In this document: positions 1-64,000 of the stretch, piece by piece
Numbering within the stretch: position 1 is the stretch's first letter
Layout of the letters: every line of letters begins with the position of its first letter
Assembly: GCF_029946005.1 (NCBI RefSeq)
Contig: NZ_JAQSDR010000037.1
Coordinates: forward strand, 1-64,000
DNA: 64,000 nt
Origin: Aquabacterium sp.
GTDB taxonomy: Bacteria > Pseudomonadota > Gammaproteobacteria > Burkholderiales > Burkholderiaceae_C
Direction: 5' to 3'
The notes under the pieces: model-generated
Databases searched by the model: none
Seen by the model: the letters and a program-made list of their open reading frames with translations, nothing else
Told to the model about the DNA's origin: nothing
Made by a program: the position numbers and the translations under genes

Positions 1-145
1 TAGCAGGAGCTGCCTTCTTGACAGCGGCCTTCTTGGCCGGTGCTGCCTTCTTCACAGCGACTTTCTTGGCCGGAACGGCCTTCTTCACGGCGGCCTTTTT
101 GGCCGGGGCTGCCTTCTTAGGTGCCACTTTTTTCGCAGTTGCCAT
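1..145 (-). CDS. histone H1-like DNA-binding protein, N-terminal part (gene cut by window edge)
   Basis: The first 48 codons are visible; the gene continues beyond base 1. After MATAKK the protein is a near-perfect low-complexity repeat of Lys-Lys-Ala-Ala-Pro-Ala and Lys-Lys-Ala-Ala-Val blocks, the composition of the AlgP/HctB/BpH1-like nucleoid proteins common in beta-proteobacteria. Such proteins are thought to bind DNA non-specifically through their lysines. The ATG at 143-145 (minus strand) is preceded by a clear AAGGAGA ribosome-binding site. It lies downstream of nrdB on the same strand, separated by a large inverted repeat. The C-terminus is not visible, so total length is unknown. Confidence 0.85.
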   Translation of the reverse strand, partial: MATAKKVAPKKAAPAKKAAVKKAVPAKKVAVKKAAPAKKAAVKKAAPA

Positions 146-164
146 ACGGATCTCCTTGATCAAG

Positions 165-276
165 TTGCAAAGAGCACTGCACCGCTGAATGCGGTACAGC
201 GATTCATCACCCAACGCCCCCTAGGATCTGAGCGCGGTGTGATGAATGGGGTACGCCGGTGCGGTGCTCTGTGCAA
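165..276. repeat. large imperfect inverted repeat between nrdB and the histone-like gene
   Basis: The outer arms at 165-184 and 257-276 match in 18 of 20 positions when one is reverse-complemented. The inner arms ATTCATCAC (202-210) and GTGATGAAT (239-247) match perfectly, with GTAC in each arm between them (194-197 and 251-254). Transcribed, this would fold into a long interrupted hairpin. There is no T-run, so it is not a textbook intrinsic terminator. It may end or protect the nrdB message or separate it from the histone-like gene. Confidence 0.6.
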
Positions 277-280
277 GGGA

Positions 281-1483
281 TCAATCCCAGCTCAGGGCGC
301 CGCCCGACTGATATTCAATGACTCGGGTTTCGAAAAAGTTGCGTTCTTTCTTCAGGTCGATCATTTCGCTCATCCACGGGAAGGGGTTTTCTTCGTTGGC
401 GAAGAGTTCTTCCAGCCCAATCTGTGCGGCACGGCGGTTGGCGATGTAGCGCAGATAACCCTTGAACATCGATGCGTTCATGCCCAGCACGCCACGTGGC
501 ATGGTGTCTTCTGCATATCGGTATTCAAGTTCGACCGCTTTAAGGAACAGTGCTTTGATTTCGGCCTTGAAGTCCGCGGTCCACAGGTGCGGGTTCTCCA
601 GCTTGAGCTGATTGATCAGGTCAATGCCAAAGTTGCAGTGCATGGACTCGTCGCGCAGGATGTATTGATACTGCTCGGCAGCACCGGTCATCTTGTTCTG
701 GCGCCCCAAGGCCAGGATCTGCGTGAAGCCGACGTAGAAGAACAGACCCTCCATCAGGCAGGCGAACACGATCAGCGACTTGAGCAAGGTCTGGTCGGTT
801 TCGTGCGTGCCGGTGTGGAAGTGAGGATCGCTGATCGCTTCGATGAAGGGGATCAGGAACTCGTCCTTGTCGCGGATGGATTGGACTTCGTTGTAGGCGT
901 TGAAGATTTCGCTTTCATCCAGGCCCAGCGATTCAACGATGTATTGATACGCGTGGGTGTGGATGGCTTCTTCAAAAGCCTGGCGCAACAGGAACTGGCG
1001 GCACTCGGGCGCCGTGATGTGGCGGTAGGTGCCCAGCACGATGTTGTTGGCGGCCAGCGAATCGGCGGTCACGAAGAAGCCGAGGTTGCGCTTGATGATG
1101 CGGCGCTCGTCGTCGGTCAGACCATTGGGGTCCTTCCACAAGGCGATGTCGCGCGACATGTTCACTTCTTGCGGCATCCAGTGGTTGGCGCAAGTGGCGA
1201 GGTACTTTTCCCAAGCCCATTTGTACTTGAAGGGCACCAACTGGTTGACGTCGGTCTGACCATTGATGATGCGCTTGTCAGCGGCATTGACGCGACGCCG
1301 AACGGGCTCGCCAATGTGGGCGACTGCGGCCATCGTGGTGGTCGGAACGGGGTGGTTGAAGGATGCAGCTGTCACAGTTTGAAGGACCGACGCATTCACT
1401 TCCCGTGCATCGCGTTGCGATGAAGGAGCTGAAGCGCCAGATACTGAAGAGCTTGATGGTGCGTCGTCTTCCCAGACCAACAT
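281..1483 (-). CDS. nrdB: class Ia ribonucleoside-diphosphate reductase, beta subunit
   Basis: Small subunit (400 aa) of aerobic ribonucleotide reductase; it makes the di-iron tyrosyl radical used by NrdA to reduce ribonucleotides to deoxyribonucleotides in the cytoplasm. The metal ligands are recognisable: Asp in TADSLAANN, Glu and His in EEAIHTHAY (the Tyr seven residues after the Glu is the radical tyrosine), Glu in CLMEGLFF, and Glu/His in RDESMH. The C-terminus ends ALSWD, consistent with the tail that docks on the alpha subunit. About 60 N-terminal residues are Ser/Ala/Pro-rich and precede the conserved fold. The ATG at 1483 follows AGGATG. It is downstream of nrdA on the same strand, 173 bp apart. 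Confidence 0.96.
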
Positions 1484-1622
1484 GGTGTATACATCCTATG
1501 GGTTCGAATTATGAAAGGGTGTTGTGAAAAACACCAAGCACTTCTTGACAGTACAAGGCCCTGTTTGTTGCGGCCTTGCGTCGAAGTGCACTCATTGAAT
1601 CAACAAAGTTAAGTCGACAGAT

Positions 1623-1650
1623 GAACAAGGCCTCTTTCGAGGCCTTGTTC
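1623..1650 (-). other. 12-bp perfect stem-loop in the nrdA-nrdB spacer
   Basis: GAACAAGGCCTC (1623-1634) is exactly complementary to GAGGCCTTGTTC (1639-1650) around a four-base loop, starting a few bases after the nrdA stop codon. There is no T-run on either side, so I read it as an mRNA-stabilising or attenuating hairpin rather than a full intrinsic terminator. A weaker hairpin (CAAGGCC 1554-1560 with GGCCTTG 1572-1578) follows nearer to nrdB. Together they could set the nrdA:nrdB transcript ratio. Confidence 0.65.
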
Positions 1651-1656
1651 AATGCA

Positions 1657-4566
1657 TCACTGACAGGCTTCGCAATCGGGGTCGTCGATCGCGCAGAACT
1701 TGATGTCGGTGGCCGGCTCGCTCATTTGAGGCTCTGCTGTTTGCGGTGCAGCATTGGTGCTTGATGTGCCGCTCATGTTGGACACCGAGTTGAGTTGACC
1801 GCGCGACACGGTCGACTTCTCGGCATGCGTGGCGCCAACGGTGCGGAGGTAGTACGTGGTCTTCAAGCCGCGCAACCAGGCGAGCTTGTAAGTCTCGTCC
1901 AACTTCTTGCCCGATGCGCCGGCCATGTAGATGTTGAGCGACTGTGCCTGGTCGATCCATTTCTGGCGACGCGATGCCGCTTCAACCAACCACATGGGCT
2001 CGACTTCAAAGGCCGTGGCGTACAGGCTCTTGAGTTCTTCAGGCACGCGGTCGATGCGGCGCAGCGAACCATCGAAGTGCTTGAGGTCCATGACCATGAC
2101 GTCGTCCCACAGGCCCAATTTTTTCAGATCGCGGACCAGGTACTGGTTGACCACGGTGAACTCGCCCGACAGGTTGGACTTGACCGAGAGGTTGCCGAAG
2201 CAGGGTTCGATCGAAGCGTCCACGCCAACGATGTTGGAGATGGTGGCGGTGGGCGCAATGGCGACGCAGTTGGAGTTGCGCATGCCATGCGTGTCGATGC
2301 GGTGGCGCAGAGCATCCCAGGCCATGGTGTGCGAGGTATCGACTTCGAGGTAGCCGCCGCGCTGTTCGGCCAGCAGCTTGATCGAGTCGATCGGCAGGAT
2401 GCCGCGGTCCCACAGCGAGCCCTTGTAGCTGGAGTAGCGGCCGCGTTCTTCGGCGAGTACGGTCGAGGCCCAGTAGGCGTAGTAGCAGACGGCTTCCATC
2501 GAGCGGTCGGCGAAATCGACCGCGGCCTGGCTGGCGTAAGGAATGCGCATCTGGTAGAGGCTGTCCTGGAAGGCCATGATGCCCAGACCAACGGGGCGGT
2601 GGCGCAGGTTCGAGTCACGCGCCTTCTTGACAGCGTAGTAATTGATGTCGATCACGTTGTCCAGCATGCGCATGGCAGTCGTGATGGTCTTCTTGAGCTT
2701 GTCGTGGTCAAGGTCTTTACCATTCGCGCCGTTGATGATGTGTTGCGACAGGTTGACCGAGCCCAAGTTGCAGACCGCGATTTCGCCGCTGTTGGTGTTC
2801 AGCGTGATCTCGGTACACAGGTTGGACGAGTGAACCACGCCGACGTGTTGCTGCGGTGAGCGCACATTGCAGGCGTCCTTGAAGGTGATCCAGGGGTGCC
2901 CGGTTTCGAACAGCATCGACAGCATCTTGCGCCACAGATCGTTGGCGGGCAGTTGTTTGAAGAGCTTGATTTCGCCCCTAGCGACTTTTTCTTCGTAGCG
3001 CGTGTAGGCCTCTTCGAAGTCTTTGCCGAACTTGTCGTGCAGGTCGGGGCAGGTGGCGGGCGAGAACAGGGTCCACTGGCCACCTTCCATCACGCGGCGC
3101 ATGAACAGGTCGGGGATCCAGTTGGCCGTGTTCATGTCGTGGGTGCGGCGGCGGTCGTCGCCGGTGTTCTTGCGCAGCTCCAGGAATTCTTCGACGTCCA
3201 GGTGCCATGACTCAAGGTAGGCGCAGACAGCGCCCTTGCGCTTGCCACCTTGATTGACGGCGACGGCGGTGTCGTTAACCACTTTCAGGAAGGGGACGAC
3301 GCCTTGCGATTTGCCGTTGGTGCCCTTGATGTGTGAGCCCAAAGCGCGCACTGGCGTCCAGTCATTGCCCAGGCCGCCTGCGAATTTGGACAGCAGGGCG
3401 TTTTCCTTGATGGCTTCGTAGATGCCGTCGAGGTCGTCAGGGACGGTGGTCAGGTAGCAGCTGGACAACTGCGAGCGGCGGGTGCCGGCGTTGAACAGCG
3501 TGGGGGTCGACGACATGAAGTCGAAGCTTGAGAGCACTTCATAGAACTCGATGGCGCGCGCTTCGCGGTCGATTTCGTTCAGCGACAGGCCCATGGCCAC
3601 GCGCATGAAGAAGGCTTGCGGCATTTCGATGCGCTGGCCTTCGGTGTGCAGGAAGTAGCGGTCGTACAGGGTCTGCAGGCCGAGGTAGTCGAAGTCGAGG
3701 TCGCGTTCGTGCTTGAGTGCGGCGCCGAGTCGGGCCAGGTCGAACTGCTGCATCTTCTCGTCGAGCAGTTCAACTTGCACACCCTTCTTGATGTAGGTGG
3801 GGAAGTAGTCGGCGTAACGCGTGGCCATTTCGCCGTGCGTGACTTCGTCGCCCAGGATTTCGCGGCGGATGGTGTGCATCAGCAAGCGGGCGGTGGCGTG
3901 CGTGTAGCCGGGATCGTGCTCAATGCGGGTGCGGGCGGCCAGGATGGCGGCCTTGTAGACCTCGTCGAGGGCGACGCCGTCGTACAGATTGCGGTGCGTC
4001 TCGGCCAGGATGGGGGCCGCCTTGACATCAGCGCCCAGGCCTTCGCAAGCGGCTTCGATCAGGCCTTCCAGGCGGGCCAGGTCCAGCGGGATGCGTTGGC
4101 CACGGTCGATGACCGTCAGCAGGGGTTGGGCGACGGCGGGAGCTGTGGCCTTTTGTTGAGCGCGTTCTTGTGAACGGCGTTCGCGGTACAGCACATAGGC
4201 GCGGGCGATCTCGTGGTGACCACCGCGCATCAGGCCCAGTTCAACCTGGTCTTGCACGTCTTCGATGTGAAAGGTGCCGCCGCCGGGGCGTGAGCGCATC
4301 AGGGCGCGCACCACATTTTCGGTCAGGCCATCAACGGTTTCGCGCACGCTGGCCGAGGCCGCGCCTTGCGTGCCGTGAACGGCCAGGAAGGCCTTCATCA
4401 AGGCGACGGCAATCTTGTTGGGTGCGAAGGACACGACCGCACCATTGCGGCGGATGATCTGGTAGCCGGCGTAGGCCGATTGGCGAGGCTCGTTGGTGGC
4501 GTCGCTAGGGCTGGTGGGGAAGACGTTGGCCGTGGTTTGGCCAGTGCTGGACGGGGTCGTTTGCAT
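1657..4566 (-). CDS. nrdA: class Ia ribonucleoside-diphosphate reductase, alpha subunit
   Basis: Large catalytic subunit (969 aa from the chosen start). N-terminal residues about 35-125 form an ATP-cone (allosteric activity site), and about 145-235 look like a second cone, as in Pseudomonas-type NrdA. The barrel carries the redox cysteines in SSCYLTT and AVCNLGS, the thiyl-radical cysteine in SSNLCTEIT with its Asn and Glu partners, and the C-terminal CEACQ tail that shuttles electrons from thioredoxin or glutaredoxin. The open frame extends 41 codons further upstream, but the ATG at 4566 (MQTTPSS) has a GAAGGGA ribosome-binding site, and the extension overlaps a leader hairpin and NrdR-like boxes, so the shorter start is preferred. 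Confidence 0.96.
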
Positions 4567-4583
4567 GTGATTCCCTTCGGAGT

Positions 4584-4615
4584 TAAGGCCTCCCGGAAAC
4601 GGCGGGGAGGCCTTA
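4584..4615 (-). other. 11-bp hairpin in the nrdA 5' leader
   Basis: TAAGGCCTCCC (4584-4594) pairs perfectly with GGGAGGCCTTA (4605-4615). It ends 17 bases upstream of the nrdA ATG, so the ribosome-binding site lies just outside the stem. It is not followed by U-residues on the minus strand. It could stabilise the message or modulate translation. Confidence 0.55.
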
Positions 4616-4654
4616 GTTTTGCGCTTGATTTGAGCTGTTACGCTGGTCACTGAA

Positions 4655-4701
4655 ACGCTATATCTGGTGTTTTTTGGTGCCTTGGGCACTACAGGTAGCG
4701 T
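4655..4701 (-). promoter_or_regulatory. tandem NrdR-box-like sites upstream of nrdA
   Basis: ACGCTATATCTGGTGT (4655-4670) closely fits the NrdR box pattern ACACTATATCTTGTGT. A weaker copy, GCACTACAGGTAGCGT (4686-4701), begins exactly 31 bp away, the three-helical-turn spacing usual for paired NrdR boxes. On the minus strand a TATAGT hexamer (4711-4716) just upstream could be the -10 element, which would put the boxes over the transcription start, where NrdR with bound nucleotide would repress. Confidence 0.6.
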
Positions 4702-4795
4702 CTGGGTGCGACTATAACGCTATTTTCGCCCGCCCCCGCAATCGGGGGGTTAATTCAGGGAAATTGCCGATCGGGGCAGCCCTGTCTGGGCATGT

Positions 4796-5389
4796 TCAAA
4801 GGGATGTGGTACCCGGGGGAAAGCTGCGTTGATCCCAGCCCAGCAAGGCGTGCAGTGCGGGCCAGTCAAAGGCTTGGCCAGGGTCGCGTTTGCGGCCAGG
4901 GGCCACGTGCTCGTGCCCGGCGATCTGGCTGATCGGGTAGACCTTGACGGCTTGTTGCAACAGGTCGGCCAAGGCCTGGTATTGAGCCCATTCAAAGGGG
5001 TGATCTTCCAGGCCTTCGAGTTCGATGCCAATCGAATGGTCGTTGCAATTGTCGCGGCCCTGCCACGACGATGGTCCCGCGTGCCAGGCTCGGTCATTGG
5101 CGGACACGAACTGCAGGAGTTCGCCATCGCGCCGGATGACGAAATGGGCCGAGACTTCGGCGCCCCGGATCTGCCCGAAATAGGGATGGGCGTCCCAATC
5201 CAGCTGGTTGGTGAACAGGCGCTCAATCTCGTCGCCCCCATAAATGCCTGGGGGCAGGCTGATTGAATGAATCAAGGCCAGGTTGATGGGGATGCCGGGA
5301 GGACGGGGGCCAAAGTTGGGTGAATCGATGCGGCGGGCTTGTGGGCACCAGCCTTGCGGCCAGGGGTCGTGCGCCATCGGCATGCTCAC
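4796..5389 (-). CDS. ampD: 1,6-anhydro-N-acetylmuramyl-L-alanine amidase
   Basis: Cytoplasmic zinc amidase of peptidoglycan recycling (197 aa); it cuts the stem peptide from anhydro-muropeptides and so indirectly sets AmpR/AmpC induction where present. Zinc ligands are His in LALIHSIS near residue 41, His in AGHEHVAPG, and Asp in RKRDPG; the family Glu lies in SIGIELEG. Length fits AmpD, and no signal peptide is present, unlike AmiD. The GTG at 5389 overlaps the upstream pilR stop by 4 bp (GTGA), suggesting translational coupling; ATGs at 5383 and 5377 are alternatives. Confidence 0.93.
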
Positions 5390-6966
5390 TCAGCGTCGGC
5401 TTCGGGGTCGAAGCGCTCGCCCAGGACGATGCCCTGGTCCGTGACCTTCACGCCCAGGCGGGCCATGCGGTAGCGCATCTGGCGCAGGCTCAGGCTCAGG
5501 CTGGCGCCAGCGGCGGTGCGATTCAATCTGTATTTTTCGAGAGCCAGGACCAGGATGTCGCGTTCGACCTGGTCAAGGTGGGTGACGAGGTCTGAGGGCA
5601 GAGTGGGGGGCGAAGGCGCTGCCGTGGCCAGTGCCGTAGGGGGCGCTGGTGGGCTGATGCCAATGGCAGCTTGCTCGAAAGCGCCAGAGCCGGGCGTGAG
5701 GATGTCTTCGGTGGTGTGCGGTGAGGCGTTGGGAAACCCCAAGTCCTCCGCTTCGATCAATTGGTGTCCGCTCAGGGTGACCGCGCGGTGCAGGATGTTT
5801 TCCAGCTCGCGAACGTTGCCGGGGAAGGGGTGGTTGAGCAAGGCCATCAGGCCGGTCCGGCCCAGCTGCGGCACGGCGTTCAAACCCGATTCCGAGGCGA
5901 TGCGCTCCAGGATGCGCAGGCACAGGCTGGGCAGGTCTTCAAGCCTTTCGCGCAAGGCGGGCAGCGGGATCTGGATGACGTTGAGCCGGTAGAACAAGTC
6001 CTGGCGAAAGCGTTTGGCGGCCACTTCGGCGGCCAGGTCTTTGTGGGTGGCGCTGATGATGCGCACATCCACGGGCACTTCGGCCACGGCCCCGACCGGA
6101 CGCACGGCGCGCTCTTGGATCACGCGCAGCAACTTGGTTTGCATGGACAAGGGCAGGTCGCCGATCTCGTCCAGGAACAGGGAGCCGCCATGCGCGGCCT
6201 GGAAAAAACCTTCTCGGTCTTCGTTGGCGCCGGTGAAGGCGCCTTTTCGGTAGCCGAAGAACTCGGCTTCGAGCAGTTGTTCGGGGATGGCGCCGCAATT
6301 GACGGCGATGAAGGGCTGATGGTGGCGGCTGCTGACGTCGTGGATGGCGCGGGCGACCAATTCCTTGCCAGTGCCCGATTCACCCCAGACCAACACGGGT
6401 GCCATGCTGCGCGCGACCTTGTCGATCAGGCCTCGCACATGCTGGAGTGCATCAGAGTGGCCGACCATCCTGGACAGCGCGGTGACCTCGGGCTTGCGGG
6501 CGCCACGGTGCAGTGCCAAAGGGGGCGCGGCCAGGGGTGTGTTGGTGGGGCGCTCTTGAACCGAGACCGCCGCAGGCAAGGCCGATGTTGGCGTGCGCCC
6601 CAAGGCCGAGGACACCACGGCGCGGAACTGGCGCAGATCAACCGGCTTGGTCAGGTAGTCGTAGGCACCGGCCTTCAGGGCCTCCACGGCGTTTTCGGCT
6701 GAACCGTAGGCGGTGATGACGATGGCTTTTTCGCGGCGGCCTTCAGCGTCGATGCGGCGCAGCAGGTCCAGGCCGGTGCCATCGGGCAAGCGCATGTCCG
6801 TGATGATCGCGCTGTAGCTGCGGTCCTGCAGGTGTTGCCAGGCCTCGGCCACGTTGCCCGCCGTTTCCACGTCGTAGCCCTCGCGCAGCAGCGTGAGTTC
6901 GTACAAAGTGCGCAGGTCGGGTTCGTCGTCAACGACCAGCAGGCTATAGAGGGTCGGAGCGGTCAT
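5386..6966 (-). CDS. pilR: sigma-54-dependent response regulator, PilR type
   Basis: NtrC-family activator of 526 aa. Receiver domain at about 8-120 with phospho-acceptor Asp in ITDMRLPDG and Lys in YLTKPVD; AAA+ domain at about 165-400 with Walker A GESGTGKE and the sigma-54 contact loop GAFTGA; Fis-type helix-turn-helix at the C-terminus (about 480-515). PilR with PilS controls type IV pilin transcription in Pseudomonas and relatives. No pilin gene lies in this window, so the target is inferred from family and gene order. It overlaps pilS by 4 bp and ampD by 4 bp. Confidence 0.9.
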
Positions 6967-8819
6967 GCGGTGATGGGGGGTTCAAGGGGCATCGTCACGA
7001 AGAACTCGTTGCGGTGGCGCACGGCGCCGGGATGCTGGCGGTAGTCGATGCTGGCGCCATGGCGTTCACACAACTCTCGGCAAATATACAGGCCCAAGCC
7101 GGTGCCCCGGCTGCGCGTGGAAAAGAAGGGTTCGAACAGCGATTGTTCGGTGCCTGGGCTGATGAGTTCGCCATCGCTGCGCACAGACAGGACCAACGGT
7201 CCGGTGCCTTCCTGGGCCTTTTGCCACCGCAGGTTCACCAGGATCGCACCGGCTTGGCCGCTGTTGTGCCGCAAGGCGTTGTCCAGCAGATTGACCAGCA
7301 CGCGGTGCAGGTGATCAGGCTCGAAGCGGACCTTGGGCGCGGGGCGGCCAATCTGGGGTTTGCAGGCGGACAAATCAACTTCGCACAGGCTGTCAGGTCC
7401 GCCAGCGAGGCCTTCGGTTTGGCGCCATTCGTTGCAGATGGCGGCCACGGTTTCCCGCAGGTCGATCGCGGGGCCCGGTGGGCGCAAACCGGGGGCCACG
7501 GCCAGCACGTCATCAATGATGTTCTTGAGCCGGGCCACGTTGTCGGCCACCATCTGGGTCAGGCGTTTTTGCGTGGGCGTGGTAGCGTCTTCGCCGAGCA
7601 GCGCATTGGCCTGGGCAATGGCGGACAGGGGGTTGCGGATCTCATGCGCGATGCCGGCCGACATGCGGCCCATGGCGGCGAGTTTGTCCTGGCGTTGGCG
7701 GGCCATCACGGTTCGCAGATCTTCGATGAACATCACGCAAACGTCTTCGATGGCCTGGCCATCGCGGCCCTTGGTGAAGCGCACGCGCAGGCGCAAGGCT
7801 CGGCTGGATTGATCATCAAAGCGCAGGCTCAGTTCCTGGCCCACATCGGCATACAGTGGGTTGGCGAAAGCCTGCTCGACCGCCTGCACCAGAGGGTGCC
7901 AGGCGGGCACGCCTCTCAATTGAAAGGGGGGCGCTTGAGTGCTGCCTTGGGCGGCGAGCAGCCGTCGTGCGGCCGGGTTGGCGGTGCGCACGCGGCCCTG
8001 GCGGTCGGTCACCATCACACCCTCGGCCATCTCTTCAATGACCAGCCGGTTGAGCTGGGCTTGCTGGCGGGCCAACTCCAGGCTGCCTTTGGCGGTGCGC
8101 TCTTCTCGGGCCAGTCGGCCAGCCAGTTCACTGCCCATCACGGCCACAGCAAACAGGCCGAACCCGGTCAGCCCCGCTTGGGTCATCAAGGATGACAGGT
8201 TGCCCCCTTCGGCCGATTGCAGCCAGGCGGCAGCCAGCAGGTTCAAGGTGGCTGCGGCGGCCACGCCCAAGGACATGATGCGGGGCATCAAGATGGCGGC
8301 CATCAACACCGGCAAGGCCAGCAAGGCCTGCGAGTTCAGGTTGCTGCTGGTCAGGAAATTCAACCAGGCAAAGGCCGCCAGGTCGATGCCAATGGTGGCC
8401 AAAGCCTGCCGGTGTTTGAGGCTGCGCTGGTCGGGGTCTTTGGGGGGGTGCCGAGATGCCCAGGACCAAACCATCAAAGTCAAAACGCTGTAAGACAAGG
8501 TGAGGCCCAGGACCCAGGGGGAGGGTCGGTTGCCCAGCAACCAAGCCCCTGCGGTGATCCCGATCAGCAGGATCGCGAGCACGGCGCGCGCGGTCAGGAA
8601 GGCGCGGTAAATGCGAAAGAACGACGGGGGCCTGCGCTCTTTGCTGGTTCTGCTGGCCACCGAGGGGGGGGCTTTGTCCAGGGGTTGAGCCTCGGCGCCA
8701 ATGGTGGGGGCATCGTGATCGTCCCCGTGGCCCCCGAACCAGGATCCTTGAGTTTCAGCGCCCAAGGGTCCGGCAGCATCTCGCAGCGCCTGGTCGGAGG
8801 GTGTGGTTGGCCGAGGCAT
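6963..8819 (-). CDS. pilS: sensor histidine kinase, PilS type
   Basis: Inner-membrane kinase of 618 aa and likely partner of the overlapping pilR. A Pro/Asp-rich cytoplasmic N-terminus (about 70 aa) precedes roughly six membrane helices (about 75-235). A PAS-like segment (about 260-370) follows, then the phospho-accepting His in [11 protein letters not shown], the N-box [10 protein letters not shown] and the G-box [12 protein letters not shown]. In Pseudomonas PilS senses PilA in the membrane through its multi-helix domain. It forms an operon with the small gene upstream and pilR/ampD downstream. Confidence 0.9.
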
Positions 8820-8822
8820 CAG

Positions 8823-9068
8823 TCAGTGAGCGCGAGGACCGGCGCGGCGATGATCCTCGCTGCAAAAGTAGTCGGCCCCTGTGGGCCGTTGGCCAAGCAA
8901 GGCTTCGTTGGTCGGCATGTGCACACCACAGTGCGCGCACTCCACCATGGATTGAGGCTTGGGCGGTGGCGCTGGTTTGCCGGGCGCCTGGGTGCCGACG
9001 GAGCGTGGGCGGCGCCACACGTAAAACAGCCAGGCGGCCAACAAACCCAGCAACAGGTATTTGATCAT
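8823..9068 (-). CDS. small membrane-anchored Cys/His protein (PP0621-like)
   Basis: 81-aa protein: one N-terminal membrane helix (MIKYLLLGLLAAWLFYVW), a Pro-rich linker, then CAHCGVHMP and YFCSEDHR, spaced as in a small zinc-ribbon-like metal site. It matches the short PP0621-type family often found between the ypjD/ccsA-like gene and pilS in beta-proteobacteria. Function is unknown. The gene order suggests a link to pilus regulation or envelope quality control, but nothing in the sequence proves this. Confidence 0.8.
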   Translation of the reverse strand: MIKYLLLGLLAAWLFYVWRRPRSVGTQAPGKPAPPPKPQSMVECAHCGVHMPTNEALLGQRPTGADYFCSEDHRRAGPRAH

Positions 9069-9089
9069 GGTGTGGACTTCAGGTGCTCT

Positions 9090-9944
9090 TTAGACGATGG
9101 CAGGACGGTGCAGCACCACTTCCATCACGAAGCGAGAACCTACGTACGCCAGCAGCAGCAAGGTCGATCCAGCGTACAGCCAGCGCACGGCTTGGCGGCC
9201 CCGCCATCCAAACTGGTAGCGACCTGTGAGCAGGATGGCAAAAACCAGCCAGGACAGCACCGAGAACACGGATTTGTGATCCCAGTGCCAGGGATTGGAC
9301 GACCAGATGCCCAGCACCAAGGTCAGTGTCAGCATGGCGAAGCCTGCCGCCACGAAGCGCAAGGTCAGCGATTCCAGCCTCAGCAGAGGCATGCCCAAAG
9401 CCTGGGGCGTGGCCAGTGAGAGGGTTTTGGCCGAAGGCGAGCCCGGGCGAGCACGCAACTGTTTTTCAGCCAGCCGCATCAAGGCGGCATGCATCAGTGC
9501 CGCGCCAATCAGGCCATAAGAAGCAAACCCCGAAATCCAGTGCAGCGGCGCCCAGGGCGAGCCGCTGCCAGGGTGTTCCTGGCCAGGGAATGCCCAAGAC
9601 AGCGCCACCGTGATGGCGGCCAGCCAGGCCAATGCGCGGCGCACCGCAGGCAAGCCCAGACGGTGACTTTCAACGGCGTAAACCGCCAGCACCAACCAAG
9701 TAGTGACCGACAGGGCGGGCGCGAACCCAAAGCGCGCGGCGGGTTGGGCGCTGTTGAAGGAGAACGTGTCCAGGACAATGGAGATGGCATGGGCGAGCCA
9801 CGCCAGTGCCAGGGCGGCCCAGACGCGCCGATTCCTGGCGGCGACGGTGTCGCCTTCACCTTCAGGCAGCACGCTGGCCAGGCCATAGGCCACCACGGCG
9901 ATGGCACTGGGCCAAAAGGTCAAAGAGGCGGGCGATAGAATCAT
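9090..9944 (-). CDS. cytochrome c assembly-like (CcsA/YpjD) inner membrane protein
   Basis: Polytopic membrane protein of about 284 aa with roughly eight hydrophobic segments along its length, ending in a basic/hydrophobic tail. It resembles the CcsA/CcmC-like family; the YpjD branch has the C-terminal signature GIWSSNPWHWDHKSVFS with its His. YpjD lacks an established haem-handling role; in enterobacteria it is linked to magnesium/cobalt transport (CorE). The open frame can start at a GTG (9950), but the ATG at 9944 is preferred. First gene of the leftward pilS-pilR-ampD cluster and divergent from ffh. Confidence 0.85.
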   Translation of the reverse strand: MILSPASLTFWPSAIAVVAYGLASVLPEGEGDTVAARNRRVWAALALAWLAHAISIVLDTFSFNSAQPAARFGFAPALSVTTWLVLAVYAVESHRLGLPAVRRALAWLAAITVALSWAFPGQEHPGSGSPWAPLHWISGFASYGLIGAALMHAALMRLAEKQLRARPGSPSAKTLSLATPQALGMPLLRLESLTLRFVAAGFAMLTLTLVLGIWSSNPWHWDHKSVFSVLSWLVFAILLTGRYQFGWRGRQAVRWLYAGSTLLLLAYVGSRFVMEVVLHRPAIV

Positions 9945-10019
9945 CCACACAGTTTAAGGTCGCCCGGGCATGTTTGCCCGGTCCCCAGTTTCGCGCATCA
10001 CGGCATTCACCGCACCTCC

Positions 10020-11402
10020 ATGGCATCCAACCTTACCGAACGACTGAGCCGCTTGGTCAAAACCATGCGCGGCCAGTCTCGCATCACCGAGACCAATGTG
10101 CAGGACATGCTGCGCGAGGTGCGCATGGCCCTGCTGGAGGCCGACGTGGCCCTGCCCGTGGTGCGCGATTTCATTGCGCGCGTCAAGGACAAGGCCCTGG
10201 GCCAGGAGGTGGTGGCCTCGCTCACGCCCGGCCAAGTGTTGGTCAGCCTGGTGCAAAAAGAGCTGTCCGCCACGATGGGCGATGGCGTGGCCGACCTCAA
10301 TCTGGCCACGCAGCCCCCGGCGATCATCCTGATGGCGGGTTTGCAAGGCGCGGGTAAAACCACGACCACCGCCAAGCTGGCCAAGCACCTGATTGAAAAG
10401 CGCAAGAAGAAAGTGCTGACGGTCTCCGCCGACGTGTACCGTCCAGCCGCCATCGAGCAGCTCAAGATGGTGACCGGCCAGGCCGGCGCCGAATGGTTCC
10501 CGTCCACCCCCGATCAAAAGCCGCGCGACATTGTGTTGGCGGCCATCGACCACGCGCGCAAGCATTTCTTCGACGTGCTGCTGGTGGACACGGCAGGCCG
10601 CTTGGCCATCGACGAAGTGCTGATGGCCGAGATCAAGGAGCTGCACGCCCTGCTCAACCCGGTTGAAACCCTGTTCGTGGTCGATGCCATGCAGGGCCAG
10701 GATGCGATCAACACCGCCAAAGCCTTCAAGGACGCCTTGCCCTTGACCGGCGTGGTGTTGACCAAGCTGGACGGCGACTCACGCGGGGGCGCGGCCCTGT
10801 CGGTGCGTCAAATCACGGGCGTGCCCATCAAGTTTGCGGGCATTTCTGAAAAGATCGACGGCCTGGAAGTGTTCGATGCCGATCGCCATGCTGGCCGGGT
10901 GCTGGGCATGGGCGACATCGTCGCGCTGGTGGAAGAAGTCACCAAAGGTGTCGACGTGGCGGCGGCGCAGAAGTTGGCCGACAAGGTCAAATCTGGCGTT
11001 GATTTTGACCTGGACGACTTCCTGGCCCAGCTCAGCCAGATGAAGAAAATGGGCGGCCTGTCGGGCCTGATGGACAAGTTGCCGTCCGAGCTGGCCAGCA
11101 AGGCCGGTGGCGCTGACATGGACAAGGCAGAGCGTGACATGCGCCGCATGGAAGGCATGATCAATTCGATGACCAAGCTGGAGCGCCGCAAGCCCGCGCT
11201 GCTGATGGATGGAAAGAGCAAGGCCAGTCGCAAGCGCCGCATCGCCACGGGTGCTGGCGTGCAGATCCAAGACGTCAACCGCATGCTCAACCAGTTTGAG
11301 CAAATGCGCCTGATGATGAAGAAGATGAAGGGCGGCGGCCTGATGAAGATGATGAAGCGCATGGGCGGCATGAAAGGCATGCCGGGGATGGGGGGGCGTT
11401 GA
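10020..11402 (+). CDS. ffh: signal recognition particle protein Ffh
   Basis: GTPase (460 aa) that binds signal sequences of nascent inner-membrane proteins together with 4.5S RNA and delivers them to FtsY. Helical N domain (1-85), then G domain with P-loop GLQGAGKTTT (about 107-116), DTAGR, and TKLDGDSRGG; the M domain (about 325-460) is strongly Met-rich (MKKMKGGGLMKMMKRMGG), as expected for the signal-peptide groove. Length is typical. Its receptor ftsY is encoded about 1 kb downstream on the other strand. Confidence 0.97.
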   Translation: MASNLTERLSRLVKTMRGQSRITETNVQDMLREVRMALLEADVALPVVRDFIARVKDKALGQEVVASLTPGQVLVSLVQKELSATMGDGVADLNLATQPPAIILMAGLQGAGKTTTTAKLAKHLIEKRKKKVLTVSADVYRPAAIEQLKMVTGQAGAEWFPSTPDQKPRDIVLAAIDHARKHFFDVLLVDTAGRLAIDEVLMAEIKELHALLNPVETLFVVDAMQGQDAINTAKAFKDALPLTGVVLTKLDGDSRGGAALSVRQITGVPIKFAGISEKIDGLEVFDADRHAGRVLGMGDIVALVEEVTKGVDVAAAQKLADKVKSGVDFDLDDFLAQLSQMKKMGGLSGLMDKLPSELASKAGGADMDKAERDMRRMEGMINSMTKLERRKPALLMDGKSKASRKRRIATGAGVQIQDVNRMLNQFEQMRLMMKKMKGGGLMKMMKRMGGMKGMPGMGGR

Positions 11403-11585
11403 CGGGCGCAAACCCCCGCCTACATTTGAAACGCTTTGTCACCGCATTGGCCGCAAGCCCGCATTGACCCTGGGTGCCTGCGCTGGTACTTTTCGCTTGA
11501 GTAATACCGGCCATGTGCCGATGTTGTCGATGGGGCCCGGGGATTGGGCCGGTGTCGATGGGTCTTTCGGGCGTGGATGGTTTCA

Positions 11586-12383
11586 ATGGCAGTTTTGAAT
11601 GCATGGTGGCCAGCAGTTCTGGCCAGTTTGATTTTGATCGGCTTGTGCGGTGTGGGGCTGGCGTTGAGGGCACGCCGGGGGGGGGGCAACTCGCCGCGGC
11701 GAGTTGGCGGCACCTCGTCCGCAGAAGCGGGTGACACCCTGGCAGCCTGGAGTCCAACCGCGACGCGGGTCCTGACCCGATCAGAGCGTGAGGCTTATCA
11801 CGTTTTGCGCAAGGCTCTGCCCGAGCACATGGTGTTGGCGCAAGTGCCTCTGGCCAGATTCCTGCGCGTGCCCACCCGCAACTCCTACAGCGAGTGGTTG
11901 CGCCGTGTGGGCTCCATCTGTGCCGACTTGGTGGTGTGCGACGACTCGTCCCAAGTGATCGCCGTGATCGAGTTGCGCCAGCCGGTCAAGCAGGAAAAAC
12001 CACGCACCGTGCGTCGCCATGCCCGCATGGACCGCGTGTTGGCCGCTGCCGGCATCCCGGTGTATGTGTGGCTGGAGGGCGCCTTGCCCGGACCGGCTGT
12101 GGCCCGTGAGGCCGTGTTGGGTGCCGCCCTGACCATGCCCAAGCGGCCCGTCGGTACCAACAGCCAGACTCGTCGCAGTGTGGAAGCCGCAGCGGTGGTG
12201 GCCTCCATGCAATCGGCGGGCGCCATGCATGGCATGTCGGTCAATGAAGACGACAACGACTTCAACCCGGATGATTTTGCCGACGAAGAAGCCGAGCGCA
12301 AAGAGCCGCCGCCGTCAACCTGGTTTGATGACCTGGAGTCCGGCCCCGTCCCGTTGGAAGAGGCTGCCACTTCTCGGCATTGA
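11586..12383 (+). CDS. DUF2726 domain protein with N-terminal membrane anchor
   Basis: About 265 aa. A single N-terminal membrane helix (WWPAVLASLILIGLCGVGLAL) is followed by a basic linker, and then at about 65-175 by a DUF2726-type domain (LTRSEREAYHVLRKAL ... DLVVCDDSSQVIAVIEL), which resembles restriction-endonuclease-like/topoisomerase-associated folds. The C-terminus is acidic and disordered. Molecular function is not established. The frame is open from 11544; I chose the ATG at 11586 because the helix starts right after it, but no strong ribosome-binding site distinguishes 11544, 11577 and 11586. Confidence 0.8.
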   Translation: MAVLNAWWPAVLASLILIGLCGVGLALRARRGGGNSPRRVGGTSSAEAGDTLAAWSPTATRVLTRSEREAYHVLRKALPEHMVLAQVPLARFLRVPTRNSYSEWLRRVGSICADLVVCDDSSQVIAVIELRQPVKQEKPRTVRRHARMDRVLAAAGIPVYVWLEGALPGPAVAREAVLGAALTMPKRPVGTNSQTRRSVEAAAVVASMQSAGAMHGMSVNEDDNDFNPDDFADEEAERKEPPPSTWFDDLESGPVPLEEAATSRH

Positions 12384-12393
12384 TGAGGCGCGC

Positions 12394-13512
12394 TCAGGTC
12401 AACAGGGCCTGAGCGAATTCTCGTGCGTTGAAGGTCTGCAGGTCTTCCAGCTTTTCACCCACACCCACGAAGTACACCGGCACCGCCCCGCCTGGGCGAC
12501 CGCGTGACCACAGCGCAATGGCGGCCAGCACACCGCCCTTTGCCGTGCCGTCGAGCTTGGTCACCACCAGCCCGGTCAGTCCCAGCGCCTCGTCAAACGC
12601 TTTGACCTGAGAGAGCGCGTTTTGTCCGGTGTTGCCATCGACGACGAGCAAGACCTCGTGCGGCGCGCCGTCCATGGCCTTGCCGATCACACGCTTGACC
12701 TTGCGCAACTCGTCCATCAAATGCAGCTGGGTGGCCAAGCGGCCAGCCGTGTCGGCAATGACCACGTCGCATCCGCGTGCGCGGCCGGCCTGCACGGCAT
12801 CGAAGGTCACGGCAGCCGGGTCGCCATTCTCTTGGCTGACGATGTCCACGCGATTGCGGTCGGCCCACACCAGCAATTGTTCGCGCGCGGCGGCGCGGAA
12901 GGTGTCGGCGGCAGCCAGCAGCACGCGCTGGTTGGAGTCGCTGAGGTGGCGGGTGAGCTTGCCAATGGTGGTGGTCTTGCCTGCCCCGTTCACACCGGCC
13001 ACCATGATCACGGTGGGGGTGTGTTGGCCAACCGCGAGCGATTTTTCAAGTGGCTTGAGCAGATCGGTGATGGCCTCGATCAGCAAGACCTTCACAGCGG
13101 CAGGATCGCTGGCCTTGGACTCTTTGACTCGGCGCTTGAGGTCGGCCAGCAAGTACTCGGTGGCGGCCACACCAGCGTCGGCCATCAGCAAGGCGGCTTC
13201 CAATTCTTCGTACAGCGCATCGTCGATCTGCGTGCCCGTGAAGACCTGCGAAATGCTGGAACTGGTTTTGCGCAAACCCGCCTTGAGCTTGTCCATCCAC
13301 GAGCGTCGCTCCACCACGGGTTCCGGGGCGGGAGTAGCGGCAGGCGCAGGCGTGGGGGGGGTGACGAGCGCCGATGGGCGCGCATCGACCACAGGTGCGC
13401 TGGCGGGCTCGGCAGCGACCGCAGCGCGTGTCTCGGAGGGCGGGGGGGCTGGTGGGTCTGCTGGCGCGGGGCTGCCGCCCAGGCCCAGCTTTTTCTTGAT
13501 GAAACTGAACAT
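12394..13512 (-). CDS. ftsY: signal recognition particle receptor FtsY
   Basis: 372-aa membrane-associated GTPase that receives SRP-ribosome complexes. An amphipathic N-terminus (MFSFIKKKLGLGG) and a short Pro/Ala-rich linker (about 15-65) replace the long acidic A domain of E. coli FtsY. N domain about 70-160; G domain with GVNGAGKTTTIGKL, DTFRAAAREQ, DTAGR and TKLDGTAKGG. It is convergent with the DUF2726 gene (10 bp) and divergent from rsmD. Confidence 0.97.
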   Translation of the reverse strand: MFSFIKKKLGLGGSPAPADPPAPPPSETRAAVAAEPASAPVVDARPSALVTPPTPAPAATPAPEPVVERRSWMDKLKAGLRKTSSSISQVFTGTQIDDALYEELEAALLMADAGVAATEYLLADLKRRVKESKASDPAAVKVLLIEAITDLLKPLEKSLAVGQHTPTVIMVAGVNGAGKTTTIGKLTRHLSDSNQRVLLAAADTFRAAAREQLLVWADRNRVDIVSQENGDPAAVTFDAVQAGRARGCDVVIADTAGRLATQLHLMDELRKVKRVIGKAMDGAPHEVLLVVDGNTGQNALSQVKAFDEALGLTGLVVTKLDGTAKGGVLAAIALWSRGRPGGAVPVYFVGVGEKLEDLQTFNAREFAQALLT

Positions 13513-13570
13513 GCTGGGATTGTAGGGTGGGGGTTTCTACAATCGAGGCTTTCCCACGGACCTCTTTTTA

Positions 13571-15530
<1,960 letters not shown>

Positions 15531-15565
15531 GTGTTTCTCCCTGTTTTGATGATGTTTTGAATGCA

Positions 15566-16198
15566 TTATTCGGGCTGGGGGTCGCTTGCCGGGGGCGCGA
15601 TTGGCGGCCTGGGCGGCTTGGGTCTGGGCGGCTGGGCATGCACCAGCAAGGTGGCCTTGGCCATGTCTCCCGCGATGAAGGCTTCGGTGGCATCCAGGGC
15701 CTGCGCAATGCATTTGTCGATGGCCTGGCGTTCGGCTTGCGGCGGTTTGCGCAGCACGTAGGCGGCCACCTCGGTTTTAATGCCCGGGTGGCCAATGCCC
15801 AGGCGCAGGCGCCAGTATTCGGGTGACCCCAGTTGTGCATGGATGTCGCGCAGGCCGTTGTGACCGGCGTGTCCACCACTGTGCTTGAGTTTGACCTGGC
15901 CCGGCAGCAAGTCGAGTTCGTCGTGCGCGACTAGGATCTCGCTGGGCAAAATTTTGAAGAACTTGGCCAGAGCTGCCACGGACTTGCCGGAGATGTTCAT
16001 GTAGGTTTGCGGCTGCAACAACCACACCGGCCCGCCAGGCAGGTTGGCGCGGCCGACGAAGCCGTGGTAGCTGCGGTCGGCCACCAGGTTGACGTTCAAG
16101 CGGCGCGCCAACGAGTCGATCCACCAGAAGCCGGCGTTGTGGCGGGTGTCTTCGTATTCAGGGCCGGGGTTGCCCAGGCCAACAAACAGTCGAATCAT
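15566..16198 (-). CDS. pth: peptidyl-tRNA hydrolase
   Basis: Releases tRNA from prematurely dropped peptidyl-tRNA. 210 aa from the chosen ATG, which gives the family start [15 protein letters not shown]. Catalytic His in DTRHNAGFW (about 20), substrate-binding Asn in [11 protein letters not shown] and NGLRDI, and Asp in HDELDLLPG. The open frame adds 11 codons upstream (16231) that overlap a terminator, so the shorter start is preferred. The last 20 residues are Pro/Arg-rich and variable. Downstream of rplY in the conserved prs-rplY-pth order. Confidence 0.95.
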
Positions 16199-16230
16199 GA
16201 TGGGTGGCGATGATGAATGGGGCTTGTCCA

Positions 16231-16258
16231 AAAGAAAAGCCCCGCCAAAGCGGGGCTT
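16231..16258 (-). terminator. intrinsic terminator after rplY
   Basis: AAGCCCCGC / GCGGGGCTT form a 9-bp stem with a 4-base loop (16237-16258). On the minus strand this is followed by TTCTTT. It lies 37 bp past the rplY stop and just upstream of pth, so pth may have reduced read-through or its own promoter. Confidence 0.75.
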
Positions 16259-16294
16259 GACGGGGCTTTTTGCTCAATCAAGAAGCGAAGAAAA

Positions 16295-16918
16295 TTACTT
16301 CTTGCCCTTCTTGCCCTTGGCGGGTTCAGCCGTGACCACGGGGGCCACGATGACTTCTTCCGCAACGGGTTCGACCACGGTGGCGATCGCAGGGTTCTTG
16401 CGGCCATGCGTCAGCACCTTGATGCCAGCGCCGAAGTCGACGTCGTCCAGGTGCAGCGTTTGGCCCTTGACCATGGCGCCCAGGTCGATGGTCAGGTGCT
16501 CAGGCAATTGCTCGGCCAGGCATTCCACTTCCAGCTCGCTCACCACGTGCGTGATGGTGCATTTGTCGATCTTGACTGCAGGTGCTTCAGCTTCATTGAT
16601 GAAGTGCAGGGGGATTTTCTTGTGGATGCGCGTGGTGGCATCAACACGTTGGAAGTCCACGTGCAGCACTTGTTGCTTGTAAGGGTGCAACTGGTAGTCA
16701 CGCAGCAGAACCTTTTGCACATTGCCAGCCAGTTCCATCTCGAGGATGGACGAGTGGAAGGCTTCCTTGCGCATGGCGTGGTACAGCGCGTTGTGATCGA
16801 CTTCGATCGTGGTGGCTTCGCCAGCACCGTAAACGATGCCAGGAACTTTGCCGACGAGACGCAGGCGGCGGCTCGCTCCGGTCCCCTGCAGACTACGCTC
16901 AAAAGCGGTGAATTTCAT
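16295..16918 (-). CDS. rplY: 50S ribosomal protein L25/general stress protein Ctc
   Basis: 207-aa long form of L25, which binds 5S rRNA. The N-terminal domain (about 1-95, starting [20 protein letters not shown]) is the 5S-binding L25 fold; the C-terminal TL5/Ctc beta domain (about 96-185) is present, followed by a Lys/Gly-rich tail (KGKKGKK). It sits between prs and pth as in many proteobacteria. Confidence 0.95.
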
Positions 16919-16964
16919 GGATAACTCCAGTATGGATAAAGCGCCCGCGACCAGGCGCTTGGGG

Positions 16965-16999
16965 AAAAGACCGCCTTCAGGCTTGCGCCCTCAGCGGTC
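16965..16999 (-). terminator. probable terminator or leader hairpin between prs and rplY
   Basis: On the minus strand GACCGC and GCGGTC pair (16969-16974 with 16994-16999). An inner GGC-GCAA-GCC mini-hairpin with a GNRA loop lies between them, and TTTT follows. A second hairpin (AAGCGCC with GGCGCTT, about 16939-16960) follows before rplY. It could partly terminate prs transcription or act in the rplY leader. Confidence 0.45.
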
Positions 17000-17011
17000 A
17001 GAAAAATCGGA

Positions 17012-18010
17012 TCAGAAGTTGTTGTTCTGCTCCGAGAAGAGGGAGGTGACCGAGTCACCATCGGAGATGCGGCGGATCGTTTCGGCGAACAGGAAGGCGG
17101 CCGACAGTTGGCGGATCTTCTTGCACTCCTTGCCGGCATCACTCAAGGGAATGGTGTTGGCAATGACGACTTCGTCGAGCTGCGAGTTCTTGATGCGTTC
17201 AATGGCCTGGCCGGAAAACACGGGGTGCGTGCAATAAGCGTACACGTTCTTGGCGCCGCGTTCTTTCAGCACTTCAGCCGCCTTGACCAGCGTGCCAGCG
17301 GTGTCGATCATGTCGTCCATGATCACGCAGTTGCGGCCATCGATCTCGCCGATGACGTGCATCACTTCCGAGACATTGGCCTTGGGGCGGCGCTTGTCGA
17401 TGATGGCCAGGTCGCAACCCAGCTGCTTGGCCAGCGCGCGGGCGCGGACCACGCCGCCCACGTCGGGCGACACCACGACCAGGTCTTCGTAACCCTTGGA
17501 CTGCAGGTCGGACAGCAATACTGGCGAAGCGTAGATGTTGTCGACCGGGATGTTGAAGAAGCCCTGGATCTGGTCAGCGTGCAGGTCCATGGTCAACAGG
17601 CGGTTGACGCCCACGGCTTCAAGCATGTTGGCCACGACGCGGGCCGAGATGGCTACGCGGGTTGAACGCGGGCGGCGGTCTTGACGGGCGTAGCCGTAGT
17701 AAGGAATGACGGCAGTGATGCGCTGGGCCGAGGCGCGCTTGAGCGCGTCGACCATGATGCACAGCTCCATCAGGTGGTCGTTGGTCGGGGCACAGGTGGA
17801 CTGCACCACGAAGACTTCGCGGCCACGCACGTTTTGCTGGATCTCAACCGTGGTTTCACCATCCGAGAAGCTGCCAACGGCGGCCTTGCCCAGCTCGGCA
17901 CCCAGGTGCGAGGCGATTTCTTGGGCAAGCGCCGGGTTGGAGTTGCCAGTGAACAGTACGGTGTCGGATAGCATGGGCGGCAGATGGCGGTGAAATTGCA
18001 TCTTGCCCAT
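17012..18010 (-). CDS. prs: ribose-phosphate pyrophosphokinase
   Basis: Makes PRPP from ribose-5-phosphate and ATP for nucleotide, His and Trp synthesis. The frame encodes 332 aa; the conserved core begins [16 protein letters not shown]. Family motifs: flexible catalytic loop with [14 protein letters not shown], Mg/ribose-5-P region [11 protein letters not shown], and PRPP loop [14 protein letters not shown]. Candidate starts are 18010 (AAGG 4-5 bp upstream), 18001 and 17974; I kept the longest. tRNA-Gln lies immediately upstream in the same direction. Confidence 0.95.
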
Positions 18011-18106
18011 GCGCCTTGCCCTGGATCGGTGCGGCTGAACGGTCAGCCGCAGGCGGAGGTGACGGGCAATGTGCGTGCGTTACTTGAGAACGTACTAGAG
18101 AAATTT

Positions 18107-18183
18107 TGGCAGGGGAAGAAGGATTCGAACCTTCGCATGTCGGAATCAAAATCCGATGCCTTAACCAACTTGGCGACTCCCCT
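18107..18183 (-). tRNA. tRNA-Gln (anticodon TTG)
   Basis: 77-base cloverleaf on the minus strand. Acceptor AGGGGAG pairs with TTCCCCT, the discriminator is G, and CCA is encoded. The anticodon arm TCGGA-TTTTGAT-TCCGA carries TTG, and the T arm is GAAGG-TTCGAAT-CCTTC. Reads CAA (and CAG by wobble). Located between ispE and prs. Confidence 0.97.
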
Positions 18184-18337
18184 ACACGGGATTCGGTGGC
18201 CTTCGCTTTTCAGGGAAGATCACCGAAACCGGTAGCTTGTTCTCTCATGCGAGAAGCCTCACATTATAGCCTGTTTTTTGCGACTGCCGCAAGTTCTTGG
18301 GTTCTTTTTCGCTGTTTGTGCATGACGCTGAAAAAAA

Positions 18338-19210
18338 TCAGCTCAAAACATCAAACAGCGGGTGGCGACCCAGAACGCGGCAGAGGCGTCCGGCCCATGT
18401 GGGATCATCCAAGGACACATCAGCGGGCGTGAATGACTGGTGTGCGGCGGGTGCCTCCAACCAGGAAAACACCGCGCTGCCGGAACCCGTCATGCGACTG
18501 TTGCCGAAGCGTCTTTGCATGATCTCAAGTGCCTGGCTGATCTGACTGCTGTAGTGCTCTGCGGGAGCTTGCAAGTCATTGCGGCCAAAGCACTTGGGCG
18601 CTGCAAGAAAGAGCGAAATTGTAGCAGCTTCCGTGTCGCGGGAAAGATGAGGGCTGGCAAAAATGGCCTGTGTCGGCACGGCCACAGGGGGTTTTAAAAC
18701 AGCCAATGGCGTGTCGATCACCTCAATGGGCAGGGCGATGGGCATGATCTGCTCGCCGATGCCTTCGACCCAGGCGTTGTGGCCATGGATGAAAAAAGGT
18801 ACGTCGGCGCCGAGTTGAATGGCCAGTTCGGCCAGGCGATCGCGATGCCAGTGCAGGCCCCAGAGTTGGTTCAATGCCAGCAGCACGGTGGCCGCGTCGG
18901 AGCTGCCGCCGCCCATGCCGGCGCCCCAGGGCACTTGCTTGTCGATGTGGATGTCAGCGCCTTGCGGGGTGCCGCTTTCTTGCTGGAGCAAGCGTGCCGC
19001 GCGCAGGCAGAGGTCATCGGCGGGCAGGGCCGGGCCCAGATCGTGCCGATGCACTCGGCCATCATCGCGGGTGTCGATGTGCAGGGTGTCGGCCCAGTCG
19101 ATCAACACGAATACGGATTGCAGCAAGTGGTAGCCATCATCACGTCGGCCCGTGATGTGCAGGAAGAGATTGAGTTTGGCCGGGGCCGCTAAGTTGTGCA
19201 GGCTGGGCAT
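18338..19210 (-). CDS. ispE: 4-diphosphocytidyl-2-C-methyl-D-erythritol kinase
   Basis: GHMP-family kinase (290 aa) of the MEP isoprenoid pathway, phosphorylating CDP-ME. N-terminal APAKLNLFLHITGRRDDGYH is the substrate motif, PWGAGMGGGSSDAA the ATP-binding GHMP motif (about 95-108), and the C-terminal RMTGSGSAVFSW the third motif. It starts 7 bp after lolB on the same strand; the TPR-lolB-ispE-tRNA-prs order is a standard Burkholderiales arrangement. Confidence 0.95.
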   Translation of the reverse strand: MPSLHNLAAPAKLNLFLHITGRRDDGYHLLQSVFVLIDWADTLHIDTRDDGRVHRHDLGPALPADDLCLRAARLLQQESGTPQGADIHIDKQVPWGAGMGGGSSDAATVLLALNQLWGLHWHRDRLAELAIQLGADVPFFIHGHNAWVEGIGEQIMPIALPIEVIDTPLAVLKPPVAVPTQAIFASPHLSRDTEAATISLFLAAPKCFGRNDLQAPAEHYSSQISQALEIMQRRFGNSRMTGSGSAVFSWLEAPAAHQSFTPADVSLDDPTWAGRLCRVLGRHPLFDVLS

Positions 19211-19216
19211 GGGGGG

Positions 19217-19780
19217 TCAGCGGTCGAGCCTGATGCGAACAGTGACGCCGCGCAGCTCGGTGCTGGCGGGGCGTTGCGCGATGAGCCGCCCGATGCCGAT
19301 GTCGGTGGTATCGATTTGCCAGCCGCTTTGCTCGAATGATTTGGCTTGGGTGTTGGTGGGGGCTGGCAGGTCGGGGGCGGGCTGTCCTTGCACCCAGTGC
19401 ATCAAGGCGGCCAAGGGCAGGGGTTCGCCCAAGACCTCCTGGCTGAGATCACCCAGGGTGTTGAAGCGGCGGTTACCCTGGTCGGTCTGTAGCCAGGCCT
19501 CGGTGTCGGTCCAATGCACCCGGGCCACTTGGCTGCCCATGGGGGTCATCAGGTCCAACTGGCCGCCTTGCGCTCCACCATTGAAGAAGAAGCCCATGCT
19601 CACGCCCTTGGCCTCTCGTCCTTGAAAAGCTTGCAGCTTGACGCTGAGCTGGCCTTGCAACGCCAATTGATCCGCCGACGTCGCCTGAAGCGCAGTGGCA
19701 GTCGGCCGCGCAGGGAACTGCGAGCAAGCGCTCAGGCAGGTCAGCAGCGCAACTGCGATCCAGGCACGTTTTGGGGTCAC
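19217..19780 (-). CDS. lolB: outer-membrane lipoprotein receptor LolB
   Basis: 187 aa. A lipoprotein signal peptide with lipobox LSAC (Cys about 19) anchors it to the outer membrane, where LolB accepts lipoproteins from LolA. The body matches a LolB-type beta fold (ALQGQLSVKLQAFQGREAKG ... GFFFNGGAQGG). The start ATG overlaps the stop of the upstream TPR gene by 4 bp. Confidence 0.88.
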   Translation of the reverse strand: MTPKRAWIAVALLTCLSACSQFPARPTATALQATSADQLALQGQLSVKLQAFQGREAKGVSMGFFFNGGAQGGQLDLMTPMGSQVARVHWTDTEAWLQTDQGNRRFNTLGDLSQEVLGEPLPLAALMHWVQGQPAPDLPAPTNTQAKSFEQSGWQIDTTDIGIGRLIAQRPASTELRGVTVRIRLDR

Positions 19781-21612
19781 AGCTGAACTTGCAGGCGCTT
19801 GATGGTGTCAAGCAAGGACTCGTTCTTGGCATCGCGTGCCTGGGCCTTGCGCCAGATCTTGATGGCCTCGTCGCGCTCGCCTTGAGACCACATCACCTCG
19901 CCCAGGTGGGCGGCGATTTCTGGGTCGGGGCGTGCTTGATAGGCTTGGCGCAGCAGGGCCAGGGCTTCATTGATCCGACCGCTGCGGAACTCCAGCCAGC
20001 CCAGGCTGTCGGTGATGAAGGGGTCACCAGGGCGAAGGTCCAGGGCTTTGCGGATCAGAGTGCGGGCTTCATCCAGGCGCAGATTGCGGTCGGCCAGGCT
20101 GTAGCCCAGGGCGTTGTACGCGTTGGCGTTGTCGGGTTTGAGCTCGATGGCCCGCCGCAACATTTTTTCCATCTCGTCGTACTTGTGCAGGTGCTCGGCC
20201 AGCATGGCTTGCTCGTAGAGCAGGTCGCCGTCGTCCGGGAAGCGCTGATTGGCCTCGGCCATCACGCCGTAGGCAGCATCCCATTCATTGAGGTCGCGCA
20301 GCAGCTGCGTTTCCGCCTGCAGCTTGGCCAGGGCATCGCGCGGTTCGCTTTCCGGCATGGCGCGGATCAGCGCGCGGCCCTCCGCCAGTTTGCCTTGGCG
20401 TGCCATCAGCTTGGCGCGCTGGCTTTGGATGAGCAGGCTGGTGTCGGATTTTTCAACGCGTTGCAGCCATTCCAGGGCGGACTGCCAGTTGCCGCGTTGC
20501 TCCTCGACCTGGGCCAGCAGGGTGTAGGCCTGCTCTTCGCTGGTGTCGGCATCCAGGGCCATCTGCGCCTGGTCAAGCGTACCGGCTTTGGTCGCCACAC
20601 CGGCTTGTTTGCCGGGAGCTTGTTTTTTCAGAGCGAGGAAATGCTGCAAGGCCACCTCGGCCTGGTCGGGCTGGCGCAGCTCCAGACGCACCGCAGCCAG
20701 GGTCAACCAGGCGCTGATCTGGTCAGGTTGGGCCTTGACCACCATGTCCAGTTGCTCGGCAGCTTCGTTCATGCGCTGCAAGCCGGCCAGCTTGCGAGCG
20801 TAGGCCAGGCGCAGCAGCTTGGGGGCATCGCTGCGATCCAGTTGTTGCCGGATCAGGTCTTCGGCGCCAGGGGCCTCTTCCATCAAGTTGATGGCCAGCA
20901 AGCCGACGCCCAAACTTGCTGGTTGCAGTGCTTTGGCCTTCTTGGCGGCTTCAAGTGCCTTGGTGGCGTCCTTGGCGGCCAGCCAACCTTCACCACTGGC
21001 CACCCAGGCTTCTGCCAAGGCGGGCTGGCGTTGGCGCCATGGTTGGGTGACCTCGTCAATGACTTGCGCGGCGGCCTGGCGGTCGGCCAACCGGGCCAGG
21101 GATCGGGGCAGCGAGGCAATCATCAAAGGCTGCTGTGGTGTGGGGCTAAGCTGGATCAGTGACTTGAGTGGGTCGACCAGGTCCTTGCTTCGGCCCAGCG
21201 CCAGCAAAATCTGCACGTTGAACTCGGCCGCCTCTTTGGATTGTGGTGAGGCTTGACGCCAGGCTTTGGCCGCGGTCAGGGCCTCTTCACCAGCCCGGGC
21301 TTGAAGGGCGATCTCAACCGCACGCTTGAAGAGTTCCGGGTTGCGGTGTTTGCGCGCCAGTTCCAGGTAGATCTGATAGGCCGCGCCGACGTTGCCGCTG
21401 CGCGCCTGGACCTCGCTCACCAGTGTTTGGTAGAACAAGGCGCCGTCCATGCGGGAGTTTTGAAATGCCGGTTTGGACTCGGCCTCTGCAGTGGGCGCGG
21501 CCTCCGCCGCCAGTACCAGATCATGTCCGGCGAGCAACAGCCCGGTCAAGGCCAGGGCCTGGCTGAGGGCTTTCAAAGAATGGGGGCGCTTGGTGGCGGT
21601 CAGGGCAGGCAT
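19777..21612 (-). CDS. secreted tetratricopeptide-repeat protein
   Basis: 611 aa. A signal peptide (basic start, then LALTGLLLAGHDLVLA, cleavage near 36) is followed by TPR repeats across most of the chain; the clearest are at about 440-600 (for example NANAYNALGYSLADRNLRLD and DPFITDSLGWLEFRSGRINE). Probably a periplasmic or envelope-bound scaffold. The pairing of this TPR protein with lolB is conserved in beta-proteobacteria and suggests an outer-membrane assembly role, but the function is not known. Confidence 0.85.
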   Translation of the reverse strand: MPALTATKRPHSLKALSQALALTGLLLAGHDLVLAAEAAPTAEAESKPAFQNSRMDGALFYQTLVSEVQARSGNVGAAYQIYLELARKHRNPELFKRAVEIALQARAGEEALTAAKAWRQASPQSKEAAEFNVQILLALGRSKDLVDPLKSLIQLSPTPQQPLMIASLPRSLARLADRQAAAQVIDEVTQPWRQRQPALAEAWVASGEGWLAAKDATKALEAAKKAKALQPASLGVGLLAINLMEEAPGAEDLIRQQLDRSDAPKLLRLAYARKLAGLQRMNEAAEQLDMVVKAQPDQISAWLTLAAVRLELRQPDQAEVALQHFLALKKQAPGKQAGVATKAGTLDQAQMALDADTSEEQAYTLLAQVEEQRGNWQSALEWLQRVEKSDTSLLIQSQRAKLMARQGKLAEGRALIRAMPESEPRDALAKLQAETQLLRDLNEWDAAYGVMAEANQRFPDDGDLLYEQAMLAEHLHKYDEMEKMLRRAIELKPDNANAYNALGYSLADRNLRLDEARTLIRKALDLRPGDPFITDSLGWLEFRSGRINEALALLRQAYQARPDPEIAAHLGEVMWSQGERDEAIKIWRKAQARDAKNESLLDTIKRLQVQL

Positions 21613-21665
21613 GAACTCTCCGTGTTTGTGGCCATTCTATTGATACGGCATCGATAATGCGGCCC

Positions 21666-22508
21666 ATGCCTGAATTGCCCGAGGTCGAAGTCACCCGCCT
21701 TAGTTTTGCGTCCCGGATTCTGGGTGCCCAGGTTTTGTCGTTGCGCATGGGCAAACCCCTGCGGTGGCCCCTGGGCTGCGATCCTGGTCGATTGGAAGGG
21801 GCCAGGGTGGGCCCTGTGTTGCGCCGAGGTAAATATTTGTGGGTGCCGCTGAGTCTGCTCGGCACGGCTGCTGAAAACCCGCCCGAAGGCTTGCTGGTGC
21901 ACTTGGGCATGTCGGGGGCCTTGACCTTTGCCAAGTCGCTGCCTCCCCGCGGGCCCCACGATCATTTTGAGTTGGACACGACGGCGGGTTTGCTTCGGCT
22001 GACCGATCCGCGTCGTTTTGGGGCAGTGGTGTGGGGCGCTTCCATGGGCTCTGGCTTGCCCGCGCGCCTGCTGGCGGGCTTGGGTTTGGAGCCCTTTGAC
22101 GAGGCCATGACGGGTGCCTACCTGCACCAGCGCCTGAAGGGGCGCAAGGTGTCCATCAAGCAGGCTTTGCTGGCCGGAGATATCGTGGTGGGGGCGGGCA
22201 ACATTTACGCCTGCGAAGCGCTGTTCATGGCGGGCATTGATCCCCGACTGGCGGCGGGACGGGTGAGCCGACCGCGTTGCGATCGGTTGGTGCTGGTCGT
22301 GCAGGAGGTATTGCGCCAGGCTCTGGCGATGGGCGGCTCCAGCCTGCGTGACTTCAAAGACGCTTACGGCAGCCAAGGGCACTTTCAACTGAGTACGCGC
22401 GTGTATGGCAGGGAAGGCGAGCCGTGTCGAACCTGTGCAACCCCCGTGCGGCGCCTGGTTCAAGGTCAACGCTCCACGTTCTTTTGCCCGGTTTGCCAGA
22501 AAAAATAG
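21666..22508 (+). CDS. mutM: formamidopyrimidine-DNA glycosylase
   Basis: Bifunctional glycosylase/AP lyase (280 aa) removing 8-oxoguanine and formamidopyrimidines. Start set at 21666 so that Pro follows the initiator Met (MPELPEVEV), because the processed N-terminal Pro is the nucleophile. Other landmarks: Lys in RRGKYLW, the helix-two-turn-helix with [12 protein letters not shown], and the C-terminal zinc finger C-RT-C ... C-PV-C. mutY lies 2 kb downstream on the same strand, so both arms of 8-oxoG defence are clustered. Confidence 0.96.
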
Positions 22509-22574
22509 TAAGGCGTGGTTACAGGCGGCCTTTTCACGTCTTTACATTGCAGGCTTGCGCTAGGATGAGCTCCC

Positions 22575-24608
22575 ATGATGCCTACCTTCGCCAGTAACCT
22601 GGACGCCCTGGGACAGTGGCGCGTTGCCACTGATGCCAAGCTTGCTGACTTGGCGCGCTTTGCGCGTGAGCAGGATTTGCTCAATGAGGCGTCGGCAGAA
22701 TGGTTTGAAGCCATGCGGCATCGCTTGTCTGGCGAGAAGCTCATGGTGGCCTTCGTGGCCGAGTTCTCGCGCGGCAAATCCGAGCTGATCAACGCCATCT
22801 TCTTCTCTGACAAGGGGCGGCGCATGATGCCTGCCTCGGCCGGCCGCACCACCATGTGTCCGGTCGAGTTGGGTTACGACGCGCAAGACCCGGTCGGATT
22901 GTCCCTGCTGTCCATCGACACCCGCCTGCAGGCAGCTTCCCTGGCCGAGTTCCGCCTTCAGCCTCAAGCGTGGACCCATATCGCGCTTGACCTGAGCAAC
23001 CCCGACGGCATGGCTCATGCGCTGGGTGAGGTGGTCCGCACCCGCCTGGTGAGCAAGGAAGAAGCCAAGTTGCTGGGTTTTTGGGACGACGAGCGCGTTG
23101 AAGACAATCCGCCTTTGCAAGACGGCGACAAGGTTGAAGTGCCGGTGTGGCGCCATGCCCGCATCAACTTGCCGCACCCTCTGCTCAAGCGCGGGTTGGT
23201 GGTGCTGGACACGCCTGGCCTGAATGCCATCGGCACCGAACCCGAGTTGACGCTGGGGCTGCTGCCTCAGGCGCATGCCACGGTGTTCATCCTGGGGGCC
23301 GACACCGGGGTCACCAAGTCTGACTTGAGCATCTGGCGCGACCACTTGTGTGGTCCGGCGCTGGCCCGTTTCGTCGCGCTGAACAAGATCGATTCTCTGT
23401 CTGATCCGCTGAGCACGCCTCAGCAGGTGGAGGACGTGATCGTGCGCCAATGCGAAAGCGTGGCTCAGACGCTGGAAATCCCGCCAGAGCACGTGTTCCC
23501 GATCTCGGCCCGTCAAGCCTTGGCGGCCCGCCTGGGTGGTGATGCCGTCGGCCTGCGCGCCAGCCGCCTGGAGTCTTTCGAGACCGCGCTGTCAGAAGGA
23601 TTGCTGCCCAAGCGCCGTCAGATGCTGGCCGATTCGGCCATCGATGGTGCGCGTCAGTTCCAGTCGCAATTGGGGCGCCGGTTTGGCGAGTTGCGCCGCC
23701 AGCATGCCGAGCAATTGCTGGAGCTGCGCGGCTTGCGCGGCAAGAGCACCGGCAAGGTCCAGCTGATGCTCCAGCGGGTGCAGGCCGAGGCCACCGAATT
23801 TGAACAATGCACGGCCCGTTTGTCGGCCATGCGCAGCGTGCATTCGCGCATGCTGAAGGCCGCCTTGCACGATTTGTCGTCCGACCGTTTGCGCCAGGAA
23901 GTCGATGTGCTGGGGCAGGTGCTGGGCGGTTCATGGCTGCCCCTGGGGGCCAAGAAGGCTTTTGTGGATTTGTGCGGGCGTTTGCGTTTGCTGATCGAGC
24001 AAGCCCAGCAGCGCAATGACGAAACCCATTCGATGCTGGTGGCTTCGTTCGCCAAGCTCAATGCCGAATTCGGCTTCAGCTTGCTGGCCGAGCAACAGCT
24101 GGACGTGCGCAAGTACACCGACGACCTGACCCTGATCGAGCGCAATTACGTGCAGTACCTGGGTTTGAGCCAGGCTTTCCGCCTGGCGCAGCCAGGTTTC
24201 CAGGAGCAGTTCCGCCGCATGCTGATCTCGCGCTTGCGGGTGGTGTTCGAAACGGTCAGCAACGACATCGAGTTGTGGAACAAGACAGCCTCTGCCCAGG
24301 TCGATAGCCAACTGCGTGAGCGCCGCCGCAATTTCAAGCGCCGCTATGAATCGCTCGACCGCATCCAGTCGGCGTCCAATGAACTGGACACTCGCCTGCA
24401 AGAGGTCCAGGCGCAAGACGAGCGCGTGCTGCAGTTGCAGACGCGCTTGAACACGCTGGTCGAAGAGCTGGTGTCCCAGGCACAGGCGGAAGTTGTGCTG
24501 GCTGGCCACGAAGGCCATGCTTCGGTGTCCGATTATCTGAAGGCCGCGCACATCGAACCCATTTCGCTGAACTTGTCAGGTGCTGACGAGGTGTCGCAAG
24601 GCGCATGA
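22575..24608 (+). CDS. bacterial dynamin-like GTPase
   Basis: 677 aa. GTPase domain (about 45-330) with P-loop EFSRGKSEL, switch-type RTTMCPVE, DTPGLNA (G3) and NKID (G4), the dynamin-superfamily layout with a large insertion between G1 and G3. Residues about 350-660 are long amphipathic helices with coiled-coil character, consistent with a stalk. No clear membrane helix, so any membrane contact would be peripheral. Bacterial dynamins act in membrane remodelling or stress; the role here is unknown. It overlaps mutY by 4 bp (ATGA). Confidence 0.88.
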   Translation: MMPTFASNLDALGQWRVATDAKLADLARFAREQDLLNEASAEWFEAMRHRLSGEKLMVAFVAEFSRGKSELINAIFFSDKGRRMMPASAGRTTMCPVELGYDAQDPVGLSLLSIDTRLQAASLAEFRLQPQAWTHIALDLSNPDGMAHALGEVVRTRLVSKEEAKLLGFWDDERVEDNPPLQDGDKVEVPVWRHARINLPHPLLKRGLVVLDTPGLNAIGTEPELTLGLLPQAHATVFILGADTGVTKSDLSIWRDHLCGPALARFVALNKIDSLSDPLSTPQQVEDVIVRQCESVAQTLEIPPEHVFPISARQALAARLGGDAVGLRASRLESFETALSEGLLPKRRQMLADSAIDGARQFQSQLGRRFGELRRQHAEQLLELRGLRGKSTGKVQLMLQRVQAEATEFEQCTARLSAMRSVHSRMLKAALHDLSSDRLRQEVDVLGQVLGGSWLPLGAKKAFVDLCGRLRLLIEQAQQRNDETHSMLVASFAKLNAEFGFSLLAEQQLDVRKYTDDLTLIERNYVQYLGLSQAFRLAQPGFQEQFRRMLISRLRVVFETVSNDIELWNKTASAQVDSQLRERRRNFKRRYESLDRIQSASNELDTRLQEVQAQDERVLQLQTRLNTLVEELVSQAQAEVVLAGHEGHASVSDYLKAAHIEPISLNLSGADEVSQGA

Positions 24609-25738
24609 CCCGACCGGCTACCCAAGCCGCCGCTTTGTTGATGGCCGATTCTTCACACGAGTTGCAGCAACGGGCCCAAGCGCTCACGCCTGATCTGGCA
24701 GATCGCCTCGTCGCTTGGCAACGCCAGGAGGGGCGGCACCATCTGCCATGGCAGGGCGTGCGCGATCCCTACTTGGTCTGGCTGTCTGAGATCATGCTGC
24801 AGCAGACTCAGGTCAGCACCGTGCTGGTGTACTTCGACCGGTTTCTGACGCGCTTTCCGGATGTGGCCTCGCTGGCCGCAGCGCCGCTTGATGACGTGCT
24901 GACCTTGTGGGCTGGGCTGGGTTATTACACCCGCGCCCGCAACCTGCACAAATGCGCGCAGACCGTGATGAGCGAGCATGGCGGGCAGTTCCCTGCCACG
25001 GCTGAATTGCTGGAAACCTTGCCGGGTATTGGCCGGTCAACAGCGGCGGCCATCGCGTCTTTCTGTTTTGACGAGCGCGCCACCATCCTGGATGGCAATG
25101 TGAAGCGTGTGCTGACGCGGGTCATGGCTTGGGGGCAGGACCTGGCCATGTCGGCCAACGAAAAAGCGTTGTGGCAAGCCGCTGCAGTGGTCTTGCCGCG
25201 GCAGGGCAAGGACATGCCGTCTTACACGCAGGGGCTGATGGATCTGGGCGCGACGGTGTGCACACAGCGCAAGCCATCCTGCCTGATGTGCCCTTGGGTC
25301 GATCTGTGCCGGGCCCGCGTGTTGGGCGAGCCGGAGACCTACCCGGTCAAGACGCGCAAGCTCAAGCGCAGCAAGCGTGAGAGCTGGTGCTTGTGGGTGG
25401 AGCACGGTGGCGCGGTGTGGTTGGTGCAGCGCCCGGGCAAAGGCATTTGGGCCAGTTTGTGGACCTTGCCATTGTTCGACAGCGAGGTCGATCTGTTGGC
25501 GGCTGCCCAGGCCTTGGGCCTGCCCGCACCCGAGGCTCAGCCCATCGTCAACCATGTTTTGACGCACCTGGATTGGCGCCTGCATCCGATGCGCTCAGTC
25601 AGCGCCCAGGCCTTGGAAGACACGGCGATGCCGCATGGGCATGGTTCGGACACCGGCATCATGGGCCGCTGGGTGCCTTTGGCCGAGTTGGCCTCGATCG
25701 GCTTGCCCGCGCCTTTCAGGCGATTGCTGCAAGACTGA
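24605..25738 (+). CDS. mutY: A/G-specific adenine glycosylase
   Basis: 377 aa; removes A mispaired with 8-oxoG or G. Helix-hairpin-helix glycosylase core with catalytic Glu in WLSEIMLQQTQV, HhH LPGIGRSTAAAIAS and catalytic Asp in ILDGNVKRVL. The [4Fe-4S] loop has C-x6-C-x2-C-x5-C (CTQRKPSCLMCPWVDLC). A C-terminal MutT/NUDIX-like domain (about 255-375) recognises 8-oxoG. The ATG overlaps the dynamin stop, implying coupled translation; an internal Met at about codon 13 is an alternative start. Confidence 0.95.
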   Translation: MTRPATQAAALLMADSSHELQQRAQALTPDLADRLVAWQRQEGRHHLPWQGVRDPYLVWLSEIMLQQTQVSTVLVYFDRFLTRFPDVASLAAAPLDDVLTLWAGLGYYTRARNLHKCAQTVMSEHGGQFPATAELLETLPGIGRSTAAAIASFCFDERATILDGNVKRVLTRVMAWGQDLAMSANEKALWQAAAVVLPRQGKDMPSYTQGLMDLGATVCTQRKPSCLMCPWVDLCRARVLGEPETYPVKTRKLKRSKRESWCLWVEHGGAVWLVQRPGKGIWASLWTLPLFDSEVDLLAAAQALGLPAPEAQPIVNHVLTHLDWRLHPMRSVSAQALEDTAMPHGHGSDTGIMGRWVPLAELASIGLPAPFRRLLQD

Positions 25739-25831
25739 TTGGCGGCGCAGCTGCGTGCATCCAGTTGGAGAAGCCTTGCGTAAGAGCACCTGAAGGTTTT
25801 GTTTTCAATCCAATCCGACAGGAGCTACCCC

Positions 25832-26389
25832 ATGAAGAACTTCACCAAGACGTTGATCGTTGCGCTGACCATGACCTCGGGCATCGCCGCAGTGCACGCC
25901 GCTGACAGCGTCAGCGTGGGCGGTCAGGCCATGTATGCCAGCAAGGACATCATCGACAACGCCGTGAATTCGGCCGACCACACCACGCTGGTGGCGGCGG
26001 TCAAGGCGGCAGGCCTCGTCGAGACTTTGAAGGGCAAGGGGCCATTCACGGTGTTCGCGCCCACCAATGCCGCGTTCGCAGCCTTGCCCGCGGGCACGGT
26101 GGACACTTTGCTCAAGCCTGAAAACAAGGCCACGCTGACCAAGGTGCTGACCTACCACGTGGTGCCCGGCAAGTACGACATGAAGGCTTTGAACATGGCC
26201 ATCAAGCAGGGCGGTGGATCGGCCGAGTTGAAGACGGCCAGCGGCGGCAAGCTCTGGTTCATGCACAACGGCCCCAGCAACATCCAGGTCAAGGATGAGG
26301 CTGGTCACGTCGCCAACATCAGCACCTATGACGTCTACCAGAGCAATGGCGTCATCAACGTGGTTGACATGGTGCTGATGCCCAAGTGA
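25832..26389 (+). CDS. secreted fasciclin-domain protein
   Basis: 185 aa. Signal peptide to about residue 24 (ends AVHA), then a single FAS1 domain (about 45-183) with the H1 and H2 motifs TVFAPTNAAFAALP and VLTYHVVPGKYD and the closing NGVINVVDMVLMPK. FAS1 proteins are extracytoplasmic adhesion or matrix modules. ATG at 25832 is preceded by AGGAG. It lies directly upstream of an ECF sigma/anti-sigma pair, as with mycobacterial SigK and its fasciclin-type targets MPT70/83. Confidence 0.92.
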   Translation: MKNFTKTLIVALTMTSGIAAVHAADSVSVGGQAMYASKDIIDNAVNSADHTTLVAAVKAAGLVETLKGKGPFTVFAPTNAAFAALPAGTVDTLLKPENKATLTKVLTYHVVPGKYDMKALNMAIKQGGGSAELKTASGGKLWFMHNGPSNIQVKDEAGHVANISTYDVYQSNGVINVVDMVLMPK

Positions 26390-26448
26390 TCGTTCACGCG
26401 TGGTTGCTTTGACTAGAATGCATGACAACTCATTGAGGCATAGGATCC

Positions 26449-27099
26449 ATGGCGACCACGTTTCCTGCAGGCCAAGTTCCCATGGCCGATGGCGCGGCCC
26501 AGCGTCGTCAAGGCTGGGCGGATCTGCTGTCTCGGGTGGCGCTGGGTGACCGCAATGCCTTCGAGGCGCTTTACCGCCAATCCAGCCCGCATCTGCTGGC
26601 GGTGATCCTGCGCATACAAAGCAACCGTGCTCATGCCGAGGACGTTTTGCAAGAGGTCTACGTGAACGTGTGGCGAGCCGCTCAAAGCTTCAACCCGGCC
26701 CTGAGTCAGGCCAGCACCTGGCTGGGCAGTGTGGCCCGCAACCGCGCCATTGACAGTTTGCGCCGACGCCAGAGTGAGCCCAACACGGTCAGCAGCAGCC
26801 AGGCCGGGCACGATGGCGAGGAGGATTTCGACCTGCTGGGTGAGGTGGCGTCTGAGTTGCCCGGGCCGCAGGCCCTGCTGGAGCAAGCCGGAGAAGCGCG
26901 CCAGGTTCAGCATTGCCTGAAGGCGCTCAGTGGTGAGCAACAGCACAGCCTGGCGTTGGCTTTCTACCAGGGCTTGTCGCATGCGGAGGTGGCAGAGCAC
27001 TTGGGGCAGCCCCTGGGCACCGTCAAGAGCTGGCTGCGCCGTGGCCTCTTGTCCCTCAAAACATGCCTGGAGCGGGCCGCCACGCTGGCCCGGAATTGA
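26449..27099 (+). CDS. ECF RNA polymerase sigma factor (SigK-like)
   Basis: 216 aa. Sigma2 region at about 40-110 (LYRQSSPHLLAVILRI ... HAEDVLQEVYVNVWR, WLGSVARNRAIDSLRRR) and sigma4 helix-turn-helix at about 165-210 (GLSHAEVAEHLGQPLGTVKSWLRRGL). A 35-residue acidic linker joins them. It lacks extra domains. The partner anti-sigma gene starts 1 bp after the stop, so the two are co-translated. Likely targets include itself and the upstream fasciclin gene. Confidence 0.93.
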   Translation: MATTFPAGQVPMADGAAQRRQGWADLLSRVALGDRNAFEALYRQSSPHLLAVILRIQSNRAHAEDVLQEVYVNVWRAAQSFNPALSQASTWLGSVARNRAIDSLRRRQSEPNTVSSSQAGHDGEEDFDLLGEVASELPGPQALLEQAGEARQVQHCLKALSGEQQHSLALAFYQGLSHAEVAEHLGQPLGTVKSWLRRGLLSLKTCLERAATLARN

Positions 27100-27100
27100 C

Positions 27101-27811
27101 ATGGATTACAGCCGAACTGAACGCGCTGACCGCTTGGCCGCCGAGTACGTGCTGGGCACCATGAGTGGCCGGGCGCGGCGGCGCTTTGAAACCTTGCTGC
27201 CCGCCCATCCTCAATTGCGTCGGTCGGTGAACGAGTGGCAGGAGCGCCTGGTGCCGTTGGCAGACGTCATGCCGGAGGTGCTGCCTTCGCCGCAGGTGTG
27301 GCAGGCTTTGCAGCGGCGCTTGTTCGCGGCTTCTGCCGATGCGGCATTGGCCGCACAAGGCTTGTCCGGCTGGTGGCAGCGTTTGGCGGTGTGGCGTGGC
27401 CTCACGGCGTTTGCCACGGTGGCGGCGTTGTCGCTGGGCATCTGGTTGGCGCAACCCCTGCCGGTCAATCCCCCCATCGTGATCGTGATGGCGGCGCAGC
27501 CTGGCACGCCGCAGGGTTTGCAGAATGCCTCGTTCGTGGTCAGTGTGGCGGGCGATGGGCGCAGCCTGGTGTTCAAGCCGTTGGCTCAGTTGCCAGTGGG
27601 CCTGGACAAGGCGCTGGAGCTGTGGGCCTTGCCTGGTCAAGGCGCACCGCGTTCTTTGGGGCTGGTATCGGCCGATGGTGCGACCACCGTGCTGCGCCAG
27701 CAGTTGCTCAAGGGCACGGCGGCCTTTGCCGTCAGCGTTGAGCCGCCTGGTGGTTCGCCCACTGGGGCGCCCACGGGGCCGGTCATCTCGGTGGGCAAGC
27801 TGCAGACCTGA
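27101..27811 (+). CDS. membrane anti-sigma factor, RskA family
   Basis: 236 aa. Cytoplasmic N-terminal anti-sigma region (about 1-90; YVLGTMSGRARRRFE is the characteristic start), one membrane helix (about 100-120, FATVAALSLGIWLAQPL) and a periplasmic RskA-type domain (about 125-236) with ALELWALPGQGAPRSLGLV. It would hold the preceding sigma factor at the membrane until periplasmic signalling or proteolysis releases it. ATG at 27101 chosen because the frame upstream overlaps the sigma gene. Its stop abuts that of the convergent GMC gene. Confidence 0.9.
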   Translation: MDYSRTERADRLAAEYVLGTMSGRARRRFETLLPAHPQLRRSVNEWQERLVPLADVMPEVLPSPQVWQALQRRLFAASADAALAAQGLSGWWQRLAVWRGLTAFATVAALSLGIWLAQPLPVNPPIVIVMAAQPGTPQGLQNASFVVSVAGDGRSLVFKPLAQLPVGLDKALELWALPGQGAPRSLGLVSADGATTVLRQQLLKGTAAFAVSVEPPGGSPTGAPTGPVISVGKLQT

Positions 27812-29452
27812 TCAGGCTGCTTTGATGAGGTCAGAGGCTTTCTCTGCAATCATGATGGTGGGGGCGTTGGTGTTGCCGCCCACCAGCGTGGGCATGATCG
27901 ACGCATCGACCACGCGCAGCCCCCGGACACCGCGCACCCGCAGTTGATCGTCCACCACGGCCATCGGGTCGAGCGCGAACGAGCCCATCTTGCAGGTGCC
28001 GACCGGGTGGTAGATGGTTTCCGCGTGCTGGCGAACATGCTCGGCCAGTTGCTCGTCGGTGGTTGCCTGAGGGCCGGGCGCCAGTTCGATGCCCCGGTCG
28101 GCGTTGAAAGCCGGGGCGGCAAAGATGCGGCGCACTTGCTTGATGCCCAGCACCATCTTGGCCAGGTCGTCGGGGTGTGAGAGGTAGTTGGCCTGGATGC
28201 TGGGATAGCTGGCCGGGTTCTTGTCTTTCAAGGTGATCTGGCCTCGGCTCTTGGGGTGCAGGTCGCAGACGTGCATCGAGAAGCCCTGGCCCATCATGAA
28301 GCGCAGATCGCGGCCGTGGTCTCGAATGCGGGCTGGCATGAAGTGAAGTTGCAGATCAGGGATGGGCTCGCTGGGCGAGCTTTTGAGGAAGCCGCAGCCT
28401 TCGGCGCCGTTGTTGGTGAGCATGCCCTGGCCACGGGCCAGCAACTGGTAAAGCCCCCAGGGGCCGCCCAGGATGTTTTGCGGTGTGAACCCTCGCGACA
28501 GCGCACGTTTGCCTTGGTGGACCACCATCACGTCCAGGTGGTCCTGCAAGTTCTGGCCAACGCCTGGCAGGTCGACCTGCGGGGTGATGCCGTGTGACTG
28601 CAGGTGCTGGCCGGGGCCGATGCCCGACAGCATCAGCAACTGCGGACTTTGCAGGGCGCCTGCCGACAGGATGACTTCATGCCGAGCGCGCAGGGTGTGA
28701 ATCTGGCCTTGGCGCTGGTACACGACTCCGGCAGCGCGTGGGCCGCCTGCTTGGCCTGTCCCTTCCAGCAGCACTTGGTGCGCCATGGCCCCGGTCACGA
28801 TGTGCAGGTTGGCACGCCCGCGAGCGGCGCCGAGGTAGCCTTTGGCGGCGCTCCAGCGCAAGCCGTTCTTTTGCGTGACCTGGAAGAAGCCCACGCCTTC
28901 CTGGTTGGGGCCGTTGAAATCGTCGTTTTCAGGGAAGCCGGCCTGCACACCGGCCTCGATGTAGGTGCGGGTCAGGGGAGAGGGCGCGCGAAAGTCGGAC
29001 ACGTGCAGGGGCCCGCCGACCCCATGGTAGGCCGAGGGGCCACGGACCTGGTCTTCGGCCCGCTTGAAGTAGGGCAGCACGTCGGCAAAGGACCAGCCTG
29101 CATTGCCTTGCGCGGCCCAGGCATCGTAGTCGCTGGGGTGGCCACGGGTGTAGCACATGGCGTTCATGGAACTGCTGCCGCCCAGCATGCGTCCGCGAGG
29201 CCAAAAAAGTTGTCGACCGCCCAAATGCTTTTCCTGGTCGGTGTTGAACTGCCAATTCAGCAACTTGCTTCTCATCAGCCAGAGCATCCCGGCGGGAACG
29301 TGGATGGTGGGATGGGTGTCAGCCGGGCCCGCTTCCAACAGGCAAACCGTCACGGTGGGGTCTTCGCTCAAGCGATTGGCCAGCACGCAACCCGCTGACC
29401 CGCCACCCACCACGATGTAATCCACCACGTCGGGTACGGTTTGCTTTACCAT
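27812..29452 (-). CDS. GMC-family FAD-dependent oxidoreductase (choline/alcohol dehydrogenase-like)
   Basis: About 546 aa. N-terminal FAD-binding Rossmann motif VGGGSAGCVLANRLSE, GMC signature 1 around GRMLGGSSSMNAMCYTRG, signature 2 SAGALQSPQLLMLSGIG, and the C-terminal catalytic region with HPVGTCKMG and NTNAPTIMIAEKASD. Family members oxidise primary alcohols, including choline and PEG-like substrates; the substrate here is not evident. No signal peptide. Starts at the first ATG (29452); a TTG at 29464 is possible. Divergent from a tetR gene 30 bp away, its likely regulator. Confidence 0.9.
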   Translation of the reverse strand: MVKQTVPDVVDYIVVGGGSAGCVLANRLSEDPTVTVCLLEAGPADTHPTIHVPAGMLWLMRSKLLNWQFNTDQEKHLGGRQLFWPRGRMLGGSSSMNAMCYTRGHPSDYDAWAAQGNAGWSFADVLPYFKRAEDQVRGPSAYHGVGGPLHVSDFRAPSPLTRTYIEAGVQAGFPENDDFNGPNQEGVGFFQVTQKNGLRWSAAKGYLGAARGRANLHIVTGAMAHQVLLEGTGQAGGPRAAGVVYQRQGQIHTLRARHEVILSAGALQSPQLLMLSGIGPGQHLQSHGITPQVDLPGVGQNLQDHLDVMVVHQGKRALSRGFTPQNILGGPWGLYQLLARGQGMLTNNGAEGCGFLKSSPSEPIPDLQLHFMPARIRDHGRDLRFMMGQGFSMHVCDLHPKSRGQITLKDKNPASYPSIQANYLSHPDDLAKMVLGIKQVRRIFAAPAFNADRGIELAPGPQATTDEQLAEHVRQHAETIYHPVGTCKMGSFALDPMAVVDDQLRVRGVRGLRVVDASIMPTLVGGNTNAPTIMIAEKASDLIKAA

Positions 29453-29486
29453 TTTGCATACCAATGAGATTTAAGATACCGTGAGT

Positions 29487-30110
29487 ATGTCAACTCAAAA
29501 GCAGGCTGTCAAACGACTGCGGGATGTCCATGCCGAGGCCACGCGCACGGCCTTGGTGGCGGCGGCGCGTCTGAGATTTTCCGAGGCGGGATTTGCGGCT
29601 ACCAGCCTGGACGATGTGGCCAGCGATGCTGGCACGACCAAGGGCGCGGTTTACCACCACTTCAAGGACAAGAAGGCCTTGTTCAAAGAAGTGTACGAGG
29701 CGCTCTCAAAGGCGCTGATCGCGGACGTGTCTGCCAGCCGCGGCGGACGGGGCACGCCAGCCGAGGTGGCCTTGCATGCCTTCCTGGTGCACGCGGGCCA
29801 GTCGGCCTACCAGCGGGTCTTGTTCAGGGACGGCCCGGTGGTACTGGGCACGGCGGAGTGCCGCGCGATGGACATGCAGTATTCATTGGGATTGCTGACG
29901 CGCCTGATCGAGGCAGAGGTGTCGCCTGAGCTCTTGTCCAGGGTGGGCAGTGAGGCCATGGCCAAGATGCTGCTGGCGCTGTTCGTTGAGTCGGCTCAGG
30001 TCATTGCCATGGCGCCCAAACCCAAGGCCATGCTGGGCGGCATCAAGGTGATGCTCAACCGCATGATCCTGGCGCTGGCCGAGCCTGCGGAGGATGACGC
30101 GGGGGTGTGA
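29487..30110 (+). CDS. TetR/AcrR-family transcriptional regulator (divergent to GMC oxidoreductase)
   Basis: About 207 aa. Helix-turn-helix at about 18-60 (FSEAGFAATSLDDVASDAGTTK followed by GAVYHHFKDK), then a ligand domain. Start could be the GTG at 29481 or the ATG at 29487. The intergenic region to the GMC gene is only about 30 bp, so both promoters must overlap and one operator could control both. A short ATAC-N5-GTAT symmetry (29476-29488) is present but too weak to call an operator. Confidence 0.9.
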   Translation: MSTQKQAVKRLRDVHAEATRTALVAAARLRFSEAGFAATSLDDVASDAGTTKGAVYHHFKDKKALFKEVYEALSKALIADVSASRGGRGTPAEVALHAFLVHAGQSAYQRVLFRDGPVVLGTAECRAMDMQYSLGLLTRLIEAEVSPELLSRVGSEAMAKMLLALFVESAQVIAMAPKPKAMLGGIKVMLNRMILALAEPAEDDAGV

Positions 30111-30142
30111 GCCGACCACCGGCCTCGCCCAGGGTGCGCGGA

Positions 30143-30928
30143 TCAGCCGAGGGTGACGATGACGGGAGCGTGGTCGCTGGGGCGCTCGTTCTTGCGCGGC
30201 AGCTTGTCGATCACGCAGGCCGTGACATGCGGCTTGAGCGCCTCGCTGACCAGGATGTGGTCGATGCGCAGGCCTTGGTTTTTGCGGAAGGCCAGGTTGC
30301 GGTAGTCCCACCAGCTCCAGGGTTTGGGCGGTTGATCGAACAGCCGGAAAGTGTCGACCAGGCCCAGGCCCACCAGTCTTTGGAAATGCTCGCGCTCTTG
30401 CGGCGTGCAATGGATCTGGCCCGCCCACAGCACCGGGTCGTGCACATCGGCGTCGGTGGGAGCGATGTTGAAATCGCCCATCAAGACCAGCTTTGGGTGA
30501 GCGACCAATTCTTGCGCCAGCCATTGGTTCAAGGCTTCCAGCCAGCGCATCTTGTAGGCGAACTTGTCACTGTCCGGGGCCTGACCATTGGGGAAATAAG
30601 CGCCGACCACGCGGATGCGGCCCAGGCTTGGATGCGCCACCGAACCGGTGATGACGCGGGCTTGCTCGTCGTCCAGGCCCGGGATGTTCTTGAGCACGGT
30701 ACTGGCGTCGACACCTTCGCGGGTCAGCAGCGCCACGCCGTTGTAGGTCTTCTGGCCAAAGCAGTGCGATTGGTAGCCAGCCTGGGCCAATTCAGCCGCG
30801 GGAAACTTGTCGTCGGTTTGCTTGGTTTCTTGCAGAACGATCACGTCCACCGGGTTGGCCACCAGCCAGTCGAGCAATTGGGGCAGGCGCACGGTCAGCG
30901 AATTGATGTTCCAGGTGGCGAATTTCAT
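30143..30928 (-). CDS. xthA: exodeoxyribonuclease III
   Basis: 261-aa Mg-dependent AP endonuclease/3' exonuclease of base-excision repair. Motifs in order: MKFATWNINSL (N-terminal Asn), LQETK (metal Glu), NGVALL, GAYFPNG with catalytic Tyr, GDFNIAP (Asp/Asn), and the terminal SDHAPV with Asp-His. Length fits the ExoA/XthA2 branch. Convergent with the upstream tetR gene. Confidence 0.95.
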   Translation of the reverse strand: MKFATWNINSLTVRLPQLLDWLVANPVDVIVLQETKQTDDKFPAAELAQAGYQSHCFGQKTYNGVALLTREGVDASTVLKNIPGLDDEQARVITGSVAHPSLGRIRVVGAYFPNGQAPDSDKFAYKMRWLEALNQWLAQELVAHPKLVLMGDFNIAPTDADVHDPVLWAGQIHCTPQEREHFQRLVGLGLVDTFRLFDQPPKPWSWWDYRNLAFRKNQGLRIDHILVSEALKPHVTACVIDKLPRKNERPSDHAPVIVTLG

Positions 30929-31051
30929 GGTGCTTCTAATGCCTTGAATGCATTGATTGTTCTGGCGTTACTTGAATCTTCGGTTTGCTCAGCATCGCCA
31001 AACCGCTTGCATTATCCCGTTTCAGCAGCGGTCAAGAACGCCACGACATGC

Positions 31052-31837
31052 TCATCCATAGAGGAAGGCCACCACGCGCGCAGGTGCGGCTGACGCGTTC
31101 CTCAAGCGCAGAGGGAACACGGCCACGTCGAAGCCATGAGATGGCAACTGTTCCAGGCCACACAGTTGCTCCATCTGCCAGTAGGGCCGTTTGCGCCCTA
31201 CGAGGTGACCTTGCCAGAACAGGGAGCCGTCTTTGTTTCGACGGGCTTTGGTGATCTGCGCATGGAAGGGAAGATCCCATCCCCATTGGTCAATGCCCAT
31301 CACCAGCACACCGCGCTCGATGAGCCAATCCGTGGCGGGGCCGCTCATGCCCGTCCCCAGTTTCCAGTACTGCCTGGTTCCCAGGTAGCGATCGCGCCCC
31401 GTCTTGATCAATGCAATGCTGCCGGGCCCAAGCTGGGCGCCACTTTTGGCGAGGGCTTGTTCCATGTCGACCACGTGGATCTCTTCGCCTTGCGCTTTGT
31501 GGGTCATGTCGAACACGACGCCGGGGCCGAAGCACAGGTCGAGCGGCATCTCATGAACAGCAGGCAGGCGCTGGCCCTGCGCATCGGTGGGGCCATAGTG
31601 CCAGGGCGCGTCCACGTGCGTGGTTGAATGCACGCCCATTTTGGTGATGGTGTCGTCAGCCCAGCCTGCGAAATCTGAAGGAAAGAGCTTGAAAGGCAAG
31701 CCCAGCAAGCGGACCAGCCAGCGCGCTTTGGCATGCGCGTGGTGCTTGATGCGCACCCGCATGAAGAAGGGATCTTGGCGGTTGTAGAAGATCTCTTTCG
31801 AGAGATCCACGATGCGGCTCGGTTTGATGTGCGACAT
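31052..31837 (-). CDS. cyclase-family (kynurenine formamidase-like) metal-dependent hydrolase
   Basis: 261 aa. Contains HSTTHVDAPWH (about 75-85), a variant of the HxGTHxDxPxH metal motif of the cyclase/KynB family (PF04199 type), in which the Gly is replaced by Thr. These enzymes hydrolyse amide or lactone-like bonds, for example N-formylkynurenine. The open frame runs to 31879, overlapping the FAH gene, but the ATG at 31837 lies just past the FAH stop and follows GAGGACG. The physiological substrate is unknown; the FAH partner suggests aromatic or other ring-compound degradation. Confidence 0.88.
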   Translation of the reverse strand: MSHIKPSRIVDLSKEIFYNRQDPFFMRVRIKHHAHAKARWLVRLLGLPFKLFPSDFAGWADDTITKMGVHSTTHVDAPWHYGPTDAQGQRLPAVHEMPLDLCFGPGVVFDMTHKAQGEEIHVVDMEQALAKSGAQLGPGSIALIKTGRDRYLGTRQYWKLGTGMSGPATDWLIERGVLVMGIDQWGWDLPFHAQITKARRNKDGSLFWQGHLVGRKRPYWQMEQLCGLEQLPSHGFDVAVFPLRLRNASAAPARVVAFLYG

Positions 31838-31850
31838 GATCCCGGCGTCC

Positions 31851-32753
31851 TCAGGCAATGCGGTGCTGAATTTCGCCAATGCCGTCGATTCGAAGTTGCA
31901 GCAGGTCGCCTGACTTCAGCCAGTGGCCGTTTTCCATGCCGCAGCCCCCTGGCAAGGTGCCTGTGCCGAATAGCTCACCAGGGTACAGCCGCTCGTCCAT
32001 GGAGGCCTGCGCCAGCGCTTCGCCAATCGAGTAGTGCATGCCGGCGGTGGAGGTGGCACAGATTTCCCGGCCGTTGATGCACACGCTGGCCTGGAGTGCG
32101 TTCACATCGTCCAGCAACTCATCGGCCGTGACCATGACCTCCGACATTGAGCTGAGGAAGTGCTTTGATTTTTGAGGGCCGAAGCCACTGGCCATCTCGG
32201 CTCTTTGTACATCCCGCGCGCTGAAGTCGTTCAGCACCACGAACGCGCCGATGGCGTCGAGCGCTTGAGTTGGCGTGGCGTTGAACAAGGGCTTGCCCAG
32301 CACCACGCCCAACTCAAGTTCGTAGTCCAAGGCCTTGCTGTATGACGGGCATGCCACGGTTGCGCCGCTGGGCACAAACGAGAGGTGGTTGCCAAAGTAG
32401 TAAATCGGCTGGCGATACCAGAGCGCGCTGGGCTTGAAGGCGGGGAAGGGCCGACGGGTTAATCCTTCGAACAGCGTTGTGAATCGATGGGCCGCGGGCA
32501 TGAAACGGCGTGCGTAGCCGCGTGAGGCATTGATGCAGTGCTGCTCGTAGAGCATGAAGTCCCGGAAGGAGAGGGGATGGAATGGCAGGACCGCGCCTCC
32601 CGCGTTGGCGTGCGCATCCAGCGCCGCTGAGGCAGGCGATGTCGCGCCCAGTGGGTGGGGTTGGTCGTTCAGCGTTTCCCAGCGCTGGCTCTTGAGGACT
32701 TGCGTCACTGGCAGCTCGGAGCCTGCGGGATAGGTGCGGCGCAACTTCATCAT
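31851..32753 (-). CDS. fumarylacetoacetate hydrolase-family protein
   Basis: 300 aa. C-terminal FAH fold (about 125-300) with metal-ligand segment DYELELGVVLGKP, VLNDFSARDVQ and KSKHFLSS, as in FAH/HpcE hydrolases that split C-C bonds of acylpyruvates. The N-terminal ~110 aa with HPLSFRDFMLYEQH resemble the N-domain of the larger FAH subgroup. Start ATG follows CGGAGTGA. First gene of a two-gene operon with the cyclase gene, facing a TetR gene across a double palindromic operator. Confidence 0.9.
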   Translation of the reverse strand: MMKLRRTYPAGSELPVTQVLKSQRWETLNDQPHPLGATSPASAALDAHANAGGAVLPFHPLSFRDFMLYEQHCINASRGYARRFMPAAHRFTTLFEGLTRRPFPAFKPSALWYRQPIYYFGNHLSFVPSGATVACPSYSKALDYELELGVVLGKPLFNATPTQALDAIGAFVVLNDFSARDVQRAEMASGFGPQKSKHFLSSMSEVMVTADELLDDVNALQASVCINGREICATSTAGMHYSIGEALAQASMDERLYPGELFGTGTLPGGCGMENGHWLKSGDLLQLRIDGIGEIQHRIA

Positions 32754-32765
32754 TCACTCCGTTTC

Positions 32766-32812
32766 GGAACATTTGTTCCAAATTAGAATAGCACAATCGG
32801 AACATGTGTTCC
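32766..32812. promoter_or_regulatory. double palindromic operator between FAH operon and tetR
   Basis: Two near-identical sites, GGAACATTTGTTCC (32766-32779) and GGAACATGTGTTCC (32799-32812), each with 6-bp inverted arms GGAACA/TGTTCC. They start 33 bp apart, about three helical turns, and each lies within a longer common word, CGGAACATKTGTTCCAAA. They sit between the divergent FAH and TetR genes, so they very probably bind that TetR. Confidence 0.8.
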
Positions 32813-32829
32813 AAACTGCAGGGGGCGTG

Positions 32830-33522
32830 ATGGCACGCGCAAAGTCAATCGAGAAACCGCAGGCACTGCCCAATGTTCGCGAGCGCTTGTTGGATGCGGC
32901 GGAAGCGCTGTTCGCCGAGCATGGCTTTCATGGCGCCCCCATGCGGGAGATCACCGCCCTGGCCGAGACGCGGCTTGCCAACATCAACGATCAGTTCGGC
33001 AGCAAGGAGGTCTTCTTCCAGGAGGTGATCGCACGAAGGGCTCCGCTCATCAATGCGGACCGGCTGGCCATGTTGGAAGCGGTGCGCGCGTCAAGAAGCA
33101 AAGCAGCGCAGATTCGGTCGGTGGTGGAGGCCTTTTCCCAGCCTTTGCTGGTGCGCAGTCTGGAGAGCGAAGGCTGGCGCAATTACCTTCGGCTGCTGGC
33201 CCAACTCACCAACAGCCGATCGGTGGTGCTGCTGCTGATCGCGGAGCACTTCAGCCCGATGGCCACGATGTTCAGCGAAAAAATAGGCCAGATCCTGCCG
33301 CACCTGTCGCCGCGGCAGCAGATGAACGCCTACCAGTTGATGGTGTCATCAGCCATGGCTGTTTTTTCTGACAACCGCCGCATTGACCTGATGTCAGGTG
33401 GTGCCGAGTCTTCGTCCGACTTTGCATCCCATCACGAAGACATGGTGAAGTTCGTGACGGGGGGCATTCTCAAGCTTGCGGAGCCGTGCGCGGCGGCTCA
33501 GCTTGAGCATTGCAAAGTGTAA
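32830..33522 (+). CDS. TetR/AcrR-family regulator of the FAH-cyclase operon
   Basis: 230 aa. Helix-turn-helix at about 20-62 (LFAEHGFHGAPMREITALAE, then a DQFGSKEVFF recognition/positioning helix) and a CecR/DUF1956-like C-terminal domain. The frame is open from 32734 across the operators, but MARAKS at 32830 follows a GGGGGC ribosome-binding region and gives a normal TetR N-terminus. Proposed to repress the divergent FAH-cyclase operon and itself through the two palindromes. Confidence 0.9.
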   Translation: MARAKSIEKPQALPNVRERLLDAAEALFAEHGFHGAPMREITALAETRLANINDQFGSKEVFFQEVIARRAPLINADRLAMLEAVRASRSKAAQIRSVVEAFSQPLLVRSLESEGWRNYLRLLAQLTNSRSVVLLLIAEHFSPMATMFSEKIGQILPHLSPRQQMNAYQLMVSSAMAVFSDNRRIDLMSGGAESSSDFASHHEDMVKFVTGGILKLAEPCAAAQLEHCKV

Positions 33523-33628
33523 AAATAAATGTTGCGCAGTCCTCATTCCCAAGTCTTTCATGCCGATAACTCATGCGAGGTCTATTCAATGTTGAAGGGA
33601 CCCGACCAGCATTACCTTCGAGCAAAGC

Positions 33629-35224
33629 ATGAACAGTTTCACTGTAAGAGCTCGGTTGGCCCTGACCATCGGACTTCTCGCGGTCCTGATGGCAATCATG
33701 GCGGTCATTTCCGTTGTTTCGCTGAGCCAAGCCAATCAGCGGTTGGAGGCGTTCGTCGATGGCATACACCAGCGTGCCCAACTGGCATCAGATCTGCTGG
33801 GCGCTGTGGATCGGCGCGCCATTGCGGCTCGAAACCTTGTCTTGGTCACCCAACCTGAAGAAGTTGCCGAAGAGACGGCTGCCGTCACCAAAGCCCAAGA
33901 AGATGTGGCTACCTTCATGGGTCAGCTCAAAGAGGACGTTTCCCGCCCCGACATTCCCGAGGCAGTGAAAACGAAAGTGGCGGCCATTGATGCCGTTGAA
34001 GCGAAATATGGCCCCATTGCCACCGACATTGTTCACCTGGCTTTGACCGATAAACGTGAAGAAGCCATTGCCAAGATGAACAAGGACTGCCGCCCTGCGC
34101 TCAAGGCCGTGCTGGCGGCTGTCGGAGACTTCCTGGTGGTGACCAAGGAGCGTTCGAAAGAGATGCTTGCACAAGCAGAGGCTGAATACGCCCGCCAACG
34201 CAACATCCTTCTCTCTGTCTGTTTGGTCGCGTTCGCCGCTGCGGCGGGGTTGGGTTGGGCCATCATTCGCAGCCTGATGCAAGCCCTGGGCGCCGAACCC
34301 AAGGATCTCAATGCAGCTGTACTGCAGGTCGCTTCCGGAGATTTGAGCAACGTGACCGGAGCTGATCGCGCCCCCGCCAGCAGCGTCCTCGCTGCGGTTG
34401 GCCGGATGCAACAAGACCTCTCGAAAATCGTGGCGCAGGTGCGTGCCAGCAGTGACAGCATTGCGACCGGGTCAGCGCAGATTGCCATGGGCAATGCTGA
34501 TCTGAGTCAGCGCACCGAGGAGCAAGCCAGCAACCTGGAGCAAACTGCGGCATCGATGGAGCAGCTGTCGGGCACCGTCAAGAACAGCGCGGCAACCGCC
34601 AGTCAGGCCAATCACTTGGCTGAGGGTGCGTCTGCAGCTGCATTAAAGGGTGGGAAGGCAGTCAGCACGGTGGTCGACACCATGCACGACATCACTGCCT
34701 CGTCCAAGAAAATCACCGACATCATTGGCGTGATTGACGGCATCGCCTTTCAGACGAACATACTGGCTTTGAACGCTGCGGTAGAAGCCGCCAGGGCTGG
34801 CGAGCAGGGCCGCGGTTTTGCCGTGGTCGCCAGCGAGGTGCGAAGCCTGGCTAGCCGTTCGGCGGATGCGGCCAAGGAAATCAAAGCGCTGATTGGCGCC
34901 AGCGTTGAGAAGGTCGAAATCGGCTCACGCCAGGTCAATGAAGCCGGCGAATCGATGACGGAGATCGTCTCGCAGATTCGCCACGTCAGCCAACTGATCA
35001 GCGAACTCTCTACAGCCAGCGTGGAGCAGGCAACCGGGATCAGCCAAGTTGGTGATGCTGTAACGCAGCTCGACCAAGTGACTCAACAAAATGCTGCCCT
35101 GGTGGAGGAGAGTGCAGCTGCGGCAGAAAGTCTGAAACATCAAGCTGCCGCGTTGGCCGAAGTGGTCAGCGTGTTCAGACTCGGTGGTAATGAAGATACA
35201 GGCTTTCGTTCGAACGCTGCCTAG
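33629..35224 (+). CDS. methyl-accepting chemotaxis protein
   Basis: 531 aa. Membrane helix 1 (about 10-32), periplasmic four-helix-bundle (4HB_MCP-like) sensor (about 33-190), helix 2 (about 192-212), HAMP-like region (about 213-265), then the signalling domain with the CheA/CheW-binding hairpin around [20 protein letters not shown] (about 370-390) and flanking methylation helices. Short C-terminus without a CheR-docking pentapeptide. Stand-alone receptor, no che genes nearby; ligand unknown. Confidence 0.93.
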
Positions 35225-35335
35225 CAGCAGCCCGCATTGTTGAGTTCACTGCGGCGCTGGAACCTGCGCTGAGGAAGGTTGGCAGTGCGCGTCGCGGGGG
35301 CAGCGGGGCGGTTGCCAGGCTGCCCAGCGTGGGTG

Positions 35336-38300
35336 TCAAGAGCTGCTGGGCGTGGGGGGTTTGATCCACACCAAATACAGCGCCGGCACAAACACCAGGG
35401 TCAGCACCGTGGCCGCGATCAGGCCGCCCATGATGGCCATCGCCATCGGGCCCCAGAACACGCTGCTGGTCAGCGGCACCATGGCCAGCACCGCGGCGGC
35501 GGCCGTCAGCACCACGGGGCGCGAGCGGCGCACGGTGGCCTCCACCACGGCTTGTGCCTGCGGCATGCCCGACGCGATGTCGCTGTCGATCTGGTCCACC
35601 AGGATCACGGCATTGCGCATGATCATGCCGCCCAGCGCGATCACACCCAGCAAGGCCACAAAGCCAAATGGTGCATTGAAGACCAGCAAGGCGGGCACCA
35701 CGCCAATGAGCCCCAGTGGTGCGGTGAGGAACACCATCCACATGCGCGAGAAGCTCTGCAACTGAACCATCAGGATCAGCAGCATCACCACGAACATGAG
35801 CGGGAAGACCGCGAACAGCGCCTGGTTGGATTTGTCGCTTTCTTCAATGGCGCCACCTTGCTCGATGCGGTACCCCGGCGGCAGCTTGTCGATGATGGGT
35901 TTCAAAGTGGGCCAGATCTTTGTCGTGGCCGAAGGCCCTTGCACGCCGTCATGCACATCGCTGCGCACGGTGAGCACCATGTCGCGGTTGCGCCGCCACA
36001 GCACTGGCTCTTCAAAAGCGGGCACCAGCGTGGCCACTTGCGACAGGGGCACCACCGCGCCGCTGCGCGTGAACAGGCTCACGTCGCCCAGTTGCTCCAG
36101 CGCCAGGCGCTCTTTGGGTGCGGCGCGCACGGTGACGTCGATCAGGTCCTCACCGCGACGGATCTGCGTGGCAGGCGCTCCGCTCAGCACGGTCTGCATC
36201 ATGGCCGACACATCCGCGCTGGTGATGCCCAGGAGCCGGGCCTTGTCCTGGTCGAGCTGAACGCGCAGGGTGCGCACCTGTTCGTTCCAGTCGAGCTGGG
36301 TGTCGCGCACGAGGGGGCTTTGCCGCACGGCATCACGCACTTGGTAGGCGATCTCGCGGACCTTGGCCGTGTCGGGGCCGACCACGCGGAACTGCACCGG
36401 GAAGCCGATGGGCGGACCGAACTCAAAACGCGTGACGCGCCCCCGCAGGTCGGGGAACTCGCGTTCGGCGGCGAACAGGTCGAGCAAACGGCGGCGCACG
36501 GCCTCGCGGTCGGCCACATTGGCCGTTTTGACGACGATCTGGGCGTAGCTCGGGTTGGGCAGCTCAATGGGCAAAGACAGGAAGAAGCGCGGTGCGCCAG
36601 CGCCGGTGTAAGAGCTGACGTGCTGAACCTGGGCATCGCGTTTCAGCACCTGCTCGAAACGCTTCACTTGCGCCTCGGTGGCCGTGAACGAGGCGCCTTC
36701 GCGCATGCGCAGGTCAACGATCAGCTCCAGCCGCGAGGCGGTCGGGAAGAATTGCTGCTGCACCAGCCCCATGCCCGCGATCGCACCGACGAAGAGAACG
36801 CCAGTGGCCACCAGCACCAAGAAGCGGTGCGCCATGCACCACTGCAAAACGCGGCGCAGACGCTGGTAGAGGGCGCCCGCGTAAGGGTCATGTTCCGCAC
36901 CGCCATGAGCCTTCATGGTCTTGGGCAGCAGCACGATCCCCAGGTAGGGCGTGAACACCACGGCCACGAACCAGGATGTGATCAAGGCCACGCCCACCAC
37001 CCAGAAGATGCCGCCCGCGTACTCGCCGCTGATGGACTTGGCAAAGCCCACCGGCATGAACCCCGCCACCGTCACCAGCGTGCCGGTCAACATGGGGAAG
37101 GCCGTGGACGAGTAGGCAAAGGTCGCCGCGCTCACGCGGTCCCAGCCTTGCTCCATCTTCACGACCATCATCTCAACCGCGATGATGGCGTCGTCCACCA
37201 ACAGGCCCAGCGCAATGATCAGGGCGCCCAGCGAAATGCGATCCAGGCTCCAGCCTGCGGCCAGCATCACGATGGCCACGATCGCCAGCACCAGTGGCAC
37301 GGAAGCGGCCACGACGATGCCGGTGCGCCAGCCCAGGAACAAGAAGCACACCGCCAGCACAATGGCCAGCGCTTCCAGGAAAGACCGCTCGAATTCCCAC
37401 ACCGATTCTTCAACGATGTTGGGTTGGTCCGCCACCTTCTCGACCACCACGCCCAAGGGCAGGCTGGCCTTCAGGGCTGTCATGCGCGCCTCCAGGTCGC
37501 GCCCCAGCGTCAGGATGTTGCCGTGCTGCGCGAAGGTGATGGCGAGCATCAGCACGGGCTTGCCATCGTGGCGCACGGTGAAGGAGGGCGGGTCTTCCAG
37601 CCCTGCGCTGACCTTGGCCACGTCCCCCAGCCTCAGCAACTTGCCGCCTGCCGCGATGGAGACGTTGGCCACATCGCGTGCATCGCGCAGGTTGCCCCCC
37701 ACCCGCACGAACACTTGATCACCACGGCCCTCGGTCGCGCCCGAGGGGCTGACCATGTTTTGACGCGCCAAGGCTTCGATCACGGTCTGCGGGCTGATGC
37801 CGAGCGAGGCCAGGCGTTGGCTTGAGAACTCGACATGCACCTTCTCGGCCTGGCGCCCGAACACATCAACCTTGGTCACGCCGGACACGGACTGAACCTG
37901 GCGTTTGATGTCTTCTGTCAGCACCTGCAGTTCGGGCCAGCTCAGGTCGGCGGCGCTGATGGCGTACATCACGCTGTAGACATCGCTGAACTCGTCATTG
38001 AAGATGGGGCCGAGCACACCCTGCGGGAGCTGGTGGCGCACATCGCCGATCTTCTTGCGAGCTTGATACCAGGCGCGCTCCATCTCGGCCTTGGGCGTGC
38101 CGCCTTTCATCCAGAGGTTGACACCCCCAAAGCCCTGGCGCGAAAAGCTGCGGATGAAATCAACACCTTCGATCTTCTGCAGTTCACGCTCCATGCGGTT
38201 GAGCACCTGATCCTGCACCTCCTGCGCCGAGGCGCCAGGCCAGGCCACCACCGCGGTCATGGATGGCACCATGAACTGCGGGTCTTCCAGGCGGCCCAGG

Positions 38301-38404
38301 CGCGTGAACGCAAAGATGCCGACCAGCAGGCTGCCGATGATCATGAACAGCACCATCGCGCGGTGCGTGACGGCCCACTCTGAGAGATTGAACGACTTCA
38401 TCAC
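35336..38404 (-). CDS. RND efflux permease (AcrB-like inner membrane pump)
   Basis: 1022 aa. Twelve-helix RND architecture: helix 1 (about 15-35), two large periplasmic loops, and the proton-relay segment ALGLLVDDAIIAVEMM (about 395-410) in TM4 with paired Asp. The protein belongs to the HAE-type drug/organic-solvent exporters rather than metal exporters, judging by LVDDAIIAVEM and N-terminal SLLVGIFAFTRLGRLEDP. It ends with a short tail. It overlaps the adaptor gene by 4 bp (ATGA) and is the last gene of the OMF-adaptor-permease operon. Confidence 0.93.
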   Translation of the reverse strand: MMKSFNLSEWAVTHRAMVLFMIIGSLLVGIFAFTRLGRLEDPQFMVPSMTAVVAWPGASAQEVQDQVLNRMERELQKIEGVDFIRSFSRQGFGGVNLWMKGGTPKAEMERAWYQARKKIGDVRHQLPQGVLGPIFNDEFSDVYSVMYAISAADLSWPELQVLTEDIKRQVQSVSGVTKVDVFGRQAEKVHVEFSSQRLASLGISPQTVIEALARQNMVSPSGATEGRGDQVFVRVGGNLRDARDVANVSIAAGGKLLRLGDVAKVSAGLEDPPSFTVRHDGKPVLMLAITFAQHGNILTLGRDLEARMTALKASLPLGVVVEKVADQPNIVEESVWEFERSFLEALAIVLAVCFLFLGWRTGIVVAASVPLVLAIVAIVMLAAGWSLDRISLGALIIALGLLVDDAIIAVEMMVVKMEQGWDRVSAATFAYSSTAFPMLTGTLVTVAGFMPVGFAKSISGEYAGGIFWVVGVALITSWFVAVVFTPYLGIVLLPKTMKAHGGAEHDPYAGALYQRLRRVLQWCMAHRFLVLVATGVLFVGAIAGMGLVQQQFFPTASRLELIVDLRMREGASFTATEAQVKRFEQVLKRDAQVQHVSSYTGAGAPRFFLSLPIELPNPSYAQIVVKTANVADREAVRRRLLDLFAAEREFPDLRGRVTRFEFGPPIGFPVQFRVVGPDTAKVREIAYQVRDAVRQSPLVRDTQLDWNEQVRTLRVQLDQDKARLLGITSADVSAMMQTVLSGAPATQIRRGEDLIDVTVRAAPKERLALEQLGDVSLFTRSGAVVPLSQVATLVPAFEEPVLWRRNRDMVLTVRSDVHDGVQGPSATTKIWPTLKPIIDKLPPGYRIEQGGAIEESDKSNQALFAVFPLMFVVMLLILMVQLQSFSRMWMVFLTAPLGLIGVVPALLVFNAPFGFVALLGVIALGGMIMRNAVILVDQIDSDIASGMPQAQAVVEATVRRSRPVVLTAAAAVLAMVPLTSSVFWGPMAMAIMGGLIAATVLTLVFVPALYLVWIKPPTPSSS

Positions 38405-39513
38405 AAGCTCCCTGGGCGCATGACCGTCTGCACCTTCATGCCCGCATCGAGTTTTTGGGCGCCCGCCGACACGACCAGCACACCGTCGGGCAGGCCTGTG
38501 ACACGCACACGGTCCGTGGACTGCGACAACAAGGTCACGGGTTGGCGCGTCAAGGCCCCGGTTTTGTCATTGGCCAGCCAGACCGACGGGGACTGGTGGG
38601 TGGTGAGCAGCGCGCCAGATGGCAGCTCGGCAGAGGCGATGCTGCCTTTTCGTGCCAGTTGAACATCGGCCGTCACGCCCATGCGCAACGACGGGGGCGG
38701 TGACACGAAGGCGTAGCGCGCGCGGAAGGTGCGCGTCTGCGCCGACGCGCTGGGCGCCAACTCGCGCAAGCTGAGCTTGACCAGATCGGGCGCCCCCTCC
38801 ATGCGCGCATGCGCCACTTGATTGCGCAAACCCGCCGCGAGTGCTTCGGGCACGTCCACCACCACTTCCAGCTCGCCCGGCTTGGCCAGCTCGATCACGG
38901 TTTGACCTTCGTTCACCATCTGCCCCACCTCAAGCTGCAGGCCGGTGATGACCCCGTCAAAGGGCGCGCTCAGCACCGCGTACCCGGTGCGGTTGCGCAG
39001 CAGATCGAGTTGCCTCTGGGCCTGGACCAGGCGTGCCGCCGCCGCGTCCGAGCGGGCCTGCTGGCGTTCATGGTCCGCCGCGCCCACCGAGCCATCTTCC
39101 AGCAGGCGCTTGAAGCGAGCCGCATCGCTGGCCGCTTGGGTGGCGTCCACCTGGGCCGCGCGCAATTGCTCGGCGGCTGCGTCTGCAGCCAGTTGGTAAT
39201 CGGCCGCATCAATGCGGGCCAAAGGCTGACCGGCACGCACTGCTTGGCCGATGTCCACCAGACGGGCCATGACCTTGCCCCCTGCGCGAAAGGCGAGGGC
39301 ACTCTCGATGCGTGGGCGGACGGCGCCGCTCAGGATCAGCAGGTCCTCGCCCTGGTCGTTGTGCACGGGGGTGACATACACCGCGGGTGTGGGTGGTGCT
39401 TGCTCGGCGGGCGGCGAACAAGCGGTCAGCACCGCCAGCGCACTGAGGGCCAGACTGAACCAGACCAGGGCGTGGGCATACTTCATGAGGCGGAAGTCAG
39501 AGGCTTTGATCAT
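38401..39513 (-). CDS. RND efflux periplasmic adaptor (lipoprotein)
   Basis: 370 aa from ATG 39513. Lipoprotein signal peptide with lipobox LTAC (about 28-31), then HlyD/MFP domains: lipoyl half-motif AFRAGGKVMARLVDIGQAVRAG, alpha-hairpin (about 90-165), second lipoyl half LSAPFDGVITGLQLEVGQMV, and a beta-barrel (about 200-290). Links the inner pump to the outer channel. The start codon overlaps the stop of the OMF gene (ATGA); the longer frame (39576) would overlap it further, so was rejected. Confidence 0.92.
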   Translation of the reverse strand: MIKASDFRLMKYAHALVWFSLALSALAVLTACSPPAEQAPPTPAVYVTPVHNDQGEDLLILSGAVRPRIESALAFRAGGKVMARLVDIGQAVRAGQPLARIDAADYQLAADAAAEQLRAAQVDATQAASDAARFKRLLEDGSVGAADHERQQARSDAAAARLVQAQRQLDLLRNRTGYAVLSAPFDGVITGLQLEVGQMVNEGQTVIELAKPGELEVVVDVPEALAAGLRNQVAHARMEGAPDLVKLSLRELAPSASAQTRTFRARYAFVSPPPSLRMGVTADVQLARKGSIASAELPSGALLTTHQSPSVWLANDKTGALTRQPVTLLSQSTDRVRVTGLPDGVLVVSAGAQKLDAGMKVQTVMRPGSL

Positions 39514-40982
39514 GGCAAGCTTTCGGGGGCAAGGCTGGTCGGCGGCTTGGTGTTGGCTGAGGGGGTGTCCTGCCATCCACCACCCAGGGCCTGGGCGAGC
39601 TGGACGGTGTTCAGCGCCAGTTGCGCCTGGCCATCGATGGCCGACAGCTCTGCGGCGAGCACACCGCGTTGTGCGTCAATCAGTTGCAGTAGGTCGATCT
39701 GGCCTTCCCGGTGCAGGGACTCAGCGTGATGCAAACCCGTGCGCCGCGCACGGGTGGTGGCGTCCAGGGCGGTTGAGCGATCACGCTCCTGGGCCAAGGC
39801 CACGAGGCTGTCGTCAACGTCCTTGACGGCGCCGAGGACGGCCTTCTCGTACTGCAAGGTGGCCATGCGCTCTTTGGCCGATTGGCGCTCGACTGCGGCG
39901 CGCAAGCGGCCCGCATCGAACAGCGGCATGGTGAAGGCGAGGGCGGCCGTGCTGTAGCGAACCGGCGAGAGGTCCAGCGCATTCAGGCGCAGGTCTTGGC
40001 GACCAAACGCCGCGGCCAGGAAGAACTTGGGCCACCGGTCGGCCTGGCTTTCGCGCAAGCGCGCAGCCTCGGCCATGAACTGCTTTTGTGCCACGCGCAG
40101 ATCCGGGCGGCGCAACAATAGTTCGACAGGCTGCTTGGCAGACAAGCGCGGCGGCGTCGGCAGCCCAGGTGCGCCTGATGAGGCCAACTCGGGCAAGGGC
40201 TGGTTGGGATTGGTCCCCACCAGCACCGCCAACTGGGTTTCGCTCACGGCGACCAGAGTCCGCAATGGGGGCAGTTGTGCGGCGAGCGATTGCACTTCAC
40301 CTGCGGCTCGGGCCACGTCAAATCGGCTGGCCTGGCCCGCGGATTCTCTGCTGCGGGTCAGCCGTTCGGTGTCGGCCTGGGCTTTGAGCAGGGCTTCCAG
40401 TTTCACCAAGCGCAGCCGTGCGCTTTGCCAGACGATGTAGTGGCGAGCCACTTCACTGCTGACCAGCCAAAGCGCTGTGTCGACACCATCTTCGGCGGTG
40501 AGCGCATCGAGTTCAGCGGCATCGGCGCTGGCACGCGCCGCGCCGAACACATCGAGCTCCCAGCCCAAGTCCAGGGCCCCTCGGTAGGCCCTGGTGTCTG
40601 GCTTGCCCTGCTTGACCTGGTCCGGCAAGCCACTGCGCTCGCTCGATGCGGATCCGGTGAGCGCCACCGTCGGCCACAGCCGCGACGCCATGGCCGTGTG
40701 ACCGGCCCGGGCCTGCCACACACGCTGCACGGCGATGCGGACGTCGTGGTTGGCCGATTGCGCCCGTCGTATCAGGGCCTCGAGCGCCGCGTCGTTGAAG
40801 CTTCTCCACCACGTTGCATCGGGCTCTGGTGTCGTCGCTTCGGCGTGGCGGAAGCGAGCATCCTGCGTGGCAGATACAACGGGTGGTTCAGGGGGAGGCG
40901 TGGCGCAAGCCGACAGCAAGGTGGCCAGGCACAAGGCCAGCGCTGGCGGAAGTTGCTGAAGCCGCAGTGGCGGAAAAGACAT
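39510..40982 (-). CDS. outer-membrane efflux lipoprotein, NodT/OprM type
   Basis: 490 aa. Lipoprotein signal peptide with LLSAC (Cys about 26), then two tandem OEP/TolC repeats (about 65-260 and 280-470) with characteristic helical barrel text such as FDVARAAGEVQSLAAQLP and LLLRRPDLRVAQ. Forms the outer channel for the RND pump encoded downstream. First gene of the operon; three palindromic operators lie upstream. Confidence 0.93.
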   Translation of the reverse strand: MSFPPLRLQQLPPALALCLATLLSACATPPPEPPVVSATQDARFRHAEATTPEPDATWWRSFNDAALEALIRRAQSANHDVRIAVQRVWQARAGHTAMASRLWPTVALTGSASSERSGLPDQVKQGKPDTRAYRGALDLGWELDVFGAARASADAAELDALTAEDGVDTALWLVSSEVARHYIVWQSARLRLVKLEALLKAQADTERLTRSRESAGQASRFDVARAAGEVQSLAAQLPPLRTLVAVSETQLAVLVGTNPNQPLPELASSGAPGLPTPPRLSAKQPVELLLRRPDLRVAQKQFMAEAARLRESQADRWPKFFLAAAFGRQDLRLNALDLSPVRYSTAALAFTMPLFDAGRLRAAVERQSAKERMATLQYEKAVLGAVKDVDDSLVALAQERDRSTALDATTRARRTGLHHAESLHREGQIDLLQLIDAQRGVLAAELSAIDGQAQLALNTVQLAQALGGGWQDTPSANTKPPTSLAPESLP

Positions 40983-40997
40983 GATTCCCGATCAGTG

Positions 40998-41043
40998 GTT
41001 GACGGTGTCTACCAGTGTGCTGCAAGATGTAGACGCTGTCAAC
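40998..41043. promoter_or_regulatory. two operator copies near the RND operon start
   Basis: GTTGACGGTGTCTAC (40998-41012) and GTAGACGCTGTCAAC (41029-41043) match the perfect palindrome at 41221 in 12 and 13 of 15 positions. Their starts are 31 bp apart (three helical turns), beginning 16 bp upstream of the OMF start codon. Consistent with two TetR dimers blocking the operon promoter. Confidence 0.75.
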
Positions 41044-41220
41044 CAGGCGCGTGATTCATCGCGGGGATGTCTTGTCGGCAGCGCATTCCTGGGGAAAAAA
41101 ACCAGGGCTGAACCCCAAGCGCACCTTGAACTTGTTGAAGAAAGCGCGCTGCGCCGCCAGCCCCGCGAGTGCCGAATGTGCCACGGCGATGGAGGTGGAT
41201 TGAGCCCCTGTTGCGTCAGC

Positions 41221-41235
41221 GTAGACGCCGTCTAC
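41221..41235. promoter_or_regulatory. perfect palindromic operator upstream of tetR
   Basis: GTAGACGCCGTCTAC is a perfect 7+1+7 palindrome 54 bp upstream of the tetR start. With the two diverged copies near the efflux genes it defines the probable binding site of this TetR, giving autoregulation plus control of the pump. Confidence 0.8.
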
Positions 41236-41289
41236 CTTGATGGGTGAAGGACTACACTAGCGCGTTGATCCACCTCGAAACCCCACCGT

Positions 41290-41907
41290 ATGCCCAAGAA
41301 GACTCCCCCGCCTGCGGTCCCACTTGAACTGCGGGAAGCGTGCGTCATTGCCGCTCGGGAAGTCATTGCAGAAAAGGGCGTAGAGAACTTGAGCCTCAGG
41401 GACGTGGCCCGCAAGCTGGGGGTTTCACACCAAGCGCCGTACAAGCACTATCCCAGCCGCGACCACCTCTTGGCCGAGGTGATGCGGCGCTGCTTTCAGC
41501 GGTTTGCCCAGCACCTGGACGCGCGTGGCCAGTTTGATGACCCCAAGGAGGACCTTGCCGCATTGGGGCGCCAGTACCTCAGCTACGCACGCGAACATCC
41601 GCTGGAATACCGCTTGATGCTTGAGATCCCGTGGCCTGAGTCAGCGGAGCATCCCGACTTGATTCGGGATGCGGTTCACACCTTCGACATCCTGCGCAAG
41701 GTGCTGCGTCGCCTGCATGGCGACTCGGCCGCCTCGCAGGACCGCGTGGACCTGGACGCGCTTTACATCTGGTCCACCGTGCATGGTTTGGCGGGTGTGA
41801 TGAATGGCGACTGCATCGATAAATTGAAGCTGAAGCCCAAGGTGCTGACGCAAGCCATCGAACACCTCATCAAGATGGTGGAGCTGGGGTTGGCCGCGAA
41901 GCAATGA
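41290..41907 (+). CDS. TetR/AcrR-family regulator of the RND efflux operon
   Basis: 205 aa. Helix-turn-helix at about 15-60 (VIAEKGVENLSLRDVARKLG, then VSHQAPYKHYPSRDHLL) and a WHG-type C-terminal domain (about 85-195) with LALYIW-like text (DLDALYIWSTVHGLAGVMNG). The WHG class often controls efflux pumps. Divergent from the efflux operon with its operators in between. Convergent with the cusS-like gene 17 bp away. Confidence 0.92.
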   Translation: MPKKTPPPAVPLELREACVIAAREVIAEKGVENLSLRDVARKLGVSHQAPYKHYPSRDHLLAEVMRRCFQRFAQHLDARGQFDDPKEDLAALGRQYLSYAREHPLEYRLMLEIPWPESAEHPDLIRDAVHTFDILRKVLRRLHGDSAASQDRVDLDALYIWSTVHGLAGVMNGDCIDKLKLKPKVLTQAIEHLIKMVELGLAAKQ

Positions 41908-41924
41908 CAAGGCTTGGCTTCGCA

Positions 41925-43352
41925 TTAAGGCGGGCCTTCGGTTCGATGCAAGCTCAACGTGAACACGGTGACGCAGCTGTCCGACGAGACCGAAATCTCA
42001 CCCCCGTGCGCATCGACAATTGACTTGACAATGGCGAGGCCAAGCCCTGCGCCGTCTCCATTGTGTTGTCGCGATGGGTCTACCCGGTAGAACCGATCAA
42101 ACAGATGCGGCAAATGCGTTGCGGGAATGGTGTCGCCTGGGTTGGCGACCTGGACGACAAATGCCTGATCGTCCTGAGCCAGATGCACGGTGATCACCTT
42201 GTGCTCCGCGGTGTGGCGGATGGCGTTCGACAGCAGGTTGCTGAGAGCGCGCCTGAGCATCAAGCGGTCGCCCCGCATCAATGGAATCTGCCCCTGTCGT
42301 TTGAGCCCAATGTGTCGTTCATCAGCCAAGGGTTCGAAGTACTCGAACAACGCGTCCACCTCGGCGGTCATGTCCACATCCACCAAGTCGGGTTTGATCA
42401 ACTTGTTGTCTGTTTGAGCCAGATAGAGCATGTCACCAATCATCTTGGCCATGCGCTCGTACTCTTCGAGGTTGGAGTAAAGCACTTCGCGATAGGCGTC
42501 AACGCTGCGCCCTTTGGTGAGCAGCACCTGCGTTTGGGTGACCAGGTTGGTCACGGGTGTGCGTAACTCATGGGCGATGTCCGCCGAGAAGTCGCTCAAG
42601 CGTTTGAAGTCCCGCTCGATGTGTTCCAGCATCGCGTTGAACGAGGTGGCCAGCCCGGACAACTCAATGGGCACTTTGTCGGGGGCCAGCCTCAGATGCA
42701 GTTGCTCTGCCGAGATGCCCCTGATCCGTGTGCTGATGTCACGCAGCGGCGCATGGCCCCTGTACACGGCCAGCCAAGTGGCCAGGATGGCAAACAGACC
42801 TGCCGCGGTGGTGGCGGCCCAGATCGTGCGGTGAAAGGTCACCAGGAAGTGATCATGAAAGCCCGTGGCTGTGGCCAGCACCGCCGTGAAATGTTGGGAG
42901 GGGTCTTGTGCTGATGGGATGTGAATCACCGCCCCCCGATACGGTGTGGCGTTGTCTTGCCATGAGTGGAGGCTGTCAACATCAATGCGAGAGGTCGCAG
43001 GCTGCGTGTGGGCAATGGCTTTCAAGTCGGGGCCAGGCGTTGCAAAGAGTGTTTGACCGGCGGCATCGGCCACCAGGTAGTACATGCCATGGTGACCATT
43101 CACCGCCCCAGCCAGTCGGCGTGTGATGCCCTCTGGCGGCAGGGCTGGTGTCAAAGATGTCAGCACTTGGCGCACTGAGCGGGCGACGACCTCCAGCTCT
43201 TCGGCATCTTGTTCGACAAAGTGGCGTTCTATCGACGTCTCGATCACCCAGCCGAATGCCAGAAGCACGATGGTGATCGTCAGACCGATGGACACGGTCA
43301 GGCGAAGCGCCAGCGAAATCGGGCGGCGCCCAGAGGCTGGGTCAAACCCCAT
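41925..43352 (-). CDS. heavy-metal sensor histidine kinase, CusS/CopS type
   Basis: 475 aa. TM1 (about 18-40), a periplasmic sensor (about 41-175) with several His ([23 protein letters not shown]) fitting metal sensing, TM2 (about 177-197), HAMP, phospho-accepting His in [16 protein letters not shown]-box [10 protein letters not shown] and G-box [13 protein letters not shown]. Overlaps its response regulator by 11 bp. Context points to copper or silver, but the metal is not proven. Confidence 0.92.
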
Positions 43353-44025
43353 CGGGTGCTTCCAAGCTGTAGCCCATGCCGCGCACGGTGTGAATCAGCT
43401 TGGGCTCGTATGCGTCGTCGATCTTGGCGCGCAAACGCCGGATGGCCACATCGATCACGTTCGTGTCGCTGTCGAAATTCATGTCCCAGACTTGCGATGC
43501 AATCAGTGATCGGGGCAAGACTTCCCCTTGACGGCGCACCAGCAATTCCAACAGCGCAAATTCCTTGCTGGTCAGGTTGATGCGCACACCTGCCCGCGTG
43601 GCCCGGCGCTTGGGCAGGTCCAGCATCAGGTCGGCCACCTGCAGCCTGTCGGCTTGCATGGGCACATTGCCTCTTCTGAGCAAAGTGCGGACTCGGGCGA
43701 GCAGCTCGGCAAAAGCAAAAGGCTTGACCAGATAGTCGTCGGCGCCCAACTCGAGCCCCTTGACACGGTCTTCGACACTGTCGCGCGCCGTGAGGAAGAG
43801 CACCGGGGTGCGCTTGCCCGCCTCGCGCAGGGATTGGATGATGCGCCAGCCATCGACATCGGGCAGCATCACGTCGAGCATGATCAGATCGTAGGGCTCG
43901 GTCATGGCCAGGTGGTGCCCGTCCAGCCCGGTGCGGGCCAGGTCCACCACAAAGCCAGCTTCCATGAGGCCTTGCCGGAGGTAGTTTGCTGTTTTTCTTT
44001 CATCCTCGACGACCAGTAATTTCAC
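43342..44025 (-). CDS. OmpR-family response regulator, CusR/CopR type
   Basis: 227 aa. Receiver (about 1-115) with acidic EDE, phospho-Asp in [12 protein letters not shown] and Lys in YLVKPFAF; winged-helix DNA-binding domain (about 128-225) with [15 protein letters not shown] and [13 protein letters not shown]. The GTG at 44025 is preferred over an upstream ATG-like start because GGAGGAA precedes it and VKLLVVEDE is the family N-terminus. Probably activates the divergent efflux operon via the box at 44122. Confidence 0.93.
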
Positions 44026-44121
44026 TCGACTTCCTCCATCGGCGTCAACGAGACGAAAGCCACCGTGGCGACCGTCCATCTGACTGTAGTGAACGGTGAC
44101 TGGCAGAGAGATGACCTGAAC

Positions 44122-44137
44122 ATTACAACATTGTCAT
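44122..44137. promoter_or_regulatory. CusR/CopR-box-like inverted repeat
   Basis: ATTACAA-CA-TTGTCAT differs at one position from the ATGACAA-N2-TTGTCAT form of the Cus/Cop box bound by copper response regulators. It lies between the regulator gene (start 44025) and the outer-membrane component (start 44215), suited to control both directions. Confidence 0.65.
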
Positions 44138-44214
44138 CTGTTGGTCAGCAGTCTGTTCGACAAGCCTCGGCAAGATCACGGCATTCCCCTTGGGGCGCAA
44201 TGGAAGGCCGAGAC

Positions 44215-45444
44215 ATGCCGAGGATGAACAAATCAAGCCGAACCGCTTGGTGGCTGGGGCCGTTGTTGGGATGGGCTTGTGCGGCAAGCTTGCAAGCCCA
44301 AACCGTGGCACCAGGGATGACGCAGGCGCTTGACGCCGCATGGGCGCGCTTTCCGCAGGCCGCAGCCTTGAGCGCCAGGCAAGCCCAGGCACGGGCCGGG
44401 GTAGACCTGTCCAGGGGATTGACCCCAGGGGCGGCGTCTGTGTCGCTCAACCACCTGAATGACCGGCTGAACCAGAACACGGGCCGCCGAGAGTGGGAAA
44501 TCGAGATGGCCACGCCTTTGTGGCTACCGGGGCAGCGGCGCGCGCGAGAGGTGGTGGCCGATCTGGTCTCGGCTGAAGTCGAAGCGAGAGGTGCTGCCTT
44601 GCGGCTGGAACTGGCTTCCGAAGTTCGCGAGGCGTGGTGGGCGGTGGCCGTGGCGCGTGAATCCACGACCCTGGCGCGTCAAAAGTTGGCAACGGCGCAG
44701 GCGTTGGAGAGCACGGTGCAGCGACGCTTTAAAACGGGAGACCTGGCTCGTCTGGATGCCAATCTGGCTAAAACAGAGCGTCTGGCGGCACAGGCGGAGG
44801 TGCTGGATGCCGACAGCGCTTCGCAACTGGCGCAACAAGCTTACCGTGTGCTGGTGGGCCTTGAGGCGCCGACGGTCCTGGCGCCCGAGGGTGAGGCCCC
44901 CCAGGAAGTCGATGCGCCCCATCCTCAGTTGCGCGCCTTGCAGCTTGCCGCCGAGGTGGCGCGCAGCCGCCTGGCGCTGGTGGACGCCAGTCAGCGCGAC
45001 GCACCTGAATTGGCCGTGCGCTGGAGCAACCAGCGCAGCGACGCGTTGGCGCCTCATGACCAGGCGGTGGGCGTGAAGTTGACCATCCCACTGTCTTCAG
45101 GCGGGCAGGTTCGCCAAGAAGAGGCTGCTGCACGCGCGGAGTTGGCACAAGCTGAAGCCGAACTGGCTCAGATGCAAACCCGCACGCAACAGAACGTGTT
45201 GAAAGCGCAGGCCGAGTGGAGTGCAGCACAGCGTCAAATGGGCATGGCTGAGGAACGCAAGGCCTTGACTGCGGACAGCTTGCAACTGGCCCAGCGTGCT
45301 TTTGAGGTGGGTGAGTCTGATCTGCCCGCATTGATGCGGGCACGTGCTGCGTCGCAGGAGGCTCTAGCCTGGTCCCAACGTCAAGAGGTGGCCCGCCATC
45401 TGGCGCTGTCCCGTCTTCATCAAGCCCGAGGGGTGATGCCTTGA
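44215..45444 (+). CDS. outer-membrane component of heavy-metal efflux (TolC/CzcC-like)
   Basis: 409 aa from ATG 44215. Signal peptide ending SLQA-Q, then two TolC/OEP repeats with long helices (about 50-230 and 240-405; for example AAARAELAQAEAELAQMQTRT). No lipobox, unlike the drug-efflux OMF in this window. The frame is open from 44065 across the regulator box, but GGAAGG seven bases before 44215 marks the real start. First gene of the metal efflux operon; the next gene begins in its stop codon. Confidence 0.88.
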   Translation: MPRMNKSSRTAWWLGPLLGWACAASLQAQTVAPGMTQALDAAWARFPQAAALSARQAQARAGVDLSRGLTPGAASVSLNHLNDRLNQNTGRREWEIEMATPLWLPGQRRAREVVADLVSAEVEARGAALRLELASEVREAWWAVAVARESTTLARQKLATAQALESTVQRRFKTGDLARLDANLAKTERLAAQAEVLDADSASQLAQQAYRVLVGLEAPTVLAPEGEAPQEVDAPHPQLRALQLAAEVARSRLALVDASQRDAPELAVRWSNQRSDALAPHDQAVGVKLTIPLSSGGQVRQEEAAARAELAQAEAELAQMQTRTQQNVLKAQAEWSAAQRQMGMAEERKALTADSLQLAQRAFEVGESDLPALMRARAASQEALAWSQRQEVARHLALSRLHQARGVMP

Positions 45445-46019
45445 AAAATATCGTTGTGGCCACGGTGATGGCTTGTTTCACGCTGTCCGTCTGGGCGCAC
45501 GGTGGCGAAGACCACGATGAGCCTGCTTCTGCGCCAGTTCAAGTGGGCCAAGCGCCCCGTGCTGTCGCGCAGACCGAAGACTTTGAGTTGGTCGCCGTGC
45601 TGACGGGCAACGCGGATGGGCATGCGGGCGGGGCGGGTGCCACGACCGCGCCAGTGTTGACCTTGTACCTGGACCGCTTCGCCACCAATGTGCCTGTGGC
45701 AGGCGCGACGGTGGAGTTGGAAAGCGGCGCGTTCAAAGCCGTGGCCAAACAGACCGCGCCGGGCGTGTACACGGTTTCGGGCCAAGCCTTTGCCAGGCCG
45801 GGCCGCTATCCGCTGACGGTCTCCGTTGACTCCATCGATGGCGCAGACCTGTTGGACACGACCTTGCAGTACGACGCTCCGGTGGCCAAAGCCGATGCAA
45901 GCGCTCATCCAGTTTGGCGCGCTCCGTGGGCCTGGGGCCTGGGCGGCGCGTTGCTGCTGTCTGCGGCGGGCGTGACCTGGGGCCGACGCCGTGCCCGTAA
46001 CGCATCGATTCGAGGCTGA
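45441..46019 (+). CDS. secreted His-rich protein of the metal efflux operon
   Basis: 192 aa. Starts at a TTG overlapping the upstream stop (TTGA), with AGGGGTG eight bases before. Signal peptide to VWA, then mature N-terminus HGGEDHDE, a probable metal-binding tag. The middle (about 50-150) reads as a beta-sandwich (TLYLDRFATNVPVAGATVELE ... PGVYTVSGQAF), similar to FixH/carboxypeptidase-regulatory-like folds. A C-terminal membrane helix (about 163-183) and RRR follow. No recognised family. Likely a periplasmic accessory anchored in the inner membrane. Confidence 0.7.
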   Translation: MKNIVVATVMACFTLSVWAHGGEDHDEPASAPVQVGQAPRAVAQTEDFELVAVLTGNADGHAGGAGATTAPVLTLYLDRFATNVPVAGATVELESGAFKAVAKQTAPGVYTVSGQAFARPGRYPLTVSVDSIDGADLLDTTLQYDAPVAKADASAHPVWRAPWAWGLGGALLLSAAGVTWGRRRARNASIRG

Positions 46020-46025
46020 TTGAGC

Positions 46026-47201
46026 ATGAAAAAAATGAACCCCTTCAAGGTCAACCGGTTTCTTTGCAGCAGCGTGGCGTGTGCGGCGGTCATCGCCTTG
46101 GGCAGTCCTTTGGCACAGGCGCACGGTGACGAAGATCATGGTGATGCCAAGCCCCCAGCAGTAGCAACAGCTCCGGCGCCCGGGCAATCCTCATCGACCT
46201 TTGATGGCGGCGCGCCACAACGCAAGCCCGACGGTAGCCTGTGGGTGTCTAAATCGGTTCAGCGTCGCCTGGGCCTGCAAACACTGCTGGCACTGGTCCA
46301 AGCTCACGCTGTGGCGGTTGAACTCAATGGCCGCGTGCTTGCAGATCCCAACGCTGGTGGGCGCGTGCAGGCCACACAGGCCGGTCGAATCGAGGCGGGT
46401 CCTCAAGGCTTGCCTGTCTTGGGGCAGAACGTGGTCAAAGGGCAGGTATTGGCCTATCTGCGTCCCGCCACCACCAGCCTTGACCGGGGCAACCAACAGT
46501 CGATGTTGGCTGAGCTGGATGCCCAATACGCCGTGGCCGAACGCAAGTTGAGCCGCTATGAACAGTTGGAAGGCGCCGTGCCGCAAAAGGACATCGAGGC
46601 CGCTCGTTATGAGCGCGATGCCCTCAAGAAGCGCCGCGCAGCCATTAGCGCAAGCGTGGCAACGCCTGAGGCCTTGCTGGCGCCGGTGTCGGGCACCGTG
46701 GTGGCCTCCGGGGTGGTCATCGGCCAAGTCGTCGATGCCAAGGATGTGTTGTTTGAGGTGGTGAACCCGAAACGGTTGATGGTGGAGGCTTTGGCCTATG
46801 ACGCTGGGCTGACAACGGGCTTGAGCAAAGCGAGTGCAGCGATCCCGGGCGGCACCTTGGCCTTGCAGTTCGTCGGCGGTGGTCGCCAACTGCGTGATCA
46901 GGCCATGCCCTTGTTGTTCAAGGTGAGCCAGGCAGACGCGCCCGTGGCCATCGGCCAATCACTCAAGGTGACGGCTCAAACCGCCCAGACCGTCCAGGGG
47001 GTTGCCGTGCCTCGATCCGCACTGGGGCGCAATGCCTCGGGTGACGCGGTGGTCTGGCTGCACAAGGCGCCTGAACGCTTTGCCCAGCAGGTGGTGCGTA
47101 GCCAGCCACTTGATGCGCAAACGGTGGTGGTGACCGCCGGCCTGCATGAACGGGATCGCGTGGTGACCCAGGGCGCCAGCTTGCTGGCCCAGGTGCGCTG
47201 A
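46026..47201 (+). CDS. heavy-metal RND efflux adaptor (CusB/CzcB-like)
   Basis: 391 aa. Signal peptide ending AQA, mature start HGDEDHGD (His/Asp-rich, as in several CusB-like proteins), then lipoyl motif VQATQAGRIEAG, alpha-hairpin (about 150-210), second lipoyl LLAPVSGTVVASGVVIGQVV and beta-barrel domains. TTG at 46020 is an alternative start right after the preceding stop codon; the ATG at 46026 is preferred for the signal peptide. Bridges inner pump and outer channel. Confidence 0.9.
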   Translation: MKKMNPFKVNRFLCSSVACAAVIALGSPLAQAHGDEDHGDAKPPAVATAPAPGQSSSTFDGGAPQRKPDGSLWVSKSVQRRLGLQTLLALVQAHAVAVELNGRVLADPNAGGRVQATQAGRIEAGPQGLPVLGQNVVKGQVLAYLRPATTSLDRGNQQSMLAELDAQYAVAERKLSRYEQLEGAVPQKDIEAARYERDALKKRRAAISASVATPEALLAPVSGTVVASGVVIGQVVDAKDVLFEVVNPKRLMVEALAYDAGLTTGLSKASAAIPGGTLALQFVGGGRQLRDQAMPLLFKVSQADAPVAIGQSLKVTAQTAQTVQGVAVPRSALGRNASGDAVVWLHKAPERFAQQVVRSQPLDAQTVVVTAGLHERDRVVTQGASLLAQVR

Positions 47202-47227
47202 ACAGTCAAACCGCAAAGGCACCTACT

Positions 47228-50200
47228 GTGTTTGATTACCTGATCCACACCAGCCTGAAGCAGCGTTTGATCGTTCTGGTTGTGTCCGTGCTGCTGGTTC
47301 TCTACGGGGTACTGACGGTGCGTCAGATGCCCGTTGACGTCTTCCCCGATTTGAACAAACCCACGGTCACCTTGATGACCGAGGCCGGTGGCATGGCCCC
47401 CGAAGAAGTCGAACAACTGGTGACGCTGCCCGTCGAGTCCAGCATGAACGGCATGCCGGGGGTGACCAGGGTGCGCTCGGTCTCGGGCATCGGCTTGTCG
47501 GTCATCAACGTCGAGTTCGAATGGGGCACCGACATCTACCGCAACCGCCAGCAGATCAGTGAGCGGCTGAATCTGGTGCGCGAGCAGTTGCCGCCAGGCG
47601 TGGTGCCGCAGTTGGGTCCCATCTCCTCGATCATGGGCGAGATCATGCTGATTGCGCTGCCTGCTGATCCGGCATTGGTCAGCCCCATGCAAGTTCGCGA
47701 GTACGCCGACTGGGTGATGCGGCCCAGGCTGTTGACCATTCCCGGTGTGGCCCAGGTCATCCCCATTGGAGGCGAAGTGCGCCAGTACCGGGTCGAGATC
47801 CAGCCTGGGCAATTGCAAACACTGGGCGTGGAGCGCGAGAAGGTGGCCGCGGCCTTGCAGGATTTTGGCGCCAACACCAGCGGGGGCTTTCTGGAGGCCA
47901 ACGGGCGTGAATACCTGATCCGCCAGATCGGCCGCACCAGCCGCATCGAAGACCTGCAAAACCTCGTGGTGATGGTTCGCCATGGCCAACCCATCTTGCT
48001 CAAGCAAGTGGCCGATGTGAAGATCGCACCAGCCACCAAACGCGGCGATGCCAGCTACAACGGCAAGCCTGCGGTGATCCTGTCGGTGCAGAAGCAGCCC
48101 AGCGCCGACAGCGTGACCGTCACCCGCAAGGTGGAAAAGGCCATGGGTGATTTGGCCAAGTCTCGGCCACATGGCATCGCTGCACCGCGGTTCTTGTTCA
48201 AGCAAGCTGATTTCATCGAGCATTCGGTGAGCAATGTCGAAGAAGCCTTGCGTGATGGCGCAGTGCTGGTGGCCGTCGTGTTGTTCCTCTTCTTGCTGAA
48301 TGTGCGCACCACGGTGATCTCGCTGATGGCCATCCCGCTGTCATTGCTGGCGACCGCGTTGGTGTTCCATTACATGGGGCTGTCCATCAACACCATGACG
48401 CTGGGCGGCCTGGCCATTGCCATTGGCGAGTTAGTGGATGATGCCGTGGTCGGCGTCGAGAACGTGCTGCGCCGCATGAGGCTCAACCGCGCCTTGCCTG
48501 ATCCCAAGCCTGTGATCGAGGTCATCGCGCAGGCCACACTGGAAGTGCGCTCGGCCATCGTTTATGCCACGGTGATCATCGTGCTGGTGTTCGTGCCGCT
48601 GTTCGTGCTGCCGGGTATCGAGGGGCGCTTGTTCACGCCTTTGGGTGTGGCCTATATCGTGTCAATCCTGGCCAGTATGGTGGTGTCTGTCACGCTCACG
48701 CCCGTGATGGCCTACTACCTGCTGCCCAAGCTCAAGCTGGAGGGCCATCAAGACAGCCCCTTGGTTCGATGGCTCAAGCGCGGCGACACACGCTTGTTGA
48801 ACTGGTCGTTTCAGCACAGCCGAATCTTGCTGTTGTTCGCGAGTTTGGCCGTTGTGGCAGCTGCGGTGTCGGTGGCCTGGATGCCGCGCGCCTTCCTGCC
48901 GCCCTTCAACGAAGGCACGCTCACCGTCAGCCTGTTGCTCAACCCGGGCACGTCGCTGGCCGAGTCCAACCGCATTGGCACCATGGCTGAACAGATCATG
49001 GCGGGTGTGCCGGAGGTGACCCAGGTGGGTCGTCGCACAGGCCGTGCGGAACTGGATGAGCACGCTGAGGGTGTGCACTCATCTGAAATGGATGTAGACC
49101 TCAAGCCCTCTGATCGATCACGTGAAGAAATCATCGCGGATTTACGGGCTCGCCTGGCGGTGCTGCCTGCGGTCAGCAATGTGGGGCAGCCCATCTCGCA
49201 TCGGCTGGATCACCTGTTGTCCGGGGTGCGCGCCCAGATTGCCCTGAAGGTCTATGGCGATGATCTGGACACCCTGCGGGTCCTGGCGGGCGACCTGCAA
49301 GCCCGTCTGAGTCGCCTCCCTGGTGTCACTGATTTGCAAATTGAGAAGCAGGTCTTGATCCCGCAGATCAAGATCCGCATTGACTACGAACAAGCTGCGC
49401 GCCTGGGGGTGGCGCCCGGCAGCCTGCTGCGCTCCTTGCAGGAGATGATTGAGGGCGAGCGCATCACGCAGGTTGTCGAGGGCAACAGGCGCTTTGACTT
49501 GCTGGTGCGTTTGCCTGACAACCAGCGTGGCGCGAGCGATCTGGCCAACCTGCTGATTGAAACACCTGGCGGTCGGGTGCCTTTGTCGCAGTTGGCCGTG
49601 ATTGAAGACAGCGACGGACCCAACCAGATCAGCCGAGAGAACGCCCGTCGCCGCATTGTCATCTCGGCCAACACAGATGGCCGTGATCTGGCCGGAGTCG
49701 TGAACGCCATCCGCGCAGAAGTGGCATCCCAGGCTTTGCCTGAAGGCTACTTCACGGCGCTAGAAGGGCAATTCCAGGCGCAGGAGCAAGCGGCGCAACT
49801 CATGGCCTTGCTGGCCACCATCTCTTTGGTGTTGATCTTCATGGTGCTCTACAGCCGCTACAGCTCAGTGGTGCTGGCCGCGATCATCATGGGCAACATT
49901 CCACTGGCACTGGTGGGCAGCGTGGTGGCCTTGTGGTTGTCCGGTCAGCCCTTGTCGGTGGCGGCGCTGGTGGGCTTCATCACACTCACTGGCATTGCCA
50001 CACGCAACGGCATCCTCAAAATCAGCCACTACATCAATTTGTGCGCGCTGGAGGGCGAGCAGTTCGGCCTGCCCATGATTGTGCGTGGCTCGCTGGAGCG
50101 ACTCACGCCCGTGCTGATGACGGCCTTGGTTGCCGCCTTTGCCCTGGTGCCTTTGCTGCTGTCGGCCAGTGCGCCAGGCAAAGAGGTGCTGCACCCCGTG

Positions 50201-50332
50201 GCCGTGGTGATCTTTGGCGGCCTGATCAGCTCCACTGTGCTCGACACCTTGCTCACGCCCTTGATGTTCTGGCTCTGGGGGCGCAAGCCCTTGGAGCGTT
50301 TGCTGCAAGCCCATTCTGGCGAAAGCTATTGA
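47228..50332 (+). CDS. heavy-metal efflux RND permease (CusA/CzcA family)
   Basis: 1034 aa, starting GTG with AAAGG eight bases upstream. HME-RND layout: TM1 (about 10-30), MPVDVFPDLNKPTVTLMTEA, proton-relay segment IGELVDDAVVGVENVLRRM (about 400-420) in TM4, and GRAELDEHAEGVHSSEMD in the second periplasmic loop. The Met residues that bind copper in E. coli CusA are only partly kept (see findings), so the transported metal is uncertain. Forms a tripartite exporter with the two preceding products. Confidence 0.93.
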   Translation: MFDYLIHTSLKQRLIVLVVSVLLVLYGVLTVRQMPVDVFPDLNKPTVTLMTEAGGMAPEEVEQLVTLPVESSMNGMPGVTRVRSVSGIGLSVINVEFEWGTDIYRNRQQISERLNLVREQLPPGVVPQLGPISSIMGEIMLIALPADPALVSPMQVREYADWVMRPRLLTIPGVAQVIPIGGEVRQYRVEIQPGQLQTLGVEREKVAAALQDFGANTSGGFLEANGREYLIRQIGRTSRIEDLQNLVVMVRHGQPILLKQVADVKIAPATKRGDASYNGKPAVILSVQKQPSADSVTVTRKVEKAMGDLAKSRPHGIAAPRFLFKQADFIEHSVSNVEEALRDGAVLVAVVLFLFLLNVRTTVISLMAIPLSLLATALVFHYMGLSINTMTLGGLAIAIGELVDDAVVGVENVLRRMRLNRALPDPKPVIEVIAQATLEVRSAIVYATVIIVLVFVPLFVLPGIEGRLFTPLGVAYIVSILASMVVSVTLTPVMAYYLLPKLKLEGHQDSPLVRWLKRGDTRLLNWSFQHSRILLLFASLAVVAAAVSVAWMPRAFLPPFNEGTLTVSLLLNPGTSLAESNRIGTMAEQIMAGVPEVTQVGRRTGRAELDEHAEGVHSSEMDVDLKPSDRSREEIIADLRARLAVLPAVSNVGQPISHRLDHLLSGVRAQIALKVYGDDLDTLRVLAGDLQARLSRLPGVTDLQIEKQVLIPQIKIRIDYEQAARLGVAPGSLLRSLQEMIEGERITQVVEGNRRFDLLVRLPDNQRGASDLANLLIETPGGRVPLSQLAVIEDSDGPNQISRENARRRIVISANTDGRDLAGVVNAIRAEVASQALPEGYFTALEGQFQAQEQAAQLMALLATISLVLIFMVLYSRYSSVVLAAIIMGNIPLALVGSVVALWLSGQPLSVAALVGFITLTGIATRNGILKISHYINLCALEGEQFGLPMIVRGSLERLTPVLMTALVAAFALVPLLLSASAPGKEVLHPVAVVIFGGLISSTVLDTLLTPLMFWLWGRKPLERLLQAHSGESY

Positions 50333-50349
50333 TTGAAAGAGAGTCCCCC

Positions 50350-50811
50350 ATGAAGGCCTTCAAATCCCTCTCCATCGCTGCAGGCGTGGCCCTCAGCTTT
50401 GCCCTGGTACCCATGGCGAATGCCCATGACGATGCCACCCTCGACGCGGTGAAAGCCCCGCATGGCGGTCAGTTGCGCATGGCTGGCGCCAGCCACTACG
50501 AACTCGTGGTGGTCAAGGGCAGCAAAACGGCCACAGACAATGCCATCGTGGTCTATGTGACCGACCATGCGGGCACCAAGATTCCCACGGCTGGCGCATC
50601 CGGGTCGGTCACCCTGCTGGCAGGCAAGACCAAGGTCAGCAGCGTTCTGACCCCCGATGGCGACAACAAGCTGGCTGGCCACGCCGTCTATGCGTCGACG
50701 CCGGACATGAAAGCGGTGGTGAAGATCAAGCTGGCTGGACAAGGCGAACAACAGGCGCGCTTCACGCCATTGGCCGCGCGCATCGCTGAAAACGACCTTC
50801 ACCAACGTTGA
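50350..50811 (+). CDS. secreted hypothetical protein of the metal island
   Basis: 153 aa. Signal peptide to about residue 24 (ends ANA), mature start HDDATLDAVKAPHGGQLRMAG: the AHDD and PHGGQ pieces resemble copper/nickel-binding starts. The remaining ~110 residues form a beta-rich domain (HYELVVVKGSKTATDNAIVVYVTD). No Cys. It begins 17 bp after the permease, in the same operon, with GAGAGT upstream. A periplasmic metal-binding accessory is my inference; no known family recognised. Confidence 0.7.
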   Translation: MKAFKSLSIAAGVALSFALVPMANAHDDATLDAVKAPHGGQLRMAGASHYELVVVKGSKTATDNAIVVYVTDHAGTKIPTAGASGSVTLLAGKTKVSSVLTPDGDNKLAGHAVYASTPDMKAVVKIKLAGQGEQQARFTPLAARIAENDLHQR

Positions 50812-50865
50812 TGTGGATCAATCTTTGTGGCTTAAGAGACCATGAAGGGTGCCCACATTACGCGT

Positions 50866-50898
50866 TCGTCATGAACCGGTCATTTGTCGGTCAGTGCG
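50866..50898. promoter_or_regulatory. three direct repeats with 11-bp period
   Basis: TCGTCATGAAC, CGGTCATTTGT and CGGTCAGTGCG are consecutive, sharing GTCA at an exact 11-bp spacing, the arrangement bound by tandem OmpR/PhoB-family regulators. They lie about 100 bp before the Met-rich protein gene and may form a response-regulator site for the downstream genes. Confidence 0.4.
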
Positions 50899-50994
50899 CC
50901 GTTCTAAGCTGGCGTCAACCACCAGCCTTGCGTGGCAGACATCCTGGATCGAATGCGGTCCAGGCTTCACAAACCGACTGACCAGGAGCATGAC

Positions 50995-51441
50995 ATGCAC
51001 ACCCCCACCAAACTGATTCCCACCATTATGTTGGCCTTGGCTGCCGTTGGCAGCGCCTGGGCTCAAACCAAGGAAGAGGACCACCAAGCGCATCACCCTC
51101 AAGCTGCCGCTTCCGTGGCTGCGCCCGCTGCTGTCCAAGCATCCAAGCCCATGGGCATGATGGGGTCCGGCGACATGCACGGGATGCATGAAAAGCACCA
51201 AAAGGAGATGAAGAAGATTCACGGTACCAAGAACCCGGTCACGCGCCAGAAGCTCATGGACAAGCACATGAAAGAGATGCATGAGCACATGGACAAGAAC
51301 GGCGGCATGGACAAAAACGGGAACATGGGAATGATGGGCAAGGGCATGGGTGCCTCCGCGCCTGGTGGTGACATGAGGCCCGGCATGGGCATGGGCACAC
51401 CGATGGGTGCCAAGCCGATGCCGGGCGCCGCCAGCAAGTAA
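50995..51441 (+). CDS. secreted Met/His-rich metal-binding-like protein
   Basis: 148 aa. Signal peptide ending AWA, then a low-complexity chain packed with Met, His, Lys and Gly: MGMMGSGDMHGMHEKHQKEM, HMKEMHEHMDKNGGMDKNG and a final MRPGMGMGTPMGAKPM. Met-x-x-Met and His-rich runs of this kind bind Cu(I)/Ag(I) in proteins such as SilE, PcoE and CopC-linked peptides, though the sequence is not a clear homolog of one. ATG at 50995 is preceded by AGGAG. Upstream sequence carries a three-fold direct repeat. Confidence 0.75.
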   Translation: MHTPTKLIPTIMLALAAVGSAWAQTKEEDHQAHHPQAAASVAAPAAVQASKPMGMMGSGDMHGMHEKHQKEMKKIHGTKNPVTRQKLMDKHMKEMHEHMDKNGGMDKNGNMGMMGKGMGASAPGGDMRPGMGMGTPMGAKPMPGAASK

Positions 51442-51494
51442 GGCCATTGGGGTGTTGTGGCGAGCACATCCCCCTCTGAAATTCAGGAGCCGAT

Positions 51495-51755
51495 ATGGAC
51501 CATCAGCATGACCATGGCAACGGGACCACTGGCCCGAAGCGATCCTTCTTCAAGAGCCCTGTCGGGGTTGCCGCGGCGATGCTGGCCTTGATAGCCGTGT
51601 TCTATGTCCTGCGTGAGCACTGGCAACACGTGGCGGGGGGCTGGCCCTACCTCTTGCTTCTCGCATGCCCCTTGATGCACGTCTTCCATGGTCATGGTGG
51701 GCACGGTGGGCGCCACCATGGGCCAAGCGCGTCCAAGCCGGGAGATCAGCCATGA
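51495..51755 (+). CDS. DUF2933-type small membrane protein
   Basis: 86 aa. His-rich N-terminus (MDHQHDHGNG), two membrane segments (about 21-40 and 50-65, with WPYLLLLACPLMHVF), then HGHGGHGGRHHG. This matches the DUF2933 proteins commonly encoded beside copper and silver resistance genes. Role unknown; His-rich termini on both sides of the membrane suggest metal buffering. Preceded by AGGAG. Confidence 0.8.
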   Translation: MDHQHDHGNGTTGPKRSFFKSPVGVAAAMLALIAVFYVLREHWQHVAGGWPYLLLLACPLMHVFHGHGGHGGRHHGPSASKPGDQP

Positions 51756-51936
51756 GGCCTGACAGCATGCCTGCTTATGGTCTGTGCTTGGCGCCTGCCC
51801 TATTACGCGCAACGCTGTGGTGCGATGGCCAGCACAGGGCCTTGTGCACGCATCCGTCACGCCCCGCTTTTTTCCGCGCTTGCGCCTACACCTAAGCTCT
51901 GCGAGCTGACGCCCAGCAGACGGAACAGGAGCCACC

Positions 51937-54174
51937 ATGACGTCTGATCCCCACGTGCATCATCACCACGCTGCTGTCGAATCCACTTCGGTGGTCAAGG
52001 CCATCACGCCAGGGGCGATTTACACCTGCCCAATGCATCCCCAGATCCGCCAGGATCATCCCGGCAGTTGCCCGATCTGTGGCATGAACCTGGAACCCTT
52101 GCTGCCCGCCGTGGGTGAAGAAGACAACCCCGAGTTGCGCTCAATGACGCAGCGCTTTTGGTTCTCGGCGGTGTTGACCGTGCCTTTGCTGATGATGGCG
52201 ATGCACGAGTTCTTCCCATTCAACCTCGCTGCCTGGGTTGATGAGGTGGGCGAGGGCTTGGCGGGGCAGTTTGGCTGGCCCCATTTACTCAAGGTCAGTT
52301 GGTCGCAATGCGTGCAAGCCCTGCTGGCCACCCCTGTGGTGCTGTGGGCCGCCTGGCCCTTCTTTGCACGTGGATGGCGCTCGTTCGTGACCTGGCAGCT
52401 CAATATGTTCAGCCTGATCGCGCTTGGCGTCGGGGCGGCCTACCTGTTCAGCGTCTACGCGATCTTGCTGCCCGAGTCGCTGCCCCAAGCGTTTTTGACC
52501 GAGCATGGCCTGCCGCTGTACTTCGAGGCCGCGGCCGTGATCGTGACGCTGGTCCTGCTGGGGCAGGTGCTGGAGTTGCGCGCGCGCTCACGCACCAACT
52601 CTGCCATCAAGGACTTGTTGGGTCTGGCGGCCAACACCGCCATTCGCATCGCGTCCGATGGCACGGAAGCCGAAGTGCCGCTGGAACAAGTGGTGGTGGG
52701 CGACACCCTGCGGGTCAAGCCCGGCAGCAAGGTGCCGGTGGACGGGGTGGTGATGGATGGCAGGTCCAGCATCGACGAAGCCATGATCACAGGTGAGCCG
52801 ATTCCCGCCGAGAAGGTGCCGGGCAGCAAAGTCACGGGGGCCACGGTCAACCAGACGGGCTCCTTCACCATGCGTGCCGAGCGTGTCGGGTCTGAGACGC
52901 TGTTGGCCCGCATTGTTCAGATGGTGGCCGAAGCTGGGCGCTCGCGGGCGCCTATTCAGAAGCTGGCCGATCAGGTCTCTGGCTGGTTCGTGTTGTCGGT
53001 GCTGGGCATCGCCTTGGTGGCCGCCCTCGTCTGGGCGGCATTTGGGCCCGCCCCTGCGCTGGCCAATGCCTTGTTGGTGGCCGTGTCGGTCTTGATCATT
53101 GCCTGCCCGTGTGCACTGGGCCTGGCCACGCCCGTGTCCATCATCGTGGGCGTGGGGCGTGGTGCCAAAGAGGGCGTGCTCATCAAGGATGCCGAGGCCC
53201 TGGAACTGATGGAGAAGGTCGACACCCTGGTGGTGGACAAAACCGGCACCTTGACGGAGGGCAAGCCCACCGTTCAGGTCGTGGTGGCGGCCAGCGGGTT
53301 TGACAAACAACAGGTGCTGGCCTGGGCCGCGAGCCTGGAAAAACTCAGCGAGCACCCACTGGCCGCAGCCATCGTGGGCCGCGCGCAAGCCGATGGGGTC
53401 ACGTTGGCCGCCGTGTCTGGCTTTGATGCCGTGACCGGGCAAGGCGTCCGCGGTGTCATCGATGGTCAGACCGTGTTGCTGGGCAATGCCCGCTTGTTGG
53501 CCTCCGCGCAGGTAGACACCTCGTCGGTTGACCTGGACGTGGAAGCCTTGCGCGTGCAGGGACAGACCGTGATGTACCTTGCCTCTGGCTCGAAGCTGGC
53601 GGGCTATGTGGGTGTGGCCGACGCCATCAAGGCATCCACCGCTGAAGCGATTGCCATGCTCAAGGCCTCAGGCGTCCGCATCGTGATGCTCACGGGTGAC
53701 AACCCGGTGACCGCCGCTGCGGTGGGCAAGCTCCTGGGCCTGGACGACATCAAGGCGGGCGTGATGCCCGAAGACAAGTACAAGCACGTCAAGGCCCTGC
53801 AGGACCAAGGGCGCATCGTGGCCATGGCGGGTGATGGCGTGAACGACGCCCCCGCCCTCGCCCAGGCCAACGTCGGCATCGCCATGGGCACCGGCACCGA
53901 TGTGGCCATGAGCAGCGCGCGCATCGTGCTGGTCAAGGGCGACTTGCGCGGCATCGCCAAGGCACGTGAGTTGAGCCAGGCCACGATGCGCAACATCCGT
54001 CAGAACCTGTTCTTCGCCTTCATCTACAACTTCCTGGGCGTGCCGCTTGCGGCGGGCGTGTTGTACCCCTTTTTGGGGATATTGCTCAGCCCCATCGTGG
54101 CCAGTGCGGCCATGGCGCTGAGTTCGGTTTCGGTGATCGGCAACGCGCTGCGCTTGCGTTCGGCCAAGGTGTGA
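51937..54174 (+). CDS. heavy-metal P1B-type ATPase, probably Cu(+)/Ag(+)-exporting
   Basis: 745 aa. His-rich start (HVHHHH), then a YTCPMHPQI...CPICGM heavy-metal-binding domain (about 28-55) instead of CxxC HMA repeats. Eight membrane helices; actuator with TGEP; transmembrane Cys-Pro-Cys at about 390-392; phosphorylation DKTGT at Asp 434; SEHPLA His-Pro motif; GDGVND. The YN in TM7 (FIYNFLG) and MALSS in TM8 mark the P1B-1 copper(I)/silver subgroup. Ends the island. Preceded by AGGAG. Confidence 0.93.
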
Positions 54175-54176
54175 GG

Positions 54177-55064
54177 TCAGGAGCTGGGCTCGCCATCGTG
54201 CTGCCATGCTGGCAGCTTTGCCCCGCAGTCCCGGCAAAAGCGCGAGTTGGGCGCGTGGCCTTCGCTGAGGCACTCATGGCAGGTGCGTGTCGTGGGGGCG
54301 CGCGACATTTTCTGCGCGGTGAACTCGGCGCTGACGATCCCGGTCGGGACCGCCAGCGTGCCCCAGCCCAGCAGCATCATCGCCGAAGCGATCACGCGGC
54401 CCAGGTCTGTCTTTGGGGTGATGTCGCCAAAACCCACCGTCGTCATCGTCGTGATGGCCCAATAAACGCCCACGGGGATGCTGGTGAAGCCGTTGGTCGG
54501 CCCTTCGACAACGTACATCAGCGTGCCCATGATCGTGACGACCATCATCACGAAGACCATGAACACGAAAATCTTGCGCCGCGAGGCGGCAAGCGCCCGG
54601 CCCAGCGAGCCGAACTCCGCCACGTATGCGCCAAGCTTCAGGATGCGGAACAGGCGCAGCAGGCGCAACACCCTGACGTCGATCAGCGCGTGCAGGCCGG
54701 GAACCAGCACCGCCAGGTAGGTGGGCAACAGGGCCAGCAGGTCGATGATGCCGAGGGCGCTGCGGGCATAGCGCGTGGGGTGCCGCACACACGACAGTCG
54801 GGCGATGTACTCGGCAGTGAACAGCAGCGTGAAAGTCCACTCCAGATTGTTCAGAAGTTCGCTGTGCTCAGCGTGCACGGCGGCCATGCTGTCGAGCACC
54901 ACGACGGTGACGCTGATCAGGATCATGGCGATCAGCATCAGGTCGAAAGCGCGCCCGGCTCGCGTGTCGGCCTCGAAGATCACGGTGTACATCCGCAGGC
55001 GCCAACCCGCCGCCGGTCCTCCGTGCAGCGCTGTACCGGTGTCAGGTTTCTGGTGCTGACTCAT
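54177..55064 (-). CDS. voltage-gated-type potassium channel with C-terminal zinc ribbon
   Basis: 295 aa. Six-helix ion-channel domain (about 35-250): S4 with regularly spaced Arg (RVLRLLRLFRILKLG) and the K+ selectivity filter TTVGFGD before S6. A C-terminal C-x2-C ... C-x2-C zinc ribbon (CHECLSEG ... CRDCG) follows. The ATG at 55064 has GGAAAG upstream; a longer frame starts at 55166. Convergent with the P-type ATPase (2 bp). Shares no obvious operon. Confidence 0.88.
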   Translation of the reverse strand: MSQHQKPDTGTALHGGPAAGWRLRMYTVIFEADTRAGRAFDLMLIAMILISVTVVVLDSMAAVHAEHSELLNNLEWTFTLLFTAEYIARLSCVRHPTRYARSALGIIDLLALLPTYLAVLVPGLHALIDVRVLRLLRLFRILKLGAYVAEFGSLGRALAASRRKIFVFMVFVMMVVTIMGTLMYVVEGPTNGFTSIPVGVYWAITTMTTVGFGDITPKTDLGRVIASAMMLLGWGTLAVPTGIVSAEFTAQKMSRAPTTRTCHECLSEGHAPNSRFCRDCGAKLPAWQHDGEPSS

Positions 55065-55331
55065 GGGGACTTTCCGACCCTGTTGGTGCGGGTATCCAAA
55101 CTCGGTGAATTGCTGGTCACGGCCTTCTGAAATCCCGGTTTGAAATGAAGCAAAGAAGCCTGACACTCGTCGAGGCCGATGTGCCCTGCGGAGGGAGTTT
55201 CACCATGGTATGCGATGCGTACTCATCGCGCCCTATACGCCTTGTATGGGCGCACATTATCGGTGCGCATCAGTTTCCAGCACCCTGATCTGGTGCGTTG
55301 ACTGCCTCACGATGGGCCCGTTCTGCCTGTT

Positions 55332-55361
55332 CTGACAGCTTTCAGGCCAGGCATGCATATT
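55332..55361 (+). promoter_or_regulatory. candidate sigma70 promoter for nirB
   Basis: CTGACA (55332-55337) and CATATT (55356-55361), 18 bp apart, match consensus in 5/6 and 4/6 positions. It would start RNA near 55368, about 12 nt before the first leader hairpin and about 205 nt before nirB. Not distinctive by itself; supported mainly by its position. Confidence 0.35.
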
Positions 55362-55380
55362 GCGTATTGATGGACGTGCC

Positions 55381-55434
55381 CGCAGGTATCGTCGCCTCAG
55401 CGCACATGCACCGTTCTCCGCTAACGACGGCGGA
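55381..55434 (+). promoter_or_regulatory. tandem hexaloop hairpins (ANTAR-type RNA target) in nirB leader
   Basis: First hairpin: AGGU-[AUCGUC]-GCCU (55384-55397), extended by CGC/GCG across a CA bulge to 55381-55402. Second: UCCGCU-[AACGAC]-GGCGGA (55417-55434). Both loops are six bases with A at 1 and G at 4, closed by U-G pairs, separated by 14 nt. ANTAR proteins recognise paired hexaloop hairpins with A1 and G4. No intrinsic terminator follows, so any control may act otherwise. Confidence 0.5.
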
Positions 55435-55573
55435 AATCAGCTGCATGCCATCGATTCATGTTGGCATCGCACGCTGCTCATTCCCTATTGATTCTGGCAA
55501 TCCGACCGGATTCGAGCGACCTTGCTCGTCCGCTGCGGCTTGCCCATTCTGACCGTCGCAGGAGTACGCAAAC

Positions 55574-58102
55574 ATGAAGATCGTCGTCGTTGGCCATGGC
55601 ATGGTGGGTCACAAATTTCTGGAGAGCCTGGTCGAAGCCGGCGTGCAACACGCCGAAGTGACCGTGCTGTGCGAAGAGCCCCGCGCCGCCTATGACCGGG
55701 TGCACTTGTCCGAGTTTTTCGCAGGCAAGTCCGCCGACGACCTGACGGTGGTTGAGCCTGGCTTCTTTGAGCGCACCGGCTTCACACTGCGCCTGGCCGC
55801 CAAAGCAGCATCCATCGAGCGCCGCAACAACACCGTCACCACGCAGGATGGTGAAGTGCTCTCTTACGACAAGCTGGTGCTGGCCACGGGGTCAAGTCCC
55901 TTCGTGCCCCCAGTGCCGGGCCGTGACCGCCCGAACTGCTTCGTCTACCGCACGATTGAAGACCTGGAGGCCATGACGGCGGCGGGGGCCAAGTCCAAGA
56001 AGGGTGTCGTCATTGGTGGCGGGCTGTTGGGCCTGGAGTGCGCCAAGGCCCTGCGCGACCTGGGCTTGGAAACCCACGTGGTGGAGTTCGCCCCACGCCT
56101 GATGGCCGTGCAAGTGGACGAAGGCGGCGGCCGGGTGCTGCGCGCCAAGATCGAAGAGTTGGGCGTGCACGTTCACACCAACCGCAACACGGTCGAGATC
56201 ACCGACGGCGCCACGGCCCGTCACCGCATGGTGTTCACCGATGGCACCTGGCTGGAAACCGACATGATCGTGTTCTCGGCCGGCATCCGCCCACGCGACG
56301 AACTGGCCCGCCAATGCGTGCTGGCCATCGGCCCCCGCGGTGGCGTGGCCATCGACAGTGAGTGCCGCACCAGCGACCACGACATTTACGCCATTGGTGA
56401 GTGCGCTTCCTGGAACGAGCAGACCTTTGGCCTGGTGGCCCCCGGTTACGAAATGGCCCGCGTGGCCGCCAAGCAAATCGCTGGCGACACGGACGCGGCT
56501 TTCGTGGGCGCCGACATGAGCACCAAGCTCAAGCTGATGGGCGTGGACGTGGCCAGCATTGGCGATGCCCATGGCAAGACCCCGCACAGCCGCACCTACC
56601 AGTACGTCGATGAGGTGAAGCAGATCTACAAGAAGATTGTGGTGAGCCCGGACGGCAAGCAACTGCTGGGCGCCGTGCTGGTGGGCAATGCCGATGAATA
56701 CGGCACGCTGCTGCAGATGGCGCTCAATGGCATCACGCTGCCCGACTCGCCCGAGTTCCTGATCCTGCCTTCCAGCGATGGCCAGGCCAAACCCGGCCTG
56801 GGCGTGGATGCCTTGCCGGACAGCGCCCAGATCTGCTCGTGCAACAACGTCACCAAGGGCCAGATCTGCGCCGCCGTGTGCGATGGCGCCACCGACATCG
56901 GCAAGCTCAAGGCCTGCACCAAGGCCGGTGCCACCTGTGGTGGTTGCGTGCCCCTGGTCACACAGGTCATGAAGTTCGAGATGAAGAAGCAGGGCATGGA
57001 GGTCAACAACCACCTGTGCGAACACTTTGCTTATTCGCGCCAGGAGATGTACCACCTGATCCGTGTCGGCCAGATCAAGACTTTTGACGAACTGCTGGCC
57101 AAGCATGGCAAGGGCCTGGGCTGCGACATCTGCAAGCCCACCGCCGCGTCGATCTTGGCCTCGGTGTGGAACGACTTTGTCCTCAAGAAGGAGCTGGCCA
57201 GCCTGCAGGACAGCAACGACTACTACCTGGGCAACATCCAGAAAGACGGCAGCTACTCGGTCGTGCCCCGCATGCCCGGTGGCGAGGTCACGCCTGACGG
57301 CTTGATCGCCGTGGGCACGGTGGCCAAGAAGTACGGCCTGTACACCAAGGTGACGGGCGGCGCCCGGGTCGACATGTTCGGCGCGCGTGTTGAGCAACTG
57401 CCCTTCATCTGGGAAGAGCTGATTGCCGCCGGCTTCGAGTCCGGCCACGCTTATGGCAAGTCGCTGCGCACCGTCAAGAGCTGCGTGGGTTCCACCTGGT
57501 GTCGCTATGGTGTGGACGACAGCGTCGGCCTGGCCGTGGAGCTGGAGAACCGCTACAAGGGCCTGCGCGCCCCGCACAAGATCAAGTTCGGTGTGTCGGG
57601 CTGCACGCGTGAATGCGCCGAGGCCCAGGGCAAGGACATCGGCATCATCGCCACTGAAAAGGGCTGGAACCTGTACGTGTGCGGCAACGGCGGCATGAAG
57701 CCCCGCCACGCTGAGTTGTTTGCCTCCGACCTGAGCAAGGCCGACTTGATCAAGCTGATCGACCGTGTGCTGATGTTCTACGTGCGCACCGCCGACCGCC
57801 TGCAACGCACCAGCACCTGGCGCGACAACATGGAAGGCGGGCTGGATTACCTCAAGAACGTGATCCTGAACGACAGCCTGGGCCTGAACGCCGAGCTGGA
57901 AGCCCAGATGCAGCACGTGGCCGACACCTATCAGTGCGAGTGGAAGACGGCCGTCACCACCCCAGAGGTGCGCCAGCGCTTCCGCTCTTTCGTCAACAGC
58001 GATAAGAAGGACGAGCACATCGTCTTCGTGGAAGAGCGTGGCCAGATCCGCCCCGCCCGCCCTGAAGAACGCACCACCGCCTCTTCCGATTCATTGGCCT
58101 GA
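55574..58102 (+). CDS. nirB: assimilatory-type nitrite reductase [NAD(P)H], large subunit
   Basis: 842 aa cytoplasmic enzyme reducing nitrite to ammonium. N-terminal FAD/NADH domains (about 1-400, with VGHGMVGHKFLE and GGGLLGLECAKAL), BFD-like [2Fe-2S] domain (C421-S-C423 ... CGGC near 455-458), then the sulfite/nitrite reductase domains with sirohaem/[4Fe-4S] ligands C637-x5-C643 and C677-x3-C681. Full length. Preceded by a strong AGGAG. Partner nirD follows after 23 bp. Confidence 0.97.
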   Translation: MKIVVVGHGMVGHKFLESLVEAGVQHAEVTVLCEEPRAAYDRVHLSEFFAGKSADDLTVVEPGFFERTGFTLRLAAKAASIERRNNTVTTQDGEVLSYDKLVLATGSSPFVPPVPGRDRPNCFVYRTIEDLEAMTAAGAKSKKGVVIGGGLLGLECAKALRDLGLETHVVEFAPRLMAVQVDEGGGRVLRAKIEELGVHVHTNRNTVEITDGATARHRMVFTDGTWLETDMIVFSAGIRPRDELARQCVLAIGPRGGVAIDSECRTSDHDIYAIGECASWNEQTFGLVAPGYEMARVAAKQIAGDTDAAFVGADMSTKLKLMGVDVASIGDAHGKTPHSRTYQYVDEVKQIYKKIVVSPDGKQLLGAVLVGNADEYGTLLQMALNGITLPDSPEFLILPSSDGQAKPGLGVDALPDSAQICSCNNVTKGQICAAVCDGATDIGKLKACTKAGATCGGCVPLVTQVMKFEMKKQGMEVNNHLCEHFAYSRQEMYHLIRVGQIKTFDELLAKHGKGLGCDICKPTAASILASVWNDFVLKKELASLQDSNDYYLGNIQKDGSYSVVPRMPGGEVTPDGLIAVGTVAKKYGLYTKVTGGARVDMFGARVEQLPFIWEELIAAGFESGHAYGKSLRTVKSCVGSTWCRYGVDDSVGLAVELENRYKGLRAPHKIKFGVSGCTRECAEAQGKDIGIIATEKGWNLYVCGNGGMKPRHAELFASDLSKADLIKLIDRVLMFYVRTADRLQRTSTWRDNMEGGLDYLKNVILNDSLGLNAELEAQMQHVADTYQCEWKTAVTTPEVRQRFRSFVNSDKKDEHIVFVEERGQIRPARPEERTTASSDSLA

Positions 58103-58125
58103 CCCTGCATTAGGAGCCATTCAGC

Positions 58126-58461
58126 ATGAACACCGATACCCTGAGCTGGACCGCCGTGTGCGCGGCCGATGACATCTTGCCAAACACGGGCGTGTGCGCC
58201 CTGGTTGACGGCCGGCACGTGGCGGTTTTCCGCGTCGGCGAGAGCCAGTATTTCGCCATCGACAATGTTGATCCCAAAGCCAATGCCAGCGTGCTGTCGC
58301 GCGGCCTGGTGGGCAACCTGGGCGACAAGACCGTGGTGGCCTCGCCGCTGTACAAGCACCACTTTGACTTGAAGACCGGCGAGTGCCTTGAATTGCCAGA
58401 GTTCTCAGTGCGCGCCCATGAAGTGCGTATCGAGGCCGGCCAAGTGATGGTGGTCGGGTAA
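58126..58461 (+). CDS. nirD: nitrite reductase small subunit
   Basis: 111-aa Rieske-fold partner of NirB. As in other NirD proteins the Cys-x-His Rieske ligands are absent (for example SPLYKHHFDLKTGECLELP), so it is structural or regulatory rather than cluster-binding. Preceded by TAGGAGC. Completes the nirBD pair. Confidence 0.95.
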   Translation: MNTDTLSWTAVCAADDILPNTGVCALVDGRHVAVFRVGESQYFAIDNVDPKANASVLSRGLVGNLGDKTVVASPLYKHHFDLKTGECLELPEFSVRAHEVRIEAGQVMVVG

Positions 58462-58693
58462 ACCGCCTGAGCCCGTTTTAAACGAATGGCATAGAGTGTC
58501 GCCTAGACGACTTTAAACATCCCCTGGTTCAAGGGGGTGTGGAAATCCCGCGTGGGTTATCCCGGAATATTGAACGGTACTCGCCACACAAAATCTCCTC
58601 GACGCCAGTGATGGCGACATCAAAACGAGTCGGGTCCACATCGGCATTGGCACATGTGGTCGGCTTTCCGTTCGATTTGAGGAGACCCGTAAA

Positions 58694-61600
58694 ATGACAC
58701 GAGATTCATCCATGCACGCTTTTCGGCGTGCGTGCCGATGGGCCAGCGGTAGCTTGCTTTGGGTGGTGGCCAGCACCGCCATCGCGCAAACAAACGCCAC
58801 CATTTTTCAGCAGAGTTTTACCGGCGGCCTGGGTGCGTTCACGGCGGCGGGCACGGTGACAACCAGTGGCGCGGGTGCCGTCATGCTGGGGTCGACCCTC
58901 AAGGCCGATGGCGCCATCACCTCCAAATCGCTCAGCACGCAAGGCTACACCGGCATCACCGTGTCGTTCGACCGCGTGACCGCGAACATGGAAAGTGGCA
59001 TGCTGGCCTTCGATGAAGGTGTTTGCGAATACGCCATCAACGGTGGCTCGTTCACACGCCTGGAAGCCACTCGCGTGACCACCCCTGGCCGGGCCAGCTT
59101 CGTGCTGCCAACCACGGTCAACAACAGCAACATCACGCTCCGCTTCCGCGTCAGCGCCGATGTGGCCGATGAAACCTACACGGTCAACAACGTGGTGGTG
59201 ACTGGGGCCCTTGCCGGCACGGGCGGCACGGCCACGCCACCACCACTGGGCCAGTTCAGTACCTTCGAATCCGGCCACGTGCGGCCCATGGTCCTGTCTG
59301 CCGATGGCGCAAGCCTGTACGTGGTCAACACGCCGGATGCGCGGGTGGAGGTCTTCGATGTGACCGGCACGACGCCCGTGCTGCGCCAGTCCATCCCCGT
59401 TGGCCTGGAGCCGGTGGCAGTGGCCCTGGCGCCCAATGGCCGTCTGTGGGTGGTCAACCACCTGTCCGACAGCATCAGCATCGTCGACGTTTCCGTCGCA
59501 CCGGCGCGCGTGGTGAACACATTGCTGGTGGGTGATGAGCCCCGCGACATTGTCTTTGCTGGCCCTGGCAACCGCTGGGCCTTCATCACCGCCGCCCACC
59601 GTGGACAGAACACGAAGTTCGACGCCAAGCTGACGACGGCTGGTCAAGGTCGTGCCGACGTCTGGGTCTTTGACGCGACTTCGCAGGGCACGGCCTTGGG
59701 AGGCACGCCGACCACGGTGCTCAACATGTTCGGCGACACGCTGCGAGGCCTGGCCCGCAGCGCGGACGGCTCACGCGTTTACACCGCCGTGTTCAATTCG
59801 GGCAATCGAACCACGGTGGTTCGCGGCCACAAGCAGCTTGTGCTCGACAAGGGCGGTCCCACTGCGGCCGCCGACGGTACCGCGGCACCTGCCACCAGCC
59901 TGATCGTGCAGAAGAATGCCAATGGCGACTGGGTTGACGCTGGAGATCCCAAGAGCGGCGCGGCCCCCAAGGCCTGGAATCAGAACGTCAAGCTGGACCT
60001 GCCGGACTACGACGTCTTCACGATCGACACCACCACGGCCACCCCCATGGTGATCAACCGCCTGTCCGGCGTGGGCACCACCTTGTTCAACCTGGCGGTG
60101 AACCCGGCCAACGGCAAGGTCTACGTCAGCAATCAGGAGGCGCGCAACGTGGTGCGCTTTGAAGGTCCGGGCAAGAACAGTTCTACCGTGAACGGTAACT
60201 TTGTGCAGAGCCGCATCACGGTGATCGACGGCGCCTCCGTGCTGCCGCGGCACCTGAACAAGCACATCACCAGCTACGGCAAGCCGCTGGGCACCGCCGC
60301 CGAGAACGCCGCGGCCGTGTCAATGCCCCTTGAAATGGCGGTCACGCCTGATGGCGGCATGCTGTACCTGGTGTCCATGGGCACCAACAAGCTGGCCCGC
60401 TATGCCACATCTCAACTGGAGGCCGACAGCTTCACGCCTTCTGCGGCCCAACAGCTGGTCATGAGTGGTGGGTTGCCCACCGGTGTGGTGCTGGACGCTC
60501 CCCGGGGTCGCGCCTTTGTCACCACCCGTCAGGACAATGGCGTGTCGGTGGTGAACACGTCGATGTTCCGTGAAGTGGCCCATGTGACCATGGCCAACCC
60601 CGAGTCGGCCGATGTGGTCAAGGGTCGCCGCTTCATGTACGACGCGGCCTACACCTCCAGCCGGGGCGATTCGGCGTGCGCGTCGTGCCACATCTTTGGC
60701 GACATGGACCAGTTGGCGTGGGATCTGGGCAACCCGGATGACGTGCCGGCCAAGAACAACAACGCCTACAACCGTTTCGTGTTTTCGTTCCTGCGCACCA
60801 CCAAGAGTTTTCACCCCATGAAGGGACCGATGACGACGCAGAGCTTCCGCGGCATGGCCGGCAACGGTCCGCTGCACTGGCGTGGCGACCGCCAGGGTGT
60901 TTCCACCGGGGCGACTCTGGAGGAGCGGTCGTTCAAGGATTTCAGTGTGGCCTTCCCTGGCTTGTTGGGTCGTGAGCAGGCCTTGAATGACGAGGAGATG
61001 ACCTCCTTCGCGCGTTATGCGCTCAAGCTGGTGTACCCCCCCAGCCCGGTGGCCAACCTGGATACCAGCCTGACGGCCATTCAGAAGGCAGGCCAGGAGT
61101 TCTACATGAACAAGACCGCCGACACCTTGACCACCTGCAATGGCTGTCACGCGCTGGACCCCAGCAAGGGCCAGTACGGCACCGATGGCACCATGGCCTT
61201 CGAGGGTTTCGCGATTGCCGAGAACTTCAAGATCCCGCAGCTGCGCAACATGTACCAGAAGGTCGGCATGTTCGCGGAGAACGAGCCTGAGAAGTCGGCG
61301 ACCGGCGCTCAGATCAAGGGCTTCGGCTACGCCTTCGACGGCGCGCTGGGCACGGTCGATCAGTTCCTGTCCGCCGCCGTGTTCGTCTCGGTGAACGCGA
61401 CCGAGCGCAAGCAGCTGGAAGAGTTCGTGCTGGCGTTCCCGTCCGACCTGCAGCCGGTGGTCGGTCAGCAAGTGACCGTGACACCAACCAACGGATCGCA
61501 AAGTGACGTCAGTGCTCGCCTGAACCTGCTGGTGCAGCGCGCCATGGTCACCTCGCCACGCCCCGAGTGCGAGTTGGTTGCCAAGGGCGTGCTGGGTGGG

Positions 61601-61801
61601 GTCTCTCGTGGGTGGGTGCTGTCCCGCGCCTCTGGCACCTTTGTGCCGGACCGCCGTGGCGAAAGCGGTGTGAACCTCTCCACACTGGTGAGCACGGCCC
61701 GCACCGCCAGCACGCCGCTGACCTTCACATGCGCGCCTCCCGGCAACGGCACGCGCCTGGGCATTGACCGCAATGCCGACGGACGCTTTGACCGCGATTG
61801 A
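58694..61801 (+). CDS. secreted beta-propeller/di-haem cytochrome c fusion protein
   Basis: 1035 aa. Signal peptide (ends AIAQ, about 33), an N-terminal beta-sandwich (about 34-175), a YVTN/YncE-like beta-propeller (about 185-635; for example LSADGASLYVVNTPDARVEV) and a C-terminal cytochrome region with two haem sites, C662-ASCH666 and C815-NGCH819, spaced as in di-haem peroxidase/MauG-like proteins. The tail ends in an acidic DRNADGRFDRD, a calcium-type loop. It probably transfers electrons in the periplasm; substrate unknown. Sits between nirBD and the NasR-like gene; GAGGAG precedes the ATG. Confidence 0.8.
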   Translation: MTRDSSMHAFRRACRWASGSLLWVVASTAIAQTNATIFQQSFTGGLGAFTAAGTVTTSGAGAVMLGSTLKADGAITSKSLSTQGYTGITVSFDRVTANMESGMLAFDEGVCEYAINGGSFTRLEATRVTTPGRASFVLPTTVNNSNITLRFRVSADVADETYTVNNVVVTGALAGTGGTATPPPLGQFSTFESGHVRPMVLSADGASLYVVNTPDARVEVFDVTGTTPVLRQSIPVGLEPVAVALAPNGRLWVVNHLSDSISIVDVSVAPARVVNTLLVGDEPRDIVFAGPGNRWAFITAAHRGQNTKFDAKLTTAGQGRADVWVFDATSQGTALGGTPTTVLNMFGDTLRGLARSADGSRVYTAVFNSGNRTTVVRGHKQLVLDKGGPTAAADGTAAPATSLIVQKNANGDWVDAGDPKSGAAPKAWNQNVKLDLPDYDVFTIDTTTATPMVINRLSGVGTTLFNLAVNPANGKVYVSNQEARNVVRFEGPGKNSSTVNGNFVQSRITVIDGASVLPRHLNKHITSYGKPLGTAAENAAAVSMPLEMAVTPDGGMLYLVSMGTNKLARYATSQLEADSFTPSAAQQLVMSGGLPTGVVLDAPRGRAFVTTRQDNGVSVVNTSMFREVAHVTMANPESADVVKGRRFMYDAAYTSSRGDSACASCHIFGDMDQLAWDLGNPDDVPAKNNNAYNRFVFSFLRTTKSFHPMKGPMTTQSFRGMAGNGPLHWRGDRQGVSTGATLEERSFKDFSVAFPGLLGREQALNDEEMTSFARYALKLVYPPSPVANLDTSLTAIQKAGQEFYMNKTADTLTTCNGCHALDPSKGQYGTDGTMAFEGFAIAENFKIPQLRNMYQKVGMFAENEPEKSATGAQIKGFGYAFDGALGTVDQFLSAAVFVSVNATERKQLEEFVLAFPSDLQPVVGQQVTVTPTNGSQSDVSARLNLLVQRAMVTSPRPECELVAKGVLGGVSRGWVLSRASGTFVPDRRGESGVNLSTLVSTARTASTPLTFTCAPPGNGTRLGIDRNADGRFDRD

Positions 61802-61823
61802 CCCCAATCCGCGGTTAAATTGA

Positions 61824-61871
61824 GGACAATCGGCTGACTTCCCAGTTAGCCAGATTGTCCCTTTCATTTTT
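61824..61871 (+). terminator. intrinsic terminator abutting the NasR-like start codon
   Basis: GGACAATC (61824-61831) pairs with GATTGTCC (61853-61860), continued by GGCTGAC/GTTAGCC around a six-base loop, with one bulged A. CTTTCATTTTT follows. The T-run ends at base 61871, directly before the ATG of the next gene. It terminates the cytochrome transcript, but also leaves no room for a Shine-Dalgarno sequence for the next gene. Confidence 0.75.
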
Positions 61872-63167
61872 ATGCCCCTCTCAGTATCCCAGCTCGTCCT
61901 GCGCGCCAAACAACTGGAAATCGACGCCGTGCGGCACCTCGCCGGCCGCGTCGAGTTCGCGGACGTCATCGGCCAGTTGATCCACGCCCTGCAGCGCGAG
62001 CGAGGCGCCACCAGCATTTACCTGGCCTCCAGCGGTCAGCGCTTTCTGGCCGAGCGCCAGTCGGCCCTTGAAGAGGCCCTCCCCATTGAGGCAGCATTGC
62101 GGGCGCTGTTCGCCGAGCAATTGGAGCCCGCGCAAGGCGCCACGGCCAGCATGCTGTCGCTGATGGCCTGGGTGCTGCTCGACCTGGACACCCTGGCCGA
62201 TTTTCGGGTTCAGATCGACCAACGCACGCCGACCGCCCATGAGTCGGTGGCGGCCTTCAGCCGCTTGATCGCCGGCCTGGTCGAGCTGATCTTCCATGTG
62301 GCCGATGCGGCCCTGCACCCGGGCATTTCGCGCCTGCTGGTGGCCCTGGTCCACCTGGTGCAGGGCAAGGAGGCTGCGGGCCAGGAGCGTGCCGTGGGCG
62401 CGCAACTTTTCGCCTCGGGAGCTAGCGTCGACGCGGAACAGCAGCGCATCATTCACCTGATCGATGCCCAGGAGCGCAGCCTGCGCGTGTTCGAGGAGTT
62501 TGCCGAGCCCGCCCTGCGTGAGCGCTGGCAGCAGCATCAACTGACCCCCAATGTGGCGTTGCTGGAGCGCTTGCGCCGCACCTTGTGCACGGCCCGGCCC
62601 GGCGCGGCCCTGGACACGGGCCTGAGCGACAGCTGGTTCAAAGTGTCCAGCGAGCGCATCACCGAGATGTGGCAGGTGCAGGTCGAGCTGGTGCAGTGCT
62701 TGCGCCAGGTCTGCGAGGCGCAGCGCCACGCCACGCAGCAAGACCTGCAGGATTCGGAAGGCCTGCTTCAGCAGCTGCGCGACAACCCGCCGCCCCACAC
62801 CCACGCGGTGGGCCGCTTCTTCAACAACAACGCTGCCGAGCAGCCCGAGGCAGCTCCGGTCCTGCCCGCCATGTCGGATGGCCCCACCAGTGCCCGTGCG
62901 AACTCTCCCGAGCTGGTCGACCTGTTGAAGACACAGTCTGCGCGGCTCGCGAGCATGGAGCTCGAGTTGGACACGGCGCGCAGAACCCTGCACGAGCGCA
63001 AGGTGATCGAGCGGGCCAAGGGTGCCTTGATGTCCCGCCTGGGGATCACGGAGGAGGCGGCCTTCCGTGCCTTGCAAAAGGCGTCCATGGACCACAACCG
63101 CAAGCTGCTGGACGTGGCCGAAGCCACGCTGACCTTGCCCGACCTGGCCTTTGCCGCCAAGCCCTGA
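61872..63167 (+). CDS. NIT-ANTAR nitrate/nitrite-sensing transcription antiterminator (NasR-like)
   Basis: 431 aa. N-terminal all-helical NIT domain (about 30-300; IHALQRERGATSIYLASSG is the recognisable start of this nitrate/nitrite sensor) and C-terminal ANTAR domain (about 355-420; ERAKGALMSRLGITEEAAFRALQKASMDHNRKL) that binds RNA. In Klebsiella NasR, nitrate or nitrite binding allows the ANTAR dimer to prevent a leader terminator from forming. Cytoplasmic. The likely target is the attenuator directly downstream, and perhaps the nirB leader. Its own start lacks a ribosome-binding site. Confidence 0.9.
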   Translation: MPLSVSQLVLRAKQLEIDAVRHLAGRVEFADVIGQLIHALQRERGATSIYLASSGQRFLAERQSALEEALPIEAALRALFAEQLEPAQGATASMLSLMAWVLLDLDTLADFRVQIDQRTPTAHESVAAFSRLIAGLVELIFHVADAALHPGISRLLVALVHLVQGKEAAGQERAVGAQLFASGASVDAEQQRIIHLIDAQERSLRVFEEFAEPALRERWQQHQLTPNVALLERLRRTLCTARPGAALDTGLSDSWFKVSSERITEMWQVQVELVQCLRQVCEAQRHATQQDLQDSEGLLQQLRDNPPPHTHAVGRFFNNNAAEQPEAAPVLPAMSDGPTSARANSPELVDLLKTQSARLASMELELDTARRTLHERKVIERAKGALMSRLGITEEAAFRALQKASMDHNRKLLDVAEATLTLPDLAFAAKP

Positions 63168-63260
63168 ATGCACCACAAGAGAGCCTGACGCACCAGATCG
63201 GGCTGCGCGGCGTGCCTAAACAGCGCAAATTTCGGGCATGAATAATGCATGTTTTCAAGG

Positions 63261-63312
63261 GTCAAGCTAATGGCGGTTTGACACATGAACACGTGGATGA
63301 CGGCGTCCCCGT
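63261..63312 (+). promoter_or_regulatory. ANTAR-type tandem hairpins in the nitrite-channel leader
   Basis: P1: GUCAAGCU-[AAUGGC]-GGUUUGAC (63261-63282), an 8-bp stem with a six-base loop, A at 1 and G at 4. P2: ACGUGGAU-[GACGGC]-GUCCCCGU (63291-63312), with one mismatch, loop G at 4 but G instead of A at 1. Eight nt separate them. The 3' arm of P2 (63305-63312) is also part of the 5' arm of the following terminator, so the two folds exclude each other. Confidence 0.65.
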
Positions 63313-63363
63313 TCTGGCTCAGCTCAGGCTGCAGTCCAGACGGGGACGCCGTTTTTTGTTTTT
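63299..63363 (+). terminator. strong intrinsic terminator (attenuator) before nitrite channel gene
   Basis: ACGGCGTCCCCGT (63300-63312) pairs with ACGGGGACGCCGT (63340-63352); the stem continues inward with CTGG/CCAG and caps with CAGC-TCAG-GCTG. TTTTTTGTTTTT follows (63352-63363). It ends 25 bp before the channel gene ATG, so it must be bypassed for expression. Confidence 0.9.
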
Positions 63364-63388
63364 CGCTCTTATTTTCAAAGGAAGTCAG

Positions 63389-64000
63389 ATGGCTTACCTC
63401 GCTCCCGCCGAGTTCGTGACCAAGATGGTTGACGCCGGTGAATCCAAACTCCTGATGTCCACCCGAGACACCCTCATCCGCTCATTCATGGCCGGGGCCA
63501 TCCTGGCACTGGGCGCGGCCTTCGCGGTCACCATCACTGTGAACACTGGCAACGCCCTGCTGGGCGCACTGCTGTTCCCGGTCGGTTTCATCATGCTGTA
63601 CCTGCTGGGCTTTGACCTGCTGACCGGCGTGTTCACCCTGGCCCCCTTGGCCGTGTTTGACAAGCGTCCTGGCGCCACCTGGGGTGGCGTCATGCGCAAC
63701 TGGAGCCTCGTGTTCGTGGGCAACTTTGGCGGCGCCTTCATGGTGGCCGTGTTCATGGCCATCATCTTCACCTTCGGTTTCAGCGAGGCCCCCAATGCGG
63801 TCGGCCAGAAGATTGGTCACATTGGTGAGGGCCGCACGGTGGGCTACGCCGCGCACGGCGCTGCCGGCATGCTGACCCTGTTCATCCGTGGCGTGATGTG
63901 CAACTGGATGGTCTCCACTGGCGTGGTCGCGGCCATGATGTCCACCACGGTGTCGGGCAAGGCCATTGGCATGTGGATGCCGATTGCCTTGTTCTTCTAC
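63389..64000 (+). CDS. formate/nitrite transporter family channel, N-terminal part (cut by window edge)
   Basis: The first 204 residues are visible. Successive membrane helices (about 32-55, 62-85, 105-130, 155-180, 190-204) and text such as GVMCNWMVSTGVVAAMMS and KAIGMWMPIALFF fit the FNT fold of FocA/NirC pentameric channels. Given nirBD and a nitrate/nitrite-sensing regulator, nitrite uptake (NirC/NitA-like) is the likeliest role. Start ATG follows AAAGGAAG. The leader carries the ANTAR hairpins and attenuator. C-terminus lies outside the window. Confidence 0.9.
   Translation, partial: MAYLAPAEFVTKMVDAGESKLLMSTRDTLIRSFMAGAILALGAAFAVTITVNTGNALLGALLFPVGFIMLYLLGFDLLTGVFTLAPLAVFDKRPGATWGGVMRNWSLVFVGNFGGAFMVAVFMAIIFTFGFSEAPNAVGQKIGHIGEGRTVGYAAHGAAGMLTLFIRGVMCNWMVSTGVVAAMMSTTVSGKAIGMWMPIALFFY

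Follow-up and report, generated by a model that had tools for sequence, protein, structure and literature searches.

The question raised by this locus is whether the DNA between a putative nitrate/nitrite sensor gene and a channel gene is an RNA switch and, if so, which protein operates it. The window (the whole 64,000-nucleotide stretch of DNA analysed) lies in contig C37 of a 4.53 Mb Aquabacterium genome (G000:C37), in which the gene order is nirB, nirD, a beta-propeller-like gene, the NIT-ANTAR gene, the leader, the FNT gene and a PP2C/protein-kinase fusion gene. The features of the leader and of its flanking genes are as follows.

61872-63167, + strand, NIT-ANTAR regulator gene (NasR-like, 431 aa)
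63234-63249, + strand, sigma-54-like -24/-12 element GGGCATGAATAATGCA (base-shuffle p 0.032; 9/12 consensus positions)
63261-63282, + strand, P1 hexaloop hairpin GTCAAGCT[AATGGC]GGTTTGAC with eight pairs, loop 63269-63274, A1 and G4; covarying
63295-63308, + strand, P2 hexaloop hairpin (antiterminator), core GGAT[GACGGC]GTCC, loop 63299-63304, G1 and G4; near-invariant in 24 leaders
63300-63363, + strand, intrinsic terminator, arms 63300-63312 and 63340-63352, T-rich tail to 63363; covarying across 24 leaders
63389-64000 in the window (full gene 63389-64201, full frame L005:3390-4202), + strand, FNT-family channel gene, 270 aa
55574-58461, + strand, nirB (55574-58102) and nirD (58126-58461), assimilatory nitrite reductase (TIGR02374 and TIGR02378 over cut-off), second predicted target

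The regulator is NasR-like in having NIT and ANTAR domains within one protein, both over cut-off (PF08376, 159 bits, E 2.5e-46; PF03861, 74.5 bits, E 5.6e-21). Its best solved-structure match is Klebsiella oxytoca NasR (PDB 4akk, E 6e-41), and its closest named relatives are Aquabacterium records (93-94% identity) and a Leptothrix MAG (92%). The original prediction, which put the element 25 bp before an FNT channel gene with a NIT-ANTAR gene upstream, is borne out by these matches together with PF01226 for the channel, the ATG of which (63389) lies 25 nt past the end of the terminator tail (63363). The accompanying description of a nitrite channel holds for the FNT family; nitrite specificity is less certain: among solved structures LCIA matches best, followed by FocA, and NirC matches far more weakly. 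None of the NCBIfam models passes its cut-off against the channel protein.

Other features of the locus were also observed. The PP2C/Ser-Thr kinase fusion gene (L005:4199-5938; 64198-65937 in window numbering) overlaps the end of the FNT gene and follows it in 25 of 28 loci having an FNT match, the other three loci ending within the FNT gene or at most 280 nt from it; hence, the kinase gene should share the attenuator. Between nirD and the NIT-ANTAR gene lies the gene for a 1035-residue beta-propeller-like protein (58694-61801), a homologue of which was present, among loci L017-L074, in L020 only besides the window's own locus. A strong terminator-like hairpin (61824-61871, -23.9 kcal/mol) has a T-rich tail that reaches the NIT-ANTAR ATG, and a GGACAAT box about 40-50 nt 5' of that ATG recurs in several relatives. 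Does the NIT-ANTAR gene have a nearly leaderless start?

Coordinates and folding confirmed that the leader contains two hexaloop hairpins followed by a strong terminator that overlaps P2. The terminator 5' arm (63300-63312) is made up of the P2 loop plus the P2 3' arm, and as the terminator borrows these segments, P2 and the terminator are mutually exclusive. The minimum free energy of the stretch to the T-tail is -56.5 kcal/mol with the terminator versus -37.7 kcal/mol when P1 and P2 are forced, and in the same energy model the stretch cut after P2 folds as P1 plus P2, the latter being extendable with one mismatch to 63291-63312. From the last pair of P1 to the P2 core the linker is 12 nt, within the range of about 5-12 nt taken for the class. 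Both hairpins have six-base loops with G4 (a selection criterion for the orthologues), although in the energy-model folds the P2 G1 pairs with C6 to leave a four-base loop, and hence it is by homology that P2 is read as a hexaloop. NasR SELEX is reported to favor A1 and a terminal C:G pair (PMC7496416). The window has A1 in P1 and G1 in P2 (GACGGC, as originally predicted), and both hairpins are closed by U-G, which counts against a NasR-type reading. At gathering cut-offs an Rfam scan of the window gave one tRNA only and no leader family; at low threshold narK RNA (RF03032, gathering cut-off 43.2 bits) appeared at 17.1 bits (63235-63309) among chance hits of miRNA and sRNA type. We consider it highly probable that the 63261-63363 leader is a NasR-type (NIT-ANTAR) transcription attenuator operated by the product of the adjoining upstream NIT-ANTAR gene; the ligand, RNA binding and antitermination are those we infer from NasR and EutV.

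Would such a structure arise by chance? When P1, P2 and an overlapping terminator were required together under strict criteria, the joint detector was positive for the window and for none of 960 dinucleotide shuffles, 20 having been made from each of 48 FNT upstream regions. As a survey tool the detector proved too strict (7/27 NIT-ANTAR genomes and 1/21 others), missing clear elements such as those of G085 and G136 and taking a linker hairpin for P1 in G167, and it was replaced by covariance models. The leader set came from 29 FNT upstream regions which, minus four duplicates, left 25; 22 of these gave P1 and P2 by rule and two further P1s were added by eye, giving 24 leaders and leaving L027 without any. 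Thus, 24 of the 25 carry both hairpins, and L027 has another gene order. As the rule included the P1 loop G4, a RANGGY P2 loop and the P2 GGAT/GTCC stem (relaxed for L037), the constancy of these is not evidence; P1 pairs 5-8, P1 loop A2 and C6 and terminator covariation are outside the rule and count as evidence. In P1, 90.6% of the cells are paired, five of the eight pairs changed on both sides, and covariation was 0.490 versus 0.244 for shuffled alignments (0/500) and at most 0.183 when slid; loop A2 and C6 are kept in 24/24 leaders. The terminator 3' arm, picked as the best match, pairs with the P2 loop/3' arm in 96.3% of cells, with covariation of 0.214 versus 0.149 (0/500) and at most 0.075 when slid. 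Hence, P1 and the terminator covary across the 24 leaders; the P2 core is too near to invariant to have covariation power and so gains no covariation support.

For a held-out test, a covariance model was trained on 20 leaders, excluding that of the window and the three closest to it, and was run against the whole 4.5 Mb genome. The window scored 50 bits (E 8.3e-9) with the runner-up at 21.7 bits and was the sole strong match, 150 of 4665 first-look candidates having been scored. The models found no second FNT-type element in the genome, and as model R1 misses the genome's own nirB leader too, divergent leaders could escape. Weaker own-genome matches were inspected: the four to models R1/R2 (L124-L127) all overlap open frames and have no leader layout, and the seven to narK RNA (L010-L016) gave no clear leader.

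To which regulator does the leader belong? The survey comprised 299 genomes of the family, this one included, with a NIT-ANTAR match (E 1e-40) in 70 and an FNT match (E 1e-60) in 48. The R1 element (34 bits or more) was present in the FNT leader of 15/15 genomes having the NIT-ANTAR gene 197-874 nt upstream, of 2/12 having it elsewhere (G097, at 4.8 kb, is counted here) and of 0/21 lacking a NIT-ANTAR match. Fourteen of the 15 close-upstream genomes were in model training; G213 and the trans cases G164 and G047 were outside it. Two observations count against the association: the element is absent from the FNT leader in 10 of the 12 genomes with NIT-ANTAR elsewhere, and from L027 (gene order nirD-FNT-kinase-ANTAR). 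R1 and R2, trained on FNT leaders only, also matched the NIT-ANTAR-to-nrtA interval in 10/10 loci (20-42 bits, E 0.004 or better), none of them in training and two having an nrtA-like gene at 34% identity. The FNT- and nrtA-adjacent elements indicate that these NIT-ANTAR regulators usually have a target beside them, in many cases an uptake gene. The 15/15 versus 0/21 association supports the proposed NIT-ANTAR antitermination of the FNT leader. The adjacency of sensor and target was said to be unlike the classical NasR case, but it has a precedent in Paracoccus, in which the nasTS genes are reported to adjoin nasA on its upstream side (PMC5424462); nor is an uptake target new, as ANTAR elements before nitrate/nitrite transporters appear in a 2012 list (PMC3369931).

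The genome has four ANTAR matches (NIT-ANTAR and three other proteins), and the leader could be an ANTAR attenuator read mainly by the NasT-like protein, or by another of the four, with NIT-ANTAR a mere neighbor. The NasT-like gene does have its own leader before nrtA, composed of a sigma-54-like element, P1, P2 and a terminator, and ANTAR domains in general are reported to bind similar hairpins (PMC7496416). We regard this as quite improbable given that none of the 21 FNT leaders whose genomes lack a NIT-ANTAR match carries the element, even though other ANTAR genes are present in 18 of those genomes, and that the loops are closed by U-G in the FNT and nirB leaders of the window but by C-G in the genome's own nrtA leader. 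Still less credible is that the hairpins are only a terminator or RNA-stability element with hexaloops as by-products: the terminator is strong and conserved and accounts for part of the P2 loop conservation, but P1 lies outside the terminator, covaries and keeps its loop A2 and C6 throughout, and paired hexaloops also precede nirB and nrtA. Another ANTAR architecture, ANTAR then a PilJ-type domain, is encoded in the same genome (L007:9263-10690, - strand; G000:C12) near a 417-residue NirB-like (Pyr_redox_2) gene.

The nature of the promoter leaves room for a further alternative. The original prediction overlooked both the sigma-54-like element and a second likely target, nirB. A GG-N10-GC element with flanking consensus lies 12-17 nt 5' of P1 in 24/24 leaders, scoring 8-11 of the 12 presumed consensus positions with base-shuffle p <=0.05 in 22/24 (L044 0.052, L046 0.106), and the genome has two Sigma54_DBD genes. 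A similar element precedes P1 of nirB (23/23 leaders) and of 16 narK RNA loci, there as part of the Rfam model. Transcription would be expected to start about 12 nt past the -12 GC, at the foot of P1, and motif and position point to sigma-54/NtrC control. Could the promoter instead be of the sigma-70 type (TAAACA-N18-AATAAT, 63217-63246), with no nitrogen-limitation gate? This match, assessed in the window sequence only, is the single one in a 3.5 kb stretch (9/12; 0.3 expected by chance), and the sigma-54 score of the window is a moderate 9/12. The recurrence of the GG-N10-GC element at a nearly fixed distance in all 24 leaders, and before nirB and the narK RNA loci, makes a sigma-70 promoter unlikely. 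Ntr and NasR are reported to act jointly in Klebsiella (PMC5424462), and for NalA, the leader of nirBD in Pseudomonas, an NtrC/sigma-54 promoter is described (PMC12830290). Given the sigma-54-like element and these precedents, the leader probably computes nitrogen limitation AND nitrate/nitrite.

In the mechanism we propose for the NIT-ANTAR attenuator, sigma-54 RNA polymerase, very probably NtrC-activated under nitrogen limitation, would start at the foot of P1. As long as neither nitrate nor nitrite is present, the terminator would form and transcription would end short of the channel gene. Once either anion is bound by the NIT domain, an ANTAR-domain dimer would hold the P1 and P2 hexaloops, and P2, by removing the terminator 5' arm, would let polymerase read into the FNT gene and the overlapping PP2C/kinase gene.

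The leader of nirB has a comparable arrangement.

55349-55364, + strand, sigma-54-like element before nirB, AGGCATGCATATTGCG (pattern reading of nirB leaders)
55384-55397, + strand, nirB-leader P1 core AGGT[ATCGTC]GCCT (pattern reading of nirB leaders)
55417-55434, + strand, nirB-leader P2 TCCGCT[AACGAC]GGCGGA (core in 23/23 nirB leaders examined)
55553-55564, + strand, CCGTCGCAGGAG 5' of the nirB start, complementary to nirB P2; candidate ribosome-site lock (suggestive)

The nirB leaders of some relatives score about 10-15 bits with the models and were read by pattern instead. All 23 (+ strand start, window included; 19 distinct P1+P2 pairs) have the sigma-54-like element, a variable hexaloop hairpin and CCGCT[RACGAC]GGCGG, and the P1 loop starts 24-27 nt past the -12 GC in 20/23 free picks. 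There is no convincing P2-overlapping terminator in the window's nirB leader (a lenient scan gave a weak one, 7 pairs with 5 T in 8); the same scan, run without a shuffle control, found terminator-like stems touching P2 in 14/23, the best being those of L022 (12 pairs) and L024 (11 pairs). In 13/23 the nirB ribosome site reads CCGTCGCAGGAG and is complementary to P2 (55413-55434 in the window), which suggests that P2 formation might free the nirB start and place translation under ANTAR control. Ramesh et al. proposed such translational control for some elements (PMC3369931). The energy of the ribosome-site/P2 duplex compared with 87 control ribosome sites gave p <=0.08 in 19/23 and <=0.05 in 16/23, and when GGAG was kept and the rest shuffled just 3/23 had p <=0.05 (window 0.033). 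Four Curvibacter nirB leaders gave no signal of ribosome-site complementarity to P2. We consider nirBD a probable second target of NIT-ANTAR, giving a two-leader regulon.

A third leader of this genome was matched by RF03032 at 36.9 bits, below the cut-off.

L006:8763-8870 (G000:C32:168762-168869), - strand, narK RNA-like, probable ANTAR leader between the NasT-like gene and nrtA (RF03032 match)

The RF03032 consensus comprises a sigma-54-like element, GGcagCC[AACGGC]GGcugCC and CGAC[AAAGAC]GUCG, the second hairpin being unannotated as paired. At E 1e-4 the family matched 16/250 Burkholderiales genomes, three over the cut-off, and 16/16 matches have two hexaloops with a purine at position 1 and G4 (L137 P2 and L143 read by eye). 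An ANTAR homologue lies within 1.5 kb in 12/16 (on the other strand in L137) and none does so in L135, L142, L143 and L149; nrtA is downstream in 13/16, and model R1 finds 14/16 at the same place, missing L138 and L009. These data are evidence that Rfam narK RNA is an ANTAR leader. The motif was reportedly described by Weinberg et al. in 2017; its name was absent from the literature searched, the original description being outside that search. In addition, RF00625 (Pseudomonas sRNA P11, cut-off 70) matches a NIT-ANTAR/nrtA leader (L065:2921-3060) at 29.4 bits and found no match in the Aquabacterium genome. In addition to a GGCAC..CTGC element, its consensus has a hexaloop with A1 and G4 as well as GGAC[AAAGGC]GUCC, the latter overlapping a terminator; P11 is thus a possible ANTAR leader and might be NalA.

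What, then, distinguishes the RNAs read by different ANTAR proteins? The original suggestion that the P2 G1 may alter specificity was right as to the base, but G1 is common (loop position 1 in the 24 leaders: P1 A19 G4 C1; P2 A12 G12) and in the EutV-RNA structure, as reported, the position 1 base makes no specific contact (PMC8934654). The closing pair is more telling. It is U-G in 22/24 P1 and 23/24 P2 hairpins of the FNT leaders, window included, and in 17/23 P1 and 23/23 P2 hairpins of the nirB leaders; it is C-G in both hairpins of the 10 nrtA leaders of NIT-ANTAR loci (P1 of L066 and L071 read by eye) and of the genome's own nrtA leader. The trans cases G164 and G047, in which NIT-ANTAR adjoins nrtA, have mixed FNT leaders (P1 C-G, P2 U-G). 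An altered P1 closing pair is reported to have abolished EutV induction (PMC3369931).

The position of EutV Arg168 (NasR Arg366) is Gln in 35/35 FNT/nirB-linked ANTAR rows, the window included (L060 and L035 are the same contig), and Arg in 9/9 nrtA-linked rows read (L067 left out) and in the genome's own NasT-like protein. Rv1626 also has Gln there, and the co-occurrence of Gln with U-G may reflect one evolutionary event. The regulator keeps the equivalents of EutV Arg142, Lys143, Lys149, Glu160 and Met172 (numbering offset deduced), and EutV Lys147, Tyr164, Arg168, Asn173 and Arg175 are replaced by Arg, Phe, Gln, Asp and Asn. As read by eye, Ala and Gln stand opposite NasR E191 and R193, two residues of the nitrate-dependent lock, and thus the allosteric wiring may differ. 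It is a tentative and rather doubtful proposition that two nitrate-responsive ANTAR regulators per cell are kept apart by the hexaloop closing pair, Gln-type NIT-ANTAR (FNT/nirB-linked) reading U-G and Arg-type NasT-like and nrtA-linked NIT-ANTAR reading C-G, with one regulator perhaps having two outputs, antitermination at the channel gene and ribosome-site release at nirB.

In 10 leaders, the window's among them, P1 and P2 are separated by a linker of 5-13 nt; in the other 14 the linker measures 38-57 nt. Each of these 14 long linkers folds better than the mean of its shuffles (z from -0.92 to -3.30, averaging -2.13), and 1-18 nt lie beyond the outermost pairs. As EutV is intolerant of long linkers, a role of the inserted hairpin may be to hold P1 near P2.

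The locus offers a compact, complete and testable nitrate/nitrite circuit in Burkholderiales, composed of sensor, RNA switch, uptake channel and reductase. Its natural variation falls on the very bases that are believed to determine which RNAs ANTAR domains recognize; with closing pair and contact residue changing together, swaps would allow a test of how parallel ANTAR pathways avoid cross-talk, and a function is suggested for the Rfam motif narK RNA. The lineage with the unusual hairpins may drive other nitrogen genes likewise.

The closest known system is the K. oxytoca NasR/nasF leader, which shares the one-component NIT-ANTAR regulator and the P1/P2 hexaloops with P2 overlapping an intrinsic terminator, and for which Ntr-dependent, nitrate/nitrite-induced expression is reported (PMC5424462, PMC3369936, PMC7496416). 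It differs in that the target here is the FNT channel with the PP2C/kinase, probably nirBD too, the hairpins have U-G closing pairs and a P2 loop G1, and the positions of NasR Trp362 and Arg366 are Phe and Gln. A sigma-54/NtrC-started leader RNA freed by an ANTAR antiterminator, predicted here, is reported for Pseudomonas NasT/NalA and nirBD (PMC12830290), but there the sensor is the two-protein NasS-NasT rather than one NIT-ANTAR protein, and no terminator overlapping P2 is convincing in the window's nirB leader. The Enterococcus faecalis EutV/eut leaders share the dual hexaloop, the exclusivity of P2 and terminator and several RNA-contact residues; unlike the regulator here, EutV has a two-component input, and it is reported to tolerate little linker change (3 or 14 nt in vivo and +20 nt in vitro fail), whereas 14/24 relatives of the window leader have long, folded linkers. 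RF03032 narK RNA has the same layout as the window, with a GGCAC-N5-TTGC-like element and, in the family consensus, hexaloops AACGGC and AAAGAC, but its loci are C-G closed, mostly have NasT-like regulators and target nrtA. Hence, the mechanism, the adjacency of regulator and target and transporter targets are already known; the new part is the target set and the RNA variant, with its U-G closing pairs, free loop position 1, Gln for Arg at an RNA-contact position and a hairpin in the long linkers.
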